Assembly (NCBI GenBank): GCA_937981555.1
Contig: CALJOK010000043.1
Span: 62,001 to 126,000, forward strand
Source of the DNA: an uncultured Saprospiraceae bacterium
GTDB lineage: Bacteria > Bacteroidota > Bacteroidia > Chitinophagales > Saprospiraceae
Direction: 5' to 3'
Length of the DNA: 64,000 bases
Shown: piece after piece, positions 1 through 64,000 of the stretch
Numbering within the stretch: the stretch's first letter is position 1
Layout: every line of letters begins with the position of its first letter
Position numbers and translations under genes: made by a program
Notes under the pieces: model-generated
What the model was told of the DNA's origin: nothing
What the model saw: only the letters and a program-made list of their open reading frames with translations
Database searches by the model: none

Positions 1-222
1 ATCATCAATAGATGTCAATGTTAAAACTGTTGGATCCCAATGAAAAGAATAATCAAAGGCGTTCATTTGGATAAAATCAGTTACCTCAATATCAATGCTC
101 AATGAATTGGTAGCACAATCAACCGTAGTAGATTGGGCAGTAAATTGAACAAAAGGTTGTGCAAAGGACTTTAAGGGCAAGGCAAAAAGCGCTAGCAATA
201 GAAAGTATTGGAACTTCTTCAT
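1..222 (-). CDS. Secreted cohesin-like protein, N-terminal fragment
   Basis: This gene is absent from the ORF track because it runs off the left edge. Reading the minus strand from an ATG at 222 gives 74 codons with no stop. It begins with a Sec signal peptide (MKKFQYFLLLALFALPLKSFAQ), and the mature part contains 'IDIEVTDFIQMNAFDYSF', which looks like the first strands of a cohesin-type beta-sandwich. The giant protein immediately upstream on the same strand has a similar cohesin-like stretch, so the two may form a surface-protein cluster. Only the first strands are visible, so the family call is tentative; the signal peptide is clear. Confidence 0.75.
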   Translation of the reverse strand, partial: MKKFQYFLLLALFALPLKSFAQPFVQFTAQSTTVDCATNSLSIDIEVTDFIQMNAFDYSFHWDPTVLTLTSIDD

Positions 223-407
223 GTGTTGGAAAATTACCGATGAAATTATTTTTTTTGAAAACATGTTCGGTCGGGATTAATTTAATTAAAATAATGTCGA
301 ATATGATCGACAAGTTATACGTGAAAGGTTAAAGGTAGGTTAGCGCTTATTTGTTTTTTTTTGAAAAAAAAATCTAAGCTATCAAGGTTTCGTTTCAATT
401 TTAAAAA

Positions 408-449
408 TGTGAAAAATAAGCATATTAAAAAATATGCCTATTTTTCACA
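408..449 (-). terminator. Perfect-stem hairpin downstream of the giant surface protein
   Basis: A 19-base arm (TGTGAAAAATAAGCATATT) is followed by a 4-base loop and its near-perfect complement. It lies just past the stop of the giant minus-strand gene and before the next minus-strand start, so a terminator is the simplest reading. Confidence 0.6.
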
Positions 450-471
450 AGTGTATTATTTAATGAAATTC

Positions 472-3400
472 TTATTCAAGAATAATCATTTTCTTAGTAT
501 CAATATGTTCAGCTGACTCTAGTTGATAATATAAAACGCCTGTTGAAGATAAATCGTTGCTTTGGATTCTTACTTCGTTGTATCCTTTAGCAAAATCACC
601 TTCAATAACTTTTAAAGTTCGACCAGAAATATCTGAAATAGTCATTGTTGCAAAACCAGCAACCGGTAAGTTGAAACTAATTAAAGTTTCTCCATTAAAC
701 GGATTTGGTCTATTTTGATGTAATTCAAAATCAGTAGCTGTAGTTACAGTAGGAGAGAAGAAAGCTAAACTTACTTCGCCAGTTGCTCCGCTCATTAATG
801 AACTTTGAGACTGAACTGTTCGTGAAGTAACGTCAATCAAACCACTCAATGCATCTGCATCATCTAAAGCTGTAAATTGAAGCGTAAATAATACGTCATC
901 AGAATTTACGGAATTAGGAGTTCCATACCAAACAGCTCCAATGATTCCTTCTTCTACTGCATTCAAACCTAATTTATTTTCTTCAAAACCTTCGATTACA
1001 CCTGGAACAATACCTTCGTAAGCCAAGTAGTTCTCGTCAAATTCTAAAGTAAATTGCCAAGCAATAAATGCCGCATAATCTTTTGCATAAACTGGAATTG
1101 AAATCAATTCGCCATTACTTACTTTTTGATTTTCAACACTCATCACAAAGTTTTCACCTGTTCGAGAGTCAACATCATTAGTCGTTAATGTACTTGTATT
1201 TAATGCTCCGAAAATTTGTCCAACTTTTACAGCAATCCAATCTACATTAGCCATTGGTAAAACCGCTGGATTATTATAAATGTTCTGCGCACTTGCAGGA
1301 ACTATAGGTGCAGATGGCTGTGAAGGTAATGAAATAGAAGGATCTAAATCATAAGGATCAAGAGTCATTTCGGCATAATCACGTTGGATAAATCTCCAAG
1401 GATTATATGCATCAATCACAGATGATGGAATTGGTGAAATTTCAGGGTTTACAATAACATCCTGAATCAATACCAAATCAAGTGTAGTAATAGTTCCACT
1501 TTGATTTACATCAGCTGCGATATAATCATAAATAGAATTAAGTGGAATATTATTCACAATATGCTGTTGAATAAAGAATAAGTCACTAGAGTTTACATCT
1601 CCATTGTTTAACCAGTTTGGATTGTTCTTTCTAGGAGTTAAGTCGATTGCAACTCCTCCTACAACATTAGCAACTTGAACAGAATAATCTCCATTCACAT
1701 CAGTCATATCAAAATCGGTAGTATCAGGATTATTCGAAATCAATGGCAATAATGTTTCGATTTTCACCATGCTTGCATTTTCTAATCCTTGACCAGCAAC
1801 TAAGATTACGGTATCTAAATTATATGTATAAGTATTAGGAGTAACCATAAAGTTAGTATCAATACTCATGGTATCAATTCTAGTTCTATTCCAAGTACTT
1901 ACATTTCCAGAAATAGGAAGTGTAGCGTTATCTCCAACTTCGAAAAAACCAATCGGAGCTACACATAGAGGTGGGGTGTCTTCCAAAATATCATTTCCAT
2001 ATTTTGTAGTCAACTCATTAGCATAAGGAGCACCTGTAATTGAAAAAGTTGTCATCTCTCCAACTACACCAAGAGCATTTAACCTAAAGTTAAATAATGG
2101 CATTCCATCAGGAATAGAAACCGGGTTAGGGGAAGTATTAAACCAAGAAACTGAAAGTACTTTTCCATCTGGACTTATTTGATTTGTAAATGTTCCATTA
2201 CAGATTAATGCTTGATTAATTCCACTTAAGTTAGGAACATTTACCGTTATCGCTCCACAAAGGTTTGGAGCATTATCTAGTGCAAAAGTGGCAACAGTTT
2301 CATCATCTACTTGCATACTGAATTGGAAACCAATTACATTTACAAAATTTGTAGAAGTGTAAGGTATTTCAACTTCGCCATTTGAAGTTACATCAGCTGA
2401 TGTAATACAAGTAGTTGGCGGTGTAACAATAAGAGTATTTGGCGTACAAGTCCCAACATTTCCATGAGCATCTGTTACTTGTAGAGTAGGAGTGATACCA
2501 TCTGAGATTGGGTGGGAACCAATATCATTAACATCAAAAGTAGTATTACCTGTCAATTCAATAGTAATAATATCTGAACAATCATCAATACCTCCATTTA
2601 GCATAGCAGTAGTTGCGGTAGCCATTCCATTTGCATCTAAAGAGATGATTAATGGGTCAACACAAGTAACAACAGGATTGTTATTATCTTGAATAGTAAT
2701 GGTCGTTTGACAGAAAGTAGTATCTGTGCTACCAGGAACTGATACTGCTAAAGTAATTGGAAAATCTTGAACCCCACCTGCTATTTGTGAGCAGTAGAAA
2801 ACATTAGGGAAAACATTCAAATCAACTACAGGAGAACAATTGTCAAAACTTCCGTTATTAATTAAAGCTATCAATGGATCATCTATTAAGATAGAATCTT
2901 GCCCATTTGGAATACCAACAATAATATTATGACATGCTGCAAATGGTGGAGAATCATCTACAACATCTACACTTACAGTATAAGAATCTGAATTTCCACA
3001 AGGATCAGTTACGGTAAAAGTAACTGGTGTAGATCCTACTGGATAAACTCCTGAAGCATCAGCATCACCTGTTCCATTTCCGTCATTTGTAATAGTAAGG
3101 TTAGCAAAAGATACACATCCCGGTAGATCTAAAACATCTGTTGCTGTCATTTCTAACGAAACGGTAGCATCACATGATCCAGCATTTGCATTTATTGTAA
3201 CAATACTTGGAAAATTAGTTGTTGCAAATATTGGAGCTTGAATATCTTGAACGGTAATTACTTGAGTTCCAGTTACTGAATTTCCACTTTGATCGGAAAC
3301 AGACCAGGTTCTTGTTAATTGATAGTTGTAAAAACCGCAAAGAGCTGGGTCTGTTAATCGAGTAGTCGTTTCGTTAAAAACAATTCCAATTGGATTACAA

Positions 3401-6400
3401 TTGTCACTAGCTGTTACTCCCGTTTCAACCGTTGGAATACTAATACAGTCAACTGTTACATCAGCAGGAATTCCAGAAAGAGTTGGATCAATATTATCTA
3501 CAATTGTAATTGATGCGTTGCAAGCTCCAGTATTACCATTGATGTCATTAGCCGTTACTGAAACAGTATTTGGTCCAAGGTCAGCGCAATCAAAATTAAC
3601 AATAGTATTTCCATTTGCTAATAGAGAACTGAAGTCAACACCACAATTATCAGTAATGTTAGGAGCATTGTATACCGCTTGAGGACCATTAGTTGTCCAA
3701 TTACTAAACGCTAAATCTCCAGTTAAACCACCTGGGAATGTAATGTTTGCAATTGAAAAGATAATAAAATCATTATCAAGTGTAATACAAAAAGTCTCTC
3801 CAGCCAATAGGGAAATACTTTCAGCTCCACTTTGACTTGAAGGACCAAATGGGTCTGTTAAAATAGTAGAAGTTCCATCAATAGAATATCTTAATTCATC
3901 AAAATCAGGTTCCTGTGTATAATTCCAATCAAAATCAAAATCAATATCGTTTGGAACAGTAATACAAAATTCAGAAGTATTCGATGGTCCAGTTCCAGTT
4001 CCTAAAGTAAATCCTTCTCCTAATAAATTACCTGCTGCTATTGAAGCTTCTCCATTTTCATCTAACTCCAATGTTAAAGAAAAACAGGTAAGGGAAGGAG
4101 GGATATTATCATCAGAAATATTAAATTGTTGTATTTGCTGTGAGCTATTTCCAAATCCATCATCATATACCCAGAAGATCGTATGATTTCCAACAGGAAT
4201 TTCATATTGAGGGATACTTCCTGGAGGAGGAGGAGTTGAGAAAGTCATTTCCCAAAAATTTAACCATCCACAATCTCCACCAGCATCGTCTCTAATACTT
4301 AGCGTCCATGTACCATCAGCATTTTCACCATCAAATGTACTTGCGAAAGTTCCTCCTTGTGCTTCAAATGTCCCATTGAATGGAGGGGAAGAAGCAGTTA
4401 TACTTGTTCCACCATCTTGGAAATTAGTACCTGAATAATTAACTCCAAAGGATCCATTATTATCTGATAATTTTAAAATGGTACCAGAGGGTGACACAAT
4501 AGAAATATCCAAATCACCAACCCAAGAATGGAAAAGATCCATACTAATATTTTCAATTACTCCTGTACCAGCTCCTAAAGTTCCAATTCCTGAAACATTA
4601 GTGGTGAAGGTATATGTTCCACTAGTAGATACTCCACAAGTTCCTGCAAGTGGACTATCATCTCCTAAAGATCCAACAGTACCTGAAAAGTCAGAAAATA
4701 CTGTAGCATTGGAACTACATACTCCTCCGATAAAATTAGCAGAAGTAGTAGGAGTTGGATTCCCACAAACAGTATTTCCACAAGCATCAAGTGCGGTTGG
4801 GGCATCTACGAAAACTGGTCCACAAGTTGAAGTTACGATTGGTAAAGTTCCGCCTGCAACAGTTGGAACAGGGGCACCATCTTGATTCAACACGATTTGG
4901 ATTTCACAAGTATCTGCAAAACCATTCGCATTATTATCTGTAGCAATGACTTCAATAATCAAAGTAGCTCCATCCGTTACTGCAATGTGACTACTTAGTA
5001 AATCGAATTGAGAAGGTTCTTGTGTTACAGTATTACTTCCTCCACAATTATCCGAAACTGTAGCCAACCCTCTTACATCGGGTACTAATAGTGATGCTGC
5101 ATTACAAGCTGCAAAATCCACCGTTTGTGGACCAACACAGGTAATAACTGGCGCTTCATCATCCAATACAGTTACCGTATAAGTAATAGAATTGGTATTT
5201 CCACAAGCATCTGAAAAGTTCATTGTAATATCATTAGGCCCAACAGGTAATATTGCAATAGGTGCAGTAGTTGGCGTAATAACAGCAATATTATTTCCTT
5301 TTCTATCAGTTGCAGTCGTTGAAACAAAAATGACAGTTCCACAATTATCAGTAACTGCTGGTACTGTTAAGTTTACAGTTTGAAAACATGTTCCTGCTGC
5401 GTTATTAATGTCATAATCTGCTACAACTGGAATTACTGGATCAGTCATATCTCCTCCAGAGTGAGTAATGGTTTCACCCGTTAAAGAATTTCCACAATCA
5501 TCAGTTACACTATAAGTATAGGTTACTGTCCAACTACAATCATTTCCTATTGAGTTAGTTCCTGTAAGTGTTGCAGTTACATTTCCACAATCGTCTGTAT
5601 AATTTGCTGCTGTTGTTGTCGCATTGAATGCAGGTGCATTAGCCAAACAATCGTTAACAGCTGTCATTCCAGCAGGTGCAGTACCAGTAGGTGCAACATT
5701 ATCGGTAAGTGTTATAGTTTGAGTAAAAGTACCACTCATATTTCCACATTCATCAGTTGCAATAAAAGTATTAGTATATGTTCCAGCATTTGGACACGCT
5801 CCCGCTACAAAAGTTCCAGCAGTTTCGGTAATTGTTATATTACCAGAAGTAGAACAATTATCAGTAGCTGATGGCATCATAGCTTGAGCAGTAACTAAGC
5901 CAGCTGCATCACTACATGCTAGCGTTACGTCAAGGTCACCAGCAGGATTTGTCCAAGTAGGAGCATTATTATCGGTAATAGTAATCACCTGGGTATATAC
6001 TACACTTGAATTAGTACATTCATCGAAAGCAATAAAAGTATTAGTATAAGTTCCTACATTTTGACAAGCGCCAGCATTAAATGTTCCTGCGGTTTTTGTA
6101 ATTGTAATATCACCAGTAGCGGAACAATTATCATTGGGTACAGGCTGTGCAGCTTGGGCAGCAGCTAAACCAGCAGCATCATTACAATCTAAAGCAACAC
6201 TTAAAGCGCCAGGAGCACTTACCCATGTCGGATCAGTATTATCTGTAATGGTAATGACTTGAGTGAAAAATGCACTATTTCCGCAAGCGTCAGTACCTGT
6301 AAATATATTGGTATAAGTTCCAGAATTAGGACATAATATATCTGGATTAAAAACTCCAGTAGTAGTTTTAGTAACGGTAACTGCTCCTCCGCAATTATCA

Positions 6401-7941
6401 GTAGCAGTAGGTGCTAATGCTTGAGCAGCAGCTAAGCCAGCAGTATTACTACATTCTAAAGAAGTATTAAGAGCAGTAGCTCCTGTAGTGAAAGTAGGTA
6501 TGGTTTGATCGCTTCCTGAGTGAGTAATCGTTTGACCACTCAAAGTATTACCACAATCATCTGCAATACTAAAGGTATAAGTTACCGACCATAGGCAATC
6601 GGTTCCTGATGGAGTAGTACCTGTTAAAGTAGCTGTTGCATTATTGCAATCATCTGAATATCCAGCTGCTGCTGCAATTGCATTGAATGCAGGAACAGCG
6701 GTTAATGCATTAGTTGCACAAGCGTTGATACCTGTAGTTCCAGTTGGTGAAGTTCCAGTAGGTGCATCTGTATCACTTCCACTTATAATCCAAGTTTCAC
6801 TACCTAAAGTGTTTCCACAAGCATCTGATACATTATAAGTATAAGTTACATCCCAATTACAATCATCTCCTGAATCAACAGTTGAAGTAAGTGAAATGGA
6901 TGCAGCATTTATTGTACTACAATTATCTGTATATCCCGTAGCAACTGTTGCGGGGACAAATGGATAATTAGTGGTTACATACGTTAAGGCATCGGTACGG
7001 CAAACACTTTCTGTTGAAGGGATATTTATAGAGGCTGGTTCTGACCCAGATGGAATAGTATTATCATTTACAGTAATTGTAACAGTAAAATCATCAGAAT
7101 TGCCACAATTATCAGTAGCTCTATAAACAACTGTTCTGACAAAATTATTTACACAAGAACCAGCTACAGTATTGTCTGAGAAGATTGCAATAGTTGGAGT
7201 ACCTCCACAATTATCAGTAGCGGTAGGAGCGACTAAAGTTACATCAGCAGCACATTGTTCATTAATATCTAAAGAACCTACAGCCTCCACAAAAAGAGGA
7301 TCTGTATTATCATTCACAGTAACAGTAACTGTAAAATCAGATGTATTACTACAATCATCAGTAGCTCTATAAACAACTGTTCTGACAAAATTATTCACAC
7401 AAGAACCAGCTACAGTATTATCTGAAAAAATTGCAATAGTTGGAGTACCTCCACAATTATCAGTAGCGGTAGGAGCGACTAAAGTTACATCAGCAGCACA
7501 TTGTTCATTAATGTCTAATGTTCCAGCACCTTCAACAAATGTAGGACCAGTTGCATCTCCAGTAATATTTACAGATACATCACAAAAACCGATACCACCA
7601 AGATTACATAAAGGATCAGCATCTCCATGTAAAACTCGAACTACCACGGCGACTCCTGCTCCAGAGCAAACTGGTGTTGTTGGAGGAACTATATAGGATG
7701 CACTACCTCCTGTTACAGGAGTACATAATGCCGCCGTTACAGCTGCTTCAGCCATAGCGAAGGCATCTGATTCACATTCGACAGCTATTGCTCCTGGACA
7801 TTGCGAATAACCTTGAAATGAAAAAATAGTAACAAAAGCCACTAAAGCAGTAAGCTTTTTTAAATGTCTTAATTTAGAAAGAAAAAGTAATTCTGCACTT
7901 AATCTATCTGCATTGTTTTGGGAGTAAATTCTAGGAACCAT
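472..7941 (-). CDS. Giant T9SS-secreted HYR-repeat / P-domain / cohesin-dockerin surface protein
   Basis: This 2489-residue protein is predicted to be exported by Sec and then by the type IX system. A signal peptide lies at about 24-46 (TALVAFVTIFSFQGYSQ). Residues ~80-1060 and ~1420-1830 are HYR/Ig-like repeats marked by 'TDNCG', 'DACGNS' and 'ITDN' motifs. A proprotein-convertase P-like domain follows at ~1110-1240 (FHSWVGDLDISIVSPSGT). A cohesin-like domain sits at ~1845-1990, a dockerin-like double calcium loop at ~2110-2160 (GDVNSSDLFF, ADVNQSGTITTLDLVL), and a second cohesin-like domain at ~2260-2385. The end (~2400-2489) is a type A sorting domain with 'NRPNPFNGETLISFNLP'. Such proteins usually act in adhesion or matrix building; no catalytic domain is visible. 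ATG start, no frameshift seen. Confidence 0.9.
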   Translation of the reverse strand: MVPRIYSQNNADRLSAELLFLSKLRHLKKLTALVAFVTIFSFQGYSQCPGAIAVECESDAFAMAEAAVTAALCTPVTGGSASYIVPPTTPVCSGAGVAVVVRVLHGDADPLCNLGGIGFCDVSVNITGDATGPTFVEGAGTLDINEQCAADVTLVAPTATDNCGGTPTIAIFSDNTVAGSCVNNFVRTVVYRATDDCSNTSDFTVTVTVNDNTDPLFVEAVGSLDINEQCAADVTLVAPTATDNCGGTPTIAIFSDNTVAGSCVNNFVRTVVYRATDNCGNSDDFTVTITVNDNTIPSGSEPASINIPSTESVCRTDALTYVTTNYPFVPATVATGYTDNCSTINAASISLTSTVDSGDDCNWDVTYTYNVSDACGNTLGSETWIISGSDTDAPTGTSPTGTTGINACATNALTAVPAFNAIAAAAGYSDDCNNATATLTGTTPSGTDCLWSVTYTFSIADDCGNTLSGQTITHSGSDQTIPTFTTGATALNTSLECSNTAGLAAAQALAPTATDNCGGAVTVTKTTTGVFNPDILCPNSGTYTNIFTGTDACGNSAFFTQVITITDNTDPTWVSAPGALSVALDCNDAAGLAAAQAAQPVPNDNCSATGDITITKTAGTFNAGACQNVGTYTNTFIAFDECTNSSVVYTQVITITDNNAPTWTNPAGDLDVTLACSDAAGLVTAQAMMPSATDNCSTSGNITITETAGTFVAGACPNAGTYTNTFIATDECGNMSGTFTQTITLTDNVAPTGTAPAGMTAVNDCLANAPAFNATTTAANYTDDCGNVTATLTGTNSIGNDCSWTVTYTYSVTDDCGNSLTGETITHSGGDMTDPVIPVVADYDINNAAGTCFQTVNLTVPAVTDNCGTVIFVSTTATDRKGNNIAVITPTTAPIAILPVGPNDITMNFSDACGNTNSITYTVTVLDDEAPVITCVGPQTVDFAACNAASLLVPDVRGLATVSDNCGGSNTVTQEPSQFDLLSSHIAVTDGATLIIEVIATDNNANGFADTCEIQIVLNQDGAPVPTVAGGTLPIVTSTCGPVFVDAPTALDACGNTVCGNPTPTTSANFIGGVCSSNATVFSDFSGTVGSLGDDSPLAGTCGVSTSGTYTFTTNVSGIGTLGAGTGVIENISMDLFHSWVGDLDISIVSPSGTILKLSDNNGSFGVNYSGTNFQDGGTSITASSPPFNGTFEAQGGTFASTFDGENADGTWTLSIRDDAGGDCGWLNFWEMTFSTPPPPGSIPQYEIPVGNHTIFWVYDDGFGNSSQQIQQFNISDDNIPPSLTCFSLTLELDENGEASIAAGNLLGEGFTLGTGTGPSNTSEFCITVPNDIDFDFDWNYTQEPDFDELRYSIDGTSTILTDPFGPSSQSGAESISLLAGETFCITLDNDFIIFSIANITFPGGLTGDLAFSNWTTNGPQAVYNAPNITDNCGVDFSSLLANGNTIVNFDCADLGPNTVSVTANDINGNTGACNASITIVDNIDPTLSGIPADVTVDCISIPTVETGVTASDNCNPIGIVFNETTTRLTDPALCGFYNYQLTRTWSVSDQSGNSVTGTQVITVQDIQAPIFATTNFPSIVTINANAGSCDATVSLEMTATDVLDLPGCVSFANLTITNDGNGTGDADASGVYPVGSTPVTFTVTDPCGNSDSYTVSVDVVDDSPPFAACHNIIVGIPNGQDSILIDDPLIALINNGSFDNCSPVVDLNVFPNVFYCSQIAGGVQDFPITLAVSVPGSTDTTFCQTTITIQDNNNPVVTCVDPLIISLDANGMATATTAMLNGGIDDCSDIITIELTGNTTFDVNDIGSHPISDGITPTLQVTDAHGNVGTCTPNTLIVTPPTTCITSADVTSNGEVEIPYTSTNFVNVIGFQFSMQVDDETVATFALDNAPNLCGAITVNVPNLSGINQALICNGTFTNQISPDGKVLSVSWFNTSPNPVSIPDGMPLFNFRLNALGVVGEMTTFSITGAPYANELTTKYGNDILEDTPPLCVAPIGFFEVGDNATLPISGNVSTWNRTRIDTMSIDTNFMVTPNTYTYNLDTVILVAGQGLENASMVKIETLLPLISNNPDTTDFDMTDVNGDYSVQVANVVGGVAIDLTPRKNNPNWLNNGDVNSSDLFFIQQHIVNNIPLNSIYDYIAADVNQSGTITTLDLVLIQDVIVNPEISPIPSSVIDAYNPWRFIQRDYAEMTLDPYDLDPSISLPSQPSAPIVPASAQNIYNNPAVLPMANVDWIAVKVGQIFGALNTSTLTTNDVDSRTGENFVMSVENQKVSNGELISIPVYAKDYAAFIAWQFTLEFDENYLAYEGIVPGVIEGFEENKLGLNAVEEGIIGAVWYGTPNSVNSDDVLFTLQFTALDDADALSGLIDVTSRTVQSQSSLMSGATGEVSLAFFSPTVTTATDFELHQNRPNPFNGETLISFNLPVAGFATMTISDISGRTLKVIEGDFAKGYNEVRIQSNDLSSTGVLYYQLESAEHIDTKKMIILE
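7078..7526 (-). repeat. Near-identical tandem 246-bp coding repeat
   Basis: Two adjacent 82-codon units inside the giant protein both encode 'DINEQCAADVTLVAPTATDN' and the following ~50 residues almost unchanged, also at DNA level. The other HYR units are much more diverged, which points to a recent in-frame duplication or homogenisation. Confidence 0.85.
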
Positions 7942-8021
7942 AATTTGTTGGTTTAAGATTAAAAAAAATTATATGAATTCATTCAGTTGCTAAAAAATCA
8001 CCTCGTGAGCAATGAATAAAA

Positions 8022-8064
8022 ATTAAAAAAGCTTACAACTCCATCATTGAAGTATGTAAGGCTT
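8022..8064 (-). terminator. Hairpin with T-run in the leader of the giant surface-protein gene
   Basis: On the minus strand a stem of AAGCCTTACA paired with TGTAAGCTT is followed by TTTTTAATTTTT. It lies ~80 bases before the ATG at 7941, so it may end an upstream transcript or attenuate the gene. Confidence 0.45.
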
Positions 8065-8544
8065 ATAATTAGCCAATTAAAATTTCTTGTGGAACAGCGT
8101 CGAGAAAAGCCTGCTAGTCGTATATTAAGAAGACTAAACTTTCTCTGATTTAGTATAGACATCTAAGACGGTTCTGGATTAAGGAAAAATACTATTTTTT
8201 AAATAATATTGGGTTTTAGTTTTTTCCTCAGTAATGCCGTATTACCTGTGTGCTTAAACTCTTAATTAGCTGATTAACAGGTAGTTAAGAGTTTATTTTT
8301 TTGTTGAATAAGTCAACAGGTTGTGGATAGGTTTTATGATCTTATCAAATTCTCAGAAAGGACTTTTTACAATCCTAAAATAATAATTAAAGGTAGTAAT
8401 TAATTTGAAAATTCAATTTTAAACTATTAATTAATTACTAACAATTAGGATACAAGAATATAAGTACGTAGTACTTTTACTAATGTTTAATAATAAATAA
8501 AATAATTTGAGACGGACAGTTTAGAGTGGAACAGTATGTTGTAA

Positions 8545-8590
8545 TTTGGAATTAATCATTCCAATTAAAGCCTAAATTTAGGCTTTTTTA
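8545..8590 (+). terminator. Double hairpin ending in a T-run, plus orientation
   Basis: TTGGAAT/ATTCCAA is followed directly by the perfect 20-base palindrome AAAGCCTAAATTTAGGCTTT and more T residues on the plus strand. No plus-strand gene lies upstream, so the transcript it would end is unknown. Confidence 0.5.
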
Positions 8591-8805
8591 TTAAAAAACA
8601 AGAAATCGAGTATTTTTTTTATTTGAAAATGGAATCTATTTAACATATAACGATATTCCATTTTCATAAAATATTGATTACTAGATGTTTAAGATAAGTG
8701 CTGATTGGGAAATCACAAACTAAATCATTTCTTCAAATTTAGATTATTCAGGTCATCCATTTTTGTCAATTTTTCACTTTGTGATCTCCAATCAACGCTC
8801 TACTT

Positions 8806-11800
8806 TTATTCTTTCTTCAAGATAATTGCATCAATTTGTGCATCCTTCACCATTTGATTAAATATTGGCAATTCGTTCGCTTTTATCTTTTTAAATAAAT
8901 CTAACTGCTTATTAATTTCTTTTGTCAATACATTTTTCACTTCAATCGCCTGAGCAGTTGGAGGATAATCTCCACCAGAAACCAAAGAATTCAAGTGACC
9001 TAATTTGTTCGTTAACTTTATCGGGAAATTCAAAGGATCTTGCCGACTTTGATTTTTAGTTTGATACAATTCATTTTCTATCACCATCATCATTGAATCA
9101 ATTGCGTTCGCTTTTTCAAAAATAGGTTTAGTAGAATCATCTTTTTTCAATCGACCCGTATAATTTTTTAATTGAGAACGCACATCCCGAATTTCGATAA
9201 TTGCTTCATGTGCTTCACTCATTTTACTTTTTATCTCATTTAAAAAATCAAACTGCTCTTTCAAACCTTTGTCATTAGTTTCTATTCTTGGATCTTTTAG
9301 AATTTCAAATTCTACATTTTGAATCATGTCATTCACCGCCAATTGAACTTCGTATTTTCCTGGCATAGCTTTCGGTCCATTAAGGGAAGCCCACCACAAA
9401 ATCATTTTGTCAAATGACTGCGCATCTTCATATCTCATATTCCAATTAAATCGGTTTGTTCCTTCTTCCACTTTTAAATTGTCTTTTTTCTCCTTCGCTT
9501 GATTAGAAAATTTACGGATCACTTTTCCTCCTTTTTCCAAAAATGATAAAGTGACATTAGTCGAGTCCGTCAAGTCTTTTACAAAATAATTTACCATAAC
9601 ACCACCTGGATGATTGGTTCCTGAAGTTAAAGATTTTCGACCGCCACCGCCTTTCATTCGATAAGAAGGCATTGGTTGATAAAGATGAGTTTGTCTATCT
9701 TTAAAATCTTTTTGCATTTGATGTAAAGGTGTCAAGTCGTCAATAATCCATAATGATCTACCTTGAGTTGCAGCAATCAAATTATTATTTTTTACTGCCA
9801 AATCAGTAATTGGAACCATTGGTAAGTTTAATTGAAGTGGTTGCCATTGCACTCCATCATCAAATGAAACGTACATTCCCGCTTCCGTTCCCGCATACAT
9901 CAAACCAGGTCGATTTGGATCAATTCTTACGACTCTTGTAAAGTGTTCTTTATCAATTCCGTCAACCATTTTTTTCCAATTTTTTCCATAATCAGAAGTA
10001 CGATAAATGTATGGTTGAAAGTTACCAGATTTGTACATCGTTGCAGCAATGTAGGCAATCGCTGGATCTGTCGGATGAGGTTCAATTGTATTTATCATGA
10101 TCCACTCAGGCATGTTTTTAGGCGTTACATTTTCCCAATTTGCACCGCCATCTTTTGTGATATGAACTAGTCCATCATCAGAGCCTGCCCAGATGAGCCC
10201 TTGCCGTACCGGCGATTCAGCTGCTGCGAAAATGGTACAGTAATATTCTACCGAGGTATTATCCTTGGTAATCGGACCTCCTGAACTTACCAACTTAGAT
10301 GGTTCATTTCGAGTCAAGTCAGGACTTATAATTTTCCAAGATTGCCCTTCGTCAGTTGAAACGTGTAAGTGTTGAGAAGCCGTGTATAGTTTGTTTTTTT
10401 CATGTGGAGAAAAGAAAATAGGGAAGTTCCATTGGAACCGATATTTCATTCCTTCTGCACCATGACCCATTGGATTGTCAGGGTAAACATTGACGGATCG
10501 CTCTTGATCATTTTTATGATTTTTTCGTTGTAAAAGCCCATCGTAGCATCCTCCATATACGATGTCATTGTCAGTTGGATCAACTGCGATATGTCCACAT
10601 TCGCAACCTGCTGTAGATTCCCAATCATCTTCTCCAATCGACCTACCTGCACTTCTATGAGAAATTCGAATGGTAGAATTATCTTGTTGAGCTGCATAAA
10701 TTCTATAAGGAAAATGATTGTCCGTAGATACTCGATAGAACTGTGCGGTAGGTTGATTATGGTAAGTTGACCAAGTCTCGCCACCGTCATAACTCACTTG
10801 TCCACCACCATCATCAGCCATAATCATTCGCTTAGGATTCTCGGGAGCAATCCACAAATCATGGTGATCGCCGTGAGGAGCATTTGCAGATTTAAAAGTT
10901 TTTCCACCATCAGTAGATTTATGATATCTTACATTTAATACATACACCACGTCTTCATCTTGTGAGTCAGCATAAATACGAGAATAGTACCAAGCTCTTT
11001 GTCGAAGATTTCGTTCACTATTTAATTTTTTCCAAGTTTTTCCTCCATCTTCAGATCGAAAGACACCACCATCTTTATTTTCAATAATGGCCCAAACTCG
11101 TTCTGAGTTAACTGGCGAAACTGTAATTCCAGATATTCCCCAAGTTCCTTTTGGTAATCCTTCATTGGCAGAAATATTTTCCCAAGAGTTTCCTCCATCA
11201 GTACTTTTCCAAATCGCACTTCCTTCTCCACCACTTTCTAAACTATAAGGTGTTCGTTTAATTTTCCATGTACTTGCATAAAGGATTCGAGGATTGTTTG
11301 GATCTAAAATCAAATCAACTGCACCTGCTTCTGAATTTACAAACAAAACTTGCTTCCAATTATCTCCTCCATCATCACTTCGATAAACACCGCGCTCCGT
11401 ATTTGGTGCGTACAAGTTTCCCATTACGGATGCATAAACGATGTTGGCATTTCGTGGATGAATTCTAATTCTACTGATGTGTCGAGATTTTTCAAGCCCC
11501 TTATGTTTCCATGTTTTACCGGCATCTTCAGATTTCCAAATTCCATATCCAGAAGAAACATTTCCTCGAACGGTAACTTCTCCACCTCCGGCATAAATCA
11601 CATTTTGATCATATTCACTTACGGCAACTGAACCAATCGATCCTCCAAAGAATCCATCTGAAATATTTTTCCATTGACGTCCACCATCTTGTGTTCGCCA
11701 AACTCCTCCTCCTGCAGCACCCATGTAAAACAAATTTGGTTTGCCAGAAACTCCAGTTACGGCAGCTGATCTTCCACCTCGAAAAGGACCAATTTCTCTC

Positions 11801-11967
11801 CATTCCACCGCTTTCAATAATTCAGCGTCCATCATAGTCCGTAAAGGTCTATCAGTTTTTGGTTTTTTCTTACGCTGCGCAAAAAGAGGTAAAGAGCTGA
11901 TAATGAGGAAGATACAAATCGATAATTTTATCAATAAAGATTTTTGAAAAAAGGATTGGTTTCTCAT
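8806..11967 (-). CDS. Sortilin/VPS10-type BNR-repeat exoprotein ('glycosyl hydrolase' family)
   Basis: The protein has 1053 residues with a signal peptide (LSICIFLIISSLPLFAQ). It then carries a long beta-propeller region with at least ten Asp-box/BNR motifs, for example RTQDGGRQW, RSDDGGDNW, KSTDGGNSW, RSEDGGKTW and TKDGGANW. The opening 'WREIGPFRGGRS' is typical of the Bacteroidota proteins annotated as VPS10/sortilin or glycosyl hydrolase family. The last ~300 residues are a beta region followed by a helical tail (SKMSEAHEAIIEIRD). No T9SS sorting domain is visible. BNR propellers are structural, so a hydrolase activity is not proven. It stands alone, with its own upstream region of ~260 bp. 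Confidence 0.85.
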   Translation of the reverse strand: MRNQSFFQKSLLIKLSICIFLIISSLPLFAQRKKKPKTDRPLRTMMDAELLKAVEWREIGPFRGGRSAAVTGVSGKPNLFYMGAAGGGVWRTQDGGRQWKNISDGFFGGSIGSVAVSEYDQNVIYAGGGEVTVRGNVSSGYGIWKSEDAGKTWKHKGLEKSRHISRIRIHPRNANIVYASVMGNLYAPNTERGVYRSDDGGDNWKQVLFVNSEAGAVDLILDPNNPRILYASTWKIKRTPYSLESGGEGSAIWKSTDGGNSWENISANEGLPKGTWGISGITVSPVNSERVWAIIENKDGGVFRSEDGGKTWKKLNSERNLRQRAWYYSRIYADSQDEDVVYVLNVRYHKSTDGGKTFKSANAPHGDHHDLWIAPENPKRMIMADDGGGQVSYDGGETWSTYHNQPTAQFYRVSTDNHFPYRIYAAQQDNSTIRISHRSAGRSIGEDDWESTAGCECGHIAVDPTDNDIVYGGCYDGLLQRKNHKNDQERSVNVYPDNPMGHGAEGMKYRFQWNFPIFFSPHEKNKLYTASQHLHVSTDEGQSWKIISPDLTRNEPSKLVSSGGPITKDNTSVEYYCTIFAAAESPVRQGLIWAGSDDGLVHITKDGGANWENVTPKNMPEWIMINTIEPHPTDPAIAYIAATMYKSGNFQPYIYRTSDYGKNWKKMVDGIDKEHFTRVVRIDPNRPGLMYAGTEAGMYVSFDDGVQWQPLQLNLPMVPITDLAVKNNNLIAATQGRSLWIIDDLTPLHQMQKDFKDRQTHLYQPMPSYRMKGGGGRKSLTSGTNHPGGVMVNYFVKDLTDSTNVTLSFLEKGGKVIRKFSNQAKEKKDNLKVEEGTNRFNWNMRYEDAQSFDKMILWWASLNGPKAMPGKYEVQLAVNDMIQNVEFEILKDPRIETNDKGLKEQFDFLNEIKSKMSEAHEAIIEIRDVRSQLKNYTGRLKKDDSTKPIFEKANAIDSMMMVIENELYQTKNQSRQDPLNFPIKLTNKLGHLNSLVSGGDYPPTAQAIEVKNVLTKEINKQLDLFKKIKANELPIFNQMVKDAQIDAIILKKE

Positions 11968-12165
11968 GAATAAAGTTGATTTAGTTGGTGAGTAGTATAT
12001 GGTGGTCTGCTTTAGTTAAGCTAAAAGAAATTGTAAAATAATATTTTACAAATCCACAAGAGCAGATCATTATATAAGACTCATTGAATTTTGTTTTGAA
12101 AAAAATTGAATTCACAATTTAGAAAAATGTAGATGGAATGTTAATTTTTTTGGTTAAAATAAATA

Positions 12166-12204
12166 AAGAGAGGTGTTAGCGCTTCATGCGCTAACACCTC
12201 TCTT
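12166..12204 (-). terminator. 17-bp perfect hairpin, GTTAGCGC repeat family copy 1
   Basis: AAGAGAGGTGTTAGCGC is followed by the loop TTCAT and its exact complement, just after the LytTR gene stop. The inner stem and loop recur at 48409-48437 and the inner stem at 40056-40088, so it is a dispersed element as well as a likely terminator. Confidence 0.75.
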
Positions 12205-12231
12205 ATTTTAAAATATAATCGTATTTATGAT

Positions 12232-13002
12232 TTACGCTAATTCTTTTTGTAGCTCTTTTAACTTATCAGAAAATGACCCTTTTCGTCTTCGGCTCACTTC
12301 AATCTTAGCACCATCATCCATAATCAAATGAGCCGAATCTCCTTTGATAAATTTTCTAATATAATTTAGATTAATAATATGACTTCGGTGAACTCTGAAA
12401 AAATTGAAAGGAATAAACATGCCCTCAAAAGATTTTATGGTTTTAGAAGCTACAATTTTACTACCGCCCTTAAGATAAAAGATGGTGTAATTATCATCGG
12501 ATTGTAACCGAACAATTTCATGGATATGGACAAAATGCATTTCATCCAAAGATGCAATCGTTATTTTTTTAAAAGGATTCAAATGACTTAGATGTCCTCT
12601 AAAAACTTCTAACCGATCTTTCATATCATCGTCTTCTCGATTGGGCTTTATTCGTTCTACCGCTTCTACTATCATTTGTGGATCAATGGGTTTTGAGACA
12701 TATCCAATGCAACTATAAGCACATGCTTTTACTGCATAATCTTGATAAGAAGTCACAAAGATTATTTCAAATTTGATATCATCTAATTTGTCTAACAAAC
12801 TAAATACAAGTTCATTATTCAAATTAATATCTAGAAAAACAACATCAGGTTTGAGTGATTTATCCGTCAAAGTCAAATAGCCTTCTTCGATACTTCGAGC
12901 TTCTGCGATGACCTTTACTTGAGGGCAGTTTTTTTGTAAAATGTTTTTGAGGTTATCTAGGCTTGCTTGTTCATCTTCAATGATGATCGCGTGTAGATTC
13001 AT
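12232..13002 (-). CDS. LytTR-family response regulator
   Basis: This is a two-domain transcription regulator. A receiver domain (~1-120) has the acidic pair E9/D10, predicted phospho-acceptor D58 (VVFLDINL) and the conserved lysine in 'GYVSKPID'. A LytTR DNA-binding domain (~150-250) follows, with 'FFRVHRSHIINLNYI'. I prefer the ATG at 13002 to the longer ORF start at 13023: it is preceded by AGGAAC at normal spacing and puts the receiver domain directly at the N-terminus, as in the family. LytTR regulators normally pair with a LytS/YehU-type kinase; none is adjacent, so this is an orphan here. A hairpin follows the stop. Confidence 0.9.
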   Translation of the reverse strand: MNLHAIIIEDEQASLDNLKNILQKNCPQVKVIAEARSIEEGYLTLTDKSLKPDVVFLDINLNNELVFSLLDKLDDIKFEIIFVTSYQDYAVKACAYSCIGYVSKPIDPQMIVEAVERIKPNREDDDMKDRLEVFRGHLSHLNPFKKITIASLDEMHFVHIHEIVRLQSDDNYTIFYLKGGSKIVASKTIKSFEGMFIPFNFFRVHRSHIINLNYIRKFIKGDSAHLIMDDGAKIEVSRRRKGSFSDKLKELQKELA

Positions 13003-13171
13003 AGTGTTCCTTTTTTTATTCACATAATAAAACGCTAATATATAAATTATTACATATTTATTTTAGGAAATATATGAAAAGTGAATTTTAATTCTGTAAG
13101 TGTATTGTTATTGATTTTAAATTTTGGAATAAAAAACGAGCCATCAAGCTTTTGTAGTCAACCCCAAAAAG

Positions 13172-14050
13172 TTATAATTTGGAAACTCTTTCCAAAACTG
13201 TTTCAATTAATTTTTCTACAATTACTTTTGGATTGGCACTAAATTCATTCGTAATTCGATTAGCTAAAATTGCATTAAACGAAATCGCCTGATGCCCGAA
13301 AACATTAGATAATCCATAGATTCCAGCAGTTTCCATTTCAAAATTAGTGCATCGTAAATCGTTGTAATTAAATGTTCCCAAATGCTCAATCAAATTAGGA
13401 ACTGAAATATCTCCTCTTAAAATCCTTCCTTGTGGCGCATAAAAACCTGGACAAGTTAAAGTGATCCCTTTTAGAAAGTCGGGGGCTAATTTTTTTAATA
13501 AATCACTACTCGCAGAAGCAATGTATGGGCGAATAGGAAAGTTGATTTCACTCCCCATTTTTTCCATAAAATGTAAAAAAGTCATATGCTCGTCTGCATT
13601 ATTTTTATAATCATAGAAATGCAAAAGTCCATCAATTCCAATTCCATATTCAGAGACTAACAATGTATTTACGGGGATGTCTTCTTGCATAGAACCTGAT
13701 GTTCCAATGCGAATAATATTGAGTGAAGTAAGTACTGCTTTTTCTGTTCTGGTAGCAAAATCAATGTTGACCAATGCATCTAATTCATTTAAAACAATGT
13801 CAATATTATCTGTTCCAATGCCGGTAGAAATTACAGAAATTCGAGTACCATTTAATTCGCCGGTGTGGGTGACAAATTCTCGTTTTTGTATTTTATATTC
13901 AATGGAATCGAAGTGTTTTGAAACTTCACCAACTCTATCTGGATCGCCAACGGTAATAATATTTTTGGCAATTTGATCAGGTTTTAAATTAAGATGATAG
14001 ATGCTACCATCTGGATTTATGATGAGTTCGGAAGGAGGGAAGTGCTTCAT
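13172..14050 (-). CDS. Nucleoside phosphorylase (uridine phosphorylase-like)
   Basis: This 292-residue enzyme belongs to the PNP/UDP family, which cleaves nucleosides with phosphate to give a base and ribose-1-phosphate in nucleoside salvage. Family motifs are visible: 'TVGDPDRV' near residue 33, the phosphate-binding 'RIGTSGSMQEDIP', and 'NFEMETAGIYGL', whose Glu-Met-Glu contacts the ribose. Length fits the family. Whether uridine or another nucleoside is preferred cannot be decided from sequence alone. It lies divergent from the ArsC-like gene, with a ~90-bp shared upstream region. Confidence 0.85.
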   Translation of the reverse strand: MKHFPPSELIINPDGSIYHLNLKPDQIAKNIITVGDPDRVGEVSKHFDSIEYKIQKREFVTHTGELNGTRISVISTGIGTDNIDIVLNELDALVNIDFATRTEKAVLTSLNIIRIGTSGSMQEDIPVNTLLVSEYGIGIDGLLHFYDYKNNADEHMTFLHFMEKMGSEINFPIRPYIASASSDLLKKLAPDFLKGITLTCPGFYAPQGRILRGDISVPNLIEHLGTFNYNDLRCTNFEMETAGIYGLSNVFGHQAISFNAILANRITNEFSANPKVIVEKLIETVLERVSKL

Positions 14051-14143
14051 CTTTTTTTATGGAAATTAAATGACATTAAAAATAAAGTTATTAGTAAAAT
14101 TAGCTTTTTATTTGTGTAAATTTTAAAAACATAAAATTCAATC

Positions 14144-14497
14144 ATGAGAAAAATATATCATCTTTCCACTTGTTCCACTTGCCAACGAATTATCAAAGAT
14201 TTAGGTGGACTCGAAGGTTTTGAAATGCAAAATATTAAAGAGGAAAAAATTAAAGCTAAACAGATTGATGAAATGAAAAAAATGGCTGGTTCCTACGAGG
14301 CTCTTTTTAGTCGTCGTTCGATGAAATACCGACCAATGGGATTGCATGAAAAAGAAATTTCCGAAAAGGAATATCGACAATTAATTTTAGAGGAATATTC
14401 TTTTTTAAAACGTCCTGTGATTTTTATCGACGATGAGATCTTTGTGGGGAATGCTAAAAAAGTGGTTGCTGCTGCAAAAGAGAAATTAGGACTTTAG
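14144..14497 (+). CDS. ArsC/Spx-family thioredoxin-fold protein
   Basis: The protein has 117 residues with the N-terminal 'STCSTCQR', placing Cys10 and Cys13 in a CxxC arrangement typical of Spx/ArsC-like proteins. A later segment 'KRPVIFIDDEIFVGN' matches the conserved cis-Pro 'RP' region of the fold. It is usually annotated as arsenate reductase family protein, but the CxxC makes a general thiol redox or Spx-like role equally likely, and no arsenic genes are nearby. The gene is followed by a long hairpin. Confidence 0.85.
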   Translation: MRKIYHLSTCSTCQRIIKDLGGLEGFEMQNIKEEKIKAKQIDEMKKMAGSYEALFSRRSMKYRPMGLHEKEISEKEYRQLILEEYSFLKRPVIFIDDEIFVGNAKKVVAAAKEKLGL

Positions 14498-14513
14498 AAT
14501 TACCAAAAGACTT

Positions 14514-14546
14514 AGGTATCGGATTCCTTAAAGGAATCCGATACCT
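14514..14546 (+). terminator. 16-bp perfect hairpin, GGTATCGGAT repeat family copy 1
   Basis: AGGTATCGGATTCCTT is followed by a one-base centre and its exact complement, 16 bases after the arsC-like stop. The outer half (AGGTATCGGAT) recurs at 38335-38369. No strong T-run follows, so it may be a repeat rather than only a terminator. Confidence 0.65.
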
Positions 14547-14565
14547 GAAATTTAAATTATCAACA

Positions 14566-15459
14566 ATGCCAAATAAAAAAGAAATCACCACCTTCTTCAA
14601 AAATCTCCAAGACGATATTTGTGCTCAACTCGAAGCAGCGGATGGTGTAGGAAAATTTCAACAAGACCTCTGGGAAAGAGAAGGCGGCGGTGGCGGTAGA
14701 ACTCGAATTTTTCTTGGAAAACATATCGAAAAAGGCGGCGTGAATTTCTCCGCAGTCGAAGGAGAATTACCTGAGAAAATTTCTCAAGCACTCAAAATTG
14801 ATGCAGGTCAATTTTATGCTACAGGGGTGAGTATTGTTTTGCATCCAACGAATCCGCACGTTCCGATTATTCATATGAATGTTCGGTATTTTGAAATGTC
14901 TGATGGTCGATGGTGGTTTGGTGGTGGTATTGATGTTACTCCGCATTATGTAGTGGAAGAAGATGCAACGTTTTTCCATAAATATTTAAAAACAACCTGT
15001 GATGAACATCATGAATCGTATTATCCTGAATTTAAAAAATGGGCAGACGACTATTTTTACATCAAACATAGGAATGAAACTCGTGGAATTGGAGGGATCT
15101 TTTTCGATAGATTAAGTGAACAAAATGGTTTTGAAAAAAGAGCAAGATTCGATTTTGTAAAATCTATCGGTAATTCTTTTTGCCCAATTTATTTAAATCT
15201 TTTTCATAAAAGTAAGGATAAAGAATTTACAGAAACACAGCAAGATTGGCAATCAATTCGACGAGGTCGTTATGTGGAATTTAATCTAGTTTGGGACAAA
15301 GGAACTAAGTTTGGGTTGGATACAAATGGACGAACAGAATCCATTTTGATGAGTATGCCGCCATTGGCAAATTGGAAATATAATTACAAAACAGAAGAGG
15401 GGAGTGAGGAAGAAAAGACTCAAGGTTTATTAAAAAAAGGAATTGATTGGGTTAATTAA
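14566..15459 (+). CDS. hemF: Oxygen-dependent coproporphyrinogen III oxidase
   Basis: HemF carries out the oxidative decarboxylation of coproporphyrinogen III to protoporphyrinogen IX in haem synthesis, using O2. The 297-residue length matches the family. Diagnostic stretches are present: 'GVSIVLHPTNPHVPIIHMN', 'FGGGIDVTPHYV', 'KHRNETRGIGGIFFD' and 'RRGRYVEFNLVWDKGTKFGL'. The ATG start begins a normal N-terminal helix. It follows the ArsC-like gene on the same strand but is separated from it by a hairpin, and it is convergent with a lipoprotein gene across a bidirectional terminator. Presence of HemF implies aerobic haem synthesis. Confidence 0.97.
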   Translation: MPNKKEITTFFKNLQDDICAQLEAADGVGKFQQDLWEREGGGGGRTRIFLGKHIEKGGVNFSAVEGELPEKISQALKIDAGQFYATGVSIVLHPTNPHVPIIHMNVRYFEMSDGRWWFGGGIDVTPHYVVEEDATFFHKYLKTTCDEHHESYYPEFKKWADDYFYIKHRNETRGIGGIFFDRLSEQNGFEKRARFDFVKSIGNSFCPIYLNLFHKSKDKEFTETQQDWQSIRRGRYVEFNLVWDKGTKFGLDTNGRTESILMSMPPLANWKYNYKTEEGSEEEKTQGLLKKGIDWVN

Positions 15460-15480
15460 TTTTACCTACCTTTAAATGAA

Positions 15481-15523
15481 AAATGGCTATAAATAATTGA
15501 TATTCAATTATTTATAGCCATTT
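15481..15523. terminator. 20-bp perfect bidirectional terminator
   Basis: AAATGGCTATAAATAATTGA, a 3-base loop and its exact complement sit between the convergent hemF and lipoprotein genes, with A and T runs on the two sides, so it can serve both strands. Confidence 0.85.
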
Positions 15524-15541
15524 TTTATTTAACTAGACTGA

Positions 15542-16042
15542 TTAGTTTTCACATAAAAGAACTAATGGGCCAGTTTCAATAACATTACTTTTGTTTCCAG
15601 CACGATCCTTAATATAAATTTCATAAACTAAAGTATCCTTAGTAATTCCAGTAGCCGCGAAAGGTGCGCCACAACCATCTGGAGCTAAAAGTGGATCAGG
15701 ATGGATACAGCAAGTAGTATTCACTTTTATATACATTTCACCTGAAATTCCATTGCCAACGCCTTGCTCAGGAATGGGTGTTGCAGCTGCGGTTATAATC
15801 TCCGTACCATCTCTCAAGTCTTTAAAAAATACAGTTGGTGAATCATCAATTCCAATATCTCCATCTCCATCTGTGAAGGATATAGTTAATGTTGTAAATT
15901 CTTCATTTTGCGACCCTTGGGTCATGGTCGAATTTGAATAACTAATAAAAGCAATTTCTGGCGTGTCAGAATAATCAGGTGGCTTAGTACAAGCTATGAT
16001 CATTGTGATAGAAAGGAAAAGAGTATATTTTAATGCCTTCAT
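15542..16042 (-). CDS. Small outer-membrane-type lipoprotein of unknown function
   Basis: This 166-residue protein has an N-terminal lipoprotein signal, 'LFLSITMIIAC', with Cys18 as the lipidation site. The mature part contains 'ISFTDGDGDIGIDDSPTVFF', an acidic calcium-loop-like stretch often seen in short Bacteroidota lipoproteins, and ends with a Cys-bearing 'LVLLCEN'. Two adjacent cysteines and a CG pair in 'TTCCIHPDPLLAPDGCGAPF' may form disulfides. No enzyme motif was recognised. It is transcribed alone and ends at a bidirectional terminator shared with hemF. Confidence 0.75.
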   Translation of the reverse strand: MKALKYTLFLSITMIIACTKPPDYSDTPEIAFISYSNSTMTQGSQNEEFTTLTISFTDGDGDIGIDDSPTVFFKDLRDGTEIITAAATPIPEQGVGNGISGEMYIKVNTTCCIHPDPLLAPDGCGAPFAATGITKDTLVYEIYIKDRAGNKSNVIETGPLVLLCEN

Positions 16043-16196
16043 AATTTTGAATTTTTTCTAGAAAAAAAGACTTTTTAATTTAACGGAATCTAGCCATATT
16101 TAGTTTAAGTTACGATAGAAAACTAAAAAAGGTTAGTTGTTTGATCGCTAATATAATAGACGGTTATTTTTCTCTATTTGGTTGGAATTTATTTTT

Positions 16197-17210
16197 TTAT
16201 AAAAACTCCTTATTCGATTCTTTGTAAATCACCGCCGTCACAACTTGTCCTACAGCTTCCAAAGTCTTCACATCAATTACATCCATATTATCTCCATGCG
16301 TATGCCAATGAGGACCGAAACCAAAGTTTTCAGAAGGCATATTAATGATGTCCACCATTGGTAATCTAAAGTTTTTTATCACAAAATAATGATCATCAGT
16401 AATTGATCCACCTGTTTCATTGATGAAAAAATTATCCTTTTTCATGCCTGCTGCCAATGACCATATTTTATTATTTAATCGTTCTGCCACTTGCATGGAA
16501 TATCCTTCTTTATAAAATTTTGCATCCTTTGCACCTACCATGTCTAACAGGATTCCATACTTCACATTTTCTCTTTTGACATGTGGATTTTTACTCCAAT
16601 ATTGAGAACCTAATCCCCAACTATCTGGATTGTTACTTTCAGAATCGCCATAATCTTCTGCATCAAAAAGTACAATATCTAGACCCATCGGGATTGGATT
16701 ACTTTGCAATAATTTAGCAATTTCTAACAATACTCCTACGCCACTTCCAGCGTCATCTGCTCCTAGAATTGGATCACTTTGTCGCAACGGATCAGGGTCT
16801 TTATCAGCAAAAGGACGCGTATCATAATGTGCTGATAAAATAATTCTTTCTTTTATATTTGGGTTGTACCGAGCGATGATATTGGTCGCATTAAGTTTTA
16901 CATTATTAAATGTAGTAGCCGAAAAATCTTGCTCTACAACTTCTGCTCCGAATGATTTAAATTGACTCACCAACCAATTTTTACATTTTTGATGTCCTTC
17001 TGAACCAGTTACTCTAGTACCAAAAGAAACTTGTTTTGCTACAAATTCTTTAGCTGCTTTTCCATCAAATTTTGGAATTCTAACCTTGATGTTTTCTTGA
17101 TCATCTAGCATCTTGTCATTATCATTATTCGAAGATTCATTTTCACATGCGGTGAAAATGAATGCAATTATTAAAATATAAAATAGGATTTTTGAAAAAT
17201 GTAATTGCAT
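16197..17210 (-). CDS. M28-family lipoprotein, glutaminyl-cyclase-like
   Basis: This 337-residue protein starts with a lipoprotein signal (ILIIAFIFTAC). The M28 zinc-hydrolase fold follows, with candidate metal ligands in order: His in 'SAHYDTRP', Asp in 'GADDAGSGVG', the catalytic Glu/Asp region 'DAEDYGD', and His in 'HWHTHGDNMDVID'. The combination of 'DDAGSG', 'LFDAEDYG' and a C-terminal 'PHWHT' is typical of glutaminyl-peptide cyclotransferase-like members, which convert N-terminal Gln to pyroglutamate. That would suit a cell exporting proteins with N-terminal Gln after signal cleavage, as several here appear to have. Aminopeptidase activity is the alternative. The maf gene lies 10 bp upstream on the same strand. 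Confidence 0.85.
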   Translation of the reverse strand: MQLHFSKILFYILIIAFIFTACENESSNNDNDKMLDDQENIKVRIPKFDGKAAKEFVAKQVSFGTRVTGSEGHQKCKNWLVSQFKSFGAEVVEQDFSATTFNNVKLNATNIIARYNPNIKERIILSAHYDTRPFADKDPDPLRQSDPILGADDAGSGVGVLLEIAKLLQSNPIPMGLDIVLFDAEDYGDSESNNPDSWGLGSQYWSKNPHVKRENVKYGILLDMVGAKDAKFYKEGYSMQVAERLNNKIWSLAAGMKKDNFFINETGGSITDDHYFVIKNFRLPMVDIINMPSENFGFGPHWHTHGDNMDVIDVKTLEAVGQVVTAVIYKESNKEFL

Positions 17211-17220
17211 TGTTATTTTT

Positions 17221-17787
17221 TTAAAACTTCATTAATTCTTTATAAACTTTTCGCATCGGTAAACCTACTATGTTGGAGTAAGTTCCTTTTACTTTTTTTA
17301 TTTTGCAAAGGCCAATCCATTCTTGAATGGCATAAGCACCTGCTTTGTCAAAAGGCTTGAATTCATTGATGTAGTAGCGTATTTCCGAATCTGATAATGT
17401 ATCAAATGTAACCTTTGAAACGCCTTTAAAAATTCGTTTTTTATCCTTTGACAAAAGACAAACACCCGTGATTACTTTATGCGATTTTCCCGAAAGTGTT
17501 TTCAAAATGTCAAACGCATCGTGGGCATCTTTTGGTTTGCCAAAAATAGTGTTTCCCATCACCACGGTGGTATCTGAAGTTAAAATTATTTCATTTGATT
17601 TGATAAAGTCTTTGACACCTTCCGCTTTTTTCTCTGCTAAAAATTCTGCTACATCTTCGGCTGGAAGGGTAGTAGGATAAGTCTCTTCGATATCTCGAGT
17701 TTGGATGTCAAATTGGAATCCTGCTTCGCGAAGTAATTGACTTCGTCGAGGGGATTTAGAAGCGAGAATGATTTTTCGGTTGATCAT
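17221..17787 (-). CDS. maf: Maf-family nucleoside triphosphate pyrophosphatase
   Basis: Maf proteins hydrolyse non-canonical or pyrimidine NTPs to NMP and PPi. The 188-residue protein begins MINRKIILASKSPRRSQLL, the signature substrate loop, and continues with 'LTSDTTVV', 'GKPKDAHDAFDILKTLSGK' and 'DKAGAYAIQEW'. The longer ORF start at 17865 adds 26 residues that are translated from a palindromic intergenic repeat and match nothing in Maf; the ATG at 17787 places the signature at the normal position. It probably shares a transcript with the downstream M28 gene. Confidence 0.92.
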   Translation of the reverse strand: MINRKIILASKSPRRSQLLREAGFQFDIQTRDIEETYPTTLPAEDVAEFLAEKKAEGVKDFIKSNEIILTSDTTVVMGNTIFGKPKDAHDAFDILKTLSGKSHKVITGVCLLSKDKKRIFKGVSKVTFDTLSDSEIRYYINEFKPFDKAGAYAIQEWIGLCKIKKVKGTYSNIVGLPMRKVYKELMKF

Positions 17788-17802
17788 GTTTTTTATGTTT
17801 TT

Positions 17803-17906
17803 TTTAGCCACAGACTTGTGCTGACTAAGCTGACTTCCCACTATTTGTTTCCCACATGTACACACCTTGGGAAAGTCAGTTTAGTCAGCGCAAGTCTGTG
17901 GCTAAA
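17803..17906. repeat. Long imperfect palindrome, GCCACAGAC repeat family copy 1
   Basis: Arms of ~38 bases begin with TTTAGCCACAGACTTGTGC and end with its complement around a ~25-base centre. The stop codon of the prenyltransferase gene (17902-17904) lies inside one arm. Related palindromes are at 56705-56805 and, more distantly, 55339-55429. Confidence 0.85.
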
Positions 17907-18813
17907 TACTCAAAATTAACAAATACAAAATTCCCGAGAGCATAATGTATTTTGAAATTTGGCTAAGTAGATGAAATTCTTTTTTTGTTTTGGCTAAAAA
18001 TAATTTGACCAAGGAATATAATAATGGGAAAATTATCCCCGCCAAAATATAGAAAAATCCTAGATCGAACCCATTTTCTTTTTTTAAAAAAAGCCAATAA
18101 CCTAAAATTAATAACAATATATTTCCAAAAAATATTGCGACCCATTTTGCTTTTGTTTTTCCAAAAACAATTGGAAGTGTTCGACACCCATTTTTTCGAT
18201 CTCCATCCTCATCTTCTATGTCCTTAATGATCTCTCGAAACATTGTGGAAAAGAAAGCAAACACCAAATAAAAAATAAAAATGCCTACGACTTCTGAGCT
18301 TAATCCTTTCATTTCCCAAACATTTTCACGCTCTGCAAAAATAACGATTCCTGCAACAAAAGCGCAAAAAATAGAGACAATCACATTTCCCCATAAAACA
18401 CTCTTTTTCAGGGACTTAGAGTAAAAGTATAACAAAAATATAGCAGTAGGATATATAAAAACCAGCGGTAGGTTTTTGACATAAATGGCTAGGTAAAGTG
18501 AAATCAGAAAACCAAGAATTGAAACTCCCCAATACATTTTCCAAGCATTCTTAGCAGAAATATATTGATTGATTATTACTTTTTTAGGTTTATTTAAAAT
18601 GTCGATTTCGTAGTCCTCTAAATCATTAATAATGTAACCACCTGCTGCAATTAGAACAGTAGATAAAACTAAAATCGAAAAATGAAAATGATCCAAAAGA
18701 GGGGAGACGCCAGCCGATTCAAATGCAGGTATTAAAATCAAATATTGCAATAAATATTGTGTGAGAACAACAATGATAAGATTGGGAAATCGGATGAGTT
18801 TTAAGAAAGACAT
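17902..18813 (-). CDS. UbiA-family prenyltransferase (GGGP-transferase-like)
   Basis: This is an integral membrane prenyltransferase of 303 residues with about eight hydrophobic segments. Both Asp-rich motifs are visible: 'INDLEDYEIDILNKPKK' near residue 65 and 'DIEDEDGDRKNGCRTLP' near residue 200. Bacteroidota proteins of this type are usually annotated as geranylgeranylglycerol-phosphate geranylgeranyltransferase; the true substrate is not known from sequence. I chose the ATG at 18813 (MSFLKLIRFPNLIIV). The longer ORF start adds 18 residues read from a palindromic repeat. The stop codon also lies in a repeat arm. Confidence 0.87.
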   Translation of the reverse strand: MSFLKLIRFPNLIIVVLTQYLLQYLILIPAFESAGVSPLLDHFHFSILVLSTVLIAAGGYIINDLEDYEIDILNKPKKVIINQYISAKNAWKMYWGVSILGFLISLYLAIYVKNLPLVFIYPTAIFLLYFYSKSLKKSVLWGNVIVSIFCAFVAGIVIFAERENVWEMKGLSSEVVGIFIFYLVFAFFSTMFREIIKDIEDEDGDRKNGCRTLPIVFGKTKAKWVAIFFGNILLLILGYWLFLKKENGFDLGFFYILAGIIFPLLYSLVKLFLAKTKKEFHLLSQISKYIMLSGILYLLILSI

Positions 18814-18817
18814 TTTG

Positions 18818-18914
18818 TAATGGTTAATGTAGAATGGTGAATGGTTAATACTGCTTGGTGCTAACAATTACTGGTATTAACCATCCACCATCCACCATTC
18901 TACATTAACCATTA
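18818..18914. repeat. Long palindrome, AATGGTGAA repeat family copy 1
   Basis: TAATGGTTAATGTAGAATGG and about 13 further bases pair with the complementary arm at 18875-18914. The kdsC stop codon (18912-18914) forms one end. The arms are built from repeated ATGGT(T/G)AA modules, shared with copies at 19425-19489 and 37203-37246. Confidence 0.85.
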
Positions 18915-19418
18915 ATTTTCGGGCATCCATTTTCCATGCAGTCGCATTACTTTTTCAATCACATCTCGTGCGCAACCTTTGCCGCCTTCGATCGGAGAAA
19001 TGTAATCAGCGATTTCAATTACTTCATGAGCAGCATCTTTTGGGCAAGCTGCAATTCCTACTTTGTGCATGACTTCAATGTCTGGAAAATCATCTCCCAT
19101 GTACAAAATATTGATCGGGTGTAATCCATAAATGTCTACCAATTCTTCGTAGACTTCCATTTTATCACTTACCCCAGCATAGACATCTTTGACTCCTAAA
19201 TTATTTAATCGAGTTATCACACCTTCTGATTTTCCGCCGGTGATGATGACTACTTGGTAACCATTTTTCAAGGCATGTTTGATTGCGTAACCATCTCGAA
19301 TACTCATTTTACGAAGTAGTTTCCCACTTTCCAAAACGATAATTTCGCTATTGGTCAACACTCCATCTACATCGAAAATGAAGGTTTGGATATCTTTAAA
19401 TTTCTCTAGGTAATTCAT
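18912..19418 (-). CDS. kdsC: KdsC-type HAD phosphatase
   Basis: This 168-residue HAD-superfamily phosphatase of the KdsC group would remove phosphate from 3-deoxy-D-manno-octulosonate 8-phosphate on the way to LPS Kdo. Motif I is 'FDVDGVLTN', motif II lies in 'VVIITGG', the basic residue follows in 'VSDKMEVY', and motif IV is 'YMGDDFPDIEVM'. It lacks a cap domain, as KdsC does, and should form a tetramer. The ATG at 19418 (MNYLEKFKDIQ) is preferred: the longer ORF begins with 14 residues translated from a repeat. Other Kdo genes are not in the window, so substrate assignment rests on family resemblance. Confidence 0.87.
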   Translation of the reverse strand: MNYLEKFKDIQTFIFDVDGVLTNSEIIVLESGKLLRKMSIRDGYAIKHALKNGYQVVIITGGKSEGVITRLNNLGVKDVYAGVSDKMEVYEELVDIYGLHPINILYMGDDFPDIEVMHKVGIAACPKDAAHEVIEIADYISPIEGGKGCARDVIEKVMRLHGKWMPEN

Positions 19419-19424
19419 TTGAAT

Positions 19425-19489
19425 AATGGTGAACGGTGAACAGTAAATGGTGAACAGCATTCACCGTTCACCATTTATCATTCACCATT
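19425..19489. repeat. 30-bp palindrome, AATGGTGAA repeat family copy 2
   Basis: AATGGTGAACGGTGAACAGT and ten more bases pair almost perfectly with the arm at 19460-19489 across a five-base loop. It fills the gap between the kdsC and iscX genes. Confidence 0.85.
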
Positions 19490-19493
19490 TTTT

Positions 19494-19739
19494 TTATTGA
19501 TTATCTCTCCATTCATACACCCATTTCGCTTGGATCTGCTCCAAGTGTCCTTCGTTGCATTCTTCTTTTTTTCCTTCAAAATTAGGAAGACTCAAAATCC
19601 AATCAATTAGGTCGGTAAACCGAATTCGATAGATTTTTTGCTCTGTAAAATCATCGCCAAATTTGTCGTACAATTTCATGGCAATGTCTTCATGATCAAG
19701 CCAGTTAATTGGAAAGTCGTCTATATCTTTAAAACCCAT
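19494..19739 (-). CDS. iscX: Fe-S assembly protein IscX
   Basis: This 81-residue acidic protein resembles IscX/YfhJ, a small iron-binding modulator of the cysteine desulfurase IscS. Visible family features are 'WLDHEDIAMKLYDKFGDDF', 'IRFTDLIDWILSLPNFEG' and 'KWVYEWRD'. It is slightly longer than the E. coli protein (66 residues). It lies 94 bp downstream of a 2Fe-2S ferredoxin gene on the same strand, the order seen at the end of isc operons (fdx-iscX), although no other isc gene is in the window. Confidence 0.9.
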   Translation of the reverse strand: MGFKDIDDFPINWLDHEDIAMKLYDKFGDDFTEQKIYRIRFTDLIDWILSLPNFEGKKEECNEGHLEQIQAKWVYEWRDNQ

Positions 19740-19833
19740 GTTATTTTTTATTATAAAATTTTAATGAATTAAAATAGGATTTTGAACATTCTGGAGAGTA
19801 TTCAAAATTCAAAATTTCTTATTCAAAACTAAA

Positions 19834-20175
19834 TTAATGTTCGTGTCCGATGATTCGAGATTGATCTGGAATTTCAACTTCAACTACCGCATCATTTTTT
19901 AAAATAACGCATTGACAACCTAATCGAGATTCTACTCGTGGATTGATTGCACGGTCAATAAAGTCTTCTTCTTTGTCAGAAATTTCTTCCAAAAATTCAT
20001 CCCCTGAATGTACATAAACATGGCAAGTGCTGCATGCACAAACTTCGCCACAGTTATGATTCAAGTGAACACCATTTTCTTCAGCTGCTTCTAATAATGT
20101 GAAACCTTCTTCTATATTTTCCACCGTTTTCGGTGCTATATTTTTATCCTCGAAGGTAAATTTTACCGTCGCCAT
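19834..20175 (-). CDS. Adrenodoxin-type 2Fe-2S ferredoxin
   Basis: This 113-residue ferredoxin of the ISC type carries electrons for Fe-S cluster assembly. The cluster ligands are seen in 'HNCGEVCACSTCHVYV' (Cys42, 48 and 51) and 'RLGCQC' (fourth ligand); an extra Cys46 is present as in many ISC ferredoxins. The acidic stretch 'EEISDKEEDFIDRA' resembles the partner-binding helix of adrenodoxin. Its downstream neighbour is iscX, supporting an ISC role. A 15-bp inverted repeat lies upstream of the start. Confidence 0.93.
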   Translation of the reverse strand: MATVKFTFEDKNIAPKTVENIEEGFTLLEAAEENGVHLNHNCGEVCACSTCHVYVHSGDEFLEEISDKEEDFIDRAINPRVESRLGCQCVILKNDAVVEVEIPDQSRIIGHEH

Positions 20176-20215
20176 GATTGTTATTATTTTTTTTTAAATA
20201 AATGCTGTTTTTTAA

Positions 20216-20277
20216 GTCAAGCTAAAATTGAAATCAACACTTCCATTGGTTGTTTTTAATTACAATTTTAGTTTGAC
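20216..20277. repeat. 15-bp inverted repeat with 32-base spacer upstream of the ferredoxin
   Basis: GTCAAGCTAAAATTG and CAATTTTAGTTTGAC (one mismatch) flank a spacer that itself holds partly complementary segments (ATCAACA, TTGTT). It lies between the ClpB-like gene end and the ferredoxin start. Role unknown. Confidence 0.5.
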
Positions 20278-20470
20278 AACAGACCTTATTTAAAAGGTTA
20301 TTTTTAATGATTCTAAAAAAGATTGCAAATGTAATTTTTAATAAATAAGTAAACAACTTATTGAGGGAGAAGTTCAAATGGAATATCTAATATCGAGCAA
20401 GGAATAACCAATGATGAAGTTTGTCCCTGTTGATGTTATTTATTATGGTTGGATATTGGAGATTCAAAAA

Positions 20471-23400
20471 TTACTTTCTCTTCGAAGCAGGAATCAATCG
20501 ATTTCGTACACTCGGAGTCATTCCTGCATAAACCAACAATAAAAATTCTTCACTCGTAATATTCACCGCATTGATAAAATTTGTTCTAAAATCTGTCAAT
20601 GCATTTTGACTATCATAACCTCTGACTACGAGGTTGTGAATTGCTTTCGTTTTTGGTTTTCCAAAATCCAGAATAACTCTAATTGGAATTGGATTTTCAT
20701 ATGGCATATGAAATAAATGAATGCCTTCTTCTCCTTTTAAAAAACTAAAAAGGGAATATCCTTCGAGTTGAATAAATTGCTTTTCTTTATCCACTTCTTT
20801 TTCCAAATGAAGATAATCAAAAAGGTTGTTGTACAATTTAAAAAGATATTCAATTTGTTCCTGTCCTGAATTATGAATGACACTTTCAAATCGAAGGGTC
20901 ACTTTTTGTAATTGATTTTTAATGAAGTTTTTTGAAAAAAGTTTGAGCATCGCCACTTCCAAAAAGCTATTTAAAAATTCGGTTTGAAGTGTATTATATT
21001 GAATGTTGGTTCGATTATAAATTTCACTTATTTCAGCCAAACCTTCTTGCTGGAAAAATAAATCTTTATAGTTTTCTTTTAAAATTTTATCAGAATTACT
21101 CCAAATGGTATTTCGCTTCAATCGCAGAGGAATAGCAGGATCAAGGTGAAATTTTTTATCTCTAAACCCTAGCGACAAATGTAGAATTCGTTCTTTCGTT
21201 TCCGCAATTTTTTCCTTAAAACTATAATGGTGACTCTTGGAATAATCGACGATTGCATGATCTTCCGAGTCATCACTTTCCATTCGTTGAATTTGTTTTT
21301 CGATGGTTTCTAAAATTCGATTGATGCGAAGGTAAAATCCTTTTCCTTTTTCTGCTTCGGGTAATTCAGGAAACCAACTTTCCTCTAAAGGCGCTACAAA
21401 TTGAAGAGGAGAAATCTTGGGGACGAGTTGATTTTTAACCAAAGAAATTTCAAATAAAATCGGACTAGTCGAATAATTACTCACCAATTGTGCAGCAGTC
21501 AAAGCAGTCAAATCTTTTTCAATTTGTCGCTTTAAAGCACGTCCACCCATGCGAGAATTAAAACCTCGACGAGCGACCCATTCCAATGCATCTACTTCGA
21601 TATTTAAAATAGTTGTTCTTCGAACAAATCCATCACGTGATAATAAATCCTTAATCTGCAGTCGAGCGATGCCTAAAATGTGTTGTATTTCAAGTGAATT
21701 AAAAATAACGATTTCATCAATTCGATTGACAAATTCAGGACGAAATTTATCTTCCACGGCCTTGCGATAAATCGCTCCATCATCTTGGCTGGAAGTTTTA
21801 AAACCTGCTTGTGAAGAAACTTGATTCGCTCCAATATTTGAAGTCATGATGATAATGATATTGGAAAAATCAATTGTACGACCAAGGCTATCTGTCAATC
21901 GAGCATCATCCAAAAGTTGAAGTAACAAGTCCAAAACTTTAGGATGTGCTTTTTCAATTTCATCCAACAAGACCACTCCAAAAGGTTGATACCTAACCTT
22001 GCCAGTCAGTTGACCTTCTGGATTTTGAGCATCTCCGATCAGCCTTTGCACGGCAGTATGATCGATGAATTCATTCATGTCAAATTGCATCAAAGTCGAT
22101 TCGCTTCCTGTTAGGAATTTTGATAGAACTTTGGCAGCTTGTGTTTTGCCAACACCCGTTGGCCCAATAAACATAAAGGATCCAAGCGGTTTATTAGGAG
22201 TTGTCAATCTTGCCTTGATCGTATGAATTACATTCGATAAAGTAGCAACTGCCTTTGGTTGCCCGACTAAATCGTGACTAATTTTTTGATAAAAATCTTC
22301 TTCTTCATTAGAAATCGGTAGGTTGAAAATATCTTGATTAAGTCCGCTAAATGTTTCAAATTCAGCTCGCACTTCAGGAACATCAATTCTTTGACCTCGA
22401 TGTTTTACGGCGAGTTGACGCATGATATTTATGATACTGCCTGGAAGTGATTTTCGTTTTAAATAATTTCTTTGGAAATCAAAAAGTGACTGAATGGCTT
22501 TTATTGAAAAAGTGCAATTATGAGAGTTTTCTAAAATCTTTCGATTTTCGAGCGCCATTTTCACAGCATTTTTTAGGTCAGGTTCATCCATCCTGATCAT
22601 CTGAAAAAGGTCTGCATAGCGTCGATCTTTTTCTTGAATAATTTTCCATTCTTCGGGAGTAGCAAGGATGACTAGCTGAATTGATCTTTTTTCTAAATAT
22701 GGTTTGAGGACATCATTGACCGTCATATTATTTTGAGCTGACTTTCCAATGTTTAACATCGCGACTGCATTATCGATCAAAATAATATCAGAACTTTTAT
22801 TTTTTTGATATGGATTTTTGATAAAATTTAAAACGGCTTCCATCCTTTTTTGCCACATTCCTACAATGCTCATTCCCGTAATAATTCGGGTGGGATCGAT
22901 ATGCCAAATGGTTCGAGATTTTTTGTTGAACTCCTCGATGTGTTGAAATAAAGTTTCGTGAATAATACTTTTTTTCCCAACTCCTTCTTTTCCAACTATG
23001 GCAATTGGCGTATTTTTAAATGGCTGATCAAACAAAAGACTTTCCAATCTTTCCACCATCTCTTCCTTATAGAAGGCTCGATTTAAATCATTAGGAAAAC
23101 TATTATTTAGATTTTTAGAAATTTTCCAAACTTCATTTTCACCATCCATTTTCGTATCAGCAGAAAACCGATCAATAAATGAATTTTGATTTTGATAGAC
23201 AAATGAAAAACTATCATGAGCTGCTTGAATCGGAATTTCAACAGAGGTTACAAACTCTTTTTCAGGAGAGGTATAATTATTAAAATCAAATTCACTTGGT
23301 TCGTTCGAGTGATATTTTTTTAATAATCGACTAATTACTTTGGTAGCTTGTTGTTCAAGGTTGAATCTACTTTTTTTATTCTTTTCAACGACATACATTG

Positions 23401-23764
23401 TACCATTGAAATGTGGTAAAGAGGCGAATGTGATGTTATGTAATTCGAAGAAGGCAATTCCAAATCTTCCTTGCTGATCTTTTTTTCCAGGAATAGGAAT
23501 AGTCAGGTTAAAAATTTGATAATCAATCGTTGGATTAAACCTGAACCAAATTAGATCATCTAGCGTAATACTTTCTAAAACATACCCTTTTACCGCATTT
23601 TGAATAGCCGATTTCATTTTGGAGACTGAACCTTCAAAACGAGGATGAGCATAACTCGAAAAACTAAAGAAAAGTGGAGTAGATTGATACTGCTCTTTTT
23701 CTTCATTTTTGATGAGGCTGACAAGTGCTGGAAATTCTAAATTTAATTGGACGGTGTTATTCAT
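20471..23764 (-). CDS. ClpB-like AAA+ unfoldase with release-factor-like C-terminal domain
   Basis: This 1097-residue protein has a novel N-terminal region (1-230, no Clp_N repeats). A first AAA+ module has Walker A 'GKEGVGKKS' (258-266) but a Walker B reading 'ILIDNA', with Asn332 in place of the catalytic Glu. A second module is fully canonical: 'GPTGVGKTQ' from 534, 'VVLLDEIEKAHP' and 'FRPEFVNRIDEI', followed by a Clp D2-small domain (GGRALKRQIE). The final ~270 residues are helical, then 'GYSLFSFLKGEEGIHLF' (~1010), which resembles the PCRF domain of RF1/RF2 ('YAYGYLKGE.GVHRL'); the upstream 'IWSNSDKILKENYKDL' resembles RF2's 'VWNDPEKAQAL'. No GGQ motif is present. It is divergent from the tandem CbxX gene. 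A disaggregase or unfoldase role is likely; the partner is unknown. Confidence 0.8.
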   Translation of the reverse strand: MNNTVQLNLEFPALVSLIKNEEKEQYQSTPLFFSFSSYAHPRFEGSVSKMKSAIQNAVKGYVLESITLDDLIWFRFNPTIDYQIFNLTIPIPGKKDQQGRFGIAFFELHNITFASLPHFNGTMYVVEKNKKSRFNLEQQATKVISRLLKKYHSNEPSEFDFNNYTSPEKEFVTSVEIPIQAAHDSFSFVYQNQNSFIDRFSADTKMDGENEVWKISKNLNNSFPNDLNRAFYKEEMVERLESLLFDQPFKNTPIAIVGKEGVGKKSIIHETLFQHIEEFNKKSRTIWHIDPTRIITGMSIVGMWQKRMEAVLNFIKNPYQKNKSSDIILIDNAVAMLNIGKSAQNNMTVNDVLKPYLEKRSIQLVILATPEEWKIIQEKDRRYADLFQMIRMDEPDLKNAVKMALENRKILENSHNCTFSIKAIQSLFDFQRNYLKRKSLPGSIINIMRQLAVKHRGQRIDVPEVRAEFETFSGLNQDIFNLPISNEEEDFYQKISHDLVGQPKAVATLSNVIHTIKARLTTPNKPLGSFMFIGPTGVGKTQAAKVLSKFLTGSESTLMQFDMNEFIDHTAVQRLIGDAQNPEGQLTGKVRYQPFGVVLLDEIEKAHPKVLDLLLQLLDDARLTDSLGRTIDFSNIIIIMTSNIGANQVSSQAGFKTSSQDDGAIYRKAVEDKFRPEFVNRIDEIVIFNSLEIQHILGIARLQIKDLLSRDGFVRRTTILNIEVDALEWVARRGFNSRMGGRALKRQIEKDLTALTAAQLVSNYSTSPILFEISLVKNQLVPKISPLQFVAPLEESWFPELPEAEKGKGFYLRINRILETIEKQIQRMESDDSEDHAIVDYSKSHHYSFKEKIAETKERILHLSLGFRDKKFHLDPAIPLRLKRNTIWSNSDKILKENYKDLFFQQEGLAEISEIYNRTNIQYNTLQTEFLNSFLEVAMLKLFSKNFIKNQLQKVTLRFESVIHNSGQEQIEYLFKLYNNLFDYLHLEKEVDKEKQFIQLEGYSLFSFLKGEEGIHLFHMPYENPIPIRVILDFGKPKTKAIHNLVVRGYDSQNALTDFRTNFINAVNITSEEFLLLVYAGMTPSVRNRLIPASKRK

Positions 23765-24198
23765 AAAGTATGCAACGATCTAATTTTTTTAAGAGAATAG
23801 TTTTCAAAACAATTTTCTAAGTTTGACGAATATGATTTTTTTAATGCTGACTTCTTTATAATTTTTTCTGTTTTGGTTTTCCTAAAGGAAAATTCTTAAT
23901 AATTGCTTGGAATGTAAAAAGACAGCATGAATGAAAAAACTAAACCATTTTTAAATGGACTAAAAAAGAGTTGAAATTAAGAAAAACTATGCAAATATTT
24001 AATTCCAGATAAATTGGTGATAAAGAATATTTTTAATAAGTTTATCATTCTCTTTATTCAATAAATGAGAAGAGATAGTTTTACTTCGTATTAATTTTGA
24101 ATTAAATATATATATTGCAAGGATTAGATATAAAACATTGATTATCAAATTCTTATACAATAAAAAATACAATACCAAATATTAATTAAATAGAGCGA
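23765..24198. other. 434-bp divergent promoter region of the two AAA+ genes
   Basis: No ORF lies in this strongly AT-rich stretch between the divergent ClpB-like and CbxX-like genes, so it should hold both promoters. I see a small CCATTTTTAAATGG palindrome near 23947 but no TAnnTTTG box placed convincingly for either gene. Confidence 0.5.
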
Positions 24199-26835
24199 AT
24201 GGGCGAAAGTTATAAATATCCGAAATCAGATAATTTTAAGTTTAGAGAACTTAAAGTATATGCTTCGACTGAGTGGTTGGCTGATAACAAAAAGAAATAT
24301 CGGCAAGTGTTTGACCGCTTTGAAATTTCGTATGTATATGCTGAATTATCTTTTCATAATAAAATGTATGATGAGGAGGATTGGGAAATAGATGTAGAGT
24401 TGAAATGTTTTTCTTTGAAAAAAGGCCGCAAGGAATTGTGTTCTTTACCTTTTAAGCGAAAGGTGAGTAAATATGATCCGACGGTTTTTATTCGAGAAGG
24501 TTGGGGGAATAAAAAGGAAGGCGTTTTTTGGAAAAAAGGAACTTATTATTGGGAAGCTTGGGTAGAAGGGGAAAAAGTGGCGACCAAATATTTCTACGTC
24601 GAAGATGCTGGAACGGAGGATTTTGATGGGACAAGTGGATACTTGAGTGTGAAATCACTCAAACTTTATGAAGGACCTTACGATGATGTTACGGATGATG
24701 ATCGAGTTTACTTAAAAACGTTTAGTAGTGAAGAGACTCGGTATATTTATGTTGAAATTTTATTGAAAAATGAGCACATCGACAAAAATTGGCAATGCGA
24801 ATTATATACCAAATTTTACAATAATGCGCGTGAATTAAAAGGTCAAGTCGTGCGACTGCAACGGGTTGAAAAGAAAGATGGGTTTATAAAAATGACTGCG
24901 GGTTGGGGATCAAATGTTAAAGGTTCTTGGCGAAGAGATTTGTACACCGCAGATTTAATTTTTATGGATCGATTGATTGCTACGATTCCGTTTGAGATTG
25001 ATGATGATTTTGAAGAAGGAATAACTGGAGTATTTTTACCGAATCAACAAGCTCCGGTAATTTTAGCGAACGAGGTCGAACAAGGGCAAACATTTGATGA
25101 GGTCATGTTAAAAATGGATAATTTAATTGGCTTGACTGAAATCAAACAACGAGTTCGAGATCATGCTCAATATATTCAGTTTTTACAATTGAGGAAAGAA
25201 AAAGGATTTGAAGAAAAAGAAGACATCAATGTTCATTCTGTCTTCGTTGGAAATCCTGGAACTGGAAAAACGACCGTCGCAAAAATGATGGGACAGTTGT
25301 ATAAAAAAATGGGGTTGTTGACCAAAGGACATGTGCATGAAGTGGATCGAGTTGATCTAGTGGGAGAATATATTGGACAAACAGCTCCCAAAGTAAAAGA
25401 GGCGATTGAGAAAGCAAGAGGTGGAGTTTTGTTTATTGACGAAGCTTATTCTTTGGCTCGCTCGAATGATGACAGCAAAGATTTTGGAAGAGAAGTGATT
25501 GAAATTTTGGTTAGAGAAATGTCAAATGGAAAAGGAGACATGGCAGTTATTGTTGCTGGGTATCCTAAAGAAATGAAACATTTTATGGATTCGAATCCAG
25601 GGTTGAAATCTCGATTTAAAATAAACTTTGAATTTACAGATTACTTGCCACAAGAGCTTTCACGGATTGCAGAATTTGCAAGTGTAGAAAAAGGAATCAA
25701 GTTTACGCAAGAAGCAAAAATCAAAATTGATGAGTTAATTACGAATGCATTTCGGAATCGAGATAAAACTTTTGGAAACGCGCGTTTCGTTTATGATTTG
25801 ATTGAAGAAGGGAAAATTAACCTTGGATTGCGAGTAATGGATGGTGCAAATCCAAGAGGGTTGGATAATGACCAATTGTCGATTGTTGAATTGAAAGATG
25901 TAGCCAATATTGAAGTAGAAAAGAAAAGAGAGATACCATATATACCTATTGATAAAAATTTATTAGAGGAAGCAATGGATGAATTGAATAATTTGATAGG
26001 TATGGAATCTATCAAAGTTCAAATTCAAGAGATGGTTCAGTTGGTTAAATATTTTAGAGAAACTGGAAAAGATGTATTGAAGTCATTTTCATTACATACT
26101 ATTTTTGTTGGAAATCCAGGAACAGGTAAAACCACAGTTGCGAGAATTTTGACAAAAATATATAAAGCATTGGGCGTATTGGAAAGAGGTAAAATGGTGG
26201 AAACTGATCGTCAAGGTTTGGTGGCAGGATTTGTTGGACAAACAGCCATCAAAACTGCAGAACAGATTGACGAAGCAATGGGTGGCGTACTTTTTATCGA
26301 TGAAGCTTATGCCTTAACTGCTAAAACTGGCGGTGCTCATGGAGACTTTGGTGATGAAGCGATTCAAACTATTCTTAAAAGAATGGAAGACAATCGAGGC
26401 GAATTTTTTGTCTTTGCTGCAGGTTACCCAGACAATATGGAAAATTTCTTAAAAGCTAATCCAGGATTGAATTCTCGTTTTGATAAAACGCTAAAATTCG
26501 AAGATTACTCTCCTAAGGATTTAAAGAAAATTGCTAAAATGATGCTCCTCGAGCAAGGGGTAAAAATGTCGGAAGATGCTTCCGCTCATTTGGATAAATA
26601 CCTTAATTTCTTGTATGAGTTCCGAGATAAATATTTTGGAAATGCACGTGATGTTAGAAAAGTAGTTGTTGAAGCAGTCAAAAATATGAATCTAAGGTTG
26701 GCTGAAATTCCAGAGAAGGATCGAAAGGAAAATGAAGAAATGATTCTTACATTTGAAGATGTCCGAAAATTTAAATTAGATACGAATGACTTTACTTTTA
26801 ATAAAAAGAAAATAGGATTCGGTAGGAATAAATAA
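24199..26835 (+). CDS. Tandem CbxX/SpoVK-type AAA+ ATPase with duplicated beta-sandwich N-terminus
   Basis: The protein has 878 residues. Residues ~8-140 and ~150-285 look like two copies of one domain rich in Trp and Tyr: both open with a 'LKVYASTEW' / 'LKLYEGPYD' strand and contain 'REGWGNKKEGVFWKKGTYY' or 'TAGWGSNVKGSWRRDLY'. Two CbxX/CfqX AAA+ modules follow: Walker A 'GNPGTGKTT' at 351 and again at 638, Walker B 'VLFIDEA' ending at 415 and at 702, and sensor/arginine regions 'NPGLKSRF' and 'NPGLNSRF'. CbxX-type ATPases remodel protein complexes (rubisco activase, EccA in type VII secretion). No rubisco or ESX gene is present, so the client is unknown. It diverges from the ClpB-like gene. 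Confidence 0.85.
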   Translation: MGESYKYPKSDNFKFRELKVYASTEWLADNKKKYRQVFDRFEISYVYAELSFHNKMYDEEDWEIDVELKCFSLKKGRKELCSLPFKRKVSKYDPTVFIREGWGNKKEGVFWKKGTYYWEAWVEGEKVATKYFYVEDAGTEDFDGTSGYLSVKSLKLYEGPYDDVTDDDRVYLKTFSSEETRYIYVEILLKNEHIDKNWQCELYTKFYNNARELKGQVVRLQRVEKKDGFIKMTAGWGSNVKGSWRRDLYTADLIFMDRLIATIPFEIDDDFEEGITGVFLPNQQAPVILANEVEQGQTFDEVMLKMDNLIGLTEIKQRVRDHAQYIQFLQLRKEKGFEEKEDINVHSVFVGNPGTGKTTVAKMMGQLYKKMGLLTKGHVHEVDRVDLVGEYIGQTAPKVKEAIEKARGGVLFIDEAYSLARSNDDSKDFGREVIEILVREMSNGKGDMAVIVAGYPKEMKHFMDSNPGLKSRFKINFEFTDYLPQELSRIAEFASVEKGIKFTQEAKIKIDELITNAFRNRDKTFGNARFVYDLIEEGKINLGLRVMDGANPRGLDNDQLSIVELKDVANIEVEKKREIPYIPIDKNLLEEAMDELNNLIGMESIKVQIQEMVQLVKYFRETGKDVLKSFSLHTIFVGNPGTGKTTVARILTKIYKALGVLERGKMVETDRQGLVAGFVGQTAIKTAEQIDEAMGGVLFIDEAYALTAKTGGAHGDFGDEAIQTILKRMEDNRGEFFVFAAGYPDNMENFLKANPGLNSRFDKTLKFEDYSPKDLKKIAKMMLLEQGVKMSEDASAHLDKYLNFLYEFRDKYFGNARDVRKVVVEAVKNMNLRLAEIPEKDRKENEEMILTFEDVRKFKLDTNDFTFNKKKIGFGRNK

Positions 26836-27353
26836 GAATTAGGACAATCAAAAAGTAGTTATCCTCGGTGATTTAGAGTAAGATTAACTTTTAATTTAAA
26901 AATAAATAAAAATGCCATCAGCAGAAATGTTGATGGCATTTTTTTATTGAACTGCACTAACTCATTGACAATCAAAAAGTTAAGCGGGGAGAAAATAAAA
27001 ACAGCATGATTGTTTAAAAAATAGGAAGCGTTTTGTTTGTCACATTTTTTTAATTTATATGCATTTTTTTGCTCAAATTAACAATCGTTGGCAAGGTATT
27101 TGAAATTAATATATTAGAAAAAATCGTAATTGATTTTTTATGATGAACATAACATTTAGATTTATCCCAAGAGTAAATTTGCATTTTATTATCCCATGTT
27201 TTTTGAATACTTCTATTCAGTAGAATAAGTACTAAGGTGAGTTACTTTTTTCTATTGAGTGGGAATAAGCTGATTAATTATCTGCTTAATTGTTCCATAT
27301 TTTATAAATAATGGAATGGTGTTCTGGTATTTTTTTACCAAATTTTAAAATAC
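26836..27353. other. 518-bp intergenic region between CbxX-like and PAS-kinase genes
   Basis: No reading frame is supported. The first part holds the terminator at 26910-26947. A TAnnTTTG-type box (TAAATTTG) occurs at 27174-27181, ~175 bp before the kinase ATG, but without a well-placed -33 TTG it is weak. Nothing else stands out. Confidence 0.5.
26910..26947 (+). terminator. Rho-independent terminator of the tandem CbxX gene
   Basis: AAATGCCATCA, a ten-base loop and TGATGGCATTT are followed by a run of T residues on the plus strand, ~75 bp after the stop. Confidence 0.85.
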
Positions 27354-28799
27354 ATGATAAGTACAAACACAAAGGACAATAACAACCAGTCAAAGAGTCT
27401 ATCTATTTTTAGATTAGATATGTTTTCACTTAAAGTGATTCGTTTTCGACCTATCTTCTTGGTTCTGTTTTTATTAGGCTTATTACTAATATTCTACCTA
27501 GCCGTTTTAAATCCTGATTTTATTTTTTCCATTATTTCTGGACTGGTACTATTTGTAGCAGGTTTTTTCTTATCCAATTTATTCTATTTGAATGCGAGTG
27601 GAAAGAAAGAAGATATTTTCAATCGAATGATTATTGAAAATTCTACAGATTTATTTTTGATTTTTCAAATCAAAAATGGACGCTTTAAATATGTAAGTCC
27701 TGGCATTCAAGAAATGTTGGGTTATGATATGACTGCAGTTTTGGATTTATATGATTTGTCATTTGTACATCCGGCTGATCGATTTGATCTATATAATATT
27801 TTGGATAAAAGTTTCCTCCGTTTGAACCGAACTTTTACGACTAAGTTGAGAATGATAAAAAGGGCAGGAGGTATATCTTGGATTGAAATCAAGGGAGATG
27901 TGATTGTTGATGCATCCAACGAATTGGAATATGTTGTGATGAACTTGAGAGACATTACTGATGAACATGAACAAGCAATAGCTCAACAACAATATCAAAA
28001 AAGTCTTGAACAATCTATCCAAAAAAATAATTTCAAAAGTCATGAGTATGAAGAGATTGCTGATTTAATGTCTTCTTATGATTTGAAAGAACCATTGCGA
28101 ACGATCTCTAGTTATTCTCAATTAGTTCAACATCGGTATGCGAAAAATTTGGATAGTGATGGTAGAGAATTTTTACAATATACTGTTGATGGTGCGAATC
28201 GAATGGCGAGAATGATGGATGATATTTTATCATTTTCAAATGTAAGCGTAGAGAAATTTAAACCTCGAGAGGTGAATATAAAAAAGGCGGTGAAGGAAGT
28301 TGAACATGTTTTGGCAAATGAATTGAAATCTTCTAATGCAAAAATTGTATATGGAGAATTGCCAGAAGTGAAAGTTGATTTTATTCAATTCAAACAATTG
28401 CTCAAAAATTTATTTGAAAATGCTTTGAAATTTAGAGGACAAGATGATCCTGTGATTGAATTAGATGTGCAAGAAATGAGCAATCATTATTTGTTTAAAG
28501 TGAGAGACAATGGCATTGGAATTTCAAAAGCATATCATGAATCTATTTTTGATGTTTTTGGAAAAATAAAAGAAGCTGGAAAAGCAAATGGAACTGGAGT
28601 AGGATTGGCAGTTTGTAAAAAAATAATATCCAATCATGACGGAAAAATTTGGGTTGAGTCGAATGGGACAGGACAGGGGAGTGTGTTTTGTTTTACGATC
28701 CCTTTGAATTTGGAGACAGAAGATGCTCAAAAAATAAATTCAAGAAAAGAAGGATTCCAACCTGCATTAACTTTTAAGAAATTAAAATTACACATGTAA
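27354..28799 (+). CDS. PAS sensor histidine-kinase homologue with Tyr at the phospho-acceptor site
   Basis: The protein has 481 residues. Two membrane helices (~33-53 and ~55-76) are followed by a PAS domain (~85-205, 'NGRFKYVSPGIQEMLGYD' ... 'MNLRDITDEHEQ'), a HisKA-like dimerisation helix pair (~228-290) and a HATPase_c domain (~300-455). The ATP-lid motifs are intact: N box 'LLKNLFENALKFRG', 'VRDNGIGIS' and 'GTGVGLAVCKKI'. In the H box, where relatives read 'SHDLQEPLR', this protein reads 'SYDLKEPLR': residue 242 is Tyr (codon TAT). It may therefore not autophosphorylate in the usual way. No response regulator is adjacent. C-terminal ~25 residues are a basic tail. Confidence 0.88.
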   Translation: MISTNTKDNNNQSKSLSIFRLDMFSLKVIRFRPIFLVLFLLGLLLIFYLAVLNPDFIFSIISGLVLFVAGFFLSNLFYLNASGKKEDIFNRMIIENSTDLFLIFQIKNGRFKYVSPGIQEMLGYDMTAVLDLYDLSFVHPADRFDLYNILDKSFLRLNRTFTTKLRMIKRAGGISWIEIKGDVIVDASNELEYVVMNLRDITDEHEQAIAQQQYQKSLEQSIQKNNFKSHEYEEIADLMSSYDLKEPLRTISSYSQLVQHRYAKNLDSDGREFLQYTVDGANRMARMMDDILSFSNVSVEKFKPREVNIKKAVKEVEHVLANELKSSNAKIVYGELPEVKVDFIQFKQLLKNLFENALKFRGQDDPVIELDVQEMSNHYLFKVRDNGIGISKAYHESIFDVFGKIKEAGKANGTGVGLAVCKKIISNHDGKIWVESNGTGQGSVFCFTIPLNLETEDAQKINSRKEGFQPALTFKKLKLHM

Positions 28800-28810
28800 A
28801 AAAATAAGAG

Positions 28811-28858
28811 TCAAGCTTGAGGTTAATTGCCGTAGGTAATCAACCTCAATACCTTGAC
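28811..28858 (+). terminator. Hairpin downstream of the PAS-kinase gene
   Basis: GAGGTTAATTGCC and GGTAATCAACCTC pair around GTA, inside an outer TCAAG/CTTGA pair, directly after the kinase stop. No clear T-run follows. Confidence 0.55.
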
Positions 28859-29192
28859 GATTCAAGATAAAAACAACCACAGACACTTTGAAAATCGGAA
28901 GGGACGTGACTAATTTACGCATCAAATAATTTCTAAATTTAAGACTTTCTCATATTACGTTTAGTACAATTTTGAATAGTAAATGTTATCGTTGAAACGT
29001 AAACTTTGTTTGGGATTTAGGTTTCCTTTGATGAGCCTTTATTCCTAGTTATTCCAAAAACTATTTCAGACAAAGATTCAACGTGCGGTTGCTCCCTTCC
29101 CTTTCAAAAAAAATTATTTTTGCTTTTCAATTCCTATTTTAAAAAACTTCAAAATTCCTTGTTGGATATTCGATATTCCGTTTTGGGAATAA

Positions 29193-29234
29193 AAAAAACT
29201 CCTTCTATTTTATATGAAATAGAAGGAGTTTTTT
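29193..29234. terminator. 18-bp perfect bidirectional terminator
   Basis: AAAAAACTCCTTCTATTT, a six-base loop and its exact complement lie just downstream of the VOC gene stop; A and T runs allow it to work on both strands. Confidence 0.85.
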
Positions 29235-29257
29235 ACATATAAAGTGTTGACTAACAG

Positions 29258-29941
29258 TTATTTATTCAAGATGCTCCCATTCTTGAATTTCATCTCATAA
29301 ATTTTTTCCGACGATTCAAATTCCACCCAAAAGCCATTTGATTGCGCAGCTAATTTTGTAGGCAACCAATTCCTTCCATTTTTCACCACAATAAAAACAC
29401 CATTATAATCACCTACCCAACAAAAAGAATCATTTAAATGATGAAGGTCAATTAATTGAATTTTGTATTGATTAATCAGTTGGCGTGATACTTCCATTGG
29501 GTCATCAACAGGCATTCCGATTTCATTTATTTTGATAACTTGATGGATATTAAAATCATTTTCAGCTTCCAATTCTAAAGATGCTCTTTCGATAAACTCT
29601 GCAATATTTCCGTCCTCATCAAAAAAGTAAATAGCACGACCTGTGTGGTTTTCTTTAGTGCCAAAATAAATAATTTTTTCTCCTTCTCTTTTAAGTAATT
29701 CAATTCCTTTTTTTTCTAAAAAAATAATGGCTTGATCTAATTTTTGATTAGGAATGAGGAAGGCAAAATGGTAAATAAAATTACTTTGTTTTTCTTCTTC
29801 AAAAATCAGTTGAGTCTTTCCTGCTGAAATGGAGATTTTATTTTTATCAAAGAAATCTACTTCAAAGCCAAGTACATTTTTATAAAAATCAAACTGAGCT
29901 GAAATGTCTTTTGAGTATAATTTTAGTTTACGTAATTCCAT
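29258..29941 (-). CDS. VOC-superfamily (glyoxalase-like) protein
   Basis: This 227-residue protein is last gene of a four-gene minus-strand operon. The N-terminal ~120 residues form a VOC half: 'LYSKDISAQFDFYKNVLGF' opens the fold and 'AIYFFDEDGNIAEFIER' closes it with a likely metal-ligand Glu. The C-terminal ~90 residues may be a second, diverged half. The start overlaps the end of the preceding gene by 14 bp, which implies translational coupling. VOC proteins include glyoxalases, dioxygenases and antibiotic-resistance proteins, so the reaction is not predictable. Confidence 0.8.
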   Translation of the reverse strand: MELRKLKLYSKDISAQFDFYKNVLGFEVDFFDKNKISISAGKTQLIFEEEKQSNFIYHFAFLIPNQKLDQAIIFLEKKGIELLKREGEKIIYFGTKENHTGRAIYFFDEDGNIAEFIERASLELEAENDFNIHQVIKINEIGMPVDDPMEVSRQLINQYKIQLIDLHHLNDSFCWVGDYNGVFIVVKNGRNWLPTKLAAQSNGFWVEFESSEKIYEMKFKNGSILNK

Positions 29942-30593
29942 TAGCGGATGCGTTATAAATGTTTTTCACCGAAGGAGAAACAGGAATTCCATCTCTCATT
30001 TTATCATCATCGATTGGATCTTGATACACTCTCTCGATAGGAACGATACCTGTCCAAATATCTAATTCATAATCTTCTTGATCGTTGTGGCAACCCTCAT
30101 TTCGAACTTTGGCAGATGCTTCGTTGATCTCAATTTCCAAAACAGTTGTAGCTTTTAATTCCTTATCGCTTGGAAGTCGAACTTCTTCCCAACGACCTTT
30201 TAGTACCTGATCCGAAACGACCTTAAGTGCAAACATGTTGGCTTCTTTTCCCTCCACTTTTTTGGCTTTTCCAAAAACTACAACTGACTCATAATTCATT
30301 GAATGATGAAAAGCAGAATTTGATAAAACTAAACCCGTAACTCTGTGCATACAAAAACACATATCAAAACCTTCTTCCAAATTTTTGATCATCCTAGAAC
30401 TGGCTGCTCCATGCAAATAAATTTTATTTTCATGTCTTCCATAGATTGTCGGAATGACAACTGGAACACCTCGATGGATAAAACCAATCGTGCAAGTACT
30501 ATCATTATCTAAAATTTTATAAATCTCTTCTTGATCATAAATTCCTCGTTTGGGTACTCGACGAACTTTAGTTTTGTCATTTACTTCTTTCAT
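29928..30593 (-). CDS. PNPOx-like flavin-binding protein (NimA-type)
   Basis: This 221-residue protein has the split-barrel fold of the pyridoxamine 5'-phosphate oxidase superfamily, in the NimA-like branch: 'YKILDNDSTCTIGFIHRGVP' near the N-terminus, 'YLHGAASSRMIKNLEEGF' and 'SVVVFGKAKKVEG'. Members bind FMN or haem and act as reductases or in cofactor metabolism. It lies 1 bp from the upstream cupin gene and overlaps the downstream VOC gene. The divergent MocR regulator, whose family senses PLP, fits a link with vitamin B6 or a flavin-dependent detoxification, but this is inference. Confidence 0.85.
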   Translation of the reverse strand: MKEVNDKTKVRRVPKRGIYDQEEIYKILDNDSTCTIGFIHRGVPVVIPTIYGRHENKIYLHGAASSRMIKNLEEGFDMCFCMHRVTGLVLSNSAFHHSMNYESVVVFGKAKKVEGKEANMFALKVVSDQVLKGRWEEVRLPSDKELKATTVLEIEINEASAKVRNEGCHNDQEDYELDIWTGIVPIERVYQDPIDDDKMRDGIPVSPSVKNIYNASANGIT

Positions 30594-30594
30594 G

Positions 30595-30933
30595 TTATGG
30601 ATAATTTATATCGTCTTTCACGGGCGGCAGAGAGATCAGTAAAAACCGTAAAAACGAATGATGAATATTCTTAATTTGGTGTAATGCTCCAGTTGGAATA
30701 TGAATACTATCTCCAGCTTGAAGATTGAATTCTTGTCCATTTAAAATGCAAAAAGCTTCTCCTTCTAAAATGTAAATGTATTGTTGAGAATGTTGATGGA
30801 AGTGCATTTCTTCCTGAGAGTTAGGTGGAATTAATTCTTCTTTGACATTTAAGTCTGGGTTGGAAAACAATGGCCAAGCCATACAGTTTTTGCCCCAAAG
30901 GTAACCTTGAGTTTGGTTTTTAATAATCTTCAT
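30595..30933 (-). CDS. Small cupin-domain protein
   Basis: This 112-residue single-cupin protein shows motif 1 'HFHQHSQQYIYILEGE', with His and Glu ligands for a metal, and motif 2 'GDSIHIPTGALHQI'. Such proteins bind small ligands or metals; the function here is unknown. Its ATG overlaps the stop of the upstream GNAT gene in an ATGA arrangement, and its stop lies one base before the next gene, so all four genes of this operon are tightly packed and probably co-translated. Confidence 0.87.
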   Translation of the reverse strand: MKIIKNQTQGYLWGKNCMAWPLFSNPDLNVKEELIPPNSQEEMHFHQHSQQYIYILEGEAFCILNGQEFNLQAGDSIHIPTGALHQIKNIHHSFLRFLLISLPPVKDDINYP

Positions 30934-31424
30934 GATGGTAGTTTAAATGGTTTAAAATCTTGTTGCAAAATCGACATAATTATTAAACTACGAAAATTAT
31001 TTCCACTTTTTATGCATTCCCTTTTTGTTCCTTCTATTACAAAACCTACTGATTGATAGACATGTAGAGCTCTTGGGTTATCAGTAAAAACATCTAACCA
31101 AAGTCGATGTTTTTTTAATTTTCCGAAAACTAAATTTTGTAATAATTGTAAAGTTATTTTGCCATAATTTTTTCCTTTTTTATTAATGACAATTCGTTTT
31201 AATTCTACACTCAAATTTGAATTTTGTAATTCTCCTAATATAATAAAACCAATCATAACCCCTTGATTATCAATTAGTTTTAAGTGAATTTGATCTTTGC
31301 TCTTGATGACTTCTTTGTGTTCGGCAACTGAGTATTGGAAAATAAAATCTTTGTTTTCAAGATTGTTTTCCCATTTAATTATGGTTGAAAGATTATCATA
31401 ATTTGTTGGTTCGAAGTGCAGCAT
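30930..31424 (-). CDS. GNAT-family N-acetyltransferase
   Basis: This 164-residue protein has the GNAT fold. The acetyl-CoA-binding segment is seen as 'RIVINKKGKNYGKITLQLL' (a diverged Q/RxxGxG/A), followed by 'RLWLDVFTDNPRALHVYQSV' and 'GFVIEGTKRE', typical of RimJ/RimL-like members. The substrate is unknown. It is the first gene of the operon and lies 158 bp from the divergent MocR regulator, with a candidate promoter and operator between them. Confidence 0.87.
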   Translation of the reverse strand: MLHFEPTNYDNLSTIIKWENNLENKDFIFQYSVAEHKEVIKSKDQIHLKLIDNQGVMIGFIILGELQNSNLSVELKRIVINKKGKNYGKITLQLLQNLVFGKLKKHRLWLDVFTDNPRALHVYQSVGFVIEGTKRECIKSGNNFRSLIIMSILQQDFKPFKLPS

Positions 31425-31519
31425 TTTTTTGATTTAAAACTATTCGCCGAACCTCGCTACTATTCGAGATTCAGCGAATAAAAATTAAAACTCTATAAAA
31501 TATTGTTTAATATTTATTT

Positions 31520-31527
31520 CAAAATTA
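31520..31527 (-). promoter_or_regulatory. -7 promoter box of the GNAT-cupin-PNPOx-VOC operon
   Basis: On the minus strand this reads TAATTTTG, matching the Bacteroidota TAnnTTTG consensus, ~96 bases before the GNAT ATG. The MocR half-sites lie just upstream of it, as expected for an activator. No good -33 TTG is seen. Confidence 0.5.
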
Positions 31528-31534
31528 AAATATT

Positions 31535-31582
31535 ACTGGTAGCTTTGAATAGTCCAGTTTTAATAAAACAAATAGTCCAGTT
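31535..31582. promoter_or_regulatory. MocR-type operator: direct repeat AATAGTCCAGTT x2
   Basis: AATAGTCCAGTT occurs at 31548-31559 and again at 31571-31582, 23 bp apart and so on nearly the same helix face, with an inverted ACTGG at 31535-31539. The second copy abuts the mocR ATG. The core (reverse CTGGACTA) resembles sites known for MocR-family regulators. Confidence 0.75.
31540..31547 (+). promoter_or_regulatory. -7 promoter box of the mocR gene
   Basis: TAGCTTTG matches TAnnTTTG. A start site ~7 bases downstream would fall within the first operator half-site, which predicts that MocR represses its own gene. Confidence 0.5.
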
Positions 31583-33067
31583 ATGTTGCCGTATAAAAGT
31601 ATGATAAAACTTGATTCTAATTCTAGAATGCCAATTTATGTTCAGTTGGCGAATGGAATCATCAAAGAAATTTCTTGTGGAAATTTAGTGCCCGGATTAA
31701 AATTACCAGGCTCAAGAACTTTGGCCAATCATTTTGAAGTGCATCGGAAAACGATCATTGCCACCTATGAAGAATTGGAAGCACAAGGTTGGATTGAGAC
31801 CGTTCCAGCTAAAGGAAGTTTTGTCAGTAAAAAAATGCCAGTTACCAAAGCTCAAAGTTTTAATGTTCAAAAAAGAGAAATAATTTCACCACTTCAAACT
31901 TCTCTTTTTTTTATCAAAAAAAGATTTAGCGAAGATGTAAATGAGATGGTTCCAAAATTTACCACCTTCAAATATCAATTTGACGATGGTGTTCCTGATT
32001 TAAGATTAGCACCGATTCATGTTTTAGCTCGACAGTATAAAAGTGTTTTGAATAGTAAGTTGGCTGCCAAGAAATTAAATTATACGCATGACCTAAAAGG
32101 AAATATTTCTCTTCGAAAAGAATTGGCGAAGTATCTTTCTGAAACCCGAAGCATCAATGTGACGACTGAAAACATCATGATCGTCCGAGGTAGCATCATG
32201 GGATTTTATTTATTATTTCAAATTATTTTGGAAAAAGGATCGAATGTAATTGTAGGTGAAACTAACTTTAAAGCTGCCAACGAAATCATGAAAAATGCGG
32301 GAGGGAAATTAATTACCGTTCCTGTTGATGGTCAAGGAATTGATGTAGAAAGAGTAGCAGAAATTTGTAAAAAGAAAAAAATCAGAGCAATCTACATCGT
32401 TCCACATCATCACCATCCGACGACAGTTTCCTTAAGTGCGGAACGGAGAATGAAATTATTGCAGCTAGCCGAGCGCTATAAATTTGCCATAATTGAAGAT
32501 GATTACGATTATGATTTTCATTATGAAAGTAGTCCAATTTTGCCTTTGGCGAGTTCCGATCGGGTAGGCGTAGTTTCGTATGTTGGGTCGTTTAGCAAGT
32601 CGATTGCACCTGCTTTTCGAATTGGTTTTGTGGTTGCTCCAGAGGATTTAATTGATGAAATGTCAAAGCTTCGAAGATTTGTGGATCGGCAAGGAGATGT
32701 ATTGTTAGAGCAAGCGATTGCGATGATGTTGGAAGAAGGAGAAGTTCGACGACATATGCGAAAAGCGCTGAAAACATATCATCAAAGAAGAGATTTTTTC
32801 TGTGATTTATTGCAAAGGGAATTAGGTGATTTTGTTGAATTTAAAAAACCCGATGGCGGACTTGCGGTGTGGACTAAATTTGATAAGAAAATCAATATGA
32901 CAAAATTAAGTGAAGCGGCAGCAGCTCAGAATTTATACATCGCTGATAGTAGAAGATATGATCCGATTGGGAAAGAATTGAATTCGACGAGGTTGGGTTT
33001 TGCTTCAATGAATGAGAATGAGATGCGGGCGGCGATGAAGATTTTGAAGAGGGGAATTAAGAATTAG
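31583..33067 (+). CDS. MocR/PdxR-family regulator (GntR HTH fused to PLP aminotransferase fold)
   Basis: The protein has 494 residues. The N-terminal winged helix (~10-75) reads 'PIYVQLANGIIKEI', 'GLKLPGSRTLANHF' and 'EVHRKTIIATYEEL'. The class I aminotransferase-like domain (~120-490) has 'IIEDDYDYDFHYES' and the PLP-lysine region 'YVGSFSKSIAPAFRIGF', where Lys of 'SKS' would bind PLP. MocR proteins usually control vitamin B6, GABA or taurine genes or detoxification operons. A direct-repeat operator ends at its start codon and it diverges from a GNAT/cupin/PNPOx/VOC operon, its likely target. ATG at 31583 gives the N-terminus MLPYKS usual in relatives; 31601 is an alternative. Confidence 0.93.
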   Translation: MLPYKSMIKLDSNSRMPIYVQLANGIIKEISCGNLVPGLKLPGSRTLANHFEVHRKTIIATYEELEAQGWIETVPAKGSFVSKKMPVTKAQSFNVQKREIISPLQTSLFFIKKRFSEDVNEMVPKFTTFKYQFDDGVPDLRLAPIHVLARQYKSVLNSKLAAKKLNYTHDLKGNISLRKELAKYLSETRSINVTTENIMIVRGSIMGFYLLFQIILEKGSNVIVGETNFKAANEIMKNAGGKLITVPVDGQGIDVERVAEICKKKKIRAIYIVPHHHHPTTVSLSAERRMKLLQLAERYKFAIIEDDYDYDFHYESSPILPLASSDRVGVVSYVGSFSKSIAPAFRIGFVVAPEDLIDEMSKLRRFVDRQGDVLLEQAIAMMLEEGEVRRHMRKALKTYHQRRDFFCDLLQRELGDFVEFKKPDGGLAVWTKFDKKINMTKLSEAAAAQNLYIADSRRYDPIGKELNSTRLGFASMNENEMRAAMKILKRGIKN

Positions 33068-33205
33068 TCCATGAGAAATGGGGCGGGTTTGGACTGGCGA
33101 AAAATGTGGGTGCGGGTGTTTGCTTTTCTCAAGGCTAGTTCCCTCACCCTCATTTTTCGCCGTGCTCCGCCCGCCCCATTACACATCGAACACTTTTCAT
33201 GGAAC
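33068..33205. repeat. G+C-rich long palindrome after the mocR gene
   Basis: Complementary blocks flank a ~30-base centre: TCCATGAGAAATGGGGCGGG with CCGCCCGCCCCATT and TTTTCATGGA, and GGCGAAAAATG with CATTTTTCGCC. It is far richer in G+C than its surroundings and lies between convergent genes. Confidence 0.8.
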
Positions 33206-33245
33206 ATTACTCATAGAATCTTCTCAAAAATTAGAAGAGGTTAAT

Positions 33246-33737
33246 TTAAGTTTGAATTGTATATGCCATCCAAAAAAATATGACTCCAATTACTAAACAC
33301 AAGGGAGAAAAAAAATTAGAATCTAACTTCCCAAAGTTTGTATTTTTTACTTTTTTGAAAAACCCAACATAGTTGAAATCGCCGATCGCTCTAATAATAA
33401 AAATCCCACCAATTACCCAAAACCCGTAATCATACATCCAACTTGGTAAAAAAGCGGCAGGGTTCTCTAGTTCTGAAATAGAAGAATAAATAGAGTGAAT
33501 TATTTTTGAAAAAATAAAAACAATCATTAAAATAAATCCAAATCCAACAAGTGCAGATTGGAAAGGAGTAGGGACAAAAAGTAATGTTCCATCTTCTTTT
33601 GATGGAACAGATTTTTCTATTCCCCATTTTCCACCAAATGCCCAATAGAAATGTAATAATGAAATGGTGAAAAGAATCAAAATTAGAATAAGTATCAAGA
33701 TGCCTTGCCAGCCAAATTGTATATCGATAAATGCCAT
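33246..33737 (-). CDS. DUF3995 integral membrane protein
   Basis: This 163-residue protein has four predicted membrane segments (~10-30, 58-78, 100-120 and 140-160). Motifs of DUF3995 are visible: 'LHFYWAFGGKWG', 'GFWVIGGIFIIRAIGDFNYV', 'GFFKKVKNTNFGKLDSNFF' and 'SPLCLVIG'. The function of this family is not known. It stands alone, convergent with the mocR gene across a G+C-rich palindrome. Confidence 0.88.
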   Translation of the reverse strand: MAFIDIQFGWQGILILILILILFTISLLHFYWAFGGKWGIEKSVPSKEDGTLLFVPTPFQSALVGFGFILMIVFIFSKIIHSIYSSISELENPAAFLPSWMYDYGFWVIGGIFIIRAIGDFNYVGFFKKVKNTNFGKLDSNFFSPLCLVIGVIFFWMAYTIQT

Positions 33738-33800
33738 GTTGTTTTAGTTTTTACTTGTCCAGAATTTTCTCGAAATGAAAAAAGTGAAAAGAGAAAAATC

Positions 33801-34859
33801 CTAACTACTCAATTTCGTCATCCCCAAAATCGTCATCGCAATTTCCTCTGGTTTTTCACTCTCCTTAAATTGAAATTGCCGAATCAATAAAGTCTTAAAA
33901 GTAGGATACTCTTGGTGTGTCGATGCATCATAAAAGTTTTCAATTGGTCTGAGGAAACCATGGAATTGAGTCAGTCTATAACAATGCTTTTGCAAGTCAA
34001 AATCAATCACAAATTTTTGACTGTTGATCGGAGATTGTAATTGAATAAAAAGCGGTGTTTCCAATTCTTGTAACTCTCCAATGTTATTCATGTAGCCTTT
34101 GTCGAAGAGCGGATAAAAATAAATTTTATAATCAATGGCATGCATTTTTAAGACCATGCCCATTTTAACTAACTGATTTTCAATGACTTCTGAAGGGAGG
34201 TCGGTGTTTTTCATTTTATCAAAAGGCAACCATTCATCTTCTTTTGCTTTGTAAAAATCAACTTCACCAATTCGTAATTTATAATCGAACTTTGGATAAT
34301 TTGGAATGACATAGCCAGGATAGTAAAACTTAAAGCCATTTTTTTTTCCATAACTAATCTCTGCCAACATTGTATAAAATCCCAAACTATAGCTCGAATA
34401 TTCAGGATCAAAAAGCCCGATGATACTTGCCATACTATTTTCTCCAAGATCAAAAAAACTAACAGCAATTAATTTTTCTCCATCGTAAACTGCGACTTCG
34501 TACGTATTATAAATCGTAGTTTCTCCACCATCTTGCAAAGCATCTTTGATCGTCTGAGAAACAAATCCATCAAAGCGCAATTTATGTTTTTGATACAATT
34601 CTTCTTTCTCTCGACTAATAAATGCTTTTCTAAATACCGTTTCAAACTGCTGATTTTTATTCCAAATTTTTCGGAGACTTTTTCGAAATTCATAACCTTC
34701 GAGTGGCAATCGAATTCGAATAGGAGAGTACAATTTTCCATCAAAATTTAAAATCTTCGTCGTGTAGATATATTGTCCTGATCGAAACCAGCCATTGGCT
34801 AAGTAAAAATCTAGGAGTTCGCCGTGAAGACTTTTCGGATTATGGAATTGTGTGAACAT
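33801..34859 (-). CDS. ATE/Bpt-like aminoacyl-tRNA-protein transferase homologue
   Basis: This 352-residue protein resembles arginyl/leucyl-tRNA-protein transferases, which have a GNAT-like fold. 'NGWFRSGQYIY' matches the N-terminal part, and 'FDPEYSSYSLGFYTMLAEI' with 'YYPGYVIPNYPKFDYKLRIG' matches the conserved C-terminal part. The Cys cluster that normally sits in the N-terminal segment (CPxCxxC-like) is replaced by 'TKILNFDGKLY', with no cysteines. The C-terminal ~130 residues have no counterpart that I recognise. It may not use tRNA, and a related acyltransferase role is possible. The ATG at 34859 is chosen over an upstream TTG that reads through a small palindrome. Confidence 0.6.
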   Translation of the reverse strand: MFTQFHNPKSLHGELLDFYLANGWFRSGQYIYTTKILNFDGKLYSPIRIRLPLEGYEFRKSLRKIWNKNQQFETVFRKAFISREKEELYQKHKLRFDGFVSQTIKDALQDGGETTIYNTYEVAVYDGEKLIAVSFFDLGENSMASIIGLFDPEYSSYSLGFYTMLAEISYGKKNGFKFYYPGYVIPNYPKFDYKLRIGEVDFYKAKEDEWLPFDKMKNTDLPSEVIENQLVKMGMVLKMHAIDYKIYFYPLFDKGYMNNIGELQELETPLFIQLQSPINSQKFVIDFDLQKHCYRLTQFHGFLRPIENFYDASTHQEYPTFKTLLIRQFQFKESEKPEEIAMTILGMTKLSS

Positions 34860-35062
34860 TGTAGGACGGCCTTTCAAAGCCGATTATATTTTAGTTTTTT
34901 TTAAAAAATTATGAACCTATGGCATGGTCTAAGGTTGTGCAAGAGTTTTATTTTACACAGATTTTTTTTTATTTTTTGAAAGAGAAAATTGTTTTACATT
35001 TTATGGAGAGTTGTTTTAGTTTCTATCTATTGCCCAGGTTTTAACTGTGGATTGGAAGATTT

Positions 35063-36115
35063 CTAAAACTTAACTCTATTAAATGACATCGCCTTGATTA
35101 ACCAATTTGGTAATGGCTTAGTCGGGTTTCTCTTTTTCATATTGATGGTCCAGCCAATTTTTTTGACAAGCGGAACTTTTAATGTTTCTACAAATTCAAT
35201 TAAGGTACCATCTGGATCTTCCAAATATCCCCAATTTCCATTTGCATCGCCCATATCAAATTCATCATCGACCAATACTTGAAATGGAAAACCAGCTGCT
35301 TTGCAATCTCTTACCACCGCACCAATATTTCGAACATCAAAACATAAATGGATAAATCCAATGTCTCCCCAATATCGATTTGCAAAGATTTTGTTCGGTG
35401 TTCTTGAAATGGATTGCACCAATTCTAATTGACTCGTTCCAAATAAATTGGAGAATCCGCCGCTCTTTGCTTGCTTACTCAGCAGTACTCTTCGAAAAGT
35501 TTCTCCTCCACTTGGTAACGCTGCAAGATCATCAAATGTTCCTGTCTCGTCATAAATAACTTCATCATAGCCTAAGACATCAACATATAATTTTTTTGCT
35601 GCGTCAATATCAGAAACCCCAATCGTACAACCAAAAAATCCACCCATGTTTTTTCCTTTCGCAAACCAGTTGTCGTAACTTTTGATTTGGATAATATTGT
35701 CGCAAGGATCTTGAATGTAAAATGATTGTGTACCATTTGGAGCAGTTACAATATCAGAAATTGGGGTAACTCCTTTGGCTTTTAAATTAGAAAAAGCTTC
35801 TTGAACATTTCGTGTTTTAACTTTTATAGAAAAAATACCGGTGTCGCCTAATTGAATTGGAGAAGCAGGAGCTTGAGGTTCTCGATCTTCAAATTGCCAA
35901 ATTTCATAACCACTTCCTCCTTGCAAATTCAAGGCAAGAATTGCTCGTTTGTCATGCGGTTTTCCTCCCATGTATTTCGCCATGTGAGTAGCGGTATTGT
36001 TATCATCAAAAACTTTTACGTCAGCACCCAACTTTGTCGCGTACCATTTGAAGAGTTTTTCGGCATCATTTACACCAACTCCAATTTGTTGAATTCCGTA
36101 GATAATTTTCTCCAT
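35063..36115 (-). CDS. Double-VOC-domain protein
   Basis: This 350-residue protein has two glyoxalase/VOC domains: residues ~5-145 ('IQQIGVGVNDAEKLFKWYAT' ... 'SFYIQDPCDNIIQIK') and ~155-315 ('GCTIGVSDIDAAKKLYVDVL' ... 'WGYLEDPDGTLIEFVE'). The second has His in 'IGFIHLCFDV' and Glu in 'TLIEFVE' as possible metal ligands; the first has Gln/Glu at the equivalent places. A ~35-residue basic tail follows. It may be a dioxygenase-like or lyase enzyme, substrate unknown. It stands alone. Confidence 0.85.
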   Translation of the reverse strand: MEKIIYGIQQIGVGVNDAEKLFKWYATKLGADVKVFDDNNTATHMAKYMGGKPHDKRAILALNLQGGSGYEIWQFEDREPQAPASPIQLGDTGIFSIKVKTRNVQEAFSNLKAKGVTPISDIVTAPNGTQSFYIQDPCDNIIQIKSYDNWFAKGKNMGGFFGCTIGVSDIDAAKKLYVDVLGYDEVIYDETGTFDDLAALPSGGETFRRVLLSKQAKSGGFSNLFGTSQLELVQSISRTPNKIFANRYWGDIGFIHLCFDVRNIGAVVRDCKAAGFPFQVLVDDEFDMGDANGNWGYLEDPDGTLIEFVETLKVPLVKKIGWTINMKKRNPTKPLPNWLIKAMSFNRVKF

Positions 36116-36501
36116 GCTGTTGTATTGAATTTTACCAAAAAAGGTACCTAGAAAACATCTTACGAAATAATAAATTCTATGTTTTCTATGTGCCTATCTA
36201 GTTTAAAAATATTCTATTCTTTAAAAACCCAAATTTAGGAAAAATTGCTAGATTCTGTTGCTTTCGAGATTGGTGTTTTCAAAACTGAAAATTAGGAAGA
36301 TTTTCAGTTCCTAAATGTGTAAAATTTAGAGACCACTAAACATTACATAAATACTCTATTTTTTATTATTTTACCGATATTTGTAGAAAATCTAAACAGG
36401 TTAATCGAAAGTGTTCTATTTCGATTGAACAAAAGTGAATTTTGCCGTTTATATTTTTACAAAATAAGTTTTTAAATACTCAATTTGACTAAAGAATTTT
36501 T
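36116..36501 (+). promoter_or_regulatory. 386-bp upstream region of the coiled-coil/ABC cluster, with an operator-like palindrome
   Basis: No ORF is present. An inverted repeat AATCGAAA-8-TTTCGATT lies at 36403-36426, about 75 bp before the first ATG of the cluster, a reasonable place for a regulator. No convincing TAnnTTTG box was found. Confidence 0.45.
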
Positions 36502-37203
36502 ATGTTAAAAAATCTCAAAAAGTGGTTTGTTGTAGACGATGAAGAATTTAAAGACAAGATGTCTGGAGGTAGTGCAGATGATTCTGATATTGTTCCCGAA
36601 CAAAAAACAAAATCCACTTCAACTCCAAGGTCAACTTCGTCCCCTTCTAGTACAAGTTCCACCTCTAGTTCAACAGTCCCTTCAGGGAAATCGAGCCCAA
36701 AATTTACCAATATTTTATTGCAAGCGATGGAAGCGAACAATTTGGATGGATTTGATTATTTAGAATATAAACACAGTTTGCACAACTTGGCAAAGATGCC
36801 AATGGATGAACAAACTCGTTACCAATCTGCTTATGCAGCTGCTTCGACGATGGGAGCAACTCCAGCTAAGTTAGTCAAGACCGCTCACTTTTATATTGAT
36901 GTTTTGAAAAAAGAAGAAGCGAAATTTGCGCAAGCATTAGCGAATCAAAAAGACAAGCAGATCGGAGATAAGTCTCAATTGATTCAGCAGCATGATAATT
37001 TGGTCAAAGAAAAAACCAAACAAATTGAGCAACTCAAAAAAGAAATTGCGCAGCATCAAGCGAAAAGTGAACAAATGAAAAAGAGTATTTCTTCTGCAAC
37101 GGTAAAAGTAGAAACTACTAAAAATAATTTTGTAGCCTCTTATAATCTCGTACTTTCGCAGATTAATAGAGATATTGAAAATATGAAAAAATACCTTAAA
37201 TAA
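36502..37203 (+). CDS. Ser/Thr-linker coiled-coil protein, first gene of the OmpA-SBP ABC cluster
   Basis: This 233-residue protein was not recognised as a known family. It starts with a short basic/acidic peptide (MLKNLKKWFVVDDEEFKD). A disordered linker of ~30 residues made almost only of Ser, Thr and Pro follows (TSSPSSTSSTSSSTVPSG), then a helical domain (~70-140, 'NILLQAMEANNLDGFDYLEY') and a long coiled coil (~140-233, 'NLVKEKTKQIEQLKKEIAQH'). It has no signal peptide or membrane helix, so it is cytoplasmic. Its partner is probably the membrane coiled-coil protein encoded next. A similar Ser-rich linker occurs in the OmpA-SBP protein of the same cluster. Confidence 0.75.
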   Translation: MLKNLKKWFVVDDEEFKDKMSGGSADDSDIVPEQKTKSTSTPRSTSSPSSTSSTSSSTVPSGKSSPKFTNILLQAMEANNLDGFDYLEYKHSLHNLAKMPMDEQTRYQSAYAAASTMGATPAKLVKTAHFYIDVLKKEEAKFAQALANQKDKQIGDKSQLIQQHDNLVKEKTKQIEQLKKEIAQHQAKSEQMKKSISSATVKVETTKNNFVASYNLVLSQINRDIENMKKYLK

Positions 37204-37246
37204 TGGTGGACTTTTAACGGTTAACTGTGAATGGTTAACGGTTAAT
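37203..37246. repeat. AATGGTGAA-type repeat, short diverged copy 3
   Basis: The gap after the first cluster gene holds AACGGTTAAC, a 7-base spacer and GGTTAACGGTTAA. The modules resemble those in the long palindromes at 18818 and 19425, but this copy is a direct rather than a clean inverted repeat. Confidence 0.5.
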
Positions 37247-37293
37247 AATGTTTCTCAGGATTCTTTTAAAATAAATTAATCAAAATATTAAAA

Positions 37294-38319
37294 ATGGAAA
37301 TGCAAGATTTTAAACCAAAATCATTTTGGAAAAAACCGGAAGGGGTGACTGGGGCAGTTTTTTTAACTGCGATACTTGGTGGACTAGGATATTTGATTGC
37401 AACGAATACAGCTCTTATCGCTGGGTTGTTTGCAAATACAATTACGTTAGTTGCCACACTTGCAGTTTTAGGAGCAGTAATTTATATGGTGCTTGATCCT
37501 AAAATGCGAAACCTAGTTTGGTACATGTACAAAAGTGTGATGCGATCCATAACTGGTATGTTTGTGCAGATTGATCCGATTGGAATTTTGAAATCATACA
37601 CAGATGATTTGGGTGATAATTTGGGGAAAATGAATAAGCAAATTGGAAAACTCAAAGGTCAAATGCATAAACTCAAAGAGTTGATTGTCAATAACCAAAA
37701 AGAGATTAAAAACAATTTGACCCAAGCGAGCAAAGCCAAAGAAGTCAACAAAAAGAATATCATGATTCTTAAATCTCGAAAAGCGGGACGATTAAAAGAA
37801 TCAAATATGCGATTGGAAGATTTGTACAAAAAAATGGAAGTCTTATACCGAGTGTTGACTAAGATGTATGAAAATTCTGAAATCCTTTTGGAAGATGTGA
37901 AAGATCAAGTGATGGTCAAAGAGCAAGAATACAAAGCGATCAAAGCAAGTGCTTCTGCGATGAAATCTGCAGCAAGTGTGATTTCTGGAAATCCAGATAA
38001 GCGAGCAATGTTTGATATGGCGATGGAAGCAGTAGCTGACGATGTAAGTAATAAGGTAGGGGAGATGGAAAGATTTATGGAAATGTCTTCCAACTTTATG
38101 GACTCTGTAGATTTGCAAAATGGAGTTTTTGAAGAGGAAGGAATGAAGATGTTGGAGAAATGGGAGAAAGAAGGAATTTCTAAAATCTTAGGAGAAGAAA
38201 AATCAATACTCGTCAACCAAGCAAATAGTGATGATGATGTATTGGACTTAAATGAACCAATCGCAAAACCAATGCGAGAATCAGGTCATCAAAATCAATA
38301 TGATTCGCTTTTTGATTAG
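37294..38319 (+). CDS. Two-TM membrane protein with long coiled coil
   Basis: The protein has 341 residues. Two hydrophobic helices near the N-terminus (~20-38, 'GAVFLTAILGGLGYLIATN', and ~44-65) anchor it in the inner membrane. The remainder is a mostly helical, charged domain of ~240 residues ('GKMNKQIGKLKGQMHKLKEL', 'MRLEDLYKKMEVLYRVLTKM') ending in an acidic flexible tail. The helical layout and the 'DDVSNKVGEMERFMEM' segment recall PspA/ESCRT-III-like proteins, but I cannot show homology by eye. It sits between the soluble coiled-coil gene and the OmpA-SBP gene and is likely a structural partner of both. Confidence 0.72.
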   Translation: MEMQDFKPKSFWKKPEGVTGAVFLTAILGGLGYLIATNTALIAGLFANTITLVATLAVLGAVIYMVLDPKMRNLVWYMYKSVMRSITGMFVQIDPIGILKSYTDDLGDNLGKMNKQIGKLKGQMHKLKELIVNNQKEIKNNLTQASKAKEVNKKNIMILKSRKAGRLKESNMRLEDLYKKMEVLYRVLTKMYENSEILLEDVKDQVMVKEQEYKAIKASASAMKSAASVISGNPDKRAMFDMAMEAVADDVSNKVGEMERFMEMSSNFMDSVDLQNGVFEEEGMKMLEKWEKEGISKILGEEKSILVNQANSDDDVLDLNEPIAKPMRESGHQNQYDSLFD

Positions 38320-38334
38320 TACTTAACTTCGTAG

Positions 38335-38369
38335 TAGGTATCGGATAGCTTTAAGTTATCCGATACCTA
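38335..38369 (+). repeat. GGTATCGGAT repeat family copy 2, inside the ABC cluster
   Basis: TAGGTATCGGATA and its complement TATCCGATACCTA flank a short centre. It shares the outer 11 bases with the hairpin at 14514-14546. It lies between two genes of one cluster and may tune transcription there. Confidence 0.7.
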
Positions 38370-38453
38370 TTTTAAAATAAAGGGGTAGCAAAAGGTTATC
38401 ACTTAATTACCGAACAAATTTTTTTAATAACATAATCATACAATTAAAACAAC

Positions 38454-40040
38454 ATGGCAAGGAAACTCACCACATTTTCAAAATTATTAATAGTTCTAGT
38501 AATCGTCGCAATTCTTTTCTTTGGAATTACTTATTTGAGAGATAATGGATTCTTGGGAGATATGGGACAAGAGAATACAGAACAAGCAGATAATACAGGA
38601 TCCAGCACAAGTCCAAGTTCAACTAGTTCTAATTCAGGAAGTAGTTCATCAAAAGATGTGATCAAAGTCGGAGTAGTAACTTGGGGAGGATATGCAGGTG
38701 GACAATATTTTAACGAAGGATTTGAAGCATCTAAAAAATCTCGATTTTATAAAGACTATGGCTTTGAAGTAGAATTTAAAGTTTTAGATGATTTTGATGC
38801 TTCTCGGAATGCCTTCAAATCTGGAGACGTAGATTTACTTTGGGCAACTATTGATGCCTTCCCAACTGAGGTTGGTGGATTGTCTGATTTCGATCCAGTT
38901 GTCGTTTTTCAAGCAGATTGGTCTAGAGGAGGTGATGCAATTGTAGCTCGAAGAGGAATTACAAGTGTAGCAGATTTGAAAGGTAAAAAAATCGCAGTAG
39001 CGGAAATGACACCATCTCACTCATTTTTGATTTGGTTGATGGAAGCAGGTGGATTAACTGTAAACGATGTTGAAATTTTAGGACAACCAAGTGCAATTGA
39101 TGCAGCAGAAGTTTTTAAAAGTGGTCGATGTGATGCAGCGGTAGTTTGGAGTCCAGATGATATTTTGAGTTTGAAAGCAGTACCTGGAAGTAGAGTTTTA
39201 GAGAGTTCAAGATCAGCGGCATATATTATAGCAGATGTATTCTTTGCTAAAAGAGCATTCGTTGATGCGAACAAAGAAAAAGTTCGTCAGTTATACGAAG
39301 GTTGGATGAAAGGTGCAGCTGAAATTAATTCTAATACAAATTCTAGAAAAAAAGCAGCGGCTATTTTATCTGAAGAATTTACAGAAAGAGGAACTCCGTT
39401 GACTCCTGAAGAAGCTGATGAAATGATTGGAAATGTTCGATTAGCGACTCATGGTGATAACAAAAACTTCTTCCGATTGAATAGTGATTATAAAGGTATA
39501 GCAGGAGATGATTTGTATCGAAACATGACAGATAAGTATACTGACTTAAAATATATCGAAGGTCGTGTTCCAGCGTGGAGACAAATAGCTTATCCATCAT
39601 TGGTAAGTTCCACCACTTTAACTGATCCAGCCAACTTTGCTGAAAAAGCTAAAAACTATACCAAAGCAACAAAGGCAGAAGAAACTAAAACTGCCTTGGC
39701 GACCAAAGCTGTTAGTATCTCTTTCCGAACTGGAGAATTTCGATTAGATGATAATGCGAAATATATTATTGACAAAGAGTTTGTTGACATTGCAAAAGTC
39801 TTTAACTCTAGAATTCGAATCGAAGGAAATACGGATAATGTAGGAGGCGTTGCTAGTAACAAAGCACTTTCATTAAAACGAGCAAATGCGGTAGCTGACT
39901 ATTTAGTTACAGAGCACGGAATGCCTCGTAATCGTTTTGTCATTGTTGGAAATGGACCAAACAAACCTGTGGCAACTAATGATACAGATAAAGGTCGAGC
40001 GAAAAATAGAAGAACTGATTTTGAATTACTCGCGGAGTAA
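38454..40040 (+). CDS. Membrane-anchored ABC substrate-binding protein fused to OmpA domain
   Basis: The protein has 528 residues. One N-terminal membrane helix (~10-26) is followed by a Ser-rich linker (~45-66). A NMT1/SsuA-type periplasmic binding domain then spans ~68-370 ('IKVGVVTWGGYAGGQYFNEG', 'AFKSGDVDLLWATIDAFPTE', 'DLKGKKIAVAEMTPSHSFL'). A C-terminal OmpA/MotB-like domain (~425-528) has 'IEGNTDNVGGVASNKALSL' and 'DKGRAKNRRTDFEL', the diaminopimelate-binding region. It would tether the binding domain to peptidoglycan while being anchored in the inner membrane. The permease and ATPase genes follow. Homologues with this fusion are annotated as phosphate or nitrate/taurine-type ABC/OmpA proteins; the substrate is unknown. 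Confidence 0.87.
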   Translation: MARKLTTFSKLLIVLVIVAILFFGITYLRDNGFLGDMGQENTEQADNTGSSTSPSSTSSNSGSSSSKDVIKVGVVTWGGYAGGQYFNEGFEASKKSRFYKDYGFEVEFKVLDDFDASRNAFKSGDVDLLWATIDAFPTEVGGLSDFDPVVVFQADWSRGGDAIVARRGITSVADLKGKKIAVAEMTPSHSFLIWLMEAGGLTVNDVEILGQPSAIDAAEVFKSGRCDAAVVWSPDDILSLKAVPGSRVLESSRSAAYIIADVFFAKRAFVDANKEKVRQLYEGWMKGAAEINSNTNSRKKAAAILSEEFTERGTPLTPEEADEMIGNVRLATHGDNKNFFRLNSDYKGIAGDDLYRNMTDKYTDLKYIEGRVPAWRQIAYPSLVSSTTLTDPANFAEKAKNYTKATKAEETKTALATKAVSISFRTGEFRLDDNAKYIIDKEFVDIAKVFNSRIRIEGNTDNVGGVASNKALSLKRANAVADYLVTEHGMPRNRFVIVGNGPNKPVATNDTDKGRAKNRRTDFELLAE

Positions 40041-40055
40041 AAACTAAACAGACCT

Positions 40056-40088
40056 AGCGGTGTTAGCGTTTTAGGCGCTAACACCGCT
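40056..40088 (+). repeat. GTTAGCGC repeat family copy 3, between SBP and permease genes
   Basis: AGCGGTGTTAGCG, a seven-base loop and its exact complement lie 16 bases after the SBP stop, before the permease. T residues after it give it a terminator look, so it may reduce read-through inside the cluster. Confidence 0.75.
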
Positions 40089-40108
40089 TACTTTTTATAA
40101 AAAATAAT

Positions 40109-41227
40109 ATGGAATTATTCAAACTCCGTGGTGATCTTAGTCGTTCAAATAGTCTTATTTTAGGACTAGTTGGATTTGTAATATTAATTATCGTTTGGTG
40201 GGCAGTTGCAGAAATGCTTTCTATTAAACGTCCAGTTATTGAAGGTTTTGATACGCGATTAGAATCTTCAATTGGAAAAGATCCCGCAGTTCATAAATTA
40301 TATTTAGATTCGATTGCAAAAGTAGATTCAATCAATTTTGCCAATGCAACTGAGTTTGAAAAAGTCTATCCATTATTTCCCACACCACTTCAAGTCGTTC
40401 AATCATTTCCAGAACTGATCAAAAAAGATGAGTTAGTACAGCAAACAGGAAGATCACTTTGGCTCAATATTCAAGGATATTTTTGGGCGATTTTCATTGC
40501 CGTTCCACTTGGATTTTTGATTGGGTTGTTTCCACTTTTTAGAGGATTGTTTAGTAAGCAGGTTGATGCGATGCGATTTTTACCGTTGACGGCTTTGACT
40601 GGGTTGTTTATTATTTGGTTTGGAATTGAAGATCAAATGAAGATTGCTTTCTTGGCATTTGGTATTTTAGTTTACCTTTTGCCTGTTGTGTCGCAACGAG
40701 TTTTTGAAGTGGCAGATGTTTATTTAAAAACTGTTTTTACACTTGGTGCTACAGATTGGCAAACGATTAAGACTGTTTATTTTCCTTCAGTCATGTCTAA
40801 ATTGATGGATGATATTCGAGTGCTGACTGCGATTTCTTGGACTTATATTATTATTGCAGAGTTGCTAAATCGGCAAGGTGGAATCGGTTCGTTGATGTAC
40901 ATCAAGGCTCGACAAGGGCAAATCGAAAAAGTATTTGCAGGACTAATCGTCATCATTATTATTGGATTTTTGCAAGATCGAATTTTCCAATTTATAGATA
41001 AAAGAATTTTCCCACATAAATATTCTAGCACTCAACCAACGGGATTAAAAGAATCTCAATCAGGAATACTTTTAGTTTTAGGAGGTGTTTTATTTGCGTT
41101 GTTGTTGCAAGTGATTTTGCCAAATGCGGGTTGGATTATGGGATCGTTGTTGCCGGTGATTTTGATTGGGGGAGTGTTGTTTGTTTTATATGGGGAGTTT
41201 AAGATTGCGCAGAATACTAAAGCTTAG
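40109..41227 (+). CDS. ABC transporter permease (NitT/TauT type)
   Basis: This 372-residue permease has about eight membrane helices. TM1 (~20-42) is followed by an unusual ~65-residue periplasmic insert rich in charged residues before 'LFPTPLQVVQSFPEL', the normal family start. The EAA loop that contacts the ATPase is visible as 'FTLGATDWQTIKTVYFPSVM'. Two extra hydrophobic helices follow the core at the C-terminus (~312-362). It lies between the SBP-OmpA gene and the ATPase gene and should form the homodimeric channel of the importer. Confidence 0.9.
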   Translation: MELFKLRGDLSRSNSLILGLVGFVILIIVWWAVAEMLSIKRPVIEGFDTRLESSIGKDPAVHKLYLDSIAKVDSINFANATEFEKVYPLFPTPLQVVQSFPELIKKDELVQQTGRSLWLNIQGYFWAIFIAVPLGFLIGLFPLFRGLFSKQVDAMRFLPLTALTGLFIIWFGIEDQMKIAFLAFGILVYLLPVVSQRVFEVADVYLKTVFTLGATDWQTIKTVYFPSVMSKLMDDIRVLTAISWTYIIIAELLNRQGGIGSLMYIKARQGQIEKVFAGLIVIIIIGFLQDRIFQFIDKRIFPHKYSSTQPTGLKESQSGILLVLGGVLFALLLQVILPNAGWIMGSLLPVILIGGVLFVLYGEFKIAQNTKA

Positions 41228-41239
41228 AAATAGAAAATT

Positions 41240-41842
41240 ATGAAATGGAAAACAAGCACAATAATTACTATTTTAATTTTTTCCATTGGAGTCGTTGTGT
41301 TTACTCAATACGAAAAGAAAAATAAGATTTCAGTTTTAGAAGATACAATGGATGACAGGGTTGAGGAAAGAGTGATTTTTGAGAAAACAGAATTAAATAG
41401 AAAATATGAAACTCGGATTAAGAGTTGTGAAGAACTTAATCAAGCACAGCAAGAAGAAATTAATGAATTAAAAGAGCAAATTAAATTTATTCGAAATGGA
41501 GGCGAAAACGAATATTACATAAAGCAATTAAAATTAAATTCTAAAAAGGTTTTAGAAAAAATTAAAATAAGAAAAGGAGAAGTTTATAAACATGAGAAAT
41601 CTGGAATAGTAGTTTATGTAAGAAGAGATTTTTATGAAGACCAAATTTACCTAAATATTACTTTACCAAATGAACAAACTCAAGAAAAAGATTGGTTAAC
41701 GGGCAAGTATTACTATTATTGGAATTCTCAGGAAAATGAACTTAGCGAAATAATTCCAACTTTCATTGGAGATGAATTTATTGAAATAGAATGGACTTAT
41801 TATAAAGCAAATCAAGGTACAATAGGTGACTCAATTAAATAA
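41240..41842 (+). CDS. Small membrane-anchored coiled-coil protein in the ABC cluster
   Basis: This 200-residue protein was not recognised. One N-terminal membrane helix (~5-22, 'STIITILIFSIGVVVFTQYE') is followed by a coiled coil (~30-75, 'LNQAQQEEINELKEQIKF') and a beta-rich C-terminal part (~95-195, 'GIVVYVRRDFYEDQIYLNI'). It lies 12 bp after the permease stop and 11 bp before the ATPase start, so it is in the same transcript. Its composition is more AT- and Lys-rich than its neighbours, which hints that it was inserted later. A role in assembling or regulating the importer is inference. Confidence 0.75.
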   Translation: MKWKTSTIITILIFSIGVVVFTQYEKKNKISVLEDTMDDRVEERVIFEKTELNRKYETRIKSCEELNQAQQEEINELKEQIKFIRNGGENEYYIKQLKLNSKKVLEKIKIRKGEVYKHEKSGIVVYVRRDFYEDQIYLNITLPNEQTQEKDWLTGKYYYYWNSQENELSEIIPTFIGDEFIEIEWTYYKANQGTIGDSIK

Positions 41843-41853
41843 AAAAAATAAGA

Positions 41854-42657
41854 ATGCCTAATTTTCAAGATACAGAACTAGACAACATCATCGAAATGCG
41901 AGGCATGGGTCAAAGCTATGATGGAGGAAAAAACTTTATCATCAAAGACTTAGATTTTTTGGTGGAGGACAAACCTGCCCAAGGTCAGTTTATCGTAATT
42001 TTAGGAATGTCTGGTTGCGGAAAATCAACGCTATTAAGATACGTCGCTGGGTTGCAAGAACCAACCGAAGGCAAATTATTACTCAAAGATAAACGCATCG
42101 GAAAGGACAATCGAGTGAGTATGGTTTTCCAACAATACTCTTCCTTGCCATGGTTGTCAGTTTTAGATAATGTCGGTTTAGCATTAAAATATAAGGGTGT
42201 TTCCAAAGCGGAACGAGATGCCAAGGCGATGGAACTCATCACTAAAGTTGGGCTCGCAGGTCACGAACATAAATACGCGCAGTATCCAACATTGTCAGGT
42301 GGTCAGTTGCAAAGAGTTGCGATTGCGAGAAGTTTATTGGCGAATTCTGATATACTTTTGATGGACGAACCCTTTGGTGCTTTGGATGTTAGCACACGAT
42401 TGCAGATGCAAGATTTATTGTTGGATATTTGGAATGAATATCATCCGACGATAGTTTTTGTAACGCATGATATACCCGAAGCTGTTTATTTGGCAGATGA
42501 AATTTATATTATGAAGTCGGCGCCTTCTCGATTTGTGGAACACATACATGTTGATTTACCCTTGAAGCGAGATCGTTCAACGAAGCGAGATCCAAGATAT
42601 ATTGAGTTAGTTCAGCAAGTGGAAGATACGATGATCCGAGTTGCAGAAATGGGGTAA
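41854..42657 (+). CDS. ABC transporter ATPase (NitT/TauT type)
   Basis: This 267-residue nucleotide-binding protein has Walker A 'GMSGCGKSTL', Q-loop 'VFQQYSSLPWLSVLDNVGLA', signature 'LSGGQLQRVAIARSL', Walker B 'ILLMDEPFGALD' and H-loop 'VFVTHDIPEA'. The Q-loop wording is characteristic of the nitrate/taurine/aliphatic sulfonate importer group. It energises the permease encoded two genes upstream. An MBL-fold gene follows 35 bp later and may or may not belong to the cluster. Confidence 0.95.
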   Translation: MPNFQDTELDNIIEMRGMGQSYDGGKNFIIKDLDFLVEDKPAQGQFIVILGMSGCGKSTLLRYVAGLQEPTEGKLLLKDKRIGKDNRVSMVFQQYSSLPWLSVLDNVGLALKYKGVSKAERDAKAMELITKVGLAGHEHKYAQYPTLSGGQLQRVAIARSLLANSDILLMDEPFGALDVSTRLQMQDLLLDIWNEYHPTIVFVTHDIPEAVYLADEIYIMKSAPSRFVEHIHVDLPLKRDRSTKRDPRYIELVQQVEDTMIRVAEMG

Positions 42658-42692
42658 GAGTTTAGAAAATAAATGGAAAATCATCTTCCTCA

Positions 42693-43526
42693 ATGACGAT
42701 AATCGAAACGTTTGATTTTGAAGAAATAAAAGGATTTAAGTTTGGTTATTCTCCCTTCGGAAAACCTAAATTGTATTCTCACATCTATTTTATTGATGGA
42801 TTAATGATTGACACCGGTCATACCAAAATGGCTAGCAAAATATTTAATCACGTCAAAGACCTTCCTGTAAAACAAATTTTTATCACTCATCATCATGAAG
42901 ATCATTCTGGAAATATTGCCAGAATGCAAGGTCATTTTAATTGTCCGATCTATGCTTCCAAATTGTGTAGTGAAATGATGAAGTCTCCACCTTCAATAAG
43001 TTTCGCGCAAAAAATGTCTTGGGGGAATCGACCTGCTTACAAAAAGATAATTCCGCAATCAGATTTTTTGGAAACGGAGAATTACAAATTTGAAATAATT
43101 CCTATTCCTGGTCATGCAGCTGATATGGTGGCACTTTATGAGCCCAAGAGAAAATGGTTGTTCTCTTCTGATTTGTATGTGAACTCTTACATCGCCTATT
43201 TTTTGGAAAATGAAAGTACCTCTGAACAAATCAAATCGATAAAAAGAATCTTGGAATTAGACTTTGACGTTTTGCTTTGTGGACACAATCCACAGTTTAA
43301 AAATGGGAAGGCTAAACTCAAAAAGAAATTATTATTTTTGGAAAAATTCTTTGAGTTAGTTTCGAATTTATACGAAAAGAATTACTCGGCAGAACAGATT
43401 TTTAAAGAATTGAAATTAAAAGAGTTCTGGTATGTGAGGATGATGTCGAATGGACATTTGTCAAAAATGAATATGGTCAAGTCAGTCATCCGAGATATTG
43501 AAAATGAAATGAAGATTAGTCAATAA
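42693..43526 (+). CDS. Metallo-beta-lactamase-fold hydrolase
   Basis: This 277-residue protein has the metal-binding signature 'THHHEDHSGN' (HxHxDH) near residue 68, further ligands in 'PIPGHAADMVALYE' (His) and 'LFSSDLYVN' (Asp), and a final His in 'LLCGHNPQF'. It belongs to the glyoxalase II-like general group. A helical C-terminal tail (~210-277) is unusual in the shortest members. It follows the ABC ATPase on the same strand by 35 bp and overlaps the next, convergent gene by 11 bp. Confidence 0.88.
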   Translation: MTIIETFDFEEIKGFKFGYSPFGKPKLYSHIYFIDGLMIDTGHTKMASKIFNHVKDLPVKQIFITHHHEDHSGNIARMQGHFNCPIYASKLCSEMMKSPPSISFAQKMSWGNRPAYKKIIPQSDFLETENYKFEIIPIPGHAADMVALYEPKRKWLFSSDLYVNSYIAYFLENESTSEQIKSIKRILELDFDVLLCGHNPQFKNGKAKLKKKLLFLEKFFELVSNLYEKNYSAEQIFKELKLKEFWYVRMMSNGHLSKMNMVKSVIRDIENEMKISQ

Positions 43527-44229
43527 TTTCAAATCTCATAAAATCCATCCAACCATTTTCCTTCGTTTCATCTGCTAATTTTATCGGAGTTAATTGATGA
43601 GTGATATTTTGCTGATTCCCATCTTTATTTTTTAGAAAAACAAAATCTCCCGCTATTAATTTTCGTTGGAAAATAACTTCCGTTGAATTATCATCCATGC
43701 GTTCCAATATCTGAGATTCTCCTCCTTTAATATTTTCTTGCTGCAAGATTATAGTGGAACCTTCAAAATTAGGATTCTCGAATGCAATCATCTTCTCCAT
43801 TCCTTGAGAAATTTTTTCTCTAATAAATTGAATTTCAATTTTTACGAAATCCTGCGGTAATTCGCTTTTGATAAATTTATAGAATTGTGAAAACACCGAT
43901 CCAAAAAGATGATGAATCGGCTTGGTTCGAAATTCTTTATTGAAAAAATAATTAATGGGAAAATTAGTATCCTCCTCTTTTTCTATAAAAAGTCGAAGAC
44001 CTTTTGAGGAGACCTTAAATTCAATGCTAGCATTTTTTCTCAACGAAATTTTTTCGGAGGCATTTTTCTCCCAAGGCAGTTCATCAAAAAACTCAATAAA
44101 AGTTTTTACGAATAATTCAGGTTGAATATAAAAATATTTTAAATTACTCATCTGAACTATCGAATTGATAGGTCTACCAATCTTATTAGAAATTGTTACT
44201 TGAGAAAGTGGAAATTTTTTATTCTTCAT
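43516..44229 (-). CDS. Degenerate 2OG-Fe(II) dioxygenase-like protein
   Basis: The protein has 237 residues. Residues ~130-225 follow the order of conserved features of 2OG-Fe dioxygenase family proteins of the BsmA/IDO group: 'VKIEIQFIREK', 'NIKGGESQIL' (family: NxxGGES), 'LIAGDFVFLKN' and 'ITHQLTPI' (family: HxVTPI). The first metal-binding motif HxD, expected just before the GGES segment, is replaced by 'FENPNFEG' with neither His nor Asp in place. The last His is present. If the homology holds, the iron site is incomplete and the protein is probably not a normal oxygenase. The stop overlaps the convergent MBL gene. Confidence 0.55.
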   Translation of the reverse strand: MKNKKFPLSQVTISNKIGRPINSIVQMSNLKYFYIQPELFVKTFIEFFDELPWEKNASEKISLRKNASIEFKVSSKGLRLFIEKEEDTNFPINYFFNKEFRTKPIHHLFGSVFSQFYKFIKSELPQDFVKIEIQFIREKISQGMEKMIAFENPNFEGSTIILQQENIKGGESQILERMDDNSTEVIFQRKLIAGDFVFLKNKDGNQQNITHQLTPIKLADETKENGWMDFMRFEIID

Positions 44230-44254
44230 AATTTATGATCAAGCCCTTCTTTCA

Positions 44255-44338
44255 GTTTTTCAAAATGGGAATAAAAAATCCCTACTTTCAGTCTCGAAAA
44301 CGAAAGTAGGGATTTTTTTAGTCCCGTTTTTGAAAAAC
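44255..44338. terminator. Nested double hairpin
   Basis: An inner 17-bp perfect stem (AAAAAATCCCTACTTTC) is enclosed in an outer imperfect one (GTTTTTCAAAATGGGA with TCCCGTTTTTGAAAAAC). It sits between the TerB-like and dioxygenase-like genes, both on the minus strand, and likely ends the TerB-like transcript. Confidence 0.75.
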
Positions 44339-44349
44339 GAAAATATTGA

Positions 44350-44679
44350 CTAGAGTAATTTTTTTAAGACACGCATTAGATTTTGTTCTAGCAAACTAAA
44401 TTCGCCATCTGCCATGAATTCTTTTTTCATCAAGTCTAATAATTCATTAGTCCTGTCAGCAGTTGGGAAATATAAACCTTTGTAGGACAGGATTAAATTA
44501 ATCTTATTAATGTCAGACATGGAATGATATTCCTTCCAAATTTCTTCGTAGGTTTCTTCATTTACTTTTTGCAAAATTGCTTCCTTTTCTTCAGAAGTAA
44601 CTTTCAAATCTGCTGATGCAGCATAGAGCATTAGAAATGCTGAAAATTCTTGGAAATTCCACTTTGGGTGATCATTCAT
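44350..44679 (-). CDS. Small TerB-like helical protein
   Basis: This 109-residue all-helical protein resembles one TerB module: 'FSAFLMLYAASADLKVTSEE' opens with the acidic helix pair typical of the fold, and the end reads 'EFMADGEFSLLEQNLMRVLK', with the recurring DGxxxxxE pattern. TerB domains are membrane-associated or metal-linked stress modules; their role is poorly known. I chose the ATG at 44679 (MNDHPKWNFQ) because the longer ORF start adds a low-complexity Lys/Thr stretch. Similar small proteins lie at 48486 and 50354. Confidence 0.65.
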   Translation of the reverse strand: MNDHPKWNFQEFSAFLMLYAASADLKVTSEEKEAILQKVNEETYEEIWKEYHSMSDINKINLILSYKGLYFPTADRTNELLDLMKKEFMADGEFSLLEQNLMRVLKKLL

Positions 44680-44964
44680 GTGTGTTTGTTTTTTTGTAAA
44701 AGTAAATATTTTTTCCAAAAAAATATAGAAGAATAATTTTAGATATAAAAGGGGATTGGAATAGGTGAAATTAAAAATTACTCCTACTACTATTTAAGAA
44801 AAGATAGTGATTCTTGTCGATTAGATCTACTACAATATTAACCTAAGTTTCAATTGTTTTATCCCGAAGGGAAGAGGAATTTTTATTTTCGTATAATGAT
44901 TTTTTATAATAAAATAAAATCTAGATTTTGTCCTGAGATAGCAACAAGTTCTATTTAAAATACT

Positions 44965-44972
44965 TATTTTTG
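44965..44972 (+). promoter_or_regulatory. -7 box upstream of the WG-repeat gene
   Basis: TATTTTTG matches TAnnTTTG. It lies 10 bases before the TTG that opens the longest ORF, so transcription from it would favour a later start, such as GTG at 45037 or ATG at 45064. Confidence 0.4.
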
Positions 44973-44982
44973 TATCCTTTCG

Positions 44983-47900
44983 TTGTTATTTCATCAAAAC
45001 ATAAAGTCTATTATATACAACTCACTTTTTCACGACGTGCGAGGATCAATTATTACTTTTCTAATGTTGCTTTTTGGAAGTTCACTTTTTGCTCAAGTTG
45101 GCAAAGTGAATAAGGAAACATTTTTTCCTGTAAAAATAAATAAGCAATGGGGAATGATGAATTCCAAGGGGAAGGTTGTAATTCAACCTCAGTATGATGC
45201 CATCGGAGAATTTAAAGAATATGGCTATGCGGTTATGCAACGTAATGATAGAGTTGGTTTGGTCAATAAATATGGTCGAGAAGTTCTACCGCCTGAATAT
45301 GACGATATCAAAATTTTAGATTCATTACTCTTTGCCGTTTTGGATGTGTCGGATTGGAAAGTGGTTAATGTAGCAGGGGAAGTAATTTTGAATAATGGTT
45401 ACGAGCAAGTTCATATTTGGAAAAGGAAGTTTATTGGGTTTAGGCAAAATAGAAAATGGGGAGTAGCGAATATCGAGGGTGAAATAATTACTAGTCCAAA
45501 ATATGATGAAATAGAACTCTTGGACAATGAATTCTTTCAAACTAAAATCAATGATAAATTAGGTTTGCTATCCACCGATGGAGAAGAAATTTTAGCCAAC
45601 GAATCTTCCCAAATTGAAATATATAACTCCGAACTTTTCTTTTTTCAAAAAAATAAAAAATGGGGCGCGGTCAATCAAAAAGGCCAACAATTAATTCGCC
45701 CATCCTTCCAATCCTTTTTTACCCTTTCCGATAATTTTATTAAACTCATTGCCAATAGTCGGGTGTATTTATATTCGGTTCCAAAAGAAAAGATTATCAC
45801 TAAAGGACAATATGAAACTTATTATACTTTTTCCAAAAAACAAGTTTTGTGTAAAAATAATCGCAAACTAGGTTTGATTGATTGGTTTGGAAAAGCATTG
45901 TTAGATGTAAAATATGACGAGATTCAATCTTATGGAAATAATCAATTTCGAGCAAGCATCAAAGGTAAATGGGGAGTGGTTGCTGCAGGGGATCAAATCA
46001 TTGTTCCATTCGAGTATGATTATATCGCACCATTAAAATCAAAAATGTGTGTGGTCAAAAAAAATGGAAAATTAGGAATAGTTAGCATAGATGGTAAAGA
46101 ACAAGTACATCCTAAATTTGATAAAATTAGCATCAAAGAAAATAAAGCAGAGGCTTATCAAAATGATGTTTTTACGATCCTCACATTTGACAAAAATGGA
46201 AATCTACAAGGAGAGGATGAATTTCAGAATCATGTAAAATTAAAAATTGGAGGAAAGAAAAGTAAAAATATTTCCGAGAATTCAATTGATAAAAATGATT
46301 ATCAATTAGATCAATTTGAATGGTACTATGATGCCAAGCAAGATAAGTGGGGATTGCGAAAACTAGAAGATGGAAGTGTGCATATCGAACCAGTTTTTGA
46401 TTGGATTAGAATGGAGCGGGATATTAATTTTACGTTGGTAGGGATTGAAAAATGGAATAAGTATTCTTTTGATCGAACGAATTATCGGTTCGATATGGTT
46501 TTTGGATTAGTTAATAATGAGAATGGATTGCTCGTAACTCCGGTTGAATTATTAGATGTTCGACTCTCAGATTTTCAAGAGGGGAATCCTACCGCACGAG
46601 TTGTTTTTTCAAATGGGACACATGGTTTAGTGGCTAAAAATGGAGCTTACCTTGCAAAAGATTATGCATTCATTGATGACTTCCAAAATGGAATTGCTCG
46701 AATGAGTATGCGTGGGAAATTGTCAGGGAATTTGAAAAATAAAAATCAAAGTTTAGGGAAAGTCAAAGATTACTTAAGTGCGATTTTGTCACCAAACTAT
46801 ATGACTGATTATACGGATCATGACAAAGAATTTAGAAATGAGGCAGAGTTGACTTGTCATAATTGTGAGTGGGGATATATTGATACAAGCGGTACGATTG
46901 CAGTTACGCCTAAATATAATTTTGTTGGAGAGATGGTTAACAATATTGGGATTGTAGAGAAAGGAGCTAAAATTGGAGCAATTGATGCTTCCGGAAATGT
47001 ATTGTTATCATGTGAATATGACCGTATTCATTTTTTGGAAAAAACGGATAACCAGATTTTGCAAGTCTATAAAAATGGATCAAAATATGGTTTGATTGAT
47101 ACCTTGGCAGAAGTGGCCGTTGATTTAAAATATGATGAAATAGGGGAGTTTAGTGAAAATCGATTAGCGGTTTTGAGAAAAGGACTTTGGGGGTTTACTA
47201 ACTTAGAAGGAGAGGAAATTATTTCTTGTAAATATCGAAAGGTTGGAAAATTTGAAGAAGGATATGCAGCTGCTCAGTTAGGCAACAAATGGGGATTTAT
47301 CGATCGCAAAGGGAATATTATTATTGAGTTTAAATATCGAAGAGTAGGGAATTTTAAAAATGGTTTAACCTGGGTCGCGACTTCTTCAGGAGTTGGATAT
47401 ATTAATGATAAAAGTGAAAAGATCATTATTCCAAAATTTGATAAAGCTTTTGATTTTGAAAATAATGTGGCGAGAGTAGTGGTCAATGGGAAGTTTGGAT
47501 TAATAAATAATTTGGGAGAATATTTTGTCAGACCAAAATATAATCACATCGGGGAGTTTAATGAAATTGGAGTTGCTATTGTCCAAACTGGGAATCAAAA
47601 AATCAGATATGGACTGATAAATCAAACAGGAGATTTAATTGGAAATACTCAATACAAAAAAATTCTACCTTTTAAAGAAGGCTTGGCTGCGGTTCAATAT
47701 AAAAATCGATATGGATTTATTGATGCTAAAGGTAATATTCAAATTGATGCTCAGTATTCGAAGGCTTCCAGTTTTTCAGAAGGCTTGGCTGCTGTTCAAA
47801 AAAACGGACAATGTGGTTACATTGATAAAACTGGAAAAGAAGTAATTCCGCTTACGTATTCTCGTTGCTTGGATTTTGAAGATGGAAAAGCTATTGTTTT

Positions 47901-48375
47901 TCAAGGGATGAGAAATGCAGGAGTAATTAGTAAAACGGGGGAAGAGATTATTTCACCAAGTATTAATGGTCTCGTTGGCTTCTCCAATAAGCGAGGATTA
48001 ATTCGAGATAGAAGTTGGAATTATTACTATATAACTGAGGAAGCAAGATTCTATGATGGATATTATGACTATGCTCAATCTTTTGAACATGGAATTGCTA
48101 TCGTACAAAAAAAAGGAAAATGGGGAATCATCAACCAAAATGGAATGCCCGTCATTACTCCAAAATATGATAAGATTGAACCTTTCCAAAATGGATTTGC
48201 AAAAGTCAGAATTAATGGATTTAGTGGGTTGACTAACTTGAAAGGAGAGCTAATTGTTTTGCCTGAATATGAGTTTATTAGTTATGTTGGAGAAGGATTA
48301 TTTAGAGTAGAGCAAGGTGATAAGATTGGATATTTCGACTCGATGGGAGAGTGGATTTGGAAATTGCAAAATTGA
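44983..48375 (+). CDS. Giant secreted WG-repeat protein
   Basis: This protein of up to 1130 residues consists of about twenty WG-type repeats of ~45-50 residues, each with 'WG.(I/V)...G..I..P.YD.I..F..G.A.V', for example 'NKQWGMMNSKGKVVIQPQYD' and 'GKWGIINQNGMPVITPKYDK'. The repeats form beta-rich solenoid or propeller-like structures that bind unknown partners. A signal peptide ending 'FLMLLFGSSLFAQ' indicates export. A non-repeat interruption lies at ~410-440 (GGKKSKNISENSIDKND) and another near 585-610. The ORF opens with TTG; the GTG at 45037 (MRGSIITFLML) gives a more usual signal peptide. A hairpin follows the stop. Confidence 0.9.
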   Translation: MLFHQNIKSIIYNSLFHDVRGSIITFLMLLFGSSLFAQVGKVNKETFFPVKINKQWGMMNSKGKVVIQPQYDAIGEFKEYGYAVMQRNDRVGLVNKYGREVLPPEYDDIKILDSLLFAVLDVSDWKVVNVAGEVILNNGYEQVHIWKRKFIGFRQNRKWGVANIEGEIITSPKYDEIELLDNEFFQTKINDKLGLLSTDGEEILANESSQIEIYNSELFFFQKNKKWGAVNQKGQQLIRPSFQSFFTLSDNFIKLIANSRVYLYSVPKEKIITKGQYETYYTFSKKQVLCKNNRKLGLIDWFGKALLDVKYDEIQSYGNNQFRASIKGKWGVVAAGDQIIVPFEYDYIAPLKSKMCVVKKNGKLGIVSIDGKEQVHPKFDKISIKENKAEAYQNDVFTILTFDKNGNLQGEDEFQNHVKLKIGGKKSKNISENSIDKNDYQLDQFEWYYDAKQDKWGLRKLEDGSVHIEPVFDWIRMERDINFTLVGIEKWNKYSFDRTNYRFDMVFGLVNNENGLLVTPVELLDVRLSDFQEGNPTARVVFSNGTHGLVAKNGAYLAKDYAFIDDFQNGIARMSMRGKLSGNLKNKNQSLGKVKDYLSAILSPNYMTDYTDHDKEFRNEAELTCHNCEWGYIDTSGTIAVTPKYNFVGEMVNNIGIVEKGAKIGAIDASGNVLLSCEYDRIHFLEKTDNQILQVYKNGSKYGLIDTLAEVAVDLKYDEIGEFSENRLAVLRKGLWGFTNLEGEEIISCKYRKVGKFEEGYAAAQLGNKWGFIDRKGNIIIEFKYRRVGNFKNGLTWVATSSGVGYINDKSEKIIIPKFDKAFDFENNVARVVVNGKFGLINNLGEYFVRPKYNHIGEFNEIGVAIVQTGNQKIRYGLINQTGDLIGNTQYKKILPFKEGLAAVQYKNRYGFIDAKGNIQIDAQYSKASSFSEGLAAVQKNGQCGYIDKTGKEVIPLTYSRCLDFEDGKAIVFQGMRNAGVISKTGEEIISPSINGLVGFSNKRGLIRDRSWNYYYITEEARFYDGYYDYAQSFEHGIAIVQKKGKWGIINQNGMPVITPKYDKIEPFQNGFAKVRINGFSGLTNLKGELIVLPEYEFISYVGEGLFRVEQGDKIGYFDSMGEWIWKLQN

Positions 48376-48408
48376 TTTTTGATAAGAAATAAAAAACGAT
48401 ACAAAAAG

Positions 48409-48440
48409 AGCTGTTAGCGCATGAAGTGCTAACAGCTTTT
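48409..48440 (+). terminator. Terminator of the WG-repeat gene, GTTAGCGC repeat family copy 2
   Basis: AGCTGTTAGCGC, loop ATGAA and GTGCTAACAGCT are followed by eight T residues. Loop and inner stem are the reverse complement of the hairpin at 12166-12204. Confidence 0.85.
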
Positions 48441-48485
48441 TTTTATATGCTAAATGAAATTTGTATAAAGGTCAAACGAAGATGA

Positions 48486-48875
48486 TTAGTCTTCTTTTAC
48501 CAATCCATTCTCATCCAAGAATTCTAAGAAATGTGATTTTAAAGATTTATTAAAAATCGAAATGACTCGTCCTTCCTTCTTTTCAAAACCATCACTTACT
48601 TTAGCCACCTCTTCAAGTATATTAATCAAGTCATAATAACTTTTTGTTGGTCCATTTTCTTTTAGTGTATCCAATGCTTTTAAGTAAGCCTCTTTAAGTT
48701 GAGTTTCTTTTTTTCTTTCCCAATTAAAAGACCATTTGGCATCTTCTCCCCACGAAAATTGAGCAAGTTTTTCATCAATCAATTTTAGTTCTTCTTCCTG
48801 AATTAATCCATCTGCAATGGCAACTGCATAAATAATTTCTCCAAAAGCATCATGTAATCTTGCTTGACTGACCAT
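48486..48875 (-). CDS. Small TerB-like acidic protein
   Basis: This 129-residue helical protein has 'FGEIIYAVAIADGLIQEEE', the usual opening of TerB-like domains (helix, then an acidic 'DG.....E' turn). It continues with an amphipathic helix, 'WERKKETQLKEAYLKALDTL', and a C-terminal helix ending 'DENGLVKED'. No membrane segment or signal is present. It lies convergent with the WG-repeat gene across a terminator. The TerB assignment is by pattern only. Confidence 0.6.
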   Translation of the reverse strand: MVSQARLHDAFGEIIYAVAIADGLIQEEELKLIDEKLAQFSWGEDAKWSFNWERKKETQLKEAYLKALDTLKENGPTKSYYDLINILEEVAKVSDGFEKKEGRVISIFNKSLKSHFLEFLDENGLVKED

Positions 48876-49175
48876 AAGTTAAGTTTGTGTTGATGTAAAA
48901 ATTAAGTTTTATTTTCTGAACAAATATAAAACTAGTTGAAATTTATTTAAGTGCAAAATAAAACTTATTTCCCATATAGCACCTTAATAGAAAGAAGAAG
49001 TAAATTATTGAATCATAGATGAAACCTTGCTTTTCCTTTATTATTTCCATAGTTTTGGGCTTTAGTTATCCTACCTACCGATTATTTTTTAATTCCAATT
49101 ATTTTAAACAAATTTTTGACTCTTAATGCAATACGTATTGGGAGAATTTTTATTTATTCTAAGACAATCTATCTA

Positions 49176-50276
49176 ATGAGAACTAAATTTACTATTCTTC
49201 TGTCCCTAATTATATTAGGTGCAATTTTTCACTCTTGCAATTTAGACAAGACAGAATTTGAAAAAGAAATTGTAATAGAAGAACCAATAGAGGAAATAAA
49301 CCCATTTGCAGGAGCAAGCGATTTTGCTATTTCCCAAAATTATTTATTTAGAATCATGACGTTATCTTTGACGAATGCCTTACTTCGACCAGAGATGCAT
49401 GGCCTGCAAGGTCCACCACAAGTAGATACTCGAACTTGTCCAACGGTGACAGCTACGACTGGATCTCCAAATGTATTGGAAATTGATTTTGGAACAGACT
49501 GCTATTTTGTCAATACAATCGGAGGAACGCCAGATACTATTTCTGGCCTAATTCGATTAGAAGCATATGGTCCGATTACTGATCCTTCTACAAATACTTT
49601 TTTTATGATGGATGAATTGAAAATGAACGGGAAAACTATCAGATTCGTAGCTGGGAATCCTGTAACTTCAAATTGGATAAAATTTCAATTTTCAGGAAAT
49701 ACTTCTACCAGTACATTTACTTATGATGCATTTATTGATGGTTCAGTTACTTCAGGAAGAGATCCAATTTTTGGTCGATCACAATTTCAAATTATCGATT
49801 GTACCTCTGGAGATAGCCTAGTTTTGTACCCATCTTATTCAGGTATTACTGCCTTTAATTTCGATTTTATTGATCCAGATGATCCAACAACTCCTCCTGA
49901 ATTCACCTATGAAAGTTTACTAAATGGAAGCTATGAGATTGATGTCAATCCAATAGTTGCATTATATTTTGATGGGACAGGAACGTTAATCGAAGATTAC
50001 AATATCACGAAAGAAGATAATGCACCATTGCTTTATAAGCCATTATGTAAATGGATTTATGGAGGGAAATTTAACTATGATGATATACCTACGAGTAATC
50101 CAAGTTATTCAGATATGATAGATAATCCTTATTTAAAAATTTGTTATGGATCTGATGAATTTGGAATTGAAAATAATGATTGTGATCGATTTGTGAAAAT
50201 GACGAGTTGTGATATTTTTAATAATAATTTATGTATTGCAGGAGCGGATACCACTATTTTGGCTTGCCCACTTTAA
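49176..50276 (+). CDS. Lipoprotein of unknown function
   Basis: This 366-residue protein has a lipoprotein signal, 'LLSLIILGAIFHSC', with lipidation at Cys21. An acidic spacer follows (EKEIVIEEPIEE), then a beta-rich domain with several Cys ('DTRTCPTVTATTG', 'IDCTSGDSL', 'SCDIFNNNLCIAGAD') that could form disulfides. No known motif was recognised. The ATG at 49176 is chosen because the longer ORF starts at a TTG and adds 20 residues in front of an already complete signal peptide. It is monocistronic and ends at a strong terminator. Confidence 0.75.
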   Translation: MRTKFTILLSLIILGAIFHSCNLDKTEFEKEIVIEEPIEEINPFAGASDFAISQNYLFRIMTLSLTNALLRPEMHGLQGPPQVDTRTCPTVTATTGSPNVLEIDFGTDCYFVNTIGGTPDTISGLIRLEAYGPITDPSTNTFFMMDELKMNGKTIRFVAGNPVTSNWIKFQFSGNTSTSTFTYDAFIDGSVTSGRDPIFGRSQFQIIDCTSGDSLVLYPSYSGITAFNFDFIDPDDPTTPPEFTYESLLNGSYEIDVNPIVALYFDGTGTLIEDYNITKEDNAPLLYKPLCKWIYGGKFNYDDIPTSNPSYSDMIDNPYLKICYGSDEFGIENNDCDRFVKMTSCDIFNNNLCIAGADTTILACPL

Positions 50277-50285
50277 ATATTAATA

Positions 50286-50336
50286 AAGGGTCAATCAAAA
50301 TCAAGAGAGAAATTATTTTGATTTTGATTGACCCTT
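50286..50336. terminator. 19-bp perfect bidirectional terminator
   Basis: AAGGGTCAATCAAAATCAA and its exact complement flank a 13-base loop between the convergent lipoprotein and TerB-like genes; T residues follow on both strands. Confidence 0.85.
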
Positions 50337-50353
50337 CTTTATTTTTTTAAAAT

Positions 50354-50845
50354 TTATTCTTCCCCTTCCTCTTCTTCCTCAGGTAGTAATATTGGCTCCA
50401 ACATCGGCAAAGTCATCCACTCACTTTCAGCCTTACTCACTCGACTAAAACCTAAAAATCCACCAGAAGCATTCGCCACATGTTTAGCAAAACTTACAAA
50501 ACTATCATAAAGTTTAGCATTAAATGGAGGATCTAATTTTGGAAAAATAGTATTTAATTCAGCTAGTTGATTAGAGATACTTTGTTGTCTTTCAGCAGTA
50601 TTTTTAGGAAGTTCATCAATGTTTTTATTGAGTCGTTCGGCAAAATTAGTCCCAATATGTGAGTAATAATCATGCAATTCATTAGGATTTGAGTAGGTTC
50701 TAATGTTTGCTAATTTGATCGCCCATTTTTTCTCATCATAATCAATCATATCGTCAGCTCCTGCAATCAAAATTGTGATTAAAGGAATGGCGTTAAGCAT
50801 TCTTGAAGCTTCGCCCTCTGTTAAGTTATTAAAATGTTGAATCAT
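50354..50845 (-). CDS. Helical protein with TerB-like opening and acidic tail
   Basis: This 163-residue protein was not firmly recognised. 'IPLITILIAGADDMIDYDEK' near the N-terminus has the hydrophobic helix plus acidic turn of TerB-like domains. A middle segment, 'GTNFAERLNKNIDELPKNTA', is followed by 'LYDSFVSFAKHVANASGGFL', and the end is a run of Glu (EEEEEGEE). It is cytoplasmic by absence of signal. It is the third small helical protein of this kind in 6.5 kb. It is convergent with the lipoprotein gene and divergent from mutS. Confidence 0.6.
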   Translation of the reverse strand: MIQHFNNLTEGEASRMLNAIPLITILIAGADDMIDYDEKKWAIKLANIRTYSNPNELHDYYSHIGTNFAERLNKNIDELPKNTAERQQSISNQLAELNTIFPKLDPPFNAKLYDSFVSFAKHVANASGGFLGFSRVSKAESEWMTLPMLEPILLPEEEEEGEE

Positions 50846-51022
50846 TGTATGTAGGTTTTCTAAAGTTGGAGATAGAGTAAAATTTTGATTTTTTATGTCA
50901 GTAGAGTAAGATATATCTTTTTTGTAGAAAATGAAAAATGAAACAAGAATTTGTAAGGGTATTTATTTTCAATTCGCTAAAACACATTGTCCTTAAATAC
51001 TCATAAAATCACCCTGTATTCT

Positions 51023-51030
51023 TATATTTG
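51023..51030 (+). promoter_or_regulatory. -7 promoter box of mutS
   Basis: TATATTTG matches TAnnTTTG. It overlaps the TTG at 51028 that opens the longest ORF, so translation should start further on, supporting the TTG at 51049. Confidence 0.5.
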
Positions 51031-51048
51031 CAAAAAAAACAAAACACA

Positions 51049-53727
51049 TTGGCAAAGAAAGGGAAAACAACAAGCAAACCGAAAAAGGTTACTCCATTAA
51101 TGAAACAATATTTTGGAGTAAAAGAAAAGTATCCAGGAGCTATTTTACTTTTTCGAGTAGGTGATTTTTACGAAACATTTAGTACTGATGCAGTCACGGC
51201 TTCTCAGGTCTTAGGGATCGTTTTGACCAAAAGAAATAACGGTGGGGAAGACATCGCACTCGCAGGATTTCCATATCATTCGATGGATACCTACTTGCCT
51301 CGGTTGGTAAAAGCGGGTTATCGAGTAGCGATTTGTGAGCAATTGGAAAAACCAAGTAAGGAGAAAAAAATTGTCAGACGTGGGGTAACTGAAGTCGTTA
51401 CTCCTGGGGTGGCGATTAATGATAAATTACTTGATCATCGAACCAATAATTATTTAGCTTCCATTCATTTTGGGAAAAAAGATGAATTGGGTGTTTCATT
51501 TTTAGATATTTCTACGGGTGAATTTATGGTGACGCAAGGCAGTTTAGCTTACGTCGATAAATTGCTTCAAAGTTTTCAACCTTCTGAAATTATTTTTTCC
51601 AAAAAGAATGTCGCACTATTTGAGAAGCGATTTGGAGATAAATTTTATACTTATCCTTTAGACGATTGGATTTATGCGATTGATTATTCCAAGGAAAAAT
51701 TGATCGAACAATTTGAGGTGAGTACATTAAAAGGTTTTGGTGTCGAACATCTAGAAATGGCGCAAATTGCAGCAGGTGCATCTTTGCATTATCTCGCGAC
51801 TACTCAAAATACTAATCTAAAACACATCAATGCACTTAGTCGAATTCAACCTGATAAATATGTTTGGTTGGATCGGTTTACAATTCGAAACTTGGAGTTA
51901 GCATTTAGCAATCATCCTAGTGGAATTCCGCTGATTGATATTTTGGATAAAACAGTTTCGCCAATGGGTGCGAGACTCATGAAAAAATGGGTCGTACTTC
52001 CGTTAAAAAATCAAACAGCTATCGAAGCTCGTTTGGACATGGTCGATTGGTTGATAAAAAATCATGAGCAAGCTAGCGAAATCGAATTGAATATACGTCA
52101 AATTGGAGATTTAGAAAGACTGATTTCAAAAGTGCCTTTAGGGAAAATTAATCCACGTGAGGTGGTGCAATTAAAGCGAGCTTTGGAAGCCATCGTTCCA
52201 ACTAAAGCTTTATTGGAGAAAAGTGAAAATTCATTTTTACAAAAAATAGGAGATAACTTAAATCCTTGTAAATCAATCAAAGAACAAATCGCCAATGAGC
52301 TTCGAGAGGAACCACCGGTGAACTTAGCGAAGGGAGGAGTGATCGCAGATAATTTTAATCAAGATCTTGATGACCTTCGACATATTGTGAAAAACAGCAA
52401 GGATTTACTCCTTGAAATTCAGATGGCAGAAGCGGAGAAAACAGGAATCACTAACCTGAAAATTGGTTTCAATAATGTCTTCGGTTATTATCTCGAAGTA
52501 ACTAATAAATATAAAAATCAAAACCTAATTCCCGATGATTGGATTCGAAAACAAACGTTGACGAATGCCGAAAGATATATCACCGAGGAGTTAAAAGTTC
52601 TTGAAGCCAAAATCCTAGGAGCGGAGGAAAAGATTCTTGCACTTGAAGAAAAGCTGTTTGAACAACTCGTTTTTTCTATCGCCGATTTTATTCAACCTGT
52701 GCAGATGAATGCTAATTTGATTGCACAATTAGATTGCCTTTTGTCTTTCGGAAAAGTAGCGGTGAAAAATAATTATTGTCGTCCAGAAATTAATGATTCG
52801 ATGACTATCGACATCAAGGCTGGAAGACATCCTGTGATCGAACAACATTTGCCGCTTGGCGAAAATTATGTTCCCAATGATGTGTACCTCGACAATGAGG
52901 AGCAACAAGTGATGATGATTACTGGGCCAAATATGGCAGGTAAATCGGCACTTCTTCGACAGACTGCTTTAATTTGTTTGATGGCTCAGATGGGGTCTTT
53001 TGTGCCTGCAGAAAGTGCGAAATTAGGATGGATTGATAAAGTGTTTACTAGGGTAGGAGCCTCCGATAATATTTCTTCTGGGGAATCTACTTTTATGGTG
53101 GAGATGAATGAAACGGCCAGTATCATGAATAATATTTCTGATCGTAGCTTAATTTTATTGGATGAAATAGGAAGAGGGACAAGTACTTATGATGGTATTT
53201 CTATCGCTTGGGCGATTGCAGAATTTTTGCATAATAATCAAATTGGGACCAAGGCTGGGATGAGACCCAAAACACTTTTTGCGACTCATTATCATGAATT
53301 AAATGAACTCGCCAATAAATTTACCCGAATTAGAAATTTCAATATTGCTACCAAAGAAGTTGGACAAAAAGTGATCTTTCTTAGAAAGTTAATTGAAGGA
53401 GGAAGTCATCATAGTTTCGGAATTCATGTAGCAAAAATGGCTGGCATGCCTCGAAGTATTGTTGAACGGGCGGCACATATTTTAGTACAACTCGAGCAAA
53501 AGTCTATCGCGAATGGAGAAGAGGAAAAATCATTTGGAGGACAGCCTGATAAAAATATTGGAAAAAAATTAGAGAAGATTTCAGAACCGATGCAATTGAC
53601 TTTCTTTGATGCGAACGATCCAATTTTAGAGGAGTTAAAAGAAGACTTATTGGATTTGGATGTGAATTCGATGACGCCGATAGAGGCGATGATGAAGTTG
53701 AATGAGTTGAAGAAGAAATTGGAGTGA
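51049..53727 (+). CDS. mutS: DNA mismatch repair protein MutS
   Basis: MutS recognises base mismatches and recruits MutL. The 892-residue protein has the N-terminal mismatch-binding domain ('VTPLMKQYFGVKEKYPGAIL', with the Phe-x-Glu motif as 'GDFYETF'), lever and clamp domains, and the ABC-type ATPase with Walker A 'GPNMAGKSAL' (~626), 'ESTFMVEMNETASI', Walker B 'SLILLDEIGRGTSTYDG' and 'FATHYHEL'. The track start (TTG at 51028) overlaps a promoter box; TTG at 51049 gives MAKKGKTTSKPKKVTPLM, the usual N-terminus. No ATG occurs before the conserved domain, so a non-ATG start seems real. It is convergent with ffh. Confidence 0.96.
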   Translation: MAKKGKTTSKPKKVTPLMKQYFGVKEKYPGAILLFRVGDFYETFSTDAVTASQVLGIVLTKRNNGGEDIALAGFPYHSMDTYLPRLVKAGYRVAICEQLEKPSKEKKIVRRGVTEVVTPGVAINDKLLDHRTNNYLASIHFGKKDELGVSFLDISTGEFMVTQGSLAYVDKLLQSFQPSEIIFSKKNVALFEKRFGDKFYTYPLDDWIYAIDYSKEKLIEQFEVSTLKGFGVEHLEMAQIAAGASLHYLATTQNTNLKHINALSRIQPDKYVWLDRFTIRNLELAFSNHPSGIPLIDILDKTVSPMGARLMKKWVVLPLKNQTAIEARLDMVDWLIKNHEQASEIELNIRQIGDLERLISKVPLGKINPREVVQLKRALEAIVPTKALLEKSENSFLQKIGDNLNPCKSIKEQIANELREEPPVNLAKGGVIADNFNQDLDDLRHIVKNSKDLLLEIQMAEAEKTGITNLKIGFNNVFGYYLEVTNKYKNQNLIPDDWIRKQTLTNAERYITEELKVLEAKILGAEEKILALEEKLFEQLVFSIADFIQPVQMNANLIAQLDCLLSFGKVAVKNNYCRPEINDSMTIDIKAGRHPVIEQHLPLGENYVPNDVYLDNEEQQVMMITGPNMAGKSALLRQTALICLMAQMGSFVPAESAKLGWIDKVFTRVGASDNISSGESTFMVEMNETASIMNNISDRSLILLDEIGRGTSTYDGISIAWAIAEFLHNNQIGTKAGMRPKTLFATHYHELNELANKFTRIRNFNIATKEVGQKVIFLRKLIEGGSHHSFGIHVAKMAGMPRSIVERAAHILVQLEQKSIANGEEEKSFGGQPDKNIGKKLEKISEPMQLTFFDANDPILEELKEDLLDLDVNSMTPIEAMMKLNELKKKLE

Positions 53728-53732
53728 ACATT

Positions 53733-53862
53733 TTAGGCGGTAACTTCCAGTTACCTCCTAAATTATTCTTGAGAATAAAAAAAAAGGAGCTAAATTATTT
53801 TTAGCTCCTTTTTTTTAGGTCCATACTGTACTATAATTTAGGAGGTAACTGGAAGTTACCGA
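53733..53862. repeat. Nested palindrome between mutS and ffh
   Basis: Outer arms, TTAGGCGGTAACTTCCAGTT plus more and the complementary GGAGGTAACTGGAAGTTACC block, enclose an inner hairpin, AAAGGAGCTAAA/TTTAGCTCCTTT, with T-runs. Each outer arm also contains its own small palindrome (GGTAACTNCCAGTTACC-like). The inner part is a good bidirectional terminator. Confidence 0.8.
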
Positions 53863-53869
53863 CTAAAAA

Positions 53870-55210
53870 CTACCGTCTCTTCCGACCACCACCCATCATA
53901 TTCCCCATATTCCCTTTACTCATTGTGTGCATCATTTTTTTCATCTGATCAAATTGCTTGATAAACATATTGATCTGGTGAATATCTTGACCGCAACCTT
54001 TTGCAATTCTTTTCTTCCGACTCATATTCAACACTTCAGGATTTGCTCTTTCTTGTGCGGTCATCGAGTAAATAATCGCTTCTACTTTATTGAATGCCTT
54101 ATCATCAATTTCTACATCTTTCAACGCTTTGCTCATTCCAGGGATCATTTTCATCAATGATTTTAAATCACCCATTTTTCGAATCTGATTCAACTGACTT
54201 AAGAAATCATCAAAATCAAATTTGTTCTTTTTGATTTTCTTCTCTAATCGTTTTGCTTCTTTTTCGTCAAATTGCTCTTGCGCTTTCTCTACAAACGAAA
54301 CAATATCACCCATTCCCAAAATTCGATTCGCCATCCGATCAGGGTGGAAAACATCTAAGGTTTCCATCGTCTCACCTGTACTCACAAATTTGATTGGTTT
54401 TCCAACAGTATACTTTACAGAAAGTGCAGCACCACCTCTTGTATCACCATCCAATTTTGTCAATACAACTCCATCAAAATTAATTCGCTCATTAAAAGCT
54501 TGAGCCGTATTCACGGCATCCTGACCCGTCATCGAATCTACTACAAAAAGTGTTTCCGTTGGATTGATTGCTTTTTTGACATTCGAAATCTCCGTCATCA
54601 TTTCTTCATCCACCGCCAAACGACCAGCTGTATCGACGATCACTACATCGTGATTATTGTTACGAGCATATTCGATGGCATTTTGAGAAATAGAAACTGG
54701 ATTTTTATTCTCTTCTTCTTTATAAACCGCTACACCAATCTGCTCACCCAAAACAGTTAACTGATTGATCGCCGCAGGTCGGTAAACATCACAAGCCACT
54801 AAAAGAGGTCGCTGCTGTTTTTTTGTTTTTAAGAAATTCGCCAATTTAGCTGAGAAAGTCGTTTTACCAGATCCTTGCAAACCAGAGATCAAAATGATTC
54901 CTGGATCTTTCGTCCCTTTACCCGTATTGATTCCTTCGGCTTGTCCACCCATCAATTCCACCAATTCATCCAAGACGATTTTGACCATCATCTCACCAGG
55001 CTTCACCGCACTCAAAATATTTTTACTTCCGAGGGCTTGCTCTTTTACTTTGTCTGTAAATTCTTTGGCGATCTTATAATTCACATCGGCACCTACCAAA
55101 GCACGTCTAATTTCTTTAATTGAAGTAGCTACATTCAGCTCCGTCAATTTTCCATCACCTTTCAGATTCTTAAACGCGCCGTCTAATTTGTCCTGTAAAT
55201 TTTCAAACAT
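53870..55210 (-). CDS. ffh: Signal recognition particle protein Ffh
   Basis: Ffh is the GTPase that, with 4.5S RNA, brings nascent membrane and secreted proteins to FtsY. The 446-residue protein has the N domain (MFENLQDKLDGAFKNL), G1 'GLQGSGKTTF', 'DVYRPAAINQL', 'DTAGRLAVDE', 'TKLDGDTRGGAAL', and the Met-rich M domain ('IPGMSKALKD', 'CGQDIHQINMFIKQFDQMKK', ending 'NMMGGGRKRR'). The longer ORF start at 55243 adds 11 residues from upstream sequence; the ATG at 55210 gives the normal N-terminus. Its RNA partner gene is not in the window. Confidence 0.97.
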   Translation of the reverse strand: MFENLQDKLDGAFKNLKGDGKLTELNVATSIKEIRRALVGADVNYKIAKEFTDKVKEQALGSKNILSAVKPGEMMVKIVLDELVELMGGQAEGINTGKGTKDPGIILISGLQGSGKTTFSAKLANFLKTKKQQRPLLVACDVYRPAAINQLTVLGEQIGVAVYKEEENKNPVSISQNAIEYARNNNHDVVIVDTAGRLAVDEEMMTEISNVKKAINPTETLFVVDSMTGQDAVNTAQAFNERINFDGVVLTKLDGDTRGGAALSVKYTVGKPIKFVSTGETMETLDVFHPDRMANRILGMGDIVSFVEKAQEQFDEKEAKRLEKKIKKNKFDFDDFLSQLNQIRKMGDLKSLMKMIPGMSKALKDVEIDDKAFNKVEAIIYSMTAQERANPEVLNMSRKKRIAKGCGQDIHQINMFIKQFDQMKKMMHTMSKGNMGNMMGGGRKRR

Positions 55211-55582
55211 AATTTTTAATATTGAAATGGTTGATTTGGACAACCAAATTGATTTTTAATTTAAGGGTGCAAATATAGTAGAAATATAGGTAAGGTTGAA
55301 ATAGATTTTGAGGAAAAAAGGTGAATTTCTAAAAAGGGAAAATTTCACCACAGATGTAGACAGATTAGTAAAGATTTTTTCAGTAATTAATATCCTGTGG
55401 AAAATCTGTGTAATCTGTGGTGAAATTTTGTTTAATGCATAACATTCTGATTAACAGTTGTTTATAACATTGAATCACTAGTAAAGAAGTAATTTTAAAA
55501 GAAGAAACTTAACATTAAACTGAAAATTTAACTATTACCTTATTCTCCTATTTTATGACTAATTTCGCACCCAAAAAAAATC
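55211..55582. other. 372-bp divergent intergenic region between ffh and the helicase gene
   Basis: No ORF is supported. It should hold promoters for both genes. Its main visible feature is the palindrome at 55339-55429, roughly in the middle. Confidence 0.5.
55339..55429. repeat. Palindrome of the CCACAGA(T/C) repeat family
   Basis: AAAATTTCACCACAGATGTA and following bases pair with the arm ending ATCTGTGGTGAAATTTT at 55429, around a ~20-base centre. The CTGTG/CACAG modules relate it to the palindromes at 17803 and 56705. Confidence 0.8.
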
Positions 55583-56695
55583 ATGTCCACATTTCAAGAA
55601 TTAGGAATTTCAAAAAAGATTATTCAAGCACTTAATGAAAATAGAATTGTTAAGCCATCTGAGATTCAGCAGAAAGTAATTCCAATTTTGATGGGAGCAA
55701 AAACTGATATCGTTGGACAAGCACCAACTGGAACTGGTAAAACTGCTGCTTTTGGAATTCCTATTTTACAAAAAATAAAACCGAACGAACCTGTTGTGCA
55801 AACATTGATTCTTTGCCCGACTCGTGAACTTGGAATTCAAATCAAAAGAGAATTATTTCGATATACAAAATACACCGAAAAGATTTTTGCGGAAGCAGTT
55901 TACGGAGGTGAAAAAATTGATAAGCAAATTGCTTCTCTTCGAAGACCAACTCATATTGTGGTCGCCACTCCAGGTCGATTGATTGATTTGGTGGAACGAA
56001 AAGCGGTAGATTTAAGTCGAGTTGAAACGGTTGTTTTGGATGAGGCTGACGAAATGTTGAAGCGAGGATTCAAAGAAGATTTGGAGAAAATTCTAACGTT
56101 TGTTAAAGGTAAAGGCAATATTTGGTTATTCTCTGCGACGATGCCGAAAGGAATTCAGGACATCATTCACAATTATTTATCGCCTGATGCACATCGGATT
56201 CGAGTGCAAAAAGACCATGAAGTTAATCCTGATATTACGCATGAATATGTGTTGTGTAATCCTGTAGATAAATTGAATTATTTGATTCGGTTTCTTAAAG
56301 GGCAAGGGGAAGAGCAAGGGTTGATTTTTTGTCGGACGAAAAAAATGACTCAAACATTGAGCATGCAATTGAAAGCTAAAAATTTTAGAGTTGACGCGAT
56401 GCATGGTGATCTCAAACAAATTGAAAGAGATAAAGTGATGCGTGCTTTTAAAAATAAAAATTTACAAATGGTCGTCGCGACGGATATTTCTGCGAGAGGA
56501 ATTGATATCAAAGATTTAGCTTTTGTCGCTCATTTTGAGCAGCCTGATCAGTCGGAATATTACACGCACCGAAGTGGACGAACTGCTCGTGCGGGGAAGA
56601 AAGGAATTTCTTTGAGTTTTGTTTCGAATCGAGATTTGGAGAAATTGATGTTGATGGCGAAGAGTTTGGGGATTAAGATTTCGGGACGGAAATAG
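55583..56695 (+). CDS. DEAD-box RNA helicase, core only
   Basis: This 370-residue ATP-dependent RNA helicase has the Q motif region ('ELGISKKIIQALNENRIVKP'), motif I 'APTGTGKTAAF', Ia 'PTRELGIQ', Ib 'TPGRLID', II 'VLDEADEML', III 'FSATMP', IV-V 'GLIFCRTKK' and 'VATDISARGIDI', and VI 'HRSGRTARAGKKG'. It ends right after the core with no RhlE- or DeaD-type extension. A role in RNA remodelling such as ribosome assembly or decay is likely, but the branch cannot be named. It stands alone, followed by a large palindrome. Confidence 0.95.
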   Translation: MSTFQELGISKKIIQALNENRIVKPSEIQQKVIPILMGAKTDIVGQAPTGTGKTAAFGIPILQKIKPNEPVVQTLILCPTRELGIQIKRELFRYTKYTEKIFAEAVYGGEKIDKQIASLRRPTHIVVATPGRLIDLVERKAVDLSRVETVVLDEADEMLKRGFKEDLEKILTFVKGKGNIWLFSATMPKGIQDIIHNYLSPDAHRIRVQKDHEVNPDITHEYVLCNPVDKLNYLIRFLKGQGEEQGLIFCRTKKMTQTLSMQLKAKNFRVDAMHGDLKQIERDKVMRAFKNKNLQMVVATDISARGIDIKDLAFVAHFEQPDQSEYYTHRSGRTARAGKKGISLSFVSNRDLEKLMLMAKSLGIKISGRK

Positions 56696-56704
56696 GAATT
56701 TGGA

Positions 56705-56805
56705 TTTGCCACAGACCAACACAGACTTGACTGACTTTTCCACATTTCAGTCTCTTAGATCAATTAATGTGAAAGTCAGTCAAGTCTGTGTTAATCCGTG
56801 GCAAA
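56705..56805. repeat. Long palindrome, GCCACAGAC repeat family copy 2
   Basis: TTTGCCACAGACCAACACAG plus ~20 more bases pair with the complementary arm at 56766-56805 around a ~20-base centre. GCCACAGAC, AAGTCTGTG and GAAAGTCAGT modules are shared with the palindrome at 17803-17906. Confidence 0.85.
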
Positions 56806-56943
56806 AAAAAATAATCAAATATTATGGAACCTTTTCACAATTCCAAGTGTTCTCTCTTTTGTAAAAATAATAACATGAGACTTACGATTATTTTCCAACC
56901 TTTTAAAATGGTATTTTGCCCATTGCTCTTTATTTCTTCAACG

Positions 56944-56999
56944 CAGAAGTAAAAGCTGGGCAGGCAATTTAGCACTCGCTAATTGACCGTTGCTTCTGT
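56944..56999. other. RNA-like double-stem block
   Basis: GCAGAAG pairs with CTTCTG at the ends, and CAATTTAGC/GCTAATTG form an inner stem with an ACTC loop. It lies in the presumed leader of the EF-G gene; no known RNA family was recognised. Confidence 0.35.
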
Positions 57000-57028
57000 A
57001 TTTAACAAAAACAAGTTTGGTATTTTAA

Positions 57029-57062
57029 ATTAACCTCGATGAGAGTTAATCTTTCTTTTTTT
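57029..57062 (+). terminator. Attenuator-like hairpin in the EF-G leader
   Basis: ATTAACCTC, loop GAT and GAGAGTTAAT (one bulge) are followed by CTTTCTTTTTTT, ~115 bp before the EF-G ATG. Either it ends an upstream transcript or it attenuates the EF-G gene. Confidence 0.55.
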
Positions 57063-57175
57063 GAAAAAAAATAAAATCAAAAAATGAGAATAGATTAATG
57101 TTTCGGACGAAGGTTATCTGGCATTGTTCAGCTAGTCAGAGTATTGTTTTTTTTGAAGTATAAAAAATTAAAAAG

Positions 57176-59287
57176 ATGAAACGCGATAGATTGCGATTTT
57201 TACGAAATATAGGAATTGCCGCACACATTGATGCAGGCAAAACAACATTAACAGAAAGGATTCTTTACTTCACCGGCAAGTCACATCGCATAGGCGAAAC
57301 TCATGATGGCAACAGCCAAATGGATACGATGAAGCAGGAAAAAGAAAAAGGAATTACGATTAGTTCAGCGGCAACTCATACGGAATGGAAGTATGGTGGA
57401 GAGCAATTTTTGATGAACATTATTGATACTCCAGGGCACGTTGATTTTATGATTGAGGTGGAACGATCACTCCGAGTTTTAGATGGAATGGTTGCCTTGT
57501 TTGATGCGGTTGCGGGAGTTGAATCTCAGACGGAAACGGTTTGGCAACAGGCAGCTAGATACGAAGTTCCTGTGATTGCAATGGTCAACAAAATGGATAG
57601 AGTAGGAGCTGATTTTTTTGAAGTGGTTCGACAAATTGAAACTCGTTTGGGAGCGAATGCTTTAGCGATTCAAATTCCAATTGGAGCGGAAGATGGTTTT
57701 GTAGGAGTGATTGATTTGATTGAATGGAAAGCAGTTTATTGGAATGAGGAAGGAGAGGTTTTGGAGAAAAATGAAATTCCAAAATCGCTGATGGAAGAGG
57801 CACAAAAGTATCGAGATATTTTGCTAGAAACAATTGCTCTTTTTGACGAAAACTTGATGAATCAATATTTCGAAAATGCCAAAAGTATCACCGCTGAGCA
57901 ATTGAATATTGTCTTACGGAAAGCAGTTTTAAATCGACAAATTGTTCCTGTAATTATGGGTGCCGCGTATAAAAATAGAGGAGTGCAAACGTTGCTAAAT
58001 GCAGTTTGTGATTACTTGCCTTCGCCATTGGATCGAGGCGCAGTAGAGGCAAAAAAAATGGCAGATGAAACTACTGTTTTACGTCAGCCTGATGCCGACG
58101 AACCCTTTGCTGCCTTGGCTTTTAAGATTGCGTTGGATGAGCAGAACCGACAACTTTGTTTCTTTAGAGTATATGCTGGAATGCTAAAAATTGGGGATTC
58201 AATTTTAAATCCTCGAACGGGCAAGAAAGAAAGAATTGGTCGTTTGTATCAAATTCATGCGAACAAACGAGCGGAGATTCAAAGTGTTTCTGCTGGCGAT
58301 ATTGCTGCCACGGTTGGTTTGAAATCTGTACGAACAGGAGACACACTTTCTGCGCAAAATGACCCAATTATTTTGGAAAGTTTATTCGTTCCTAAGCCTG
58401 TAATTAGCATGGCGATAGAAGCGAAAAATGCGGAGCAATTAGACAAATTAGGAATGGCATTAGCCAAGTTGCAAATGGAAGATCCTAGTTTTAAAGTTCA
58501 ATTGGATGAAGCAACTGGACAAACAATTGTGCTCGGGATGGGTGAATTACATTTGATGATTAAGTTGGATATTTTAAAAGAAGATTTCAGTCTTGACGTC
58601 AAGGTAGGTTCTCCGAAAGTGGCGTATCAGGAAGAATTTACCAAGTCCGTTCAGACTCGATATCGATTGAAGAATCAAACTGGCGGCGGCGGGTTATATG
58701 CAGAAATCGAAGTGAAAGTTGGTTCTGCTGACGAGGCATTTTTAAACAGCGATGCTTTCCTAAAAGAAGGAAAACGATTGCAGTTTGTCAATAAAATTGT
58801 TGGCGGTACAATTCCAAAAGAATTCATTCCTTCGGTTGAAAAAGGTTTTGCTCAAATGTTGGATAATGGTGCTTTGGCAAGTTATCCAATTCAAAATTTG
58901 AAAGTTGAATTGTTGGATGGAAAAACACATTCCAAAGATTCCAAACCTTTAGCATTTGAACTCTGTGCCATGGAAACTTTTAGATCGATCGCGATGCAAA
59001 TGGAACCTCAACTTTTAGAGCCAATGATGGCTGTGGAAGTAACTACTCCTGAAGAATATTTAGGAAACATTTTAGGTGGTTTGAATCGAAGGCGAAGTGT
59101 TATTTTATCACAAGAAATGACTGGACTTCATAATCGAATTGAAGCAGAAGTTCCTTTGGCTGAAATGTTTGGTTACGTGAATCATCTTCGATCGGTGAGT
59201 GCTGGTCGGGCAAATTATTCGATGAAATTCAAACATTACGCTGCTTTGCCAGGGCAAAAAGTGGAAGAGGTTTTGGCTCAAATTTAA
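57176..59287 (+). CDS. fusA: Elongation factor G, stand-alone paralogue
   Basis: This 703-residue translational GTPase promotes ribosomal translocation. G motifs are intact: G1 '[14 protein letters not shown]', G2 '[13 protein letters not shown]', G3 'DTPGHVDF' and G4 'NKMDRVG'. Domain II-V landmarks are '[16 protein letters not shown]', '[11 protein letters not shown]' and '[15 protein letters not shown]'. The domain IV tip reads '[16 protein letters not shown]', differing from the usual 'HDVDSS'. It is not next to rpsL, rpsG or tuf, so it is probably a second EF-G rather than the str-operon copy; that needs the rest of the genome. Its leader holds an attenuator-like hairpin, and a terminator follows. 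Confidence 0.92.
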
Positions 59288-59311
59288 AATGTAAGTATCA
59301 TGTTATAAACG

Positions 59312-59343
59312 GTAGCTCTCATTAATTTGGGAGCTACTTTTTT
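59312..59343 (+). terminator. Terminator of the EF-G gene
   Basis: GTAGCTCTC and GGGAGCTAC pair around a short loop and are followed by a run of T residues, 25 bp after the stop. Confidence 0.85.
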
Positions 59344-59345
59344 AT

Positions 59346-60065
59346 TTAAATACTCAAATAAATTCCACCGACTACCAATGCAACTAATGAAGTATGCAAA
59401 ACAGTTGCTAGCAAATAACAACCAATCGCCTTTAGAAATCCCTTCCAGTTTTTTTCATCAAAAACGGAAATGTAAGCCACAAACATATAAATAATGGAAC
59501 CTGTAATCAGAATTGTGAATACCTTCATATCAACAAATGCTACAGGGATAGTAACAATAAAAATAAACGTAGTCAGAGCAATGATATAACTATTGATAAT
59601 TAAATGCTCTGCGTAATTGTATTGTTTTTTTCGAAAAATCCAAAGAGTTGCTAATGCAAAAAATGGAATTTTTAGTAATTGAAAAATGTGATAATATTGC
59701 TTGACTAGGTTATTGAAAATTCCAACTGCATCATTTAGTTTTTGAGGAATACCTTCACCTAAATTAATTGTAGTTCCCCCCATCATACCATCAATTTCAT
59801 TTCCACTCAGGGCATCAGAATTGGAAGCTTTTATTAATTCTAAGGTTAAGAACGTAGCAATGGTAATCATCAAAATTAGAAAATTCATTGGCTTGATATG
59901 CTTCGTCCTTTCGACTGTAAAAAGATAATTACTCAAAGTCTTCCCAGGAGTAAACAAAAGATTTTTTACCGTAAAAGAAAACCCTTTTTCAAAATTGAAA
60001 ACAGCTAAAATAGATTCATAGATGGTTTGCATCGAAATGCGAGGTGGAATATTTGGTTGCTCCAT
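59346..60065 (-). CDS. DUF3667-type membrane protein
   Basis: This 239-residue protein matches the membrane part of DUF3667 proteins: 'RISMQTIYESILAVFNFEKG' and 'FSFTVKNLLFTPGKTLSNYL' are the conserved juxtamembrane segment, followed by about five membrane helices (~78-95, 132-152, 160-182, 186-205 and 215-237). The N-terminal zinc ribbon found in many members is missing. Function unknown. It is convergent with the EF-G gene. Confidence 0.82.
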   Translation of the reverse strand: MEQPNIPPRISMQTIYESILAVFNFEKGFSFTVKNLLFTPGKTLSNYLFTVERTKHIKPMNFLILMITIATFLTLELIKASNSDALSGNEIDGMMGGTTINLGEGIPQKLNDAVGIFNNLVKQYYHIFQLLKIPFFALATLWIFRKKQYNYAEHLIINSYIIALTTFIFIVTIPVAFVDMKVFTILITGSIIYMFVAYISVFDEKNWKGFLKAIGCYLLATVLHTSLVALVVGGIYLSI

Positions 60066-60224
60066 ATTTGTTTTTTTCTAAAAATAAGAAATTAAAAGTT
60101 GGAATAAAAAATCATATTGGAAATGTATTGTTATTTTATAATATGAACAGGAACTTATACTTATTTTATATAACTTTCGTTTTCTTGTTTTAAAGAATTT
60201 TACCTCAAAAAAAATAACTAAATT

Positions 60225-60689
60225 ATGGCAAAATGGCTCACCTCAATTTCTTCTAATGTTCAAGAATTTATTGAAAAACAAAAAATGTTTTTCGTCGCAA
60301 CTGCTGCTAAGGATGGCAAAGTAAATGTTTCGCCAAAAGGATTAGATACTTTAAAGGTGATAGATAAAAATAAAGTGGTTTGGTTAAATCTAGGAGGAAG
60401 TGGCAATGAAACGGAAACACATTTAAATGATACAAATCGAATGACTTTGATGTTTTGTTCATTCGAAGGAGGTCCGTTGATTGTTAGATTATATGGAACA
60501 GCAAAATCTATTCGACCTGAAAATGAAAATTGGGAATCGATGATTTCGTTTTTCCCCAACCAACCTAGAGCACGGCAAATATTTGAAATGGAAGTGGTGG
60601 ATGTACAAACTTCTTGCGGATATGGAGTACCATTTTTTAAATTCGAAGCACAACGGAAACCATTAACAATTCCAAAAGTTAAAAAATAA
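60225..60689 (+). CDS. PNPOx-family flavin-binding protein
   Basis: This 154-residue protein has the split beta-barrel of the pyridoxamine 5'-phosphate oxidase superfamily: 'KQKMFFVATAAKDGKVNVSP' is the first strand pair, 'KVVWLNLGGSGNETETHL' the flavin-binding core and 'CSFEGGPLIVRLYGTAK' the next strands. The C-terminal 'SCGYGVPFFKFEAQR' is typical of the small subgroup with a conserved Cys-Gly-Tyr. The substrate is unknown; roles in flavin reduction or stress are common. It stands alone, convergent with a membrane-protein gene. Confidence 0.88.
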   Translation: MAKWLTSISSNVQEFIEKQKMFFVATAAKDGKVNVSPKGLDTLKVIDKNKVVWLNLGGSGNETETHLNDTNRMTLMFCSFEGGPLIVRLYGTAKSIRPENENWESMISFFPNQPRARQIFEMEVVDVQTSCGYGVPFFKFEAQRKPLTIPKVKK

Positions 60690-60708
60690 TAGAGAGCAGA
60701 CCACCACG

Positions 60709-61074
60709 TTACTCTTTAGTGTTAATAAAAAAATAAAAAAACAATGCTCCTACAAAATAAAAAATATAATCAAAATAGTCTTTTGTAAACTGAGCTGACC
60801 ATCTCGGAAAACCTTCTTCAAAGACAATGGCCAAAGTGATTCCTATCACTACAGTCTCTAAAATTGAAAACGTGTACACCTTGTTATGATTTATTTTTCT
60901 TAGAAAAAAACGACGTTCGGCCAGCATGAATCCCATGAAAATTGGAAGGCATAAAAGTGGGTCTAAATAGCTATCTAAAATAACAAAATTCCAACCTAAT
61001 ATCTTTTGAAAAAATTGGTGTAGGATAAATAGAAAAACACAAAAAAGCCAAGCAGGATTTTGAAAAATTTTCAT
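60709..61074 (-). CDS. Small four-TM membrane protein
   Basis: This 121-residue protein was not recognised. It is nearly all hydrophobic, with helices at about 6-22, 32-50, 66-86 and 100-117 and short basic loops ('MLAERRFFLRKINHNKV'). It lies 10 bp downstream of another small membrane-protein gene and probably shares its transcript. No catalytic residue pattern is visible. Confidence 0.7.
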   Translation of the reverse strand: MKIFQNPAWLFCVFLFILHQFFQKILGWNFVILDSYLDPLLCLPIFMGFMLAERRFFLRKINHNKVYTFSILETVVIGITLAIVFEEGFPRWSAQFTKDYFDYIFYFVGALFFYFFINTKE

Positions 61075-61084
61075 TTTGAAGAAG

Positions 61085-61321
61085 TTATAATGCAGCAGTT
61101 ATTCCTACTATCAATCCTATAATTACAAAAGGAGAAATCGCAATCAAAAGAAGAATTCCAATAACTCGGATAACTATTTTTGTAAAGCCTATCCATATAG
61201 AATCGTCTTCATTAATTGTTGCTGCTCGATTCCACCAATTAAGACTGTCGGCTGCTTTGTCCATCATCTTATCAGAAGCAGATGGTTTTTCACTAGGTTT
61301 CTTTTCATTTTTATATTCCAT
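61085..61321 (-). CDS. Small one-to-two-TM membrane protein
   Basis: This 78-residue protein was not recognised. A charged, Lys/Ser-rich N-terminal half (EKKPSEKPSASDKMMDK) precedes a long hydrophobic C-terminal segment of ~35 residues (VIGILLLIAISPFVIIGLIV). It is first in a two-gene minus-strand unit with the four-TM protein. Confidence 0.65.
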   Translation of the reverse strand: MEYKNEKKPSEKPSASDKMMDKAADSLNWWNRAATINEDDSIWIGFTKIVIRVIGILLLIAISPFVIIGLIVGITAAL

Positions 61322-61587
61322 AATTTAAAAATATTAATAACTATTAATATTAGGCATGATTTTTTCAAAATTAAAATTGTTTAGAACAAATTTAAATGAC
61401 TTGAATTGTTCTTTTTTTATATGCAAAACTTGATTTTTAAAAAATAGCCTATCGTAAATTGTTGGTTTTCAATGTTTTATATATACTAAAACGTTCGGTT
61501 CTCTTATCTTAGTTTGTTTTATCATTCCCCTCTAGAATAACTTTCCCCTAAGTTTACTTTTTTTTTAATCCAGAAAACTTCTTTAAG

Positions 61588-63108
61588 ATGAAAAAATGGA
61601 CAAAGGGACTTTTCCTTCTTATGTCGCTATTCCTAGTTCAAAGTTGTGTCAAAGACCTTCAAGAGATAGATAATATTGAGGTCGAAAATTGGCAACCAGA
61701 AGTGGCAGTTGCACTTGTTAATACCACCGTTTCCATCCAAGATTTTTTAGATGATTTTGATTCCCAAGGCTACCTTGATATCGATGACGATAACTTCATG
61801 ACATTAGTTTATGAGAGTAATGTTTTTTCTGTTTCGGGAGAAGAAATTATTGACATCCCAGACATTACGATTCCGATGTTAGACACTAGTATGGTGCTAC
61901 CTTATGGGGCAATAAATACTTCGTTTGATATTGACTTTTTTACGGTAAAAAGTGGAGTATTAAATTATGCTTTTCAGTCAACTTATTCTGAAGATATAAA
62001 TGTCATAATTGAAGTACAAAATTTGACTCAAAATGGAGTCAAGTTAAGTTATCCTACAATTGCTGAATATTCAGGTAGTTCTCCAACTAATGTAAGTGGA
62101 ACGATTGATTTAAGTGGTTACATCATGGATTTTTTCAATGACGAAATCAAAGTAAAATATATAGCAACTAATGCAGCAGGAGAGCGAAAATTTTTACAGA
62201 ATATGGTTTTGCAACTTCAAGATTTTGAGTATTCTCTTATCCAAGGATATTTTGATCAGTATATATTTGACTTGCCGAGTGATACTATCTTGATTAACCT
62301 TTTTGAGACGGCGGTGAGTGGAAGTTTGAAGATCGAAGATCCAAAAATAAATTTGAAAATCTCTAACAGTTTTGGTGTTCCAATTGGAATGATTGCAGAA
62401 AACTTAACTGCGGAAACGATGTCAGAAGGAACGATGGAAGTTTATTCTGTTTTAGATGATGGGATTGCATTTAATTATCCTTCATTGATGGAAGTCGGTC
62501 AATCTAAGATTACTGATGTTGGAGTGAATAAAGATAATTCGAATTTGAGTGAAATTATATCAAGTAATCCAACACAATTAAGTTACGAATTAGGTGCTTT
62601 GACTAATCCTAGCGCTGATCCAAATATAAAAGGATTTGTGTTAGATACTAGTCGATTTGATGTTGATATGAAAATGGAACTTCCGGTGTGGTTAAGTGCA
62701 AGTGGTTTTGCAGTAGAAGAAGTAAGTAAATTTGATGCTTCATTTTTTGAAGGTATTGAAAGTGCTTCATTTAAATTAATTACTGAAAATGGATTACCGA
62801 TAGAAGCAGGTGTACAAGTTTATTTTATGGATGAAAATAATATGGTTTTAGATTCATTATTTGATAATGGAAATATGACTTTGATTCCAGCGGCAGAAGT
62901 TAATGCTCAAGGAGAAGTTACTGCAAAAAGTTCGACTGAGAATATAGAAGAATTTACAATTGAGCGAATTGCGAAAATTAAAAATGCTACTCAAATTTCA
63001 ATTAAAGGAATGGTTTCAACTGCTGAAATGGGAACGGTTACGGTGAAGTTTTATACTGATTATGGCATGAGCTTTAAGCTTGGAGCAATTGCTAAATTGA
63101 AAGAATAA
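61588..63108 (+). CDS. Large lipoprotein preceding a DUF5723 gene
   Basis: This 506-residue protein has the lipoprotein signal 'GLFLLMSLFLVQSC' with lipidation at Cys20. The mature part is beta-rich and repetitive, with 'WQPEVAVALVNTTVSIQDFL' and several ~60-residue units of sandwich-like strands ('GSLKIEDPKINLKISNSFGV'). No enzyme motif was found. A DUF5723 outer-membrane-protein-like gene starts 57 bp later on the same strand; this lipoprotein-DUF5723 pairing suggests a joint cell-surface role. Confidence 0.8.
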   Translation: MKKWTKGLFLLMSLFLVQSCVKDLQEIDNIEVENWQPEVAVALVNTTVSIQDFLDDFDSQGYLDIDDDNFMTLVYESNVFSVSGEEIIDIPDITIPMLDTSMVLPYGAINTSFDIDFFTVKSGVLNYAFQSTYSEDINVIIEVQNLTQNGVKLSYPTIAEYSGSSPTNVSGTIDLSGYIMDFFNDEIKVKYIATNAAGERKFLQNMVLQLQDFEYSLIQGYFDQYIFDLPSDTILINLFETAVSGSLKIEDPKINLKISNSFGVPIGMIAENLTAETMSEGTMEVYSVLDDGIAFNYPSLMEVGQSKITDVGVNKDNSNLSEIISSNPTQLSYELGALTNPSADPNIKGFVLDTSRFDVDMKMELPVWLSASGFAVEEVSKFDASFFEGIESASFKLITENGLPIEAGVQVYFMDENNMVLDSLFDNGNMTLIPAAEVNAQGEVTAKSSTENIEEFTIERIAKIKNATQISIKGMVSTAEMGTVTVKFYTDYGMSFKLGAIAKLKE

Positions 63109-63165
63109 GTTTTTGTAATTAAGTTGTTATAACAAGATACTTACAAATAAAATAAAAATAATAAA

Positions 63166-64000
63166 ATGAAACAATATATTTTTTCCCTACTTGGAGTTTG
63201 TTTAGGATTTTCGATGCAAGCTCAGATAGAATTGGGAACACATTTTATGTCCAATGTTGCTCAAAATAATTTGACGAATCCAGCTTCATTTACAGATAAT
63301 GGTTACAAAGTCAATGTGAGTTTGTTACCTTCAGTTTATGCCGGATTTTATAATTCTTCGATTGCTCCTGATAATGTTTTGGAAAAAAGAGGAACATCAC
63401 TTTACCTTGATGTAGATGGATTAATTGAACAAGTTGGAGTAGAAGGAATGAATATTCAAACCAACTTAAATGTTGAAACATTTTCTTTTTCTTTCCAAGC
63501 CAAAAGATGGCAACTGAGTTTGCATCATGGCGTACGAGTGAGCACATTTCACTCGATCCCAAAATCTATGTTGCAATTTGCTTGGGGCGGGAATGCTCAA
63601 TTTGTAGGAGAAACAATCAACATCGCACCATCCCAAAATATTTTGGCTTACCAAGAATTTGGTGTTGGCTTTGGATATAAAATTGGTGACAACTTGACTT
63701 TAGGGACACGTCTAAGATATTTAGTTGGAATTGCCACTTACCAAACTGCGAATGCAAAAGCGAGTATTTATACTGATCCTGAATACTACCAATTAACTGC
63801 CGATACAGATTATTTAATTAATACTGGAGGGCTACCTGAAAGTGATATTGATAATGGAGAGTTTTTAAATTTAGATGACTTCGAACCTTCTTTATTTGGA
63901 GATAATCGAGGTGTCGCATTTGACTTTGGAGCAAGTTTTGATGTTAATGAGAAACTCAATATACAAACGAGTGTATTGAATATTGGAAAAATAAAATGGG
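63166..64000 (+). CDS. DUF5723-type outer membrane protein, 5' part
   Basis: This gene is missing from the ORF track because it runs off the right edge. From the ATG at 63166, 278 codons are open. The product starts with a signal peptide (MKQYIFSLLGVCLGFSMQAQ) and continues with 'THFMSNVAQNNLTNPAS' and alternating polar/hydrophobic strands such as 'FGVGFGYKIGDNLTLGTRLR', typical of DUF5723/PorV-like beta-barrels. Its partner is the lipoprotein encoded just upstream. The two antisense ORFs of the track in this region are shadows. Confidence 0.82.
   Translation, partial: MKQYIFSLLGVCLGFSMQAQIELGTHFMSNVAQNNLTNPASFTDNGYKVNVSLLPSVYAGFYNSSIAPDNVLEKRGTSLYLDVDGLIEQVGVEGMNIQTNLNVETFSFSFQAKRWQLSLHHGVRVSTFHSIPKSMLQFAWGGNAQFVGETINIAPSQNILAYQEFGVGFGYKIGDNLTLGTRLRYLVGIATYQTANAKASIYTDPEYYQLTADTDYLINTGGLPESDIDNGEFLNLDDFEPSLFGDNRGVAFDFGASFDVNEKLNIQTSVLNIGKIKW

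Follow-up and report, generated by a model that had tools for sequence, protein, structure and literature searches.

What is the long C-terminal extension of a Clp-like unfoldase made of, and could it lead the unfoldase to the ribosome? The question is raised by gene A, which we studied in a 64,000-nucleotide stretch of DNA from an uncultured Saprospiraceae bacterium (the window). Its open reading frame runs along the minus strand, the plus strand of the same interval being full of stops. A preliminary description, made from the letters alone, had taken the product for a ClpB-like unfoldase with a Clp D2 module and had read by eye, in the residues that follow, parts of the release factors (RF) RF1 and RF2. 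Our analysis leaves us almost certain that gene A encodes a double AAA+ subunit of the Clp/Hsp100 type which ends in a class-I release factor lacking the GGQ domain, that is, with RF domains 1-2-4. The features discussed below are located in Table 1.

Table 1. Location of gene A, of its domains and of the related genes. Unprefixed coordinates refer to the window.
Feature	Coordinates	Strand	Remarks
Gene A, whole, 1097 aa	20471..23764	(-)	N-domain, D1 predicted dead, D2 predicted active, GGQ-less release-factor tail
N-terminal domain, residues 1-205	23150..23764	(-)	predicted alpha/beta fold, AlphaFold pLDDT 87
AAA+ D1, residues 206-475	22340..23149	(-)	ATPase site degenerate: Walker A without S/T, Walker B D331-N332
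AAA+ D2 and small domain, residues 490-762	21479..22297	(-)	ATPase motifs intact, GYVG pore loop replaced by shorter GDAQNPEG
Tail part 1, residues 766-950	20915..21469	(-)	beta hairpin and helical region, RF domain-1-like
Tail part 2, residues 951-1030	20675..20914	(-)	RF domain 2 (PCRF core)
Tail part 3, residues 1046-1082	20519..20629	(-)	RF domain 4 (VIRxY...LTDxRTxF)
Tandem SpoVK/CbbX-type AAA protein, 878 aa	24199..26835	(+)	divergent neighbour of A, uncharacterised N-terminal region
Paralogue B, 1081 aa, diverged RF-like tail	L031:6520-9765	(-)	same genome as the window
Paralogue C, 755 aa, tail-less	L032:3440-5707	(+)	same genome as the window
Protein E genes	L238:5508-8153; L239:268-2913; L244	(-); (-);	PCRF domain above Pfam cut-off, RF2-type domain 4

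The assignment to the Clp family, already made in the preliminary description, was borne out. Pfam placed AAA_2 at residues 525-685 (E 1.6e-48) and ClpB_D2-small at residues 692-762 (E 4.8e-8); among PDB sequences, D2 matched ClpB with an E-value of 3e-79 and residues 204-761 gave a continuous match to ClpA. The Walker A (GPTGVGKT) and Walker B (LLDEIEKAH) motifs of D2, its sensor and its arginine finger are all intact. In the window protein the canonical Clp pore loop GYVGYEEGG, whose aromatic GYVG serves in threading, is changed into the shorter GDAQNPEG, and GYVG was found in none of 15 orthologues of A, some of which have an aromatic residue there (e.g. GDYFNPEG). D1 is still recognisable, with GKEGVGKK as Walker A and IILIDNA as Walker B. 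The residue N332 of this IDNA motif, from which damage to the first AAA+ site had been deduced beforehand, is at least 90% conserved in 15 orthologues, and in most orthologues the residue following GK is K, H, E or N and not S/T. Lacking an Asp-Glu Walker B, the D1 ATPase is, to judge from its motifs, dead. Compared with ClpB proper, A shows no middle domain in the alignment and no Clp_N match, and it stayed far below the cut-offs of the NCBIfam models for ClpB (323.5 against 1232 bits) and ClpA (324 against 993 bits). By the motifs of its D2, A ranks among the Clp/Hsp100 AAA+ proteins; hexamer formation and ATP-driven unfolding are inferred.

The N-domain, of about 205 residues, has no Pfam match and is related to that of paralogue B. 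Foldseek compared its model to the HicB antitoxin fold with probabilities of 0.96 and 0.90 and weak E-values (0.29 or worse, the best being 6g1c with 0.29), so that the resemblance of the model is no more than suggestive. Two strongly diverged orthologues of gene A (L240:597-3710, minus strand, and L241:3-902, plus strand) lie in the same synteny, with a ferredoxin gene adjoining, and show no recognisable A-type N-domain in the available part.

We then looked at the stretch that follows the D2 module. A non-ClpB extension is indeed present there, although it is longer than the roughly 270 residues first announced and covers about 335 (763-1097). Direct searches of Pfam and of the PDB sequences with this tail gave no significant match, and the Pfam PCRF model alone was weak on A members (best E 0.011, in 4 of 56). 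The case was therefore built on profiles, on structure and on bridging sequences. Against a profile of 23 RF1/RF2 sequences the A tail scored 38.8; none of 200 column shuffles exceeded 26.8, and the reversed alignment gave 28.1. In release factors, the GGQ domain 3 is inserted between domains 2 and 4 (PMC6514570). When the GGQ columns were taken out of the profile, the score reached 58.0 (Prob 93.7, P 1.9e-7; no shuffle exceeded 24.9), the alignment now extending into domain 4, where VIRxY...LTDxRTxF of the tail faces IRTYN...VTDHRINLT of the RFs. RF domain 4 on its own matched the last 61 residues of A (score 27.8, Prob 80.9, P 1.3e-5), where shuffles scored 17.4 at best. Since the hhalign P-values refer to single comparisons and are only roughly calibrated, it is the shuffles that carry the argument. 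The same register was obtained, well above shuffled controls, for the segment GYSLFSFLKGEEGIHLF (residues 1002-1018) that had been aligned with PCRF by eye; E1012, G1014 and H1016 fall on the E-x-G-x-H signature of the RFs. More generally, the positions fully conserved in 56 tails (L974, E1012, G1014, R1048, D1058 and R1060) are largely those conserved in the RFs.

The predicted fold led to the same assignment. The AlphaFold model of residues 766-1097, computed from a 56-sequence non-redundant alignment, had a pLDDT of 89.8 and a pTM of 0.90, and its matches among 350,542 PDB chains were almost only RF1/RF2 structures. Foldseek ranked E. coli RF1 first (E 7e-5, probability 1.00), followed by B. 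subtilis RF2 (E 3.5e-3, probability 0.93) and T. maritima RF1 (E 7.6e-3, probability 0.90), the alignment to RF1 spanning 397 columns; the fourth match had a probability of only 0.10, and nothing convincing was found for the tail among viral structures. TM-scores across the whole tail were low, below 0.3, presumably because the domain arrangement differs and the targets have an extra domain. For the helical RF domain 1, support in A comes from the fold only, and from the profile in B and E. The helical segment IWSNSDKILKENYKDL, also singled out by eye, does lie inside the RF domain-1-like part of the model; its exact residue match was confirmed by no alignment.

A bridge to the release factors is provided by protein E, a distinct Clp-like protein of 881 residues without N-domain, found with the tail profile in a few Saprospiraceae. 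In this protein, the Clp D2 small domain is directly followed by a match to Pfam PCRF of 36.7 and 37.6 bits, where the curated cut-off is 24. Its tail aligns with GGQ-deleted RFs over 214 columns across domains 1, 2 and 4 (Prob 97, P 7e-11); in domain 4 it is clearly of the RF2 type (93.6% versus 14.5% for RF1). Used as a single query, the E tail retrieved RF2-sized genes of other Bacteroidia, with E-values down to 9e-9 (their release-factor identity was taken from frames of 342-380 residues and from the position of the match), as well as A orthologues (E 2e-4 and 4e-4). In bridging RF2 and A at the sequence level, the E tail settles that the A tail is RF-derived. As a separate observation, an ArfB-like GGQ rescue-factor gene (L238:2883-3293) is located two genes from one of the protein E genes.

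Could the RF likeness nevertheless have come about by convergence or as an artefact, in a tail that is really a domain of helical and alpha/beta make-up unrelated to RFs? The weak PCRF scores of the A members and the low TM-scores would speak for it. Against it stand profile scores far above the shuffles that are higher once the GGQ domain is deleted, a Foldseek specificity for RF1/RF2, and, in protein E, the same architecture with a PCRF domain passing the curated cut-off. We regard this explanation as barely tenable. The reading of the tail as RF domains would have been refuted by the absence of any PCRF profile match together with a different fold, an outcome that did not occur.

Which parts of a release factor has the tail kept? 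The GGQ motif is absent from all 56 non-redundant A tails, in agreement with what had been described for the window protein. In contrast, the codon-recognition parts, described as missing too, are there: domains 2 and 4, which together form the codon-recognition superdomain, are both present, and only the stop-codon tripeptide PxT/SPF is gone. In this region the A tails read HxNP[LI]PI, with P1025 and P1027 conserved. The arginine that comes after the His in GVHR of the RFs is lost as well. Conservation within the tail is highest in the superdomain 2/4 core, and we infer that the most conserved tail residues look like the structural core of that superdomain and not like rRNA contacts. That the tripeptide and the GVHR arginine are lost argues for changed contacts and against any remaining reading of stop codons, and a purely structural reuse of the module becomes a serious rival to ribosome targeting.

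The window genome has two paralogues of A, B and C. Both have a D1 predicted to be dead and an altered D2 pore loop. Domains 1 and 2 of the B tail match RFs (Prob 67-76, shuffles at most 22); no direct match above shuffles was obtained between the B tail and the A or E tails, and the case for B therefore rests on its own RF match. In a tree of the D2 rings, A, B, C, E and the canonical Clp proteins came out separate, each with full support; the branching order was not reliably resolved. If the RF module had been captured as a protein-protein interaction or oligomerisation scaffold off the ribosome, with the Clp ring serving another process such as envelope, gliding or secretion remodelling, it would be understandable that the PxT/SPF tripeptide and the GVHR arginine are gone, that the B tail has diverged strongly and that translation genes are lacking near A. 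It would be less so that three separate Clp clades retain RF domains with the same domain deleted, and that the superdomain 2/4 core is what the tail conserves best. The scaffold explanation is a genuine possibility, one that we would not call probable.

We also studied how the architecture is distributed. The orthologues, taken from whole genomes and from a scan of GTDB genomes, have open frames in nearly all cases, and cultured isolates are among their hosts (e.g. Aureispira sp. CCB-QB1, Phaeodactylibacter xiamenensis and Flavilitoribacter nigricans). Among 199 Saprospiraceae genomes, A is present in 73 (75 hits minus two that are protein E), B in 76 and C in 73; 68 genomes have all three and 121 have none. 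The co-occurrence of A and B gives a Fisher P of 4e-45, which is overstated since species are not independent; in genera where both states exist, A and B were lost or kept together (e.g. G003 versus G000 and G002). The search of other genomes for this architecture, suggested at the outset, thus found A widely in the family, with related tails in B and E. Outside it, a scan of 395 other Bacteroidota genomes gave no A tail beyond one weak fragmentary match, and none of 50,697 phage or 72,556 plasmid records matched. Gene A is single-copy and often in conserved synteny. Between the window gene and an 89% identical relative, dN/dS was 0.025 for the first half of the tail and 0.09 for the second, with similar values for the AAA+ domains; by this measure the tail is under strong purifying selection.

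These data weigh on another explanation, in which the tail is a decoy release factor: devoid of GGQ, it would occupy terminating or stalled ribosomes and block RF1/RF2, causing a regulated arrest (e.g. anti-phage or dormancy), while the ATPase ring would control its exposure. Such a role is in keeping with the absence of GGQ from 56 of 56 tails that keep domains 1, 2 and 4, and inactive borrowed modules were reportedly proposed, in an eLife study of 2020, to act as dominant negatives in conflict systems of multicellular bacteria. A decoy fits poorly, however, with a single-copy gene under purifying selection and often in conserved synteny, without visible defence neighbours or phage or plasmid relatives, and whose product has no tripeptide to read stop codons. 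We find it improbable. For A as a defence or mobile element, the candidacy was likewise dropped, the tail having no match in the phage and plasmid records and no convincing one among viral structures.

The neighbourhood gave few clues. No translation or rescue genes, and no defence genes, were seen among the immediate neighbours of A. The divergent SpoVK/CbbX-type gene was rejected as a specific partner, being present in 36 of 37 family genomes with or without A (a few matches weak or partial); it is a family-wide core gene that often adjoins A and merely a conserved neighbour. A ClpV-like role for a contractile injection system was set aside too, since matches to the phage-sheath family are only loosely associated with A (seen in 10 of the 16 genomes that have it and in 4 of the 21 that lack it) and mostly under the cut-off. 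RF3 was uninformative as a marker, being present throughout the Saprospiraceae. The window genome has its own RF1 and RF2 elsewhere. Farther along the window lie an EF-G-type paralogue of 703 residues, one of several in the genome (57176-59287, plus strand), and an apparent operon (36502-44718) which, by eye only, encodes coiled-coil proteins, a periplasmic-binding/OmpA-like fusion, an ABC permease and ATPase, and small TerB-like proteins. A large protein of WG-like repeats (44983-48375, plus strand) is 21 kb from A here; its homologue is close to A in L037 and L045.

How might such a protein work? We propose that A subunits would assemble into a hexamer powered by D2, in which D1 would serve as a structural ring. 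From the topology of known Clp rings, six RF-like tails would hang from the exit face. Enough of the decoding superdomain and of helical domain 1 may remain in them for docking on the ribosome, at its A site or factor-binding side; lacking PxT/SPF they would have no stop-codon specificity, and lacking GGQ they would not release the peptide. In this way the ATPase could be delivered to ribosomes that are stalled, terminating or dormant, and its ATP-driven work there would remodel a bound factor or a ribosomal complex. B, with the same kind of tail, and tail-less C might work alongside A in one pathway, perhaps as members of mixed or of alternative rings. Several points count against targeting: with the GVHR arginine and the tripeptide, the ribosome contacts may have been lost too; the best conserved tail residues suggest, by inference, a structural core and not rRNA contacts; no translation or rescue gene adjoins A; and an exit-face tail, placed there by homology with other Clp proteins, seems ill-suited to pulling a nascent chain out of the ribosome. 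This position makes simple nascent-chain extraction unlikely and fits factor remodelling or conformational signalling better. That A is a Clp protein which carries a GGQ-less RF tail and is also targeted to ribosomes we hold, both parts taken jointly, to be not quite an even bet, the targeting being inferred without any binding data. The fuller picture of an A-site-docking AAA+ machine of Saprospiraceae, a Clp ring that uses a GGQ-less RF as ribosome-targeting adaptor and acts with B and C in a ribosome-associated remodelling pathway without counterpart in model bacteria, is offered tentatively. The link to stalled translation or ribosome quality control, already put forward in the preliminary description, has no supporting experiment and remains a hypothesis.

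In Saprospiraceae, which are aquatic bacteria, the fusion suggests an undescribed route that brings a ring-shaped unfolding motor to ribosomes. If the tail still docks there, it would tie Clp-type ATPases physically and directly to bacterial translation stalling or termination, with a logic analogous to that of Cdc48-Vms1; if it does not, a translation-factor domain has clearly been put to a different use. In both cases, we have a first structural explanation for a widespread, unannotated Saprospiraceae trio, A-B-C, and the occurrence of A in cultured isolates makes the question directly testable. As far as we could find, within the search made, there is no earlier description of an unfolding motor joined to a translation release factor from which precisely the catalytic domain is gone. 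The words 'Clp' and 'unfoldase' never occur in a survey of RF evolution (PMC6514570), and no description of a Clp-RF fusion was found in the open-access literature, including that survey and a paper on conflict systems, PMC7159879; subscription papers, preprints and some databases were outside the scope.

Compared with known systems, A shares the double AAA+ layout and the intact D2 ATPase motifs of Clp/Hsp100 proteins (ClpA, ClpB, ClpC) but differs from them by its dead D1 (as predicted), its replaced GYVG loop, the lack of a ClpB middle domain and of Clp_N, and the added RF tail. With class-I RF1/RF2 (PF03462) the tail has in common domains 2 and 4, supported by both fold and profile, preceded as in the RFs by a domain 1 which in A is supported by the fold only; unlike them, it has neither the GGQ domain 3 nor PxT/SPF and is fused to a Clp ring. 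The GGQ-only rescue factors ArfB/YaeJ have, like the A tail, their origin in the bacterial RF superfamily, and are its reverse, since they keep the GGQ domain without the decoding superdomain. In eukaryotic ribosome quality control, Vms1-Cdc48 links a release-factor-type protein to an AAA+ unfoldase (PMC6514570). There the two are separate proteins, the RF fold is unrelated and the hydrolase domain is kept, so that the likeness to A is one of analogy only.
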